Source: Myxococcales bacterium (GTDB lineage Bacteria > Myxococcota_A > Polyangia > Polyangiales > Houyiibacteriaceae). From it: a stretch of DNA of 38,505 bases. Below, one piece after another: positions 1 through 38,505 of this stretch. Each line of letters opens with the position of its first letter. The stretch's first letter is position 1. Both the position numbers and the translations under genes were made by a program. Location of the stretch: assembly GCA_012744445.1 (NCBI GenBank), contig JAAYBZ010000213.1:1-38505 (forward strand). Reading direction: 5' to 3'. Below the pieces are notes generated by a model, which searched no databases, was not told the origin of the DNA, and was given only the letters and a program-made list of their open reading frames with translations.

Positions 1-83
<83 letters not shown>

Positions 84-148
84 TCCTCTCGGGCCGCGCA
101 CCCCGTGGCATCGACGCGGAAGCGGCTCGTCCTTATGCTCGGGGTGCC

Positions 149-1345
149 GTGGCCAAAGTGCTCCACATCGAGGACGACCCTCGCAACCTCCGCCTCGTCC
201 GCAAGCTCCTCGGAGCGGTCGGACATCAGGTGATCGAGGCGACCAGCGGTCTCGAGGGCATCGCGCTCGCGCGCGCGGAGCGCCCGGATCTGGTCCTCGT
301 CGACATCAACGTCCCCGACCTCGACGGCTACGAGATCACGCTACGGCTCCGCGGCATCGAAGGGCTCTCGGGTGTCCCCATCGTGGCGATCACGGCCGAG
401 GGCGACCGCGAGACGAGCCTCGCGGTGGGCGCCAACGGCTTCATCGAGAAGCCCATCGACGCCAAGCGCTTCGTCCGCACCATCGGCAAATTCCTCCTCG
501 GGCACAGCGAGCGCGGTGATCACACCGAGCCGCGCCTCCGCGAGCAGAGCCATCGCATCGTCGAGCGCCTCGAGCAGAAGGTGCGGGAGCTGAGCACGGC
601 CAACGTGCGTCTCGAGGAGATGGCGCGCCTCCGACGAGACTTCCTGCGCAACGTCACGCACGAGCTCGCCACGCCGCTCACGCCGCTCGTGGGTTATCTC
701 CACCTGCTCGAGCGCGGCGACCTCGGTCCGCTCACGCCACAGCAGCGCAAGGCCCTCGGCGCGATGGGCGCGTCGATGCGCAAGCTCCGCAACACCGTCG
801 ACACCCTGCTCGACGTGAGCGCGCTCGAGAGCGGCCAGATGAGCTTCAAGCGCGAGCCCCTCTCGCTCGCCGCGGTGCTCGATCGCGTCGTCGACGAGCT
901 CCGCCCGGCCTTCCAAGAGGCGCGGATCACGCTCCACGTCGAGCCGCACGTCTCCGAGGCGCAATTCCTCGGTGACGGGGAGAAGGTGCAGCGCGCCATC
1001 GCGCACATCGTGCAGAACGCGATGAAATTCACGCCCTCCGGCGGGAGCGTGGGCGTCGCCTGCCGCACCGTCGATGACGTCCACCTGGTCCTCGTGGCCG
1101 ACGACGGCGAAGGCATCCCCGAGGAGAAGCGCGAGACCGTCTTCGAGCCCTTCGTCCAGATCGACGGCTCGATCACGCGCAAGCACGGCGGCACGGGCCT
1201 CGGGCTCGCCTTCGCGCGGCGCGTCGCGGAGGCCCACGGCGGCACGGTCACGATCGACGACGCCGCTTCGTACCCCGTAGCCGGCAAGTTCTTCGGCGGA
1301 TCGCTCATCCGGCTCGTCGTCGCGGCCGGTCGCCCCTCGCCATGA
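149..1345 (+). CDS. Response-regulator/histidine-kinase hybrid (REC-HisKA-HATPase), soluble
   Basis: A 398-aa two-component protein starting at GTG 149; an upstream TTG would add residues unlike a REC domain. The N-terminal receiver domain (about residues 3-115) has the acidic pair E8-D9-D10, phosphoacceptor D52, T82 and K101. A coiled-coil-like linker (about 128-160) leads to a HisKA domain with H171 in the HELATP box. The HATPase_c domain has N290 (N box), DDGEGIP at 318-324 and GTGLGL at 348-353. There is no membrane segment or signal peptide, so it is predicted to be cytoplasmic and to receive its input through the REC domain or a partner. Its end overlaps the following cysteine desulfurase start (ATGA), which implies translational coupling. 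REC-first kinases of this type are common in myxobacteria; the signal and target are unknown. Confidence 0.9.
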   Translation: MAKVLHIEDDPRNLRLVRKLLGAVGHQVIEATSGLEGIALARAERPDLVLVDINVPDLDGYEITLRLRGIEGLSGVPIVAITAEGDRETSLAVGANGFIEKPIDAKRFVRTIGKFLLGHSERGDHTEPRLREQSHRIVERLEQKVRELSTANVRLEEMARLRRDFLRNVTHELATPLTPLVGYLHLLERGDLGPLTPQQRKALGAMGASMRKLRNTVDTLLDVSALESGQMSFKREPLSLAAVLDRVVDELRPAFQEARITLHVEPHVSEAQFLGDGEKVQRAIAHIVQNAMKFTPSGGSVGVACRTVDDVHLVLVADDGEGIPEEKRETVFEPFVQIDGSITRKHGGTGLGLAFARRVAEAHGGTVTIDDAASYPVAGKFFGGSLIRLVVAAGRPSP

Positions 1346-2436
1346 TCTACCTCGATCACCACGCGGCGACGCCCGTCTCCCCCGAGGTGCGCGCGGCGAT
1401 GGACGCCGCGAGGGATCGCGCCTGGGCCAACGCCTCGAGCGCGCACCGGTTCGGGCGGGAGGCGAGGGCGCTCCTCGAGGACGCGCGGGCGGCCGTCGCC
1501 GAGGCCATCGGGGCCGAGCCCGCGTCCGTGGTGTTCACCTCGACCGGCACCGAGGCATGCCACGTGGGCCTCGCGGGCTTCCGCGGCCTGCGGCGCGTCG
1601 TCATGAGCCCCCTCGAGCACCCCGCCGTCGCGGAGAATTGCGCTGCGCTCGGCCTGCCCGTGCATCGCTTCGAGATGACGGGAGGCCGTCCGCCGCCCGC
1701 CGAGGCGCTCGGGCTCCGCGAGGGCGACCTCCTCGCCGTCACCTGGGTGAACCACGAGACCGGCACGATCCTCCCGGTCGAGGACTATTGCCGCGCGGCG
1801 CGCGAGGCCGGCGCGTCCAGCTTCGTCGACGGCATCCAAGCGCTCGGCAAGGTGCCCGTGAACGTCCGCGCCCTCGGCGCCGACGCCGTGGCCTTCGCCG
1901 CGCAGAAGGTCGGCGGGCCCACCGGCGCCGCGGCGCTCTTCGTCCGCCGCGGGGCGCCTCACGACTCGCCGCTCCTGGGCGGGCCGCAGGAGCGCGGACG
2001 TCGTCCCGGCACGCCCGACGTCGAGCGCTTCGTGGGCTTCGGCGCGGCCGCGAAGGCCATCCCCGGTCGCCTCGCCGCGATGCCCCGCGTCGCCGCGCTC
2101 CGCGACCGCCTCGAAGCCGGGCTCCTCGCCCTCGGCGCCGAGGTCAACGGCCGCGAGGGCCCGCGCGCGGCCACCGTCACCGACGTGAGCTTCCGCGGAC
2201 GCCGCGGCCCCGTGCTCGTCGCTGCGCTCGATCTCGCGGGCGTCGCCTGCTCGCACGGCTCGGCGTGCTCCTCTGGGCTCGACGAGCCCTCCAAGGTCCT
2301 CCTCGGCCTCTATCCCGACGACCCCGAGCGCGCGCGTTCGGCGCTGCGGCTGAGCCTCGGCCCCGAGACCACCGGAGACGACGTGGATCGGGCGCTCGCG
2401 GCCATCGCCAAGGTGATCGGGGCCGCCAAGCCTTGA
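1342..2436 (+). CDS. Cysteine desulfurase (NifS/IscS class V aminotransferase family)
   Basis: A 364-aa PLP enzyme that removes sulfur from cysteine and passes it on as an enzyme persulfide. Visible family features are the N-terminal DHHAATP motif, E92-H93 in the substrate region, D163 (PLP ring), K189 in AAQKVGGPTG (Schiff-base lysine) and the catalytic cysteine C309 in SHGSACSSG. Its length is normal for a compact NifS-like desulfurase. mnmA follows 32 nt downstream, so the likely job is sulfur supply for tRNA 2-thiouridine, the usual context for mnmA-linked desulfurases. A role in Fe-S assembly remains possible. The ATG overlaps the stop of the kinase gene. Confidence 0.93.
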   Translation: MIYLDHHAATPVSPEVRAAMDAARDRAWANASSAHRFGREARALLEDARAAVAEAIGAEPASVVFTSTGTEACHVGLAGFRGLRRVVMSPLEHPAVAENCAALGLPVHRFEMTGGRPPPAEALGLREGDLLAVTWVNHETGTILPVEDYCRAAREAGASSFVDGIQALGKVPVNVRALGADAVAFAAQKVGGPTGAAALFVRRGAPHDSPLLGGPQERGRRPGTPDVERFVGFGAAAKAIPGRLAAMPRVAALRDRLEAGLLALGAEVNGREGPRAATVTDVSFRGRRGPVLVAALDLAGVACSHGSACSSGLDEPSKVLLGLYPDDPERARSALRLSLGPETTGDDVDRALAAIAKVIGAAKP

Positions 2437-2468
2437 CCCGCGATCCCGCGGCTCCCAGGTTTCGGCCC

Positions 2469-3533
2469 GTGACGCGTCCCATCGGCAAAGTGCTCGTCGC
2501 CATGAGCGGAGGGGTGGACTCCTCCGTCGCCGCGGCGCTCCTCCGCGAACAGGGTCACGACGTGGTGGGCGTCACGCTCCACCTCTGGGACGCAGAGGGC
2601 GAGAACAAGGTCGGCCGCTGCTGCGCGCCCGAGGATCGCGAGGACGCGCGGCGCACCTGCGATCACCTCGGCATCCCGCATTACGTCCTCGACGAGCGCG
2701 CCGCCTTCCGGCGCGAGGTGGTGGAGCCCTTCCTCGACGAATACCGCCGGGGCCGGACGCCCACGCCTTGCGTGCACTGCAACCGCACGGTGAAGCTCGA
2801 GATGCTCGCGCGCCTCGCCGACGAGCTCGGCTGCTCGCACGTCGCCACCGGCCACTACGCGAAGATCGTCCACGGCCCCGAGGGCACGCGCCTCTTCCGC
2901 GGCCGCGACCTCGACAAGGATCAAAGCTACTTCCTCTTCGGCCTCTCGCCGGAGACGCGCTCGCGGCTCCTCTTCCCGCTCGGCGATCTCCTCAAGTCCG
3001 AGACGCGCGCCGAGGGCGAGCGGCTCGGCGTGCCCAACGCCAAGAAGCCCGACTCGCAGGAGCTCTGCTTCGTGCCCGACGGCGACGTGGCGGCCTTCAC
3101 GAGGCGCGAGCGCGGCGGCGAGGCCGGCGGGCTCGTCGTCGACGAGGAGGGGCGCGTGCTCGGCAAGCACGACGAGATCGCGGCCTTCACCATCGGCAAG
3201 CGCAAGGGGCTCGCGCTCGGCGGGGGCTCGGCGCCCCGGTACGTGCTGCGCATCGTGCCCGACTCCAACACCGTGGTGGTGGGCGGCGCGGAGAAGCTCG
3301 TGTCCAAGACCCTCGAGGCGCGCGACGGACACTTCCTCCACGCGCTTCCGCCCGAAGGCCTCGAGGCGTCGGTGCGCATCCGCTATCGACACGAGCCCGC
3401 GCCGGCCCACGTGCGGCCCACCGCGACGGGCTTCGTCGCCGAGTTCGTCGAGCCCCAGCGCGCGATCACCCCGGGCCAGGCGGCCGTGATATACGTGGGC
3501 GACGAGGTCATCGGTGGCGGCTTCATCGCATAA
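2469..3533 (+). CDS. mnmA: tRNA-specific 2-thiouridylase MnmA
   Basis: A 354-aa enzyme that thiolates U34 of tRNA(Lys, Glu, Gln) using ATP and a relayed persulfide. It has the PP-loop motif SGGVDSS (residues 13-19), the nucleophile C104 in CVHCN, C200 in DSQELCFV as the second catalytic cysteine, and the GHYAK and DQSYFLFGL motifs. Length matches the family (about 360 aa). The GTG start at 2469 was chosen because the protein then begins just before the conserved GKVLVAMSGGVDSS stretch; the reading frame stays open far upstream but resembles nothing. Its position after the cysteine desulfurase fits a sulfur-relay pair. Its end overlaps the start of the next gene by 20 nt. Confidence 0.97.
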   Translation: MTRPIGKVLVAMSGGVDSSVAAALLREQGHDVVGVTLHLWDAEGENKVGRCCAPEDREDARRTCDHLGIPHYVLDERAAFRREVVEPFLDEYRRGRTPTPCVHCNRTVKLEMLARLADELGCSHVATGHYAKIVHGPEGTRLFRGRDLDKDQSYFLFGLSPETRSRLLFPLGDLLKSETRAEGERLGVPNAKKPDSQELCFVPDGDVAAFTRRERGGEAGGLVVDEEGRVLGKHDEIAAFTIGKRKGLALGGGSAPRYVLRIVPDSNTVVVGGAEKLVSKTLEARDGHFLHALPPEGLEASVRIRYRHEPAPAHVRPTATGFVAEFVEPQRAITPGQAAVIYVGDEVIGGGFIA

Positions 3534-4092
3534 GCAGCTCCTCGCGCTCGCGCTGCTCGTGCTCGTCGGCTGCCACACGGGATCCGGGGACGGGGAGGTC
3601 ACGGGGAGCGTCACCTCGGTCGCGTGCAATCTCGACGGCGCCTTCTCGTTCGAGCCGAGCTTCTTCGCCGCGAACGCCTCGCACGACGTCCTCGAGATCC
3701 GCCTCCAGAGCTCGAGCGCCTTCCCCGACGTCGTCGACGGGCTCACGGTGGCGGTCAACCACGTCCCGGAGGTGCAGGCGAGCCTCGGCGCCCCCATCCC
3801 CATCGCGCTCACGGGCGCCGAGGCGCTCGTGCAGCTCACCATGGTCTTCGGCAAGACCTGCCCGGTCCACCTCGCCGACGGCGTCCCCGTGCTGATGTCG
3901 GCCATCGAGGGGGAGATCGTCTTCGACGCCCTCTACTCCCCGGAGCACCCCACCGACTCGAAGCGCATCGCGGGCCACTTCGAGGACGTGCGCTTCGTCG
4001 ATCCCGCTTCGCCGGACGAGAGCTTCGCCGTCCTGAGCGGGCACTTCGATTTCCTCTACTCACGCGGAAGGCCCGCCCAGCCCTTCCCATGA
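3514..4092 (+). CDS. Putative lipoprotein of unknown function
   Basis: A 192-aa protein starting at GTG 3514, inside the last codons of mnmA. Residues 7-20 form a short basic plus hydrophobic signal sequence ending in the lipobox LVGC, so C20 would be lipidated and the protein membrane-anchored outside the cytoplasm. The mature part is predicted soluble, with alternating hydrophobic stretches suggesting beta structure; I recognise no domain. It is sandwiched by overlaps between mnmA and an RNA methyltransferase, so it is probably co-transcribed with them, though no functional link is evident. Confidence 0.8.
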   Translation: MAASSHKQLLALALLVLVGCHTGSGDGEVTGSVTSVACNLDGAFSFEPSFFAANASHDVLEIRLQSSSAFPDVVDGLTVAVNHVPEVQASLGAPIPIALTGAEALVQLTMVFGKTCPVHLADGVPVLMSAIEGEIVFDALYSPEHPTDSKRIAGHFEDVRFVDPASPDESFAVLSGHFDFLYSRGRPAQPFP

Positions 4093-5318
4093 GCGCGCGA
4101 GAGATCGTCGAAGGCGTCGTCGAAGAGCTCGGGCACGGCGGCGACGGCCGCGTCGTCGGGCCGCGCGGCGCGCTCTACGTGCCCTCCGTGCTCCCCGGCG
4201 AGCGCGTGCGCGTTCGAGCGGGCGGCGGGAAGCGCCCCCTGGCCGAGCTCCTCGAGGTCCTCGAGCCTTCGCCCGCGCGCCGCGCCGCCCCTTGCCCGAT
4301 CGCCGCGCGCTGCGGCGGCTGCCCGTGGATGGAGTTCGACGAAGCCACCGCCGCGGAGGAGAAGCGCGCGATGCTGGCCCGCGCATCCGGCGTCGCCGAG
4401 CCGCGCCTCTTCACCTCCGAGCGGGCGCTCCGCTATCGGCGCCGCGCGCGGCTCCACTTCGACGCGGGGCGTGGAAAGCTCGGGTACCGCGCGCGGAGGA
4501 GCCACGAGATCGTGGGCTTCGAGCGCTGCCTGGTGCTCACCGACGCGCTCGAGCGCGCCGCGGGCCTCGCGCGCCGCGTCCTCCCGGAGCTCACGGGGAA
4601 GGGCGAGCTCGCCCTCGCAGAGACGCTCGACGGCGCCTCGCTCGTCTTCGACTCCGACCGCGCCGAGCCGCCTTCGGCCTATCGCGCGCTCGAGGCGCTC
4701 GCCGCCGAAGAGGGCGTCGCGTCGGTCGCGCTCCGCGTCCCGGGCCTCCCGACGCCGAGCGTCTTCGGCCGCCCGACCGAGCGCCACCTCGGCCCCGACG
4801 GGCTCCCGCTCGAGACGCCGCTCGGCGGCTTCGTGCAGGCCCACGCCGACGTCAACGAGGCGCTCGCGCGCACCGTCGACGAATGGGCCGCCCCCGAGGG
4901 GCGGCGCGTGGTCGAGCTCTTCGCGGGCTCGGGCAACCTCACCGTCCTCCTCGCGCGCACGGCGGCTTCCATCCTCGCCGTCGAGGGCTACGTCCGCGCC
5001 GCCGAGCTCGCCGAGGTGAACCTCCGCGCCCGCGGCCTCTCGGCGCGCGTCCTCGGCGTGGACGCCGAGCGCGCGAAGCTCCCCCGCGCGGACGTCCTCG
5101 TCCTCGATCCGCCGCGACGAGGCTTCCCCGAGCTCGAGCGCGCGCTCGATCGGACAAAGCCGACCACGGTGGTCCTGGTGAGCTGCGATCTCGGCAGCAT
5201 GATGCGCGAGCTCGGCACCCTCCGGCGCGCGGGCTTCGACGCGAAGGAGGTCGCCGGGTTCGACATGTTCCCACAGACGCCCCACCTCGAAGCCGTGGTG
5301 CGCCTCGAGGCGAGATGA
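4089..5318 (+). CDS. TrmA/RlmD-family 5-methyluridine RNA methyltransferase with Fe-S cluster
   Basis: A 409-aa SAM-dependent enzyme predicted to make m5U, most likely in 23S rRNA. An N-terminal TRAM-like domain (about residues 1-60) is followed by the 4Fe-4S cysteines C69, C75, C78 and C147. The Rossmann methyltransferase part has the SAM motif ELFAGSGN (276-283), LDPPRRG (339-345), the catalytic C366 in LVSCDLG and the terminal FPQTPHLE with E401. The cluster argues for the RlmC/RlmD branch and against tRNA-specific TrmA, but the sequence alone does not tell which uridine is modified. Its ATG overlaps the TGA of the lipoprotein gene. With mnmA it puts two RNA-modification enzymes in one transcript. 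Confidence 0.9.
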   Translation: MSAREIVEGVVEELGHGGDGRVVGPRGALYVPSVLPGERVRVRAGGGKRPLAELLEVLEPSPARRAAPCPIAARCGGCPWMEFDEATAAEEKRAMLARASGVAEPRLFTSERALRYRRRARLHFDAGRGKLGYRARRSHEIVGFERCLVLTDALERAAGLARRVLPELTGKGELALAETLDGASLVFDSDRAEPPSAYRALEALAAEEGVASVALRVPGLPTPSVFGRPTERHLGPDGLPLETPLGGFVQAHADVNEALARTVDEWAAPEGRRVVELFAGSGNLTVLLARTAASILAVEGYVRAAELAEVNLRARGLSARVLGVDAERAKLPRADVLVLDPPRRGFPELERALDRTKPTTVVLVSCDLGSMMRELGTLRRAGFDAKEVAGFDMFPQTPHLEAVVRLEAR

Positions 5319-5333
5319 AGGCCTTCGCTTTCC

Positions 5334-5362
5334 TTGCCTCGCCCTCGGCTGAGGGCTAAGTG
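5334..5362 (+). promoter_or_regulatory. Possible sigma70-type promoter for nrdR-rib operon
   Basis: TTGCCT (5334-5339) and TAAGTG (5357-5362) are separated by 17 nt, ahead of nrdR. A small inverted repeat, GCCCTC-ggct-GAGGGC (5341-5356), lies in the spacer and could be an operator or a weak terminator of the upstream run; no T-tract follows. A start near 5369 would leave a leader of about 53 nt, too short for an FMN riboswitch. Confidence 0.35.
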
Positions 5363-5421
5363 TCGAGGCTGAAATCGTAAGCGACGCGGGCCGGCCGCGC
5401 GCGGAACGAGGCTCTCTCATC

Positions 5422-5880
5422 ATGCGCTGCCCCTATTGCGGCACTTTGGACAACCGGGTGATCGACTCCCGTCTCTCGCAAGCAGGCGAGGTGACGCGTC
5501 GTCGCCGCGAGTGCGAGGGCTGCGCCAAGCGATACACCACCTACGAGCGCGTGGAGCAGGCGCTCCCCCTCGTGGTCAAACGCGACGGCCGGAGGCAGCC
5601 CTTCGAGCGCGACAAGATCCTCGCGGGGCTCCAGCGCGCGTGCATCAAGCGCCCCGTGCCCGCGGAGGCCATCGAGCGCCTCCTCTCCGACATCGAGCGT
5701 TGGCTCGCCGACCTCGGTGAACCGGAGATCGACTCCAAGCGCCTCGGCGATCACGTGCTCCAGGCGCTCAAGGAGCTCGACGAGGTCGCCTACGTCCGCT
5801 TCGCGAGCGTGTATCGGGACTTCCAGAGCGCGAACCAGTTCCTCGAAGAGCTCCGGCACCTCGCGGAAGAGCGGTCATGA
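5422..5880 (+). CDS. nrdR: Transcriptional repressor NrdR
   Basis: A 152-aa zinc-ribbon/ATP-cone regulator that represses ribonucleotide reductase genes when dATP is high. The zinc ribbon uses C3, C6, C31 and C34 (MRCPYCG and CEGCAKRYTTYE). The ATP-cone begins near residue 50 with VVKRDGRRQPFERDKILAGL. Length and start match the family exactly. It heads the riboflavin operon and overlaps ribD (ATGA), the nrdR-ribD arrangement seen in many proteobacteria. I see no ribonucleotide reductase gene in this window. Confidence 0.97.
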   Translation: MRCPYCGTLDNRVIDSRLSQAGEVTRRRRECEGCAKRYTTYERVEQALPLVVKRDGRRQPFERDKILAGLQRACIKRPVPAEAIERLLSDIERWLADLGEPEIDSKRLGDHVLQALKELDEVAYVRFASVYRDFQSANQFLEELRHLAEERS

Positions 5881-6986
5881 AGGTGCGCGACGACATCGAA
5901 GCCATGCGGCTGGCCCTCGACCTCGCGGCGCGTGGTCGGCCGAGCCCCAACCCGCACGTGGGCGCCGTAGTGGTCCGCGACGGCGAGATCGTCGGTCGCG
6001 GCCACCACGAGCGCGCGGGCATGGACCACGCCGAGGTCGCGGCCATCAAGGACGCCGGCCCGCTCGCCAAGGGCGCGACGGTGGTCGTCACGCTCGAGCC
6101 CTGCAACCACCACGGGCGCACGGGCCCCTGCACCGAGGCGCTCATCGAGGCGGGCGTGGCGCGCGTGGTCATCGGCGCGGCCGATCCCCGCCCGCACGTG
6201 CCCGGGGCCTGCGAGAAGCTCCGCGCCGCGGGCATCGAGGTCGTCACGGGCGTGCTCGAGGACGAGGCCGAGCGCCTCATCCGCGACTTCGCCAAGCACC
6301 GCCGCACCGGACGCCCCTTCGTCACCGTCAAGGCCGCGCTCTCGCTCGACGGCCGCATGGCCACCGGCTCCGGCGACTCCAAGTGGATCACGGGTGAGAC
6401 CGCGCGCGCCGAGGCGCATCGCCTCCGCGCGGAGTCCGACGGCGTGCTCGTCGGCATCGGCACCGTGCTCGCCGACGATCCCGAGCTCACCTGCCGCCTC
6501 GTCCCGGGCACCTCGCCCAAGCGCTTCGTCCTCGACACGCACCTCCGCATGCCGTTCGAGTCCAAGCTCGTGCAGACGGCCTTCGACGTGCCGCTCGTCG
6601 TGCTCCACGGACCTTCGGTCGACGTCGAGAAGGTGCACGCGCTCGTCGAGAAGAACGTGCGCCTCGTCGAGGTCCCCGTGGCCGAAGACGGACGCCTCGA
6701 CCTCGAGGCGGCGCTCGTCGCCATCGGCCGGCTCGACGTGGTCCGACTCCTCGTCGAAGGGGGCGCGAGCCTCCACGCGGCGCTCCTCGCTGCGCGCGAG
6801 GTCGACCGCGTGGCCGCGTTCGTCGCGCCGTGCCTCCTCGGGGGCTCGACGACGCACGCCTTCGGCCGCAGCATTCAGGCGGCTTCGATGCAGGAGGCGC
6901 TCCGCCTCGAGGCCGTCGAAGCGCGCCCGGTCGGGGCCGACGTCCTCGTCCTCGGCGACGTGCCGCGCGCATGGAGGCGAGCCTGA
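5877..6986 (+). CDS. ribD: Bifunctional riboflavin deaminase/reductase RibD
   Basis: A 369-aa two-domain enzyme for the second and third steps of riboflavin synthesis. The N-terminal deaminase (about residues 1-145) carries the zinc site H51-A-E53, C76 in LEPCNHHG and C85 in RTGPC. The C-terminal NADPH-dependent reductase starts near residue 148 (RPFVTVKAALSLDGRMA) and includes SDGVLVGIGTVLADDP and LLVEGGASL. Both halves look intact. Its stop overlaps the start of ribE by one base (TGATG), consistent with coupled translation. Confidence 0.97.
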   Translation: MKVRDDIEAMRLALDLAARGRPSPNPHVGAVVVRDGEIVGRGHHERAGMDHAEVAAIKDAGPLAKGATVVVTLEPCNHHGRTGPCTEALIEAGVARVVIGAADPRPHVPGACEKLRAAGIEVVTGVLEDEAERLIRDFAKHRRTGRPFVTVKAALSLDGRMATGSGDSKWITGETARAEAHRLRAESDGVLVGIGTVLADDPELTCRLVPGTSPKRFVLDTHLRMPFESKLVQTAFDVPLVVLHGPSVDVEKVHALVEKNVRLVEVPVAEDGRLDLEAALVAIGRLDVVRLLVEGGASLHAALLAAREVDRVAAFVAPCLLGGSTTHAFGRSIQAASMQEALRLEAVEARPVGADVLVLGDVPRAWRRA

Positions 6987-7633
6987 TGTTCACCGGGTTG
7001 GTGCAAGCGGTCGGAACCGTGCGCGACACGCGCCCGGCGTCGGGTGGTGTGGTCCTCGCCATCGAGGCGCCGTTCGAGTCGCTCGTCCTCGGCGAGTCGA
7101 TCGCCACCGACGGCACCTGCCTCACGGTGACGCGCGACCTCGGCGACGGCTTCGAGGCCCACGCCTCCACGGAAACCCTCGCGAAGACCACGCTCGGCGG
7201 GCTCCGGAAGGGCAGCCGCGTGCACCTCGAGCGCGCGCTCGCCATGGGCGACCGGCTCGGCGGCCACATCGTCACCGGCCACGTCGACGGAGTCGGCACG
7301 CTGGTCGAGCGTCGTCCCGTGGGCGACAACCTCGAGGTCACCTTCGAGGTGCCGGAGACGCTCGCGCCCTTCCTCGCGCCGAAGGGCTCCATCACCGTGG
7401 ACGGGGTGAGCCTCACCGTGAACCGGGTGCGCGGCACGCGCTTCGACGTGATGCTCGTCCCGTTCACGCAGAAAGAGACCAAGCTCGGGCAGATCCCCGT
7501 GCATGGCCGAGTGAACCTCGAGGTCGACGTGCTCGCGAAATACGTGGCGCGTCTCCTCGGCAAGAAGGGCGTCGACGGCGAGGACGACGGCGGGGTCACC
7601 CTGGACCTCCTCAAGCGTCATGGCTATCTCTAA
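6986..7633 (+). CDS. ribE: Riboflavin synthase alpha subunit
   Basis: A 215-aa enzyme that dismutates two 6,7-dimethyl-8-ribityllumazines to riboflavin. It starts with the canonical [10 protein letters not shown] and contains two tandem lumazine-binding barrels of about 95 residues each; the second begins near [13 protein letters not shown]. An in-frame ATG at 6971 exists, but 6986 is chosen because it gives the conserved N-terminus, has GGAGG about 8 nt upstream and touches the ribD stop. Depending on the naming system this gene is called ribE or ribC. Confidence 0.95.
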
Positions 7634-7654
7634 GCGCCCCACGGGAGCCGAAGT

Positions 7655-8799
7655 ATGAGCACCAGATCTGCGATCGAGAGGGTGAACGAAGCCCTCGCCG
7701 ACATCCGCGCCGGCAAGATGGTCATCCTCGTCGACGACGAGGACCGCGAGAACGAAGGCGATCTGGTCATGGCGGCGGAGCACGCCACGCCGGAGACCAT
7801 CAACTTCATGGCGCGCAACGGCTGCGGCCTGATCTGCCTCCCGATGACCGAGGAGCAGATCCGCAAGCTCGACCTGCCCATGATGGTCGACGAGAACCGC
7901 TCGCCGCGATCGACCGCGTTCACCGTGTCCATCGAGGCGCGGACGGGCGTGTCGACGGGCATCTCGGCCGCCGACCGCGCGCACACGATCCGCACGGCCA
8001 TCCGCCCCGACGCGACGCCGCACGATCTCGTCAGCCCCGGCCACATCTTCCCGCTCAAGGCCAAGCCGGGCGGCGTGCTCCAGCGCACGGGCCACACCGA
8101 GGGCGCCGTCGATCTCGCCCGCCTCGCCGGGCTCACGCCCGCCGGCGTGATCTGCGAGATCATGAACCCCGACGGCACGATGGCGCGCCTCCCCGATCTC
8201 GAGAAGTTCGCCGCCGAGCACGGGCTCCGCATCCTCAGCATCGCCGACATGGTCGAATACCGGCTGAGCCGCGAGCGCCTCGTGCAGTGCCTCCGGACCA
8301 CGCAGGTGACGATGCCGAGCGGCAAGGTCTGGACGGCGCACGTCTACGAGTCGACCGTGGGCGAGAAGCAATTCCTCGCGCTCACCTACGGCGAGATCGG
8401 CCCCGAGCCCACGCACGTGCGCGTGCACATGGGCAGCATCCTCGGCGACGTCTTCCAGGTGCCGATGGACGGCCGCATCTCCTCGCACGAGGCGATCGAG
8501 TTCATCGAGCGCGAAGGGAAGGGCGTCGTGCTCTTCGTCCCCGGCGGGCCCTCGCCGCTCGCCGACCTCAAGTTCTACGCGGGTGAGCCCACCGACGTGG
8601 CGCCCCCCATGGAACAGGGGGAGGTTTTGCGGGAGTATGGGCTCGGCGCGCAGGTCCTCGCCGACCTCGGACTCCGGAAGATCTTCGTCCTCACCAAGCG
8701 CCCGCGCCGTCTCCCGAGCCTCGAAGGCTACGGCCTCGAGGTCATCGAGCAGATCGTCCTCGGCGCTCCTGCCGAAACCGCACGAGAGAGTCAGTCCCA

Positions 8800-8803
<4 letters not shown>
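7655..8803 (+). CDS. RibBX-type protein: DHBP synthase with degenerate GTP cyclohydrolase II domain
   Basis: A 382-aa RibBA-like protein. The N-terminal 3,4-dihydroxy-2-butanone 4-phosphate synthase domain (about residues 5-205) looks intact: [13 protein letters not shown] (26-38), a loop with R108-A-H110-T, and [13 protein letters not shown] from 147. The C-terminal domain keeps the GCH-II ending ([20 protein letters not shown]), but its catalytic zinc site is gone. Where active enzymes have RVHSEC and, about a dozen residues later, RCDC, this one reads RVHMGS (256-261) and QVPMDG (268-273), with no cysteine. It therefore probably supplies the four-carbon unit but cannot hydrolyse GTP, like the RibBX proteins known from other bacteria. 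A separate ribA must then exist elsewhere. Confidence 0.9.
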
Positions 8804-9291
<488 letters not shown>

Positions 9292-9339
9292 GTGCTCGCC
9301 GCGCCGCCGGGTTCGGCCATTTCATCCTCCACAGCCAAC

Positions 9340-9750
9340 ATGCGAGAACGACGCCGAGGCCGCGAAGCGGCCCTCCAGATGCTCTTCGAGATCGACGCCG
9401 CGAACCTCTCGCACGAGGCGGCGATCGCCGATTATTGGGAGCACCTCGCGTCCAGCCACGAGGGGCGTGAGTTCGCCGACACGCTCGTGCGCGGCGTCTG
9501 CCGCGACCTCGAGCGCATTGACGGAATCATCCGCGGCGTGAGCCGGAACTGGCGCATCGAGCGGATGGGTCGCGTGGACCGCAACGTGATCCGCCTCGCC
9601 ACCTTCGAGCTCGAGCACATGCATGACATCCCGCGCCGCGTGACGCTCAACGAGGCCGTCGAGCTCGCCAAGCGCTACGGCAGCGAGCAGAGCGCGGCCT
9701 TCGTCAACGGTGTGCTCGACCGTATCGCGAGTGATCTCGGCAAGGACTGA
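9340..9750 (+). CDS. nusB: Transcription antitermination factor NusB
   Basis: A 136-aa all-helical RNA-binding protein of the rRNA antitermination complex. It opens with the arginine-rich RERRRGREAALQMLFE and contains RMGRVDRNVIRLATFEL and the C-terminal FVNGVLDRIA block typical of NusB. The reading frame stays open back to a GTG at 9292, but that extension is unlike NusB, so ATG 9340 is preferred. ribH-nusB adjacency is widely conserved. Confidence 0.93.
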   Translation: MRERRRGREAALQMLFEIDAANLSHEAAIADYWEHLASSHEGREFADTLVRGVCRDLERIDGIIRGVSRNWRIERMGRVDRNVIRLATFELEHMHDIPRRVTLNEAVELAKRYGSEQSAAFVNGVLDRIASDLGKD

Positions 9751-9753
9751 GCA

Positions 9754-10287
9754 ATGAACGTCCTCTTCGAGCAGGACGGCCTCGAACACCTCGATCAGCT
9801 CGGCTGCGAGGCGCTCATCCTCCCCTTCTTCGACGACGAGCGGCCCCCGCGCGGCACGCTCGGCCTCGTCGACTGGCGATTCGCCGGCCTCGTCTCACGC
9901 CTGATCCAGCGCGGGGTGGTCCGTGGCGAGGCGGGGGCGACGAGCCTCTTGCCGGCGCGGCGGCGGCTCCCCTCCATCGACAAGATCTTCGTCCTCGGAC
10001 TCGGGCCGGTCGATGGCTTCGACGCGAAGCGCTTCGAGGAGGCCGTCCAGGTGATCCTCGATCTCGCGCGCCGGGTGAAGCTCCGCACGATGGGCCTCTC
10101 GCTCCCCGGGCGGAGCCTCGACCGCATCGCGCCGGTGCCGGCGATCGAGGCCTTCTTGCGCATCGCCGAGCCGCTCATCGACGAGGCGACGGCCATCACC
10201 ATCCTCGATCGGCCCGACGCGCTGCGCGCGATGGAGCCCGCGGTCGCGCTCGTCAAACGTCGGATGCGGGCTCGCTTCGACGCCTGA
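9754..10287 (+). CDS. Stand-alone M17 aminopeptidase N-terminal-like domain protein
   Basis: A 177-aa protein resembling the non-catalytic N-terminal domain of leucyl aminopeptidases (peptidase M17). It shows a CEALILPFFDDERPP start, a KIFVLGLG strand and a helix beginning KRFEEAVQVILDLARRVK, then a segment resembling the domain end. There is no metallopeptidase domain, and the next gene is on the opposite strand directly after the stop, so the protein is naturally short unless a frameshift removed the rest. It starts 3 nt after nusB and is probably the last gene of the operon. In M17 enzymes this macro-like domain mediates assembly or DNA contact; its role alone is unknown. Confidence 0.7.
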   Translation: MNVLFEQDGLEHLDQLGCEALILPFFDDERPPRGTLGLVDWRFAGLVSRLIQRGVVRGEAGATSLLPARRRLPSIDKIFVLGLGPVDGFDAKRFEEAVQVILDLARRVKLRTMGLSLPGRSLDRIAPVPAIEAFLRIAEPLIDEATAITILDRPDALRAMEPAVALVKRRMRARFDA

Positions 10288-10593
10288 TCACTCGACGGAC
10301 GGCGGGGAGGCGAGGCAGGCGCGGAGCTCCGGCGTGTCGGTGAAGCCGCACTCGCCGTTCGGCTGACGCTCGCACACCGCCTCGCGGTAGCAGGCGTGCT
10401 CGGGGCGGAACTCGCAGGTGGTCATGATCTCGTTGCCGAATTCGGTGCAGATCTGACCGCCGCAGCCGGTGCGCACGCACTCGACGAGGCTCGACTGGTC
10501 CGAGGACTCGCCGCCAGTCTGGGCCTCCGAATCGACGGCAGCAGACGAGGCGCACGAGGCCAGGAGGAAGGCGAAGAGGATCGTGAAACGCAT
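10288..10593 (-). CDS. Small eight-cysteine putative lipoprotein
   Basis: A 101-aa protein starting at ATG 10593; a longer start at 10641 is possible but would bury the signal. The start [14 protein letters not shown] is a short lipoprotein signal with C14 as the lipidation site. The mature part has exactly eight further cysteines, beginning [11 protein letters not shown] and ending [14 protein letters not shown], probably four disulfides. The pattern matches small eight-cysteine-cluster proteins seen in myxobacteria. It lies 44 nt downstream of the SRPBCC-histone gene on the same strand. Function unknown. Confidence 0.75.
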
Positions 10594-10637
10594 GTGCTCC
10601 GCGTACTCGCCCGGGAGGGTGAGGGCAAGCGAGGCCC

Positions 10638-11945
10638 TCAATCCTTCTTCGCGCTCTTCTTGGCCGGGGCCTTCTTGGCAGGGGCCTTCTTGGCCGACTC
10701 CTTCTTGGCGGGCGCCTCGGCCTTGTCGGCCTTCTTGGCGGGCGCCTTCTTGGCAGGCGCCTTCTTGGCAGGCGCCTCGGCCTTGTCGGCCTTCTTGGCG
10801 GGCGCCTTCTTGGCGGGCGCCTTCTTGGCGGGCGCCTTCTTGGCGGGCGCCTTCTTGGCGGGCGCCTTCTTGGCGGGCGCCTTCTTCGCCGGTGCGTCGC
10901 CCTTGGCCGCGGACGGGGCGGGCGCGCTCACGGCGGGCGCCTCGACCTTGGACGCGACCGGCGCGGTCTTCTTGGCGGGCTCGGCCTTGGGCGCGGGCGC
11001 CGGGGTGGCCGCGGGTCGGGCGGCCGGAGCCGCCGCCGGGCGCGGCGCCACCGGACGCGACGCCGCCGAGGGACGTGCCTTGGCGCCGCGGCTCTTGACC
11101 ATGGAGAGCGCCTCCTTGGCCGGAGCCGTGGCCTTCTTCGCGGCCGTCACGGCCTTCTTCACGACCTTCTCGACCGCCTTGGCGGCGCGCTTGGCCGCCT
11201 TCTCGGTCGCCTCTACGACCTTCTTCGCCGGTTCGGGTGCCTGGATCATCGAATCACTCGCCTTCTTTGCGGCTCGCGGGATCGTCGCCGCCTTCAGGGG
11301 GGTGGAGAGCGGACGCTTCTCCCCCGTCCGAGACTTGGCATTCACTCTGGATTTGCCGCTCAAAGACTCGGAATCCTGAGACTTTTTTCGTTCGGAAATT
11401 TCACGAGGAGTCGCCGCGGGGAGCGTCCCGGGCGAGCTCTTGAAGAGCTGATCGGGCTCGGGCTCGGGGCCTCGGCGCTCGGCGCTGAGGCTCGAGACCT
11501 CGAGGAGCCCGCTCTGCGAGGCCTTGCGGAGCGCCTCGCGCGCGGCCTCGGGGCTCCCGAAGAAGCGCTTCATCGACTCGAGATACGACTTCTTCCAGAG
11601 CGTCTCGAGCGATTTCTCGAGCTCGGGCGGGACGGGCTTCTGCGTGATCGTGACCTTCGTCCCGCCCATGGCAGGCTCGAGCGTGATCTCCACGTAGGAG
11701 TCGGGTGCGTCGCTCGGGAACTCCCGCGTGCGGAAGGCGAGGGCGATGCGCCGACCCGTCTCGAGGCGGAGGTGGCTCGCGAAGACGGCGCCGTCCCAGC
11801 CGTGCACGCGGCCGCCGATCCAGGGATCGATCCGGATGCGCGTCCCGGCGATGGCCGAATGCTGTCGCTCGTCCATCCACGCGCCGAAGATCCGGTTCGG
11901 ACTCGCCGGAATCACGGACGACACGCGTAGTTCGACGCTCGACAT
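10638..11945 (-). CDS. SRPBCC (AHSA1-like) domain fused to a histone-H1-like Lys/Ala/Pro tail
   Basis: A 435-aa protein starting at ATG 11945; an upstream in-frame ATG at 12026 adds non-conserved sequence. Residues about 1-130 form an SRPBCC/AHSA1-like ligand-binding fold ([41 protein letters not shown]). Residues 131-210 are a charged linker. Residues about 225-280 are Lys/Ala-rich helix, and 290-435 are low-complexity Pro/Ala/Lys ending in many AKKAP repeats, like bacterial histone H1-like proteins and AlgP. The tail should bind DNA or RNA nonspecifically. Fusion to an SRPBCC fold suggests a ligand-responsive or Hsp90-cochaperone-like nucleoid protein, but this is inference. The open frame is continuous across the junction. 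Confidence 0.85.
10641..10890. repeat. 15-bp tandem repeats encoding AKKAP units
   Basis: On the plus strand, GGCGCCTTCTTGGCG is repeated perfectly five times at 10801-10875, with a sixth near-copy to 10890. More diverged copies, interspersed with GCCTCGGCCTTGTCG, run back to about 10650. The repeats encode the C-terminal AKKAP array of the minus-strand gene. Unit length is a multiple of three, so copy-number change keeps the frame. Confidence 0.9.
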
Positions 11946-12124
11946 GGGTACCTGCCGCCGAAGTCTAGGCGAATGAGCCTCCATGTGCGGATTTTTCGCC
12001 CCGGAACGCGCGAAGATCTCGTTCATGTAAGCAATATCACCAATTTATAGACGATCCGCGGCGAGGCGGGGGATCGCGCGATGCACGACTTGACCGAAAT
12101 CGAGCGCGTGCTTGGCTCGGGCCG
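11946..12124. other. Divergent intergenic region with an AT-rich patch
   Basis: These 179 bp separate the divergent SRPBCC-histone gene and hydantoinase gene and probably hold both promoters. The only AT-rich patch is 12026-12050, with TATAAATT readable on the minus strand and TTATAG on the plus strand. No convincing -35/-10 pair can be fixed by eye. No gene is seen. Confidence 0.4.
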
Positions 12125-15663
<3,539 letters not shown>

Positions 15664-15664
<1 letters not shown>

Positions 15665-16230
15665 TGCTCTTCGAGAAGTTCAGACAGGTCCTGGTCCACA
15701 ACATCCTGGGCCTCGACGACACGCCCCATCGCATCGCGTTCGGCGTCCTCCTCGGCTTCGTGGTGGCGTTCACGCCCACCATCGGCTTCCAGATCATCCT
15801 CTACGTGACCATCGCGACGCTGCTCCGCGCGAACAAGCTGAGCGGCATCCCCATCCTCTTCCTCACGAATCCCGTCACGGCGGTCCCCGTCTATTGGTTC
15901 TGCTGGAAGGTGGGCGGTCTCGCGCTCGGTACCCCCACCGGGGAAGGCGACGCCCCGAACGCCGACGCGCTCGACGCCCTCTTCACCGGCAAGGACACCG
16001 TCGAGGGCGCCAAGGTCCTGCTCACCGCCGAGTTCTGGGAGCGCGCCGTGGCGACGGCGGTGGAGCTGGGCGCCGAGCTCTGGGTGGGCTCCTTCATCGT
16101 CGGCTTCGCCCTCGGCATTCCTTTCTACTTCATCACGATCGCGGCGGTCCGCGCCTTCCGGCGCGCCAAGGCCAAGATCCGTGAGCAGATCCAGCGGCGC
16201 TCGAGCGTCCCGCCGCCCGCCGCGCCCTGA
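15664..16230 (+). CDS. DUF2062 membrane protein
   Basis: A 188-aa protein (189 if the GTG at 15661 is used). It carries the DUF2062 pattern: PHRIAFGVLLGFVVAFTPTIGFQIILYV near the start, then NKLSGIPILFLTNPVTAVPVYWFCWKVG. There are about three or four hydrophobic segments, the last near residues 138-160, followed by a basic cytoplasmic tail. An insertion rich in Asp (about residues 95-125) separates the segments. Its ATG overlaps the oxoprolinase stop (TGATG). DUF2062 proteins lack an established function; some are fused to glycosyltransferases. Confidence 0.85.
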
Positions 16231-16306
16231 AGCAGAGGCGGCGGTCCGCAAATCGAGCTATCAGCCGGAGGCATTCCGTGTCACGATGTAATCTTTCGAG
16301 GCGGTG

Positions 16307-16900
16307 ATGACGATCGACGCGCGAGACGAGATCCCCGAGAAACCCGAATCGACCGTGGAGGAAGACGCGGCCGAAGAGCGCGACGACGAGGAAGAGGCCC
16401 CGAAGCGCAAGCGCGCGCGGAAGGAGAAGGTCCTCCACACCCGCGTGCCCGCCGTCCTCGAGGCCGAGCTCAAGAACCTCGCCGAGTCGTGGCGCATGCC
16501 GGTCTCGAACCTCGTGCGCGCGATCCTCGAGGACGCCCTCGAGGCCATGGACACGCTCGGACGCGCGGCCGAGGGCGAGATCCGCGGCGTCGCCGCGCGT
16601 GTCGCCAAGGAGCGCGAGCGGCTCCTCCAGCCCATCGACCGCGCGCGCCAGGGCTTCGCCGCCGTGCGCCCGCCCCAGCGTCACGAGCCGCCCGCCGCCG
16701 AGAAGCCCCCGGCGTCCACGGGGTGGAACCGCGACGTGCTCGACGGCGCGATCGGCTTCACGGCCCTCGTCGTGGCCAACGACACGACGTGTCCGGTGAC
16801 CGGCGACGTCCTCCCCGCGGGTGCCGACGCCTTCCTCGCGCTCTTCCCCGATCCGAGCCGCAACGTGGTGGTCTCGCCGCGCGCGGTGCCGGGGCGCTGA
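16307..16900 (+). CDS. Possible ribbon-helix-helix protein, conserved myxobacterial type
   Basis: A 197-aa protein starting at ATG 16307 (a GTG lies one codon earlier). Residues 8-45 are highly charged: a Glu/Asp run, then a basic KRKRARKEK cluster. The segment LHTRVPAVLEAELKNLAESWRMPVSNLVRAILEDAL (about 46-81, split here only for description) has the spacing of a ribbon-helix-helix DNA-binding unit: a short strand followed by two helices. The C-terminal part (about 145-197) includes a CPVTGDVLPAGADAFL segment that looks like a small separate module. A regulatory or nucleoid role is plausible but unproven. Confidence 0.6.
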   Translation: MTIDARDEIPEKPESTVEEDAAEERDDEEEAPKRKRARKEKVLHTRVPAVLEAELKNLAESWRMPVSNLVRAILEDALEAMDTLGRAAEGEIRGVAARVAKERERLLQPIDRARQGFAAVRPPQRHEPPAAEKPPASTGWNRDVLDGAIGFTALVVANDTTCPVTGDVLPAGADAFLALFPDPSRNVVVSPRAVPGR

Positions 16901-16922
16901 TCGACGGCGCTCGCGTCGAACG

Positions 16923-16950
16923 TTGACGCGGGTCCGTCGGTTGATAGAGT
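16923..16950 (+). promoter_or_regulatory. Candidate sigma70-type promoter for lspA
   Basis: TTGACG (16923-16928) and TAGAGT (16945-16950) are 16 nt apart, in the 102-nt gap before lspA and after the previous stop. Both hexamers are close to consensus for such GC-rich DNA. A start near 16957 would give a leader of about 46 nt that includes the GGAGG site before GTG 17003. Confidence 0.5.
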
Positions 16951-17002
16951 CACCGCCACGCCCGAGGATGGCCCTCGCGCGCTTCCGTATTCTGGAGGAT
17001 CC

Positions 17003-17692
17003 GTGGAGGCATCTCGCCCGACCGCCCGCCGCACCGGCAAGGTGCTCGTCATCGCGCTCATCGCGACCGCCCTCTTGGTCGCGGCCGATCTGCTGACCAA
17101 GGCCTGGGCCGTCGAGAACCTCTCGGCCGAGATCCTCAACCCCCGCACCCTCGAGGTCTGCGAGCGCGACGCGTTCGGCCGGCTCGAGCCCGGGCGCCGC
17201 GCGATCGAGCCCTACGTGATCATCCCGGGCTTCTTCGAGCTGCGCTACGCGGAGAACTGCGGCGCCGCCTTCGGCATCATGCGCACCTGGCCCAAGCCGG
17301 TGAAGACGGGGATCTTCTTCGTCGTCGCCATCGGCGCGCTGGGCGTGCTCGCCTCCCTCTTCGTCCGCGGCCGGGGCGGCCCCTTCCTCGCCGCCTCCGT
17401 GCCGCTCATCCTCTCGGGGGCCATCGGCAACCTGGTCGATCGCATCCGCTACGGCTACGTGGTCGACTTCATCCGCTTCTACGGCGAGATGCCGGAGGCG
17501 CTCCGGACCAGCCCCGAGGTGCCGCCGTATTGGGAGTACCCCACCTTCAACGTCGCCGACGTGGCGATCTCGGTGGGCGTGATCTTCCTCTTCGTCGACA
17601 GCTTCCTCGAGGGCCGGCGCGAGAAGCGAGAGGCCGCGGCCAAGGCCGCCGCGGCGCCGAGCGAAACCGAAGGCAGCCCGGAGGCCACCTGA
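17003..17692 (+). CDS. lspA: Lipoprotein signal peptidase (signal peptidase II)
   Basis: A 229-aa inner-membrane aspartyl protease that cleaves prolipoprotein signals. The GTG start has GGAGG about 5 nt upstream. Four membrane segments are visible (about 13-31, 103-121, 128-145, 184-201). The catalytic dyad is D155 in GYVVDFIRF and D186 in FNVADVAIS; NCGAAFG and GNLVDRIRYG are also present. A periplasmic insert (about 44-80) and a charged Ala-rich tail make it longer than the usual 160-170 aa. lgt follows, so two lipoprotein-maturation steps are neighbours, fitting the many lipoproteins in this window. Confidence 0.95.
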   Translation: MEASRPTARRTGKVLVIALIATALLVAADLLTKAWAVENLSAEILNPRTLEVCERDAFGRLEPGRRAIEPYVIIPGFFELRYAENCGAAFGIMRTWPKPVKTGIFFVVAIGALGVLASLFVRGRGGPFLAASVPLILSGAIGNLVDRIRYGYVVDFIRFYGEMPEALRTSPEVPPYWEYPTFNVADVAISVGVIFLFVDSFLEGRREKREAAAKAAAAPSETEGSPEAT

Positions 17693-17761
17693 GCGTGCCC
17701 GCGACGAGCCGTGACCGCGTGAGGAGAGGGCGCCGCGAGGTCCGCCTCGCGCCGAGGTGAG

Positions 17762-18688
17762 ATGCGACCGACGCTCTTCGAGCTCTTCGGAGAGGGCTTC
17801 CCCTCGTATTTCACGATGCTCTTCGTGGGCTTCTTCGTGTGCACGTGGATCACGGCGAAGCTCGGCGAGAAGCGCGGCATCGATCCCTCCCGCATCGTCG
17901 ACCTCGGCTTCTTCTCGCTCATCATGGCGGTGGTCGGGAGCCGCCTCGGCCACGTCCTCTTCGACGGCTTCTTCCTCGACTACGTGAACCTCTGCCTCGA
18001 CCCCGAGAAGGTGGTCTGGCCCTTCGACGCCCGGCGATGCGCCGAGAACGGCGGTCGCTGGGACGTCCTCACGAGCACGTGCCACCCGGCCGAGCGCGAT
18101 TGCCTCGCGTGGGCCGCCGTCTGGCGCGGCGGGCTCACCTATTACGGCGGGCTCGCCCTGGCGGTGCCCTTCGCTGCGCGCTTCTTCCGGAAGCACGGGA
18201 TCCCCGTCTGGCGGGGCGTCGACACCATCGCCATCGTGCTCCCGCTCGGCGTGGCCTTCGGCCGGCTCGGCTGCTTCCTCGCCGGCTGCTGCTTCGGCGA
18301 GATCACCGACTCGCCCCTCGGGATGAGCTTCCCGCCGTACTCGCCCGCAAGCGACAAGCACGCGGCGCTCGGGCACCTTCCTTCGGCCGGCCTCCCGTCG
18401 CTCCCGGTGTACCCCACGCAGCTCTTCGAGCTCTCGGGCTGCGTGGCCATCTTCCTCTACCTCTGGCTCGTCCGCATGAAGCGCCCGCGCTTCGACGGCT
18501 GGATCACCATCGAGAGCCTCGGCCTCTACGCCGTGCTCCGATTCGGCCTCGAGTTCATCCGCGACGACGAGCGCGGGATCTACTTCGGCATGAGCACGAG
18601 CCAATGGCTCAGCATCGCCGTCCTCGTCTTCTGCGTCTGGCTCTACGCCAAGCGCAAACCGTCCCGAGCGGAGGAGCAGCCCGCATGA
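17762..18688 (+). CDS. lgt: Prolipoprotein diacylglyceryl transferase
   Basis: A 308-aa multi-spanning membrane enzyme that moves diacylglycerol from phosphatidylglycerol to the lipobox cysteine. Recognisable blocks are YFTMLFVGFF near the N-terminus, VVGSRLGHVLF, the signature region GVAFGRLGCFLAGCCFG, and YPTQLFELSGC. The GCCFG form of the signature replaces the enterobacterial NGE and is common outside gammaproteobacteria. An insert with three Cys (about residues 80-120) follows the second membrane segment. GAGGTG just upstream of ATG 17762 serves as ribosome site. Its stop overlaps the next start (ATGA). Confidence 0.94.
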   Translation: MRPTLFELFGEGFPSYFTMLFVGFFVCTWITAKLGEKRGIDPSRIVDLGFFSLIMAVVGSRLGHVLFDGFFLDYVNLCLDPEKVVWPFDARRCAENGGRWDVLTSTCHPAERDCLAWAAVWRGGLTYYGGLALAVPFAARFFRKHGIPVWRGVDTIAIVLPLGVAFGRLGCFLAGCCFGEITDSPLGMSFPPYSPASDKHAALGHLPSAGLPSLPVYPTQLFELSGCVAIFLYLWLVRMKRPRFDGWITIESLGLYAVLRFGLEFIRDDERGIYFGMSTSQWLSIAVLVFCVWLYAKRKPSRAEEQPA

Positions 18689-19545
18689 ACCAAGAACGAA
18701 GGATCGCCGTCGTCACCGGTGGGAGCCGCGGCGTGGGCAAGGGCATCGCGCTCGCCCTCGGCGCACACGGCTACCACGTCTATGTCACCGGACGGACGAC
18801 GGGAGAGAAGGCCCACCCCCTCGGCGGCACGGCCGAAGAAACGGCGCAGGCCATCGTGGAAGCCGGCGGCTCGGCCACCGGCGCCGTGCTCGATCACGGC
18901 GACGACGACGCCGTCCAGCGCTTCTTCCGCGAGGTGGGCGAGCGGCACGGCCGCATCGACGTGCTGGTGAACAACGCCACGGCCATCCCCCGCGAGCTCG
19001 TGAAGCCGGGCCCGTTCTGGGAGAAGTCGCTCGACCTCCTCCGCATCGTCGACGTGGGCATGCGCTCGCACTACGTGGCGACGCACGCGGCCGCGCCCTT
19101 CCTCGTGAAGGCGGGCGGCGCCCTGGTGGTCTTCACCTCGTCCTTCGGCGGGCGGTGCTACATGCACGGCCCGGCCTACGGCATGGGCAAGGCGGGCGTC
19201 GACAAGATGGCCATGGACATGGCGGTCGACTTCCAGCCCTTCGACGTGGCGAGCGTCTCGCTCTGGCTCGGGCTCGTGAAGACCGAGCGCAACGCGGCGC
19301 TCTTCGACATGCCGAACAGCCCCTACGCGCACCTCGCGAAGGGCGCCGAGTCCCCGCGGCTCGTGGGCGAGGTCGTGGCAGCCCTCCACGCCGATCCCAG
19401 GCGCATGGAGCGCTCCGGGCAGGTGCTCATCACGGCCGAGCTCGCCGCCGAGTACGGCCTCGGCGAGGCCGACGGCACCCAGCCGCCGAGCCATCGCCCC
19501 ATGCTCGGCGACCCCCCCGTTCGGAACGAAGCCAAGGTCCTCTGA
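18685..19545 (+). CDS. Short-chain dehydrogenase/reductase (DHRS1-like)
   Basis: A 286-aa NAD(P)-dependent SDR. The dinucleotide motif is TGGSRGVGKG (about residues 11-20), followed by the structural NNA motif, the catalytic serine in FTSSFGG and YGMGK (YxxxK). The GRTTGEKAHPLGGT segment after the second strand resembles human DHRS1-type enzymes. Substrate unknown. Translation is coupled to lgt by a four-base overlap, but no link to lipoprotein synthesis is evident. Confidence 0.88.
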   Translation: MNQERRIAVVTGGSRGVGKGIALALGAHGYHVYVTGRTTGEKAHPLGGTAEETAQAIVEAGGSATGAVLDHGDDDAVQRFFREVGERHGRIDVLVNNATAIPRELVKPGPFWEKSLDLLRIVDVGMRSHYVATHAAAPFLVKAGGALVVFTSSFGGRCYMHGPAYGMGKAGVDKMAMDMAVDFQPFDVASVSLWLGLVKTERNAALFDMPNSPYAHLAKGAESPRLVGEVVAALHADPRRMERSGQVLITAELAAEYGLGEADGTQPPSHRPMLGDPPVRNEAKVL

Positions 19546-19548
19546 GCC

Positions 19549-19586
19549 AAAGAAAACGCGCCGCAGCCCCGAAGGCCTGCGGCGCG
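19549..19586 (-). terminator. Intrinsic terminator for the minus-strand lipoprotein gene
   Basis: A 10-bp perfect stem, CGCGCCGCAG (19557-19566) with CTGCGGCGCG (19577-19586), encloses a 10-nt loop. On the minus strand it is followed by TTTTCTTT. It lies between two convergent genes and may also slow transcription arriving from the SDR side, where the T-tract is poor. Confidence 0.75.
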
Positions 19587-19601
19587 CTCTCGACGCTTGG
19601 T

Positions 19602-20237
19602 TCAGCGGTTGATGTAGATGTAGCCCGCGTCGATCGTCAGGTAGCTGTTGTCGTCGTTGCTGACGAGCTTGCCCTGGAAGTCACCGACGAGGTTTCCGTC
19701 GCCCGCGTCGCGGAGCGAGATGCGGAAGAACGAGTTGGGGTTCACCGACCAGCACGCGTCGGGATCCTGGCCGTTCCACTGACCGTCGGAGAGGAGGACG
19801 GCGAGCACGGCGTTGCTGCGCTCGTGGGTGCCCTCGTACGAACCGGGGCGGAGGTCGCTGAGGCCGAGGAGCACGTGACCGAGCACGGAGTCATCGTCGG
19901 CGAGCGCGAGACCCTGGATGATCCAGAGACCGGGCTCATCCTTCCAGACGGGCGCCGTGGCGTCTCCGAAGATCAGGCTGAGGCGCTCGCCGGTCGACTC
20001 CTTGAGGAAACGGATGACGATGCCGGAGCCCTTGTCCCAGCCCGAGACCACGTCGCGGACCTTGGCTTTCTTCGCCTCGAAGTCGTCCGTGGTCGACGCG
20101 GCCGAAGGCGTGGTCGAGCCATGAGAGGCCGACGAGCCGCCGCACGCGACGAGCAATTGAAGGAGCAAAACGGTGAAGAGCGTCGTCACGCTGGGCTTTT
20201 TGAAGGCAGTGGCCACGTACGCGCCGGTCTGAAGCAT
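19602..20237 (-). CDS. Putative lipoprotein, paralog 1 of a tandem pair
   Basis: A 211-aa protein with ATG at 20237 and AAGGGGA upstream. The signal (about residues 13-32) ends in the lipobox LVAC with C32, followed by a Gly/Ser/Thr-rich tether. The mature domain is conserved with the next gene upstream on this strand: GSGIVIRFLKESTGE, WIIQGLAL, VLGHVLLGLSDLRPG, GQDPDACWSVNP and a C-terminal GxYIYINR strand. I do not recognise a family. The many short strands suggest a beta-rich periplasmic domain. Confidence 0.8.
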   Translation of the reverse strand: MLQTGAYVATAFKKPSVTTLFTVLLLQLLVACGGSSASHGSTTPSAASTTDDFEAKKAKVRDVVSGWDKGSGIVIRFLKESTGERLSLIFGDATAPVWKDEPGLWIIQGLALADDDSVLGHVLLGLSDLRPGSYEGTHERSNAVLAVLLSDGQWNGQDPDACWSVNPNSFFRISLRDAGDGNLVGDFQGKLVSNDDNSYLTIDAGYIYINR

Positions 20238-20322
20238 GGAAGGTCCCCTTTTGTTGTAGTCGCATTATTCCGCGACGAACGGATGCTATGCCTCGGTCGC
20301 TTCTCACGCAAGAGACTCGAAA

Positions 20323-20360
20323 GGCCCCGCTCACGCCGATTCGGCGAAGAACACGGGGCC
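20323..20360 (-). terminator. Probable hairpin terminator after lipoprotein paralog 2
   Basis: GGCCCCG (20323-20329) pairs with CGGGGCC (20354-20360), and a nested CGCCGA-t-TCGGCG hairpin (20334-20346) sits inside. On the minus strand it is followed by CTTTCGAGTCTCTT, a weak T-rich tract. It lies just downstream of the stop at 20390. Confidence 0.45.
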
Positions 20361-20389
20361 CCTCGGGGTGAACCGGCGCTCGGTGGCGC

Positions 20390-21025
20390 TCAGCGGCGGA
20401 TGAAGATCACGCCGTTGGAGACGCTGAGGTAACCCGAGTCGTCGTTGGCGGTGAGCTTGCCCTGGATGTCACCGCGGAGGAGGCCGGCGCCGCCCTCGCG
20501 CAGCGTGAAGCGGACGAAGGACTGCGGGTTGACCGACCAGCACGCGTCGGGATCTTGGCCGTCCCAGTCGCCCTCGGTGAAGAGCACGGCGAGGAAGGCC
20601 TCGTTGGACTGGTCGCTCCCGTAGTACTCGCCGGGGCGGAGATCGCGGAGACCGAGGAGCAGGTGCCCGAGCACGTCGTCGGACTCGTCGAGCGCGATGC
20701 CCTGGATCACCCAGAACCCGAGATCCTCGCGGTAGAGCGGCGCCGTGGGATCGGCGAAGACCACGTGGATCTCCTCGCCGGTCGCCTCCTTGTAGAACGC
20801 GAGCACGATGGCGCTGCCCTCGTCCCACTCGGAGACGCCTTGGCGGACGCGCGCGGCGATCGAGTCGAACTCGCTGCCGCTCGAGGCCTGCTCGGGGGTG
20901 GTGGAGCCGTGCTGCGTCGACGAGCCGCCGCACGCCGAGGCGAGCACGAGGCCGGCGATGGAGAGAAGGGTGAGGAGGCCGCGCGCGCGGAGCGCGGTCG
21001 CCCGGTGGGTCGTGGTTCGAGTCAT
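20390..21025 (-). CDS. Putative lipoprotein, paralog 2 of a tandem pair
   Basis: A 211-aa protein, the same length as its neighbour, starting at ATG 21025; upstream in-frame ATGs would hide the signal sequence. The signal RGLLTLLSIAGLVLASAC ends at a lipobox cysteine and is followed by GGSSTQHGSTTPEQ, nearly the same tether as paralog 1. Shared blocks are GSAIVLAFYKEATGE, FWVIQGIAL, VLGHLLLGLRDLRPGEY, GQDPDACWSVNP and the FIRR ending. The pair looks like a diverged tandem duplication. Function unknown. Confidence 0.8.
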   Translation of the reverse strand: MTRTTTHRATALRARGLLTLLSIAGLVLASACGGSSTQHGSTTPEQASSGSEFDSIAARVRQGVSEWDEGSAIVLAFYKEATGEEIHVVFADPTAPLYREDLGFWVIQGIALDESDDVLGHLLLGLRDLRPGEYYGSDQSNEAFLAVLFTEGDWDGQDPDACWSVNPQSFVRFTLREGGAGLLRGDIQGKLTANDDSGYLSVSNGVIFIRR

Positions 21026-21116
21026 GACGGTTTCCCTCGTGGAAGGCGCCGCGATTCCGTGAGAACGCGCGGAAGTCGCCGATGCTAGGCGCGCCCCGGG
21101 GCCCATGCAACGAGAA

Positions 21117-21145
21117 GGCGCCGCGAGACGAATGCACGCGGCGCC
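21117..21145 (-). terminator. Candidate intrinsic terminator for ileS
   Basis: A 9-bp perfect stem, GGCGCCGCG (21117-21125) with CGCGGCGCC (21137-21145), encloses an 11-nt loop. On the minus strand it is followed by TTCTCGTTGC, only moderately T-rich. It lies 24 nt past the ileS stop. Confidence 0.5.
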
Positions 21146-21168
21146 CTTCATCTCGACGGGACGAGCGA

Positions 21169-24100
21169 TCAACCGACGACGTCGATCGTGAAGGCGAAGC
21201 GCTCGCCCTCGACCTTCTCCTCGACCGCGCCTTCGCCGGGCGAGCCCGCCTCGAATCGAACGGCGAGCGACTCCTCGGCGATGTATGCGGCGTGCTCCGC
21301 GAGCGCCGCGCCGAGATCGCCGCTCGCCTCGTAGGTGATGGCGATGCGCGCGTCGAAGGGCAGGTCGCGCTCCTTGCGGGCGCGCTGGATGCGGCTCAGC
21401 GCCTCGCGCGCGAGACCGGCACGGACGAGCTCGGGCGTGAGGCGCGTGTCGAGCACGACGACGTGGCCGCCCTGGCTCGCCGCCGCGAAGTCCTCCTTGG
21501 CGGAGAGGCGCACCTCGATCTCCTCACCCGTGAGGGTGATCTCCTGGCCCTCGACCTGGATCGTGACCTGCCCTCGCTCCGACATCTCCGCGTAGAGCGC
21601 CGCGCCGTCGGCGTCCATGAGCGCCTTCTTGCAGGCCGGGACGAGCTTGCCGAGCTTGGGGCCGAGCGCGCGGAAGTTGGGGAGCAGCGTGAACTCGACG
21701 TAGCGGGAGGGATCGCTGGTGAAGCTCACCTTCTCGACGTTGAGCTCGTCGCGGATCTCGGCCACGAAGGGCGCGATGCGATCGCGCTCCGCGTCGCTCG
21801 CCACCACGATGACGGCCTCGGCGAGCGGCTGACGCACCTTGAGCTTCTGCTCGTTGCGCACGCGCTGGCCGAGCGTGACGGCTCGGCGCACCTCCTCGAC
21901 CGACTCGCGGAGGAGCTCGTCCGCGCGCGCGTCGTCGGGGCGCGGATAGTCGGCGAGGTGCACGGACTCGGGGGCCGCGGGATCCACCGAGCGCACGAGG
22001 TTCTGATAGAGCGATTCGGCGACGAAGGGCACGAAGGGCGCGACGAGCTTGGTGAGGTCGACGAGCACCTCGTAGAGCGTCGCGAACGCGGCGGCCTTGT
22101 CGGCGCTCTCCTCGTTCGACCAGAAGCGCCCGCGGCTGCGGCGCACGTACCAGTTGGAGAGCGCGTCGACGAAGGCCTCGATGTGCTTCACGGCCTGGTG
22201 GCTCTTGTAGACGTCGAGCTCGGCGCGGACCTTGCGGACCGTGTGATCGAGCTCGGCGAGGACGTAGCGATCGAGGGCCGGGCGCTCGCGCACGGGCACG
22301 CGGGGCGCGTTCGCGTCCCACTTCTCGATGTTCGCGTACGTGACGAAGAACGAGTAGACGTTCCAGATCTTGAGGAGGAATTCGCGGATGGCGTCGCTCG
22401 CCGCGCGATCGAAGAAGCGCGTGCTCTGGCCGGGGACCGTGCCGGTGTAGAGCGCCCAGCGCACGGCGTCCGCGCCGCTCGACTCCATGAGCTCGAGGGG
22501 ATCGGAGTAGTTCTTCTTGCTCTTGCTGAGCTTCTTGCCTTCCTCGTCGGTCATGAGACCGAGCACCACGCAGTTGCGGAACGGGTGCGGCATCTCGCGG
22601 TCGCCGAAGAGGAGGGTGCTGATCGTCATCAACGAGTAGAACCAGCCGCGCGTCTGATCGACGGCCTCGGTGATGAAGTCGGCCGGGAAGTTCTTCTCGA
22701 AGGCCTCCTGGTTCTGGTGCGGGTAGCCCCACTGCGCGAAGGGCATGCAGCCCGAGTCGAACCAGCAGTCGATGACCTCGGGCACGCGGCGGTAGACGCC
22801 GGGCTCGCCGGGCTTCTGGTAGGTGACCTCGTCGATCCACGGCTTGTGGACGCGGAGGTGCTCGGAGAGCGAGGGATCCTTGGCCTTGGCCTCGTCGAAG
22901 GCGGCGAAGGCGTTGGGGTTGCGATCGAGGAGCTCCTGCACCGAGCCGATGGCCTCCATCGCGCCCGTCACGTCGTTGACCCAGATGGGCAGCGGCGTGC
23001 CCCAGAAGCGCTCGCGCGAGAGGGCCCAGTCGACGTTGGCCTCGAGGAACTGGCCCATGCGCCCGGCCTTGATGTGCTCGGGCTCCCAGTGGATGGCGCG
23101 GTTGTTCTCCTTGACCTTCTCGATCTCGGCGGTGGTGCGGATGAACCAGCTCTTGCGCGCGTACTGGATGAGCGGGTCGGAGTCGCGCCGCCAGCAGAAG
23201 GGATAGTCGTGGCGGTAGACCTCTTCCTTGAGGAGGATGCCGCGGCGGCGGAGGTCGCGGATGATGTCGCGGTCGGCCTCCTTGCAGAAGCGACCGGCGA
23301 AGTCGGTGACGACCGGGGAGAACGTGCCGTCGGACTCGACGAGCTGGAGGAAGCCGAGCCCCTGCTCCTTGCACACGCGGAAGTCGTCCTCGCCGAAGGC
23401 CGGCGCGAGGTGGACGAGGCCGGTGCCGCTGTCGAGCGAGACGAAGTCGCCGGCGATGACGAGGTGGTGATCGCCGCCCTCGGGCTTGGCGTAGGAGAAC
23501 GGCGGCTCGTAGCGCATGCCCACGAGCTCGCGGCCCTTCACGGTGCGCACGATCTCGAACTCTTCGCCGAGCACCTTCTTGGCGAGCGCCGCGGCGACGA
23601 CGAGCGCCTCCCCGGAGGGGAGCTTGGCGAAGACGTAGTCGACGTCGGCCGCGACGGCGAGGGCGACGTTGGAGGGGAGGGTCCAGGGCGTCGTCGTCCA
23701 CGCGACGAAGCTGGTGTCCGCCTCCGAGACCGAGCGGAAGCGCACGAAGACGCTCGGGTCGTCGACCTCTTTGTAGCCCTGGCCGACCTCACCCGAGGAG
23801 AGCGCCGTGCCGCCCTGCGGCCACCACCAGACGATCTTGTAGCCCTGGTAGAGGAGCCCCTTCTCGTAGAGTTGCTTGAGCGCCCACCAGACGCTCTCGA
23901 CGTAGCTCTTGTGGAAGGTCACGTAGGCGTCGTCGAGGTCGACCCAGAAGCCGATGCGCCGGGTCATCTTCCGCCACTCGTCGATGTAGCGGAACACCGA
24001 GTCGATGCAGAGCTTGCTGAAGGCCTCGACGCCGTACTCCTCGATGGCGGCGCGGCCGCTGATGCCGAGGGCCTTCTCCACCTCGACCTCGACGGGCAGG

Positions 24101-24366
24101 CCGTGGGTGTCCCAGCCGGCGCGGCGCGGCACCGCGTAGCCGCACATGGTGCGGTAGCGGAGGAAGAGGTCCTTGATCACGCGCGTGAGCACGTGGCCCG
24201 GGTGCGGCATCCCGTTCGCCGTGGGCGGCCCCTCGAAGAAGACGAAGGGCGGCGCGTCCTCCCGTCCCCGGAGCGTCTTCTCGAAGATGGCCGCCTCGTC
24301 CCAATACGAGAGCCACTTCTGGTCGAGGGTGGGGAAGGAGACCTGCGGAGAAACGGGCTCGAACAT
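21169..24366 (-). CDS. ileS: Isoleucyl-tRNA synthetase
   Basis: A 1065-aa class I synthetase starting at ATG 24366. The HIGH motif is HPGH (residues 55-58) in [14 protein letters not shown], and the KMSKS motif is KLSKS (612-616). [14 protein letters not shown] and the CP1 editing region ([16 protein letters not shown]) are present. It resembles the longer, eukaryotic-like IleS2 group in having KLSKSKKNY and no C-terminal zinc knuckle. In the zinc-ribbon position where Thermus-type enzymes have CPRCGT, it reads WPQGGT (182-187), so that metal site is absent. The reading frame stays open about 1 kb upstream over the next gene; that part is a shadow. The MpaB-like gene ends 62 nt upstream on the same strand. 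Confidence 0.96.
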
Positions 24367-24428
24367 GGCGCGGGTTGTACCAAACGCGCGAAAAGGATCC
24401 ACCAAACGAAGCCCGCCGGCCCCGAGGC

Positions 24429-25757
24429 TCAGCTCGCGGCCCGGAGGGCGTGGTACTTCGCCGGGTCGCTCGTGTACTCCGCGTGCCCATAGCTCACGAG
24501 GAGCTCGTTGATCTCCTCGACGAGGCGCGCGTCGGCGAGCTCGTTCGCCACCGGGACCCGCTCGGCGAAGACGTGGGCGAGGACGCGGGGCACCGCGTAG
24601 AGCTGGAAGGCGGCGAACGCGGCGTAGTCGAGGGCGTTCGGGACGACGCCCATCTGCCGGGCCTTCCCGTCGGAGACGCGGAAGGTGTGCTTGAAGAAGA
24701 CCTTGGAGACGCTCCGCTCCACGCGATCGAAGAAGCGGCTCCGGAGCGAGTCGTCCGAGGGGAGGTAGGCGGCCATGGTCGAGCGGACGAGCTCGCCGTT
24801 GGTCGCGTCGTCGTAGCCGTCGCGGAGCGTGGCCGAGTACAGGAGGATCGCGTCGAGGATCGCCTCGGGCGTCTCGGGGAGGAGATCCGCGGGCACGCCG
24901 AGCAGGAAGCACTGGTGCCGGCAGTGCTCCACCACCGCCCGCTCGCGGCGCGTGAAGCCCCGGCCCTCGTTCATCACGCGCATCGCCGTGATGATGGAGG
25001 GCATGGTGCCCGCCGGCATCTGGTCCACCTGCGGGATGGGGATGCCGAAGGTGCGGTAGTCCCAGAGGTTCGGCCGCATCAAGAGGTTGGCGCGCACCAC
25101 CGAGTGCATCAGGCGCACCATCGCCGCCGCACGGAAGCCGCTGCCGAAGCGCGAGAGCGCGCCCGGGAGCGAGGCGGTGGTGAAGAAGCTGGCCGTCTCC
25201 TTCACGCGCTGCACCGACGAGCCCTTCATGAGCGCGCCGGTGAGCGCCATCGGGAGCCCCGTGTAGCGGTTCATGAAGGTGGCGATGAAGGCGCCGCGGA
25301 TGAAGAAGGGCGTGACCTTGGCCATCATCACGCGGCTCGCGCGCGCGCCCTCGGCGCTGAGCTTGGGGTCGAGCCAATCGGGCGTGCGCTCCATCGAGGC
25401 GATGAAGCGCTCGAGCTCGGGCGGCGCGTCCTTCACGGCGTCGATGCCGCGCTCGCAGGCGAGGACGAGCATGTCGATGAGCCCACGGACGCCATACTCG
25501 GGGTAGAGCGCGGCGTAGGCGTCGGCCTCGGCGTCCCCGAGCAGGGTGTAGGCGAGGGCGCGCTCCACCCCTTCGGCGTCGCGGAGGTACTCGGACCGCG
25601 GCTTCCTCGCGATGCTCGGCGCGAACATGCTCTTGACCGCCGGGTCCGCCGTGAAGCGCTCGGGCACGTGATCGAAGTCGATACCGCCGTACATCCGCGG
25701 GATCCGCGTCTTCTGCGCGTGGACCTTGGCTCTGAGCTCGGGAAGGGGCGTGGGCAT
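24429..25757 (-). CDS. MpaB-like oxygenase family protein (DUF2236)
   Basis: A 442-aa protein of the DUF2236/MpaB/latex-clearing-protein family. Typical blocks are [17 protein letters not shown], a KETASFF segment with R184 and T188, VRLMHSVVR with H218 (a candidate heme ligand by family analogy) and [13 protein letters not shown]. No cleavable signal is clear, so it is predicted cytoplasmic or membrane-associated. Characterised relatives are b-type heme oxygenases acting on polyisoprenoids or meroterpenoids; the substrate here is unknown. Start ATG 25757 has no clear Shine-Dalgarno. It may be co-transcribed with ileS. Confidence 0.85.
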
Positions 25758-25852
25758 CGGGGCGTCCTCGGCGAGGGAGTATCCACGATCTCCCTCCTCC
25801 CGTCGCCCCGCCGTTTTTCGAGGGGCTCGCCGTGGATCCGGGGGGCCGCTCT

Positions 25853-25862
25853 TGCTACACCC
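25853..25862 (+). promoter_or_regulatory. Possible extended -10 promoter giving a leaderless folD mRNA
   Basis: TGCTACACC ends at 25861-25862, seven bases before the folD ATG, and reads as an extended -10 (TG-n-TACACC). No -35 and no ribosome-binding site are visible before the ATG. If used, transcription would start at or within a base or two of the start codon. Confidence 0.3.
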
Positions 25863-25868
25863 GCGCCC

Positions 25869-26732
25869 ATGGCGGCAACCATCATCGACGGGAAGGCGCT
25901 CGCCCAGAAGGTGCGCGAGGAGGTCCGCGTGCGGGCCAAGGCCTTCGAGGAAGCTTTCGGCCGTAAACCCGGCCTCCACGTGATCCTCGTCGGGGACGAT
26001 CCGGCCTCCCAGGTCTACGTCCGCAACAAGGAGCGCGCGGCGGAGAAGGACGGCCTCGCCGGGCTCGTCCACCGCCTCCCGGCCGACACCTCGCAGGAGA
26101 CGCTCCTCGCCAAGGTCCGTGAGCTCAACGAGGACGACGCCATCGACGGCATCCTCGTCCAGCTCCCCCTGCCCAAGCACCTCGACGAGCTCGCGGTCGT
26201 CGACGCCATCGCGCCCGAGAAGGACGTCGACGGCCTCCACCCCGTCAACGCCGGTCTCCTCGTCGCCGGTCGCGACGGGCTCCGCCCCTGCACGCCCTCG
26301 GGCTGCATGCGCATCCTCGAAGAGGCCGGGGTCGACCCGAGCGGCAAGCGCGCCATCGTCGTCGGCCGCTCCATCCTCGTGGGCAAGCCCATCGCGCTGA
26401 TGCTCCTCGAGAAGAACGCCACCGTGACCATCGCGCACAGCCGCACGGCGGACCTCGAGGCGCGCGTGCGCGAGGCCGACATCGTCGTCGCGGCCGTGGG
26501 CAAGCCCGAGCTCGTCCGCGGGAGCTGGCTCAAGCCCGGCGCCGTGGTGATCGACGTGGGCATCAACCGCCTCGCCGACGGCTCGCTCGTGGGCGACGTC
26601 CACTACGGCGAGGCCGTGGAGGTCGCGTCCGTGATCACGCCCGTGCCGGGCGGGGTGGGCCCCATGACCATCGCCCACCTGCTCGAGAACACCGTGAAGG
26701 CGGCCGAGCTCCGCGCGCGCAAGGCGGGCTGA
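25869..26732 (+). CDS. folD: Methylenetetrahydrofolate dehydrogenase/cyclohydrolase
   Basis: A 287-aa bifunctional folate enzyme that interconverts 5,10-methylene- and 10-formyl-THF with NADP. It has catalytic K54 in [12 protein letters not shown], the [10 protein letters not shown] motif, DVDGLHPVN, the Rossmann segment [13 protein letters not shown] and the C-terminal signature PGGVGPMT. Length is typical. The reading frame is open far upstream over the opposite-strand gene, but ATG 25869 gives the family N-terminus (IIDGKALA). Confidence 0.97.
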
Positions 26733-26751
26733 ACTCCGGGGGCGCCCCCTC

Positions 26752-27336
26752 TCAGGCCTCTTCGGGGGCCGACTGGTAGAAGGGGTTCTTGCCCTCGGAG
26801 TGGTTGGTCACGTCGACGATCCGCGCGATCTCGGGGAAGCGCTCGAAGATCTGCGCCTCGACGCCCTGGCGCATGGTCATCGCGGCCATGCCGCAACCCT
26901 GGCAGGCGCCGCCCATCTCGAGGTACGCCGCGTCGCCCTCGATGCGGTCGAGCCCGATGTAGCCGCCGTGCGCGGCGACCTTGGGGTTGATCTCGTCGTC
27001 GATGAATTTCTGGAGCGCCTGCTCCTTGGGGTCGTCGAAGTGCCGCTGCGTGTGCGGGTTCTCGAACTTGAACCCGCTCGGTGGCCCCTCGACGTAGTCG
27101 ATGGACGCGCCCTCGAGGTGGCGGCTGCTCTCGGCGTCGGCGACGAAGACGAGGCCGTTGATCTCCTGCCGCACGTCGCCGCTCTCGATCTCGTCCTCCT
27201 CGATGAAGTAGAGGTCGTAATCGAAGCGATACGGCGCGATCTTCCGCGCGACCACGCGGATGACGTTCCCGAGATCGCTCTCGTTCTGGATGATCTCGTG
27301 GATCTTCGACTGCGCGGTTTCCGTGACGGCGAGCAT
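26752..27336 (-). CDS. nfuA: NfuA-type Fe-S carrier (degenerate A-type domain + NifU domain)
   Basis: A 194-aa scaffold that carries 4Fe-4S clusters to target proteins. Residues 1-95 resemble an A-type (HesB/IscA) domain without its cysteines, as in NfuA. Residues about 105-185 form a NifU domain with the cluster-binding pair C145 and C148 (GGACQGCGM) and the NHSEGKNPFYQ ending. ATG 27336 is chosen because GGAGCT lies about 6 nt upstream and the domain starts there. It is convergent with folD, with only 19 nt between the stops. Confidence 0.9.
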   Translation of the reverse strand: MLAVTETAQSKIHEIIQNESDLGNVIRVVARKIAPYRFDYDLYFIEEDEIESGDVRQEINGLVFVADAESSRHLEGASIDYVEGPPSGFKFENPHTQRHFDDPKEQALQKFIDDEINPKVAAHGGYIGLDRIEGDAAYLEMGGACQGCGMAAMTMRQGVEAQIFERFPEIARIVDVTNHSEGKNPFYQSAPEEA

Positions 27337-27461
27337 GTCCAGCTCCTTCGGACCTGGCCTTATCGCAACTCCCCGCTCCGCGCCACGCTCCGAGGGGGTC
27401 CGCGGCGCGGCGGCCACGTGTCGGATGGAACACCATCCCTTCTCGCAGTAGGGAGCAGGCG

Positions 27462-29228
27462 ATGTCTTCGTTGCGTCGCCTCCTCGAGTACAGCCGCGAA
27501 TTCCGCGGCGGGTACGTGCGCGGCACCATTTATGCCGTCGTCAACAAGCTCTTCGACATCGCGCCGGAGATCCTCATCGGCGTGGCCGTCGACGTGGTGG
27601 TCCAGCGCGAGGAGAGCTTCCTCGCCGGCCTCGGGGTCGAAGATCTCTTCTCCCAGATCCTCCTGCTCGGGGTCCTCACGGTCCTCATCTGGGGCGGCGA
27701 GTCGATCTTCCAGTACCTCTACGGCGTCGAGTGGCGGAACCTCGCGCAGGCGCTCCAGCACAAGGCGAGGACGGACGTCTACGACCACGTGCAGCACCTC
27801 CGCATGGCCGAGCTCGGGCGCCGACGGCAGGGCGAGCTCCAGACCATCCTCACCGAGGACGTGAACCAGCTCGAGCGCTTCCTCAACGAGGGCCTCGTCT
27901 CCATCATCCACGTCATCACCTCGACGGTGCTCGTGAGCGCGGTCTTCTTCGCCGTCGCGCCGGACATCGCCGTCTTCGCGATGCTGCCGATCCCGATCAT
28001 CGTGCTCATCGCGCTCGCCTTCCAGCGCGGGCTCGCGGCGCGGTACGGCGAGGTCCGCGAGAGCGCGGGCAGGCTCGGGGCGCGGATGGCCTCCCAGCTC
28101 CACGGCATCCCCACCATCCAGTCGTACACCGCGCAGGACAAGGCGCTCCGCGCGCTCGAGGCCGACAGCCGCGACTACGAGGCCACCAACCGCAAGGCCA
28201 TCAAGCTCGCCTCGGCCTTCGTCCCCCTCATCCGCATGGCGGTCCTCTCGGGCTTCGTCGTCACGCTCGTCTACGGCGGCTTCCAGACGCTCGAGGGCGC
28301 GCTCGCGGTGGGGGCGTACAGCGTCCTCGTCTTCCTCACGCAGCGGCTCCTCTGGCCGTTCACGCGCCTCGGCGAGACGGTGGACCTCTACCAGCGGAGC
28401 ATGGCCTCGGCCGACCGCCTCCTCGACCTCCTCGACCTCGAGCGTGAGCACGAAGAGGAGGGCGAGGTGCCGCCCGCGTCGCGCTTCCGCGAGGACATCG
28501 TCTTCGACCGCGTCTCCTTCGCCTACGCGCCCGATCGCCCCGCGCTGCGGGACGTCTCGCTCGTGATCCCCGGCGGCAGCTTCGTGGGCCTCGTGGGCTC
28601 GACCGGCTCCGGCAAGAGCACGCTCGTGAAGATGTTGCTCCGCTTCTACGCGCCCGACGCGGGCGAGGTGAGGCTCGGCGGCACGCCCCTCGACGAGATC
28701 CGCGTCGACGCGCTCCGCCGCCACGTGGGCTGGGTGAGCCAGGACGCCTTCGTCTTCCACGGCACCATCCACGAGAACATCGCGCTCGGGAAGGACGGCG
28801 CCACGCGCGAAGAGGTCGTCGAGGCCGCCAAGGCCGCCGAGCTCCACGACTTCATCGAGTCGCTCCCGCTGGGCTACGACACCCTGGTGGGTGATTTCGG
28901 CGGGACGCTCTCGGGAGGCCAGCGCCAGCGCCTCTCCATCGCCCGTGCCATCCTCAAGGATCCCCCCATCCTCATCCTCGACGAGGCCACCTCGGCCGTC
29001 GACAACGACACCGAGGCCGCGATCCAGCGCTCGATCGCGCGCATCAGCGCCGGCCGCACCGTGATCGCCGTGGCGCATCGGCTCTCCACCGTGCGCAAGG
29101 CGCACTGCATCTTCGTCCTCGAAGGCGGCGAGGTGGTGGAGCGCGGCACGCACGACGAGCTCGTGCGCGCCGGCGGACGCTACGCGCGCCTCTGGGGCAT
29201 GCAGATCGGCGAATTCGCCGAGGGCTGA
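27462..29228 (+). CDS. ABC exporter half-transporter (MsbA/multidrug type)
   Basis: A 588-aa protein with an N-terminal six-helix exporter domain (about residues 15-325) fused to an ATPase. Walker A GSTGSGKST lies near 378-386, Q-loop WVSQDAFVFHGT near 425, signature LSGGQRQR near 483 and Walker B ILILDEATSA near 505, with the H-loop VAHRLSTVR. It would work as a homodimer, or as a heterodimer if a partner exists elsewhere. The substrate could be lipid, peptide or drug. A GGGAGC site precedes ATG 27462. It ends two bases before the parB stop on the other strand. Confidence 0.93.
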   Translation: MSSLRRLLEYSREFRGGYVRGTIYAVVNKLFDIAPEILIGVAVDVVVQREESFLAGLGVEDLFSQILLLGVLTVLIWGGESIFQYLYGVEWRNLAQALQHKARTDVYDHVQHLRMAELGRRRQGELQTILTEDVNQLERFLNEGLVSIIHVITSTVLVSAVFFAVAPDIAVFAMLPIPIIVLIALAFQRGLAARYGEVRESAGRLGARMASQLHGIPTIQSYTAQDKALRALEADSRDYEATNRKAIKLASAFVPLIRMAVLSGFVVTLVYGGFQTLEGALAVGAYSVLVFLTQRLLWPFTRLGETVDLYQRSMASADRLLDLLDLEREHEEEGEVPPASRFREDIVFDRVSFAYAPDRPALRDVSLVIPGGSFVGLVGSTGSGKSTLVKMLLRFYAPDAGEVRLGGTPLDEIRVDALRRHVGWVSQDAFVFHGTIHENIALGKDGATREEVVEAAKAAELHDFIESLPLGYDTLVGDFGGTLSGGQRQRLSIARAILKDPPILILDEATSAVDNDTEAAIQRSIARISAGRTVIAVAHRLSTVRKAHCIFVLEGGEVVERGTHDELVRAGGRYARLWGMQIGEFAEG

Positions 29229-29230
29229 GC

Positions 29231-30109
29231 TCAGCGCTCGAGGCGCGCGATGATGCGGTCGAGCTCGTCGAGATCGGACCAGGGGATCTCGAGCACGCCC
29301 TTGCCGCCGCCGCGCTCCTCGACGCGCACCTCGAAGCCGATGGCGAGGCTGAGGCGCCGCTCGAGGTCGAGCACGTTGGGGCTCTTCTTCTTGGGCTCGG
29401 CGGGCGCGCCCTTCTTCCCGCTCCCGCCTTCGTCGCGCGCACGTCGCTCGACCTCGCGGACCGTGAGCTTCTTCGCCACGGCCTCGCGCGCGAGCTTGAT
29501 CTGGAGCTCGGGTGATTTGGCCTGGAGCACCGCGCGGCCGTGCCCCTCGCTGAGCGCGCCGTCTTCGAGGAGGTCGAGCACGGCCTCGGGGAGCTCGAGG
29601 AGACGCATGGAGTTGGCCACGGCGGAGCGGCTCTTGCCGATCTTAACGGCGATGGCATCGGCCGAGAGCCCGAACTCGTCGCGGAGCCGCTTGAAGGCGC
29701 GCGCCGTCTCGATGGGGTTGAGGTCCTCGCGCTGGAGGTTCTCGACGAGCGCGGCCTCGAAGGCCGACTCGTCGCTGAGCTCGCGGACGAAGATGGGCAC
29801 CTCGAAGAGGCCCGCCTTCTGCGCGGCGCGCCAGCGGCGCTCGCCGGCGATGATCTCGTAGCCGCCGGCCGGGCGCTTGCGGACGAGGATGGGCTCGAGC
29901 ACGCCGTGGGCGCGGATGCTCTCGGCGAGCTCGTCGAGCGCCTCTTCGTCGAAGCGCTTGCGCGGCTGTACCTGGCTCCGATGGAGCTGCTCGATGCGCG
30001 CGACCGTGATCGGTCGCTCGGCCGAGGGGGCGGAGGAGGGGGGCGCCGGAGGCAGGAGACCGTCGAGACCGCGCCCGAGGCGGCGCTTTGAAGCCTGTTC
30101 CTTGCTCAT
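29231..30109 (-). CDS. parB: Chromosome partitioning protein ParB (Spo0J)
   Basis: A 292-aa CTP-dependent DNA clamp that loads at parS. The N-terminus has the ParA-stimulating LGRGLDGLL motif (11-19). The CTPase fold carries GERRWRA (89-95) and ENLQREDLNPIE (123-134). A helix-turn-helix lies around 147-170 (LSADAIAVKIGKSRSAVAN), then a Lys-rich linker and a C-terminal dimer domain from about 245. Start ATG 30109 follows the parA stop by six bases with AAGG upstream. I saw no consensus parS near it. Confidence 0.96.
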   Translation of the reverse strand: MSKEQASKRRLGRGLDGLLPPAPPSSAPSAERPITVARIEQLHRSQVQPRKRFDEEALDELAESIRAHGVLEPILVRKRPAGGYEIIAGERRWRAAQKAGLFEVPIFVRELSDESAFEAALVENLQREDLNPIETARAFKRLRDEFGLSADAIAVKIGKSRSAVANSMRLLELPEAVLDLLEDGALSEGHGRAVLQAKSPELQIKLAREAVAKKLTVREVERRARDEGGSGKKGAPAEPKKKSPNVLDLERRLSLAIGFEVRVEERGGGKGVLEIPWSDLDELDRIIARLER

Positions 30110-30115
30110 TTCGCC

Positions 30116-30889
30116 TTACGCGGCCTCGAGCCCGTCGAGGAGCTCTCGTGCGAAATTCAGGTATCCCGACGAGCCGCGAGAGGAGGCATCGTACAGCACC
30201 ACGGGCTTGCCATACGAGGGGGCCTCGGCGAGGCGCACGTTCCGCGGGATGATCGTCTCGTAGACGTGGAAGTGGCGTCGCACCTCGTCGGCGACCTCGT
30301 TGGCGAGGTTGTTCCGCGGGTCGAACATGGTGAGGAGGACCCCGTGGATCGAGAGGCCGGGGTTGAGGGAGTGCTTCACGCGGTCGATGGTGTCGACGAG
30401 CTGGCTCAAGCCTTCGAGCGCGTAGTACTCGCACTGGAGGGGGACCACGACGAAGTCCGAGGCGACGAGCGCGTTGATGGTGAGCGTCCCGAGGGAAGGG
30501 GGGCAGTCGAGCACGATGAAGTCGTACCGATCTCGCACCTCCGCGATGGCCTGCTTGAGCTTCTGGGGCGCATCCGGCTCGTCGATGAGCTCGCGCTCGA
30601 TGGCCACGAGGTCGGGTGTGGCCGGCACGATGTCGAGCCCGGGGAGCTCGGTCGGGTGCGCGAGCTCGGTGACGCTCGCCTGCCCGAGGAGGAGTTGATA
30701 GCTGCCGCGGTCGACGGAACGGGGCGAGATGCCGAGCCCCGTGGTCGCGTTCGACTGCGGATCGAGATCGATCACGAGCACACGCTGCTCGGCGACGACG
30801 AGACTCGCGGACAGGTTGACCGCGGTCGTGGTTTTACCCACGCCACCCTTCTGGTTGGCAACGGCGACGACTCGACCCATTCGCGCCAT
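30116..30889 (-). CDS. parA: Chromosome partitioning ATPase ParA (Soj)
   Basis: A 257-aa deviant-Walker ATPase that positions ParB-parS complexes. The P-loop is KGGVGKTTT (14-22), with LVIDLDPQSNATTGLG as Walker A' and FIVLDCPPSLG as Walker B. Start 30889 gives MARMGRVV; the second ATG at 30880 gives the commoner MGRVVAVANQKGG start, so the true start may be either. Its order with parB is the usual chromosomal one, although the gidA/gidB neighbours typical of an origin region are not in this window. Confidence 0.96.
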   Translation of the reverse strand: MARMGRVVAVANQKGGVGKTTTAVNLSASLVVAEQRVLVIDLDPQSNATTGLGISPRSVDRGSYQLLLGQASVTELAHPTELPGLDIVPATPDLVAIERELIDEPDAPQKLKQAIAEVRDRYDFIVLDCPPSLGTLTINALVASDFVVVPLQCEYYALEGLSQLVDTIDRVKHSLNPGLSIHGVLLTMFDPRNNLANEVADEVRRHFHVYETIIPRNVRLAEAPSYGKPVVLYDASSRGSSGYLNFARELLDGLEAA

Positions 30890-30985
30890 CGTCTACCAGC
30901 GGAGCCGATCTCGATCAACGGCGAATCGCTCCTCGGGGCGGCGCGCACGGGGAAGCGAGGGCGCGACATCGTGTTTGCACATTTT

Positions 30986-31015
30986 TTGGCGTCCGTGATC
31001 GAGCCGGCGTAGGGT
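30986..31015 (+). promoter_or_regulatory. Possible promoter for the 60-aa acidic protein gene
   Basis: TTGGCG (30986-30991) and TAGGGT (31010-31015) are 18 nt apart in the 190-bp gap between divergent parA and the small gene. The T-run just before the -35 is one of few AT-rich spots here. The rest of the gap (30890-31079) holds no gene that I can support. Confidence 0.3.
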
Positions 31016-31079
31016 ATGCGCAGATGTAGGACGAAGTGGTTGACGAGAGCACTTTGTCCCAGCTCGTGAGGAGAAGCCG

Positions 31080-31262
31080 ATGTCGAACTTTGGACCCGCC
31101 TATGGATACCGCAATCTCGAGGAGTTCGAGCGCGAGGTGCTCCGCTCCGGCAAGAAGGCAGGCTGGTCTCTCGACGACCTCTACAGCGAGGCGAGCTTCA
31201 ACCCCGGCCGCGACGACTCCTTCGGCGGCGACGGCGACGAGCTCGACTTCGACTTCGGCTGA
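31080..31262 (+). CDS. Small acidic protein of unknown function (60 aa)
   Basis: ATG 31080 has a strong AGGAGA site about 6 nt upstream. The protein starts MSNFGPAYGYRNLEEFERE, has a basic patch RSGKKAGWSLDDLY, and ends in a Gly/Asp/Phe-rich acidic tail DELDFDFG. There are no cysteines, signal or membrane segment. The strong ribosome site, GC-rich codon use matching the neighbours, and the intrinsic terminator about 140 nt downstream support a real gene. I do not recognise the family. It stands alone between divergent parA and a structured 3' region that may be part of its transcript. Confidence 0.7.
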   Translation: MSNFGPAYGYRNLEEFEREVLRSGKKAGWSLDDLYSEASFNPGRDDSFGGDGDELDFDFG

Positions 31263-31278
31263 GGTTGCGCTGTCACAC

Positions 31279-31434
31279 CCCTGATCAAAACTTCAGGGAG
31301 CTACCGAACTTCCTCCCGGTAGCGCCCTAGGAAGCGGCGGGTCGCCCCCCAACGCTTCCATGGAGGCCGAGGGTCGCCCCCCAACGCCTCCAACCACCCG
31401 AGGCCTCACGGTTCGCCCCCGTGAGGTCTTTTTT
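31279..31434 (+). ncRNA. Structured 3' region: array of five stem-loops (candidate sRNA or 3' UTR element)
   Basis: Five consecutive inverted repeats run from just after the 60-aa gene to the terminator. They are: CCCTGA/TCAGGG (31279-31298); GCTACCG/CGGTAGC (31300-31323); GGAAGC/GCTTCC (31330-31359); GGAGGC/GCCTCC (31362-31391); and the terminator stem at 31404-31426. The third and fourth have loops of 18 nt that share GGGTCGCCCCCCAAC. Their stems differ by one base pair, with both sides changed (A-T to G-C), which indicates selection on pairing. I do not recognise a known RNA family. It could be a processed sRNA, a stabilising 3' UTR, or a protein-binding element. Confidence 0.55.
31404..31434 (+). 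terminator. Strong intrinsic terminator
   Basis: An 8-bp perfect stem, CCTCACGG (31404-31411) with CCGTGAGG (31419-31426), encloses a short loop and is followed by TCTTTTTT (31427-31434). It ends the transcript of the 60-aa gene and stem-loop array. Confidence 0.9.
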
Positions 31435-31440
31435 AATGCG

Positions 31441-31470
31441 AAAAGGCCGGGCGAAACCTCGCTCCGGCCT
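31441..31470 (-). terminator. Intrinsic terminator for the 74-aa membrane protein gene
   Basis: AGGCCGG (31444-31450) pairs with CCGGCCT (31464-31470). On the minus strand the stem is followed by TTTTCGC. It lies 22 nt past the stop of the minus-strand gene, back to back with the plus-strand terminator. Confidence 0.65.
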
Positions 31471-31492
31471 CTCGAGACGCGATGCGCGCCGT

Positions 31493-31717
31493 TCAGCGGT
31501 TGGGCGCGGTCGTGTCGAGGTAGTGGATGAGCGGGACCTCACCCTCGAAGGTGGGGCCGATCTTGCGCCAAGCCGCCGACCAGAGGATGAGGAGGGCAAT
31601 CCCGAGGGAGACCGCGCAGAGCGCGATGAGGCGCGGGCCGGTCCAGCGCGCGTCACGCTCCGCGACGAGCTTCGCCTCTTCCTCGGTCATCGGGACGTTG
31701 TTGTAGGTCTCCGGCAT
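31493..31717 (-). CDS. Small single-pass membrane protein (74 aa)
   Basis: ATG 31717 has AAGGTG about 5 nt upstream and a good promoter further up. A charged N-terminal helix (TEEEAKLVAERDARW, about residues 11-25) precedes one membrane segment (about 29-48, RLIALCAVSLGIALLILWSA) and a short C-terminal tail. No family is recognised. Promoter, ribosome site and terminator are all visible, so it appears to be an independent single-gene unit. Confidence 0.75.
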   Translation of the reverse strand: MPETYNNVPMTEEEAKLVAERDARWTGPRLIALCAVSLGIALLILWSAAWRKIGPTFEGEVPLIHYLDTTAPNR

Positions 31718-31778
31718 TTCGCACCTTCATGGGGCCCACGCGCTCTCGCCGTGGGGCTCAGCTCTTTCGACGCGTGCG

Positions 31779-31807
31779 TTGATAGGCTCAAAATGGGGAT
31801 GCGTCAA
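31779..31807 (-). promoter_or_regulatory. Sigma70-type promoter for the 74-aa membrane protein
   Basis: On the minus strand TTGACG (31807-31802) and TATCAA (31784-31779) are exactly 17 nt apart, a near-consensus arrangement. The -10 element is about 60 nt upstream of ATG 31717. A partial inverted repeat, CCCACG/CGTGGG, lies in the leader (about 31735-31755). Confidence 0.6.
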
Positions 31808-31835
31808 CGTCCGAGGTGACGTCTCGCGCCCTCGG

Positions 31836-32261
31836 TCAGGGCAAGAAGCGCGGCCTGAGCTCGCGCGGGACGAGCGGACAGGCGTCTTTGGGCTTGGGAA
31901 AGAGGCGATGACGGATCTTCGCCACGAAGATGTAGGCCCAGTCCCGGAGGAACCGGGGGACGATCCACCCGAGGATCCCGAGCACCTGGTAGATCCCGCC
32001 GAGCCGGATCATGGCGTGGAGGACGGCGTCCGATCGCACGAAGATCCGGTCGTCGGTCGTCTTGAGCACCAGCGAGTCGGGGATGTCCCCCCGCACCGCC
32101 TCGGGGATCTCGCGCTCGAACGTCTCGCCGAAGAGCGGCGCGTAGACGAAGCTCCGGCCTTCGCGATCGCGGCGGAGCAAGAACTGGACGGCGCGATGAC
32201 AGAGGCCACATCCGCCGTCGTAGAAGACGATCTCGTGCGTGCGGGAAGATCCGTCCGTCAT
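31836..32261 (-). CDS. DCC-family thiol-disulfide oxidoreductase-like protein (DUF393)
   Basis: A 141-aa protein of the DCC/DUF393 family, named for the DxxCxxC motif seen here as YDGGCGLC with C18 and C21. Downstream blocks LLRRDREGRSFVYAPLFGE, DSLVLKTTDDRIFVRSDAVL and a C-terminal VGILGW-like helix (GGIYQVLGILGWIVPRF) are typical. A thioredoxin-like redox role is presumed but few members have been tested. Several in-frame ATGs lie just upstream; 32261 is chosen because the family starts close to the motif. Confidence 0.88.
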   Translation of the reverse strand: MTDGSSRTHEIVFYDGGCGLCHRAVQFLLRRDREGRSFVYAPLFGETFEREIPEAVRGDIPDSLVLKTTDDRIFVRSDAVLHAMIRLGGIYQVLGILGWIVPRFLRDWAYIFVAKIRHRLFPKPKDACPLVPRELRPRFLP

Positions 32262-32329
32262 CCCGCCCATCATGCCGCGCCGTGATGCGCGCGTCGAACC
32301 GAGGACGGCCCCGTCCGCGGGCGCGGCCA

Positions 32330-32358
32330 TTGCGTGCGAGCCCATTAGAGAGTAGGTC
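32330..32358 (+). promoter_or_regulatory. Candidate promoter for map
   Basis: TTGCGT (32330-32335) and TAGGTC (32353-32358) are 17 nt apart. A start near 32365 would place the GAGGTGA ribosome site at the very 5' end of the mRNA, just ahead of TTG 32377. Confidence 0.35.
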
Positions 32359-32376
32359 CCCGCGCGAGGTGAAGCC

Positions 32377-33207
32377 TTGAGTGAGATCATGACCCCTTCG
32401 ATGATCGAACGGATGCGGGAGTCCTGCCGGATGGCCGCGGAGTGTCTCGTGGCCGTCGGCCGCATCATCGAGCCGGGCATCACGACGAACCACATCAACG
32501 AGTTCGTCCACCGATTCATCACGGACCGTTCGGCCTATCCCGCGCCGCTCAACTACAAGGGCTTCCCCAAGAGCGTCTGCACCTCGGTCAACGAGTGCGT
32601 TTGCCATGGCATCCCCTCGGATCGCGTGCTCCAGGACGGCGACATCGTGAACGTCGACGTGACCACGCTCTATCCGGCCAAGGGCGGCTACTACGGGGAC
32701 ACGAGCGTGACCTTCTACGTGGGCACGCCGAGCCCGGAGGCCATCCACGTCACCGAGACCGCGCGGCGCTGCCTCGAGGTGGGCATCGCCCAGGTCCGCC
32801 CCGGCGCGCGCATCGGGGACATCGGCGCGGCCATCCAGGAGCTCGCCGAGAAGGAGGGCTGCTCGGTGGTACGGGACTACGTCGGCCACGGCGTCGGCCG
32901 CGTCTTCCACACCGATCCGCAGGTGCCGCACTTCGGCCGCGCGGGCACGGGCAAGCGCCTCAAGCCCGGCATGGTCTTCACCATCGAGCCGATGATCAAC
33001 CTCGGCCGCTACGAGACCGAGCTCCAGGACGACGACTGGACCGTGCTCACGGCCGATCGCTCGCTCTCCGCCCAGTTCGAGCACACCGTGCTCGTGACGC
33101 ACGAGGGCGTCGAGGTGCTCACGCGGCGCGACGAGATCGTGCCGCGCAGCGAGGACGTGCCGTGGGCCAAGCTCGGCCCGCTCTCCACGCCCGCCGCCTT
33201 CCGCTGA
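32377..33207 (+). CDS. map: Methionine aminopeptidase, type I
   Basis: A 276-aa metalloprotease that removes the initiator methionine. The metal ligands are D94 (VNVDVT), D108 (YGDTSVTF), H171 (VGHGVGR), E204 (FTIEPM) and E235 (AQFEHTV), and the substrate histidine is H77 (CVCHGIP). TTG 32377 is preferred because GAGGTGA lies about 6 nt upstream; an alternative ATG at 32389 has no such site. It is divergent from the DCC gene and convergent with the phosphoesterase-Rieske gene. Confidence 0.95.
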   Translation: MSEIMTPSMIERMRESCRMAAECLVAVGRIIEPGITTNHINEFVHRFITDRSAYPAPLNYKGFPKSVCTSVNECVCHGIPSDRVLQDGDIVNVDVTTLYPAKGGYYGDTSVTFYVGTPSPEAIHVTETARRCLEVGIAQVRPGARIGDIGAAIQELAEKEGCSVVRDYVGHGVGRVFHTDPQVPHFGRAGTGKRLKPGMVFTIEPMINLGRYETELQDDDWTVLTADRSLSAQFEHTVLVTHEGVEVLTRRDEIVPRSEDVPWAKLGPLSTPAAFR

Positions 33208-33216
33208 TCGCGCGCC

Positions 33217-34236
33217 TCAGCCGACGAGGTGCAGGACGACCGATCCGCCTTCGACGCGGACGCGGATCGGCTCGAGCCAGGCGCCCGCGCACGGGCCTTC
33301 GACGCAATAGCCGTCGGAGACGCGGTAGCGCGCGCCGTGCGTGACGCAGGTGAGGTGATCGCCGTCGTCGAGGACGATGCGCTCCGTGCCGGCGTCGAGG
33401 GGGATGGGGAGGTGCCGGCAGCGGTTGCGGTAGGCGTGGACGTCGCCGTGCGCGTCGGCGACCACGATGGCCTGCTCAGGCGCGCCCTGCGCGTTCACGC
33501 CGATGTTCACGAGGATCGGCTGGCGCTCGGAGAGCGCCTCGGCCTCGCACACGGGGAGCTTCACGAGCGAGCTCCGCGCAGTGGGCACGCAGTGCATCGT
33601 GCGCGCGCGGACCGCGTGGAGCCTCCTCGAGGGGAGCTCGATGGCGGTGAGCTCGCCGCCGTAGACGCAGCCGCTGTCGAGGCCCACCGAGTTCTCGCGG
33701 AGCTGGAGCCCGCGGATGGCGTCGTGGCCGTAGAGCACGAGGGTCTTTTCGCGGTAGCGCGCGGCCCATGGCGCTCCGTCCTCCACCCGCGTCGAGGGCG
33801 TCCCGTCGGGCGCGATGCTGCGGATGTTCATCACGAGATCCGGCGGGTTCTCCGCGAGCGGCCGGCTCGGATCGAAGCCCGCGTGGACCACGAGCGCGTC
33901 GTGCTCGGGGAGCTCGAGCCAGAGGGGCATCGCGCGGAGATACGCGAGGTCTTCGGGCGAGAGGGCGGTCGCGAGGCGCTGGTGCTCGCTCCCCGGACGC
34001 TTCGGCGCGTCGGGGTTGTCGACGAAGTGGAGGACGCGGGCCTCGTGGTTGCCGCGCACCGTGACGGCGCCGAGCTCGCGCATGCGCCGGAGCACGCCGA
34101 GGCTGTCGGGGCCCTTGGCGACCAGGTCGCCCACGGAGATCAGGCGATCCCGCCCCGGGACGAACGAGATCCGTTCGAGGAGCGCGTCGAGCTCCTCGAG
34201 GCATCCGTGCACGTCTCCGACGATGAAGGTCCGCAC
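33217..34236 (-). CDS. PPP-family metallophosphoesterase fused to a Rieske [2Fe-2S] domain
   Basis: A 339-aa protein. Residues 1-205 are an ApaH/PrpE-like phosphoesterase with all metal motifs: GDVHG (7-11), GDLVAKG (36-42), GNHE (62-65), H118 in VVHAG and H171 in LYGHD. Residues about 215-339 form a Rieske ferredoxin-like domain with C273-R-H275 and C297-V-T-H300, the CxH...CxxH cluster motif. The frame is open without interruption through the junction (about 205-225). GTG 34236 starts 4 nt after the stop of the upstream gene; no strong ribosome site is visible, suggesting coupling. The phosphoesterase part may cleave Ap4A-like dinucleotides or phosphoproteins. Redox control by the Rieske cluster is inference. 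Confidence 0.85.
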   Translation of the reverse strand: MRTFIVGDVHGCLEELDALLERISFVPGRDRLISVGDLVAKGPDSLGVLRRMRELGAVTVRGNHEARVLHFVDNPDAPKRPGSEHQRLATALSPEDLAYLRAMPLWLELPEHDALVVHAGFDPSRPLAENPPDLVMNIRSIAPDGTPSTRVEDGAPWAARYREKTLVLYGHDAIRGLQLRENSVGLDSGCVYGGELTAIELPSRRLHAVRARTMHCVPTARSSLVKLPVCEAEALSERQPILVNIGVNAQGAPEQAIVVADAHGDVHAYRNRCRHLPIPLDAGTERIVLDDGDHLTCVTHGARYRVSDGYCVEGPCAGAWLEPIRVRVEGGSVVLHLVG

Positions 34237-34240
34237 CGTT

Positions 34241-35641
34241 TCAATGGGCCGCCGGCGAGGTGACCGGGGCCACCTGGAGGATGACCCGGACGGCGGCGAA
34301 AGGCACGCTCCCACCGATTCGGAGGGGGTTTCCCGAGGGGAGGCTCGCGAGGGCGCGCCCGACCTTGGCGACGAGCTCCGCGCCGAGCTCGGGCGCCGTG
34401 AGGGCCGAGAGGGCGAGCTGGATGCGCCCGGCGCCTCGGCCGATCTCGATGTGCTCGCCCACGATTTCGACCCAGGCGTCCTTGGCCGCATGCGCGAGCG
34501 CCGCGGCGCGGACCACGAGCTCGCCGGCGGCGCTGAGGCCTGCGAGGCCCGCGAGCTCGAGCCCCGCCGAGCGAATGCTCTCGAAGGCGCGGAGGAGGAG
34601 GTGGGCCTCGGCCGTATCCTCGGCGGCCACGGCGACCGTCCGCCCGCACCCCTTGGGCAGGGCCCGGACGAGCTCGGCCACGGCGCCGATGCGCGAGGCG
34701 AAGGAGGAGGGCAGGGGGATCTCGAGCCGCCGCCCGCAGGCGTCGGAGGAGACCGGCCGCACGGCGCCGCGCTCGAGCCCGTAGACCACCGTCGACTGCA
34801 CGACGAAGGCCTTCTCGGTGACGGTCACGAAGACGTCGGCCGTGCCTTGCCCGTCGAGGCGTCCCACGCCGGGCTCGGCGCGCGGCCGGAGCGGGAGGCG
34901 CGCGTCGACGAGCTTGGCCGCCAGGACCTCGATCTCGGGCTCGGCCGCGCGGGTGAAGGGATCGCCGAAGTCGGCCGCCATGTCGAGGCGCGCGGCGGCC
35001 ACCAGGCCCCGCTGGAAGGCCACGAGGGCGCGGCGAGAGCGCGGCGAGAGCGCGTGGAGCGTCTCCTCGCAGGGCCCGGGCTCGCAGGGATCACGGACGA
35101 GACGGGCCAGGGCCTCGACCGGCTCTTCGGCCTCGAGGGAGGCGGCCACGCTCGAGAGCCACTGGAAATCGATCCGGGGGCGGCCGTTGGCCTCGAGGTC
35201 GCGCTCCCGGGCCTGGGCGGCGAGGGCGGCGCGGATCTCCTCGGCGATGGGGCGGAACCGCCCGAACTCGAGCGCCTGGAGCTCGGCGTCGAGGTGCCCG
35301 CGGACGTCGGCCGGGGGCACCTCGAGCGCCTTGGCCACCTTGGCCGTGAGGTCGGAGAAGCCGGCCACGCCCGAGAGGAGCAGGAGGTCGGCGGCCGTGG
35401 TGGCGCGGAGGAAACGCGCCTCGTTCGTGTCGTGCGGGCCGAGGCGCGACCCCTCGGTCGCGAGCAGGCGGGTCAGCCGACGTATCGCCTCGAGCGCGTC
35501 GACCTCCTGGTATTCGCGCAGGAGCTCCCGCGCCTCGCGGATTTCGAGCGCAGGGACACGCTGAGCCACCGCCGCGAGCGGGACCACCAAGACGACCCAA
35601 CATGCGAGAAGCGCTACGAGACGCATCGAGAGAGCGACCAT
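34241..35641 (-). CDS. Exported protein of unknown function, upstream partner of the Rieske fusion
   Basis: A 466-aa protein starting at ATG 35641 (another ATG at 35626). Residues 6-26 form a signal peptide ending VPLAAVAQ, probably cut by signal peptidase I. The mature protein is Ala/Leu/Glu-rich, with helical segments in the first half (about 30-240). The second half has alternating strands, including RTVAVAAEDTAEAHLLLRAF, which faintly resembles ExbD/TolR periplasmic domains; I would not rely on this. It is co-directional and nearly contiguous with the phosphoesterase-Rieske gene. Confidence 0.75.
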   Translation of the reverse strand: MVALSMRLVALLACWVVLVVPLAAVAQRVPALEIREARELLREYQEVDALEAIRRLTRLLATEGSRLGPHDTNEARFLRATTAADLLLLSGVAGFSDLTAKVAKALEVPPADVRGHLDAELQALEFGRFRPIAEEIRAALAAQARERDLEANGRPRIDFQWLSSVAASLEAEEPVEALARLVRDPCEPGPCEETLHALSPRSRRALVAFQRGLVAAARLDMAADFGDPFTRAAEPEIEVLAAKLVDARLPLRPRAEPGVGRLDGQGTADVFVTVTEKAFVVQSTVVYGLERGAVRPVSSDACGRRLEIPLPSSFASRIGAVAELVRALPKGCGRTVAVAAEDTAEAHLLLRAFESIRSAGLELAGLAGLSAAGELVVRAAALAHAAKDAWVEIVGEHIEIGRGAGRIQLALSALTAPELGAELVAKVGRALASLPSGNPLRIGGSVPFAAVRVILQVAPVTSPAAH

Positions 35642-35671
35642 CGACCCCGGCTCAGCGTGTGAAAAAGGTTC

Positions 35672-35702
35672 GCGCTCCTCAAGGAAGAGCGCTCACTTTT
35701 TT
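35672..35702 (+). terminator. Terminator-like hairpin in the region upstream of bcp
   Basis: GCGCTC (35672-35677) pairs with GAGCGC (35687-35692) around a 9-nt loop, and a run of six T follows (35697-35702). It lies between divergent genes, where no plus-strand gene ends. It could attenuate a long bcp leader or end a short transcript antisense to the gene on the left. No other gene is seen in 35642-35800. Confidence 0.4.
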
Positions 35703-35800
35703 GTACGCGCGCGCGTCGCATTTTCGCGGGGCGATCCGTCACCGGGTACGATTTCGCGAATTCACGCTAAAAACCGCACTCGAGATCCAAGGAGACGCCC

Positions 35801-36274
35801 ATGTCCATCGCCCTCGGCAAGAAAGCTCCCGCCTTCGAGCTCCCCTCGAGTGAAGGGGGCACGATCTCACTGCGCGATCTGGCCGGTCGTTACGCGGTGA
35901 TTTTCTTCTACCCGAAGGACAACACCCCCGGGTGCACCCTCGAGGCGCAGGGCTTCCGCGACGCCAAGGAGCGCATCGAGGCGCTCGGCGCGCGCGTCCT
36001 GGGCGTGAGCAAGGACTCCCTCGCCTCCCACGCCAAATTCCGCGAGAAGCACGGGCTGAATTTTCCGCTGCTGAGCGATCCCGAGGGGACGATGATCGAG
36101 GCCTACGGGGCGTGGGGCGAGAAGGTGCTCTACGGGAAGCGGAGCATGGGGATCATCCGCTCGACCGTCATCCTCGATCCCAAAGGGAAGGTCGTCGCCC
36201 ATTTCCCCAAGGTGAAGGTGAAGGGGCACGTCGACGAGGTGATCGCCCGGCTCGAGGAGCTCGCGGCCGGCTGA
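35801..36274 (+). CDS. bcp: Peroxiredoxin, Bcp/PrxQ family, one-cysteine form
   Basis: A 157-aa thiol peroxidase; AAGGAG lies about 7 nt before ATG 35801. The peroxidatic cysteine is C45 in DNTPGCTLEAQGFRD. Classic Bcp has a resolving cysteine five residues later (CTxEAC), but here that position is Q50 and the protein has no other cysteine, so it must be recycled by an external thiol. The rest (VIFFYPKD, LLSDPEG, RSTVILDPKGKV) is typical. It would detoxify peroxides in the cytoplasm. Confidence 0.94.
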   Translation: MSIALGKKAPAFELPSSEGGTISLRDLAGRYAVIFFYPKDNTPGCTLEAQGFRDAKERIEALGARVLGVSKDSLASHAKFREKHGLNFPLLSDPEGTMIEAYGAWGEKVLYGKRSMGIIRSTVILDPKGKVVAHFPKVKVKGHVDEVIARLEELAAG

Positions 36275-36326
36275 GCCCCGGCGCCCTCGCGCCCGAAGGG
36301 CGCTCGTGGTACCAGTCCCCGTTCGA

Positions 36327-37235
36327 ATGGCCTCCGACGCACCGATCCCGATCGATCCGAACTTTCGGCTTCAATTGCCGAATTTCGAGGGGCCGCTCGA
36401 CCTGCTCCTGCACCTGGTGCAGACCCACTCGCTCGACATCCTGGATCTGCCCATCGCCTTCGTGACCGAGAAGTACGTCGAGTACCTCGGCATGATGCAG
36501 AAGCTCAACCTCGACGTGGCCGCCGAATACCTCGTCATGGCGGCCACGCTCGTGCACATCAAGAGCAAGCAGCTCCTCCCCAAGCCGCCGGTCGAGGCCG
36601 ACGACGAGGAGGAGGAAGAGGGCGATCCGCGGGAGGCGCTCATCCGGCGCCTCCTCGAGTACCAGAAATACAAGAACGCCGCCGAAGCGCTCGCGGCGCG
36701 CGGTCTCGCGGGGCGCGACGTCTTCACGCGCGGCTCGAAGACGCCGGTCGCCGAGGGCGAGCCGCCGCTCGCGCCCGTCTCCCTGTTCAAGCTCCTCGAC
36801 GCCTTCAAGGGGCTCGCGGAGCGGGTCGCCGGCACGCTCAGCCTCGAGGTCGACGCCGAGCGGATCACCATCCAAGAGCGGATGACGCAGATCCTCGACG
36901 TGCTCGAGGTGCGGAAGCGCCTCCGCTTCGAGGAGCTCTTCGAGGGCGCGTCGACCACCTACGAGCTCGTGGTGACCTTCCTCGCCATCCTCGAGATGGG
37001 CAAGATGCGGCTCCTCCACATCTATCAGGCCGAGCCGACGAGCCCGATCCACATCGAGCGGCAGGAGGGCGTGCCCGTGCCCTCCTTCGACGACGTCGAT
37101 CCCCTTGAAACTGCGGGCAATTCAGGGCAAGAGGGGCAGCCTGGGTCGAGCGCCGGGCCCGAGGAGCCCGACGCTGGGTCCGAGGAGCCCGAAGAGGCCG
37201 AAGAGCCCGCCGCCGACGAAGATTTCGAGTCATGA
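36327..37235 (+). CDS. scpA: Segregation and condensation protein A
   Basis: A 302-aa kleisin that joins SMC heads. The N-terminal [14 protein letters not shown] block and [18 protein letters not shown] are diagnostic, followed by [22 protein letters not shown] charged linker and a C-terminal winged helix (about residues 185-240) follow, then an acidic Glu/Pro-rich tail. ATG 36327 is preferred to an upstream GTG at 36306. The stop overlaps the scpB start (ATGA), a standard scpAB pair. Confidence 0.94.
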
Positions 37236-38505
37236 GCCAACACCCCGAATCCGACGAGCCGGTCTCGTCGCTCGATCCTGCGCCGGAGGACGCGGCGGTG
37301 CTCGACCCGGTCGCGCCGGCCGACGTCGACGCGCCGGACGCCGCGCAGGACGAGGTCGCCGACGGCGAAGCGGCGTCGCTCGAGGGCGTGCGCCCGCTCG
37401 AGCCGACATCGGACGCGCCCGCCGAGGGCGATGACTCGGCTCCGGAGGGCGATGACGCGGCTCCGGAGGGCGATGGCTCGGCTCCGGAGGGCGATGACGC
37501 GGCTCCCGAGGGCGATGACGAAGCCCCGATGGGGCGTGAGGAAGCCGCCGTCCCCCCGTCCCCCCCGACCGACGGGGGTGATGACTCGGCTCCCGAGGGG
37601 GACAACCGTGCCGCCGGGGCCGATGACGCATCCCCCGAGCGCGAGGACACGGCTCCGACCGCCGATGACATGGATCCGAGCGGCGATGACTCCGCCGTCG
37701 CCGAGGGAGGGGAAGAGGACGCCTCGCTTCCCGGCGAGGACGACGAGGAGGGCCCCGGCCTCGAGCGCAGCCTGCACCTCCCGCCCGAGCGGCGGAAGAG
37801 CGTCATCGAGAGCCTCATCTTCGTGGCCGACCAGCCCATCTCCGAGCGCCAGATCGCCCAGCGCCTCGGGCTCAAGCCGAGCGACGTCCGCCCCCTCGTC
37901 GAGGAGCTCATCGCCGACTACGAGGAGCAGGAGCGGGGCATCCGCATCGACCGCATCTCGGGCGGCCTCCAGTTCCGCACGGCCGTGGAGAACGCGCCCT
38001 TCGTCCGCGAGATGATGGCGCCCAAGCCCGTTCGCCTCACGCGTGCCCAGCTCGAGACGCTGAGCATCGTGGCCTACCGCCAGCCCGTCACCCGGCCCGA
38101 GATCGACGACATCCGCGGCGTCGACTCGGGCGCGGCGCTCAAGGTGCTCGCGGACCGCGATCTCATCCGCATCCTCGGCCGCAAGGAGGAGCCGGGCCGC
38201 CCGCTCCTCTACGGCACCACCACCCACTTCCTCGAGTTCTTCGGGCTCGACTCGATCCGCGACCTGCCCACCCTCAAGGAATTCAGCGAGCTCACCGAGG
38301 AGAGCCGCGCGCTCTTCGAGCGCCGCATGGGCGAGCCGCTCGACCTCAAGAGCATCGCCGAGGAGGCCAAGGCCGCCGAGGAGGCCATGCAGGACGTCGT
38401 GCTCTCCGACGATCCGGAGGAGCTCGGCGGCGAGGACGAGGGCGAGGAAGGCCTCGACCACGATCCCGAATTGCCCGAGGGCGCGCTCACGGAAGAGGCC
38501 GAGAC
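37232..38505 (+). CDS. scpB: Segregation and condensation protein B with long acidic N-terminal extension (partial, runs off window)
   Basis: At least 424 residues before the window ends. Residues 1-176 are a low-complexity acidic extension rich in Asp, Glu, Ala and Pro, including five seven-residue repeats (EGDD-S/A-AP type). The ScpB core begins at about 177 with [13 protein letters not shown] and shows [12 protein letters not shown], the first winged helix, then [26 protein letters not shown], a strong ScpB signature, and the second winged helix. After the core comes another acidic tail, still open at the end. Usual ScpB is about 190-250 aa, so this is much longer. It acts with ScpA and SMC in chromosome condensation. 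Confidence 0.9.
37424..37528 (+). repeat. Five 21-bp tandem repeats in the scpB acidic extension
   Basis: The unit is GAGGGCGATGACTCGGCTCC plus G, repeated five times with a few substitutions. It encodes EGDDSAP-like heptapeptides. Units are a whole number of codons, so expansion or contraction would keep the frame. Confidence 0.9.

Follow-up and report, generated by a model that had tools for sequence, protein, structure and literature searches.

A Polyangiales gene for a small acidic protein is followed by hairpins with constant C-rich loops, a candidate regulatory RNA of cuckoo-like layout

The window analysed here, a stretch of 38,505 nucleotides from a 94%-complete assembly of 236 contigs, contains a gene for an acidic protein of 60 amino acids on the forward strand (31080-31262). 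Chromosomal parA (30116-30889, reverse strand) and parB (29231-30109, reverse strand) are divergent to this adjoining gene, the three together occupying 29231-31262, and a gene for a 74-aa protein converges on it from the other side (31493-31717, reverse strand). The pattern used for ParS sites has no match in the window. Wherever the upstream DNA of relatives was read, parA likewise starts 5' of the 60-aa gene, which looks like conserved synteny (in what follows, G numbers denote relatives' genomes, L numbers loci, f1-f9 kin families and g2 a kin genus). A likely promoter, TTGGCG and TAGGGT separated by 18 nt, can be read by eye on the forward strand at 30986-31015; a consensus promoter scan did not have this pair among its listed candidates, and a TTGcca/TAGGGT pair with a spacing of 16-18 nt recurs 5' of many 60-aa homologues. 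The upstream DNA of the relatives also defines a conserved leader element, GATGTAGGACGAAGTGG, at 31023-31039 on the forward strand (consensus GATGTAGGACAAxGTGG), which is present 5' of nearly all homologues of the family, including those not followed by hairpins. In the leader of this genome (31023-31059), GGACGAAGTG can pair with CACTTTGTCC, and the element is nearly invariant across relatives. Pairing of the hairpin loops described below with the gene's own leader was also considered (RNAduplex, best value -10.8 kcal/mol at the Shine-Dalgarno site) and was discounted, since any anti-Shine-Dalgarno loop gives such a value.

Homologues of the 60-aa protein were found in 91 of 97 relatives at E<=1, and a profile search recovered the protein in 43 genomes of the order, gave weak matches in 5 further genomes of the class and had none in the sampled genomes elsewhere in the phylum. 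Named records with the gene belong to Polyangiaceae, Labilithrix, Sandaracinaceae/Sandaracinus and other myxobacterial MAGs. Homologues and named records thus bear out the myxobacterial origin presumed in the first-pass annotation. The family, as aligned from its homologues (alignment A6), shares the motif YRSxEEFEREExRPxxKxGxSLDDLxxEA, with F or W before SLDDL, and an acidic tail; its pI is about 4.1-4.6, and 4.1 for the protein of the window. Neither the Pfam nor the NCBIfam models matched the family, and the predicted structure of the 60-aa protein was too uncertain for use (pLDDT 65, pTM 0.23). The gene is found all across Polyangiales, an order of myxobacteria from soil and water, and the DNA 3' of it often encodes the same kind of RNA.

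In the minimum-energy fold of 31260-31450, the DNA following the gene gives an array of five separate hairpins (31279-31434, all on the forward strand), the last of which is an intrinsic terminator; the energy is -83.5 kcal/mol, against -65.95 +/- 4.6 for shuffled sequences (z -3.8, 0/200 shuffles as good). Hairpin 1 (31279-31298, CCCTGA/TCAGGG) has no counterpart recognised in the relatives. SL-A (31300-31323) exposes an anti-Shine-Dalgarno-like loop, AACUUCCUCC(C), and both the CCUCCC loop and covarying pairs are found for it among the relatives. SL-B is present in two copies, at 31330-31359 and 31362-31391, which form a direct repeat of 87% identity and carry the hexaloop UCGCCC at 31342-31347 and 31374-31379, respectively; copy 1 has the further support of covariation. 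SL-C (31400-31434, hairpin 31400-31430), located by a terminator scan and by the paired stem of the relatives, has the loop UUCGCCC and is followed by T6. The first-pass annotation had described five inverted repeats ending at a terminator, and these coincide with the five hairpins of the fold. It had also described the two SL-B repeats as hairpins with equal 18-nt loops: the repeat itself is real, whereas the 18-nt loops are closed internally by GGG/CCC, so that the true apical loop is the hexaloop UCGCCC. Between the outer 6-bp stems of the two copies we recovered the single difference that it had reported, an A-U to G-C change compensated on both sides; beyond these stems, the seventh pair is G-C in copy 1 and C.C in copy 2. 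Three UCGCCC hairpins are observed in the array, and the maximum in 5000 dinucleotide shuffles was one. The repeated loop is only partly anti-Shine-Dalgarno, the CCUCC core being confined to SL-A. On the reverse strand, at 31444-31475 and adjoining the terminator of the RNA, the terminator-like hairpin of the 74-aa gene (GGCCGG...CCGGCC, TTTT) also holds UUUCGCCC.

In the relatives the stop codon is followed by SL-A with its CCUCCC loop, by SL-B with the UCGCCC hexaloop, often on a longer and interrupted stem, and by the SL-C terminator with the same hexaloop. The stems are almost wholly different from relative to relative yet still paired, and the loops are constant. For SL-C, 176/176 cells of the 11-bp stem are paired in 16 genomes, with double changes at 10/11 pairs, and only 38-51% pair when one strand is shifted in a slide control; some of the terminator pairing would be kept simply for transcription termination. 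The inner stems of SL-B are 86% paired, with double changes at all five pairs. When the three hairpins are taken together, 94.1% of cells are paired and 20 of 22 pairs show double changes (61% paired in shuffles, at most 46% in slides), and the covariation score is 0.83 vs 0.21 in shuffles; the rows were aligned by their loops and padded with N because stems and linkers are too divergent for automatic alignment, and in the R1 alignment, anchored by hand on the loops, covariation therefore leans towards structure. From the full stretch, MAFFT/RNAalifold retrieved nothing beyond the terminator and a portion of SL-A. Two lines of evidence are independent of the hand anchoring, namely the slide control and a motif-blind hairpin search, in which UCGCCC occupied the strongest hairpin 3' of nearly every homologue having a strong one (f1, f3, f4, f6, f8).

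A covariance model (R1) matched 18 of 184 genomes of the order, at exactly one locus each, and in 18/18 this locus lies 11-166 nt downstream of a 60-aa homologue on the same strand. Matches were obtained in 5 genomes outside the training set (G012, G015, G016, G040 and G044); the match in the window, itself a member of that set, scores 50.1 bits (31335-31432, forward strand). Among 284 genomes spread over the phylum, R1 gave 8 matches, all within the order and none outside it, in scans run under Infernal's strict filters, so that absence is weaker evidence here than presence. As a control, hairpins of at least 6 bp were collected from both strands of about 0.65 Mb drawn from this genome and G009; of about 4040, one had an exact UCGCCC hexaloop, and none of the T-tailed hairpins outside the locus had it, which rules out UCGCCC as a general terminator loop in the DNA surveyed.

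The terminator loop reads UCGCCC in f1, f3, f4, f6 and f8, ACGCCC in f9, and (U)CGCCUC in f7 and in genomes of the Labilithrix/Polyangiaceae type, where a CCUCCC hairpin can precede it. In g2 (about 20 genomes), G005 and G010 the gene and its upstream element are kept and the RNA was not found; the RNA is therefore dispensable in some lineages. A whole genus (G002, G013, G017-G026, G029, G030, G032 and G033; loci L025-L044) has a very strong GGGAGGGG ribosome site on the 60-aa gene and is without the hairpin RNA, and in several of its members the gene almost directly abuts a convergent gene. The opposite tendency, multiplication, is also seen. In G044, from a kin genus shared with a MAG named Sandaracinus, the entire SL-A/SL-B/SL-C module is present in two copies, whose SL-C hairpins differ by a compensated change from G-C to A-U and whose SL-B hairpins differ by another compensated change, and G059 has one partial and one full unit; compensated duplication is therefore a repeated behaviour of the element. 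At L050/L084 in G012, the DNA 3' of the 60-aa gene repeats a complete terminator-type hairpin with a UUCGCCC loop in tandem, in no fewer than four copies of 40 nt.

To judge by these comparisons, the constant loops and the stems that change in matched pairs mark a previously undescribed candidate regulatory RNA. That the array is a functional RNA had been suggested from the window alone, and the suggestion gains from the fold (z -3.8), the covarying stems, the constant loops and the linkage to the gene in 18/18 genomes; the check proposed with it, on the conservation of the gene and the covariation of the DNA downstream, found the 60-aa gene conserved and the stems covarying strongly. Further, we consider it likely, at odds of roughly two to one, that 31300-31434 constitutes a small RNA borne on a 3' UTR, cuckoo-like in its several hairpins with C-rich loops, which pairs in trans with initiation regions without Hfq. 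Hfq was absent in 38/38 relatives, the control genomes being positive, and this accords with reports for myxobacteria (PMC5684412, PMC5568312). The RNA probably pairs with the start sites of other messages. The 60-aa gene would be transcribed as one mRNA from the promoter near 31015, starting at about 31020 and ending at about 31434, and from it a short RNA may arise, the stable hairpin part being either released or protected. The C-rich loops that it exposes would then offer several redundant seeds for pairing in trans with the G-rich regions where translation of other mRNAs begins. SL-A would recognise sites of the GGAGG type, and SL-B and SL-C sites of the GGGCGA type, and translation of the paired mRNAs would be lowered independently of Hfq. 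Each transcript would gain seeds when a hairpin is duplicated, as in the window, or when the whole module is, as in the Sandaracinus-like genomes.

Known RNAs offer parallels for such loops. The mycobacterial 6C/B11 RNA represses by pairing its redundant C-rich hairpin loops with ribosome-binding sites (PMC10470900); the array likewise consists of hairpins with C-rich loops, whereas 6C/B11 has cytosine runs rather than UCGCCC, has two loops and belongs to Actinobacteria, and the Rfam scans reported no 6C match. In RepG of Helicobacter pylori it is the terminator hairpin whose C/U-rich loop holds the seed (PMC8295292); this RNA differs from the array in sequence, in having no such gene linkage and in not being multiplied. 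From B11/6C and RepG it follows that C-rich loops, that of the terminator included, can be a pairing seed (PMC10470900, PMC8295292).

The main rival to pairing in trans is recognition of the hexaloop by a protein, in which case the constant hexaloop would be a site for an RNA-binding protein or a ribonuclease, and the hairpins would act in cis on how stable the 60-aa mRNA is or on how it is processed, or would titrate the protein. We regard this as unlikely, at about one chance in five. A constant loop on variable stems could be recognised by a protein just as well as by a complementary RNA, UCGCCC falls short of a perfect anti-Shine-Dalgarno sequence, the RNA has one and the same gene as its neighbour in every carrier, and Hfq is absent; however, the loop of SL-A differs and is complementary to ribosome sites, the terminator loops of other families, CGCCUC and ACGCCC, are easier to see as members of a group of C-rich seeds than as a single rigid protein site, and the lineages without the RNA keep the gene.

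We hold it quite improbable that the array is no more than an ordinary strong terminator accompanied by mRNA-stabilising 3' hairpins, without function in trans. GC-rich 3' hairpins often stabilise mRNAs. The last hairpin is indeed a canonical terminator, and a terminator stem alone would give compensatory change. A plain terminator, however, needs no constant loop, yet UCGCCC persists through changes at nearly all stem positions, recurs in the upstream SL-B and was missing from the other terminator-like hairpins in the genomes sampled. A role in termination alone leaves the constant loops and the SL-B copies unaccounted for.

Returning to the small RNA with pairing loops, we compared it with the CcsR/cuckoo RNAs of Alphaproteobacteria, a resemblance to which had been noted at first reading with no claim of homology. 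The resemblance holds: Rfam gave no match in the window at the gathering threshold, and below it ar14 (RF02344), a cuckoo-type family, was the best of 4227 Rfam families for the array stretch, with 33.2 bits in the window and 46.4 bits (E 1.7e-5, full length) in the sister genome G001. The ar14/cuckoo RNAs consist of about three hairpins, whose loops are all CCUCCUCCC and whose stems diverge (PMC10746234, PMC3927594); the loops of NfeR1/ar14 in Sinorhizobium silence ntrB at its ribosome-binding site independently of Hfq (PMC10746234); and CcsR1-4 of Rhodobacter sphaeroides (CIN1 locus) are cut from the 3' part of the mRNA of ccaF1, whose product is a DUF1127 protein (PMC10253847). Like ar14/cuckoo RNAs, the array is a row of several hairpins that vary greatly in their stems but not in their C-rich loops, with the terminator last; like CcsR, it stands directly 3' of a small-protein gene (adjacent in all 18 genomes with an R1 match) and has tandemly multiplied units (SL-B in the window, the modules of G044 and G059). 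Common layout and best score notwithstanding, true homology with the ar14/cuckoo family, by inheritance or transfer, appears very doubtful to us. The gathering score of 58.8 bits was exceeded in 0/97 genomes of the order, so the curated cut-off is not reached, and unrelated matches are similarly weak (a tandem repeat in G039 and a Thermus control). Unlike ar14/cuckoo RNAs, with CCUCCUCCC in each loop, the array has CCUCC(C) in SL-A only and UCGCCC in SL-B and SL-C; unlike the partner of CcsR, its acidic protein is unrelated to DUF1127, which was absent in 38/38 relatives and gave no Pfam match to the 60-aa protein; and unlike these RNAs it belongs to Myxococcota. Because loop motif and curated score fail and DUF1127 is absent, we file the array as working like a cuckoo RNA and not as a member of that family. 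Among other ar14 matches in the order, that in G039 is a tandem repeat (L149, G039:C369:3645-3758) of the unit GCGTAAGCGAGCGCCTGACGCCTCCCAATAGGCGC, which forms hairpins that have CCUCCC in the loop, and that in G019 looks like chance. A further one, in G072, a genome of Polyangiales without a match to the 60-aa profile, lies at L151 (G072:C42:19929-20025), where a hairpin with a perfect UCCUCCUCCC loop runs into a T-rich tail in the manner of a true cuckoo terminator. Chance inverted repeats or a dispersed repeat element, conceivable in that GC-rich genomes have many chance hairpins, can practically be set aside, this reading being already refuted by the comparative data: a single copy per carrier genome, a fixed place after one gene, covarying stems, and more than one such hairpin in 0/5000 shuffles.

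A small RNA of another kind has been described in myxobacteria. Pxr of Myxococcus xanthus and its kin, a group without Hfq, has three stem-loops (PMC5684412), and it has been reported only in Cystobacterineae, beside a two-component system (PMC5568312, PMC5684412). By these descriptions the array is set apart from Pxr, which is conserved as sequence, whereas the array has constant loops and free stems; its neighbours are parA/parB and the 74-aa gene, in contrast to pxrR/pxrK at pxr.

We are evenly divided on the widest form of our reading, that the trans-pairing RNA represents a new order-wide Polyangiales small RNA family accompanying an undescribed small acidic protein, with the CGCC(U)C terminator loop as its trans seed without Hfq, and that the cuckoo-type architecture is independent in Myxococcota. 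To our knowledge, very few small RNAs have been characterised in myxobacteria, which are without Hfq. The RNA described here, tied to one gene, bearing redundant constant loops and occurring in a genus that includes cultured members, offers a directly testable case of RNA regulation among them. Moreover, the array suggests that the layout of a small-protein gene, tandem hairpins with C-rich loops and a terminator has been reached outside Alphaproteobacteria with other loop and protein sequences.
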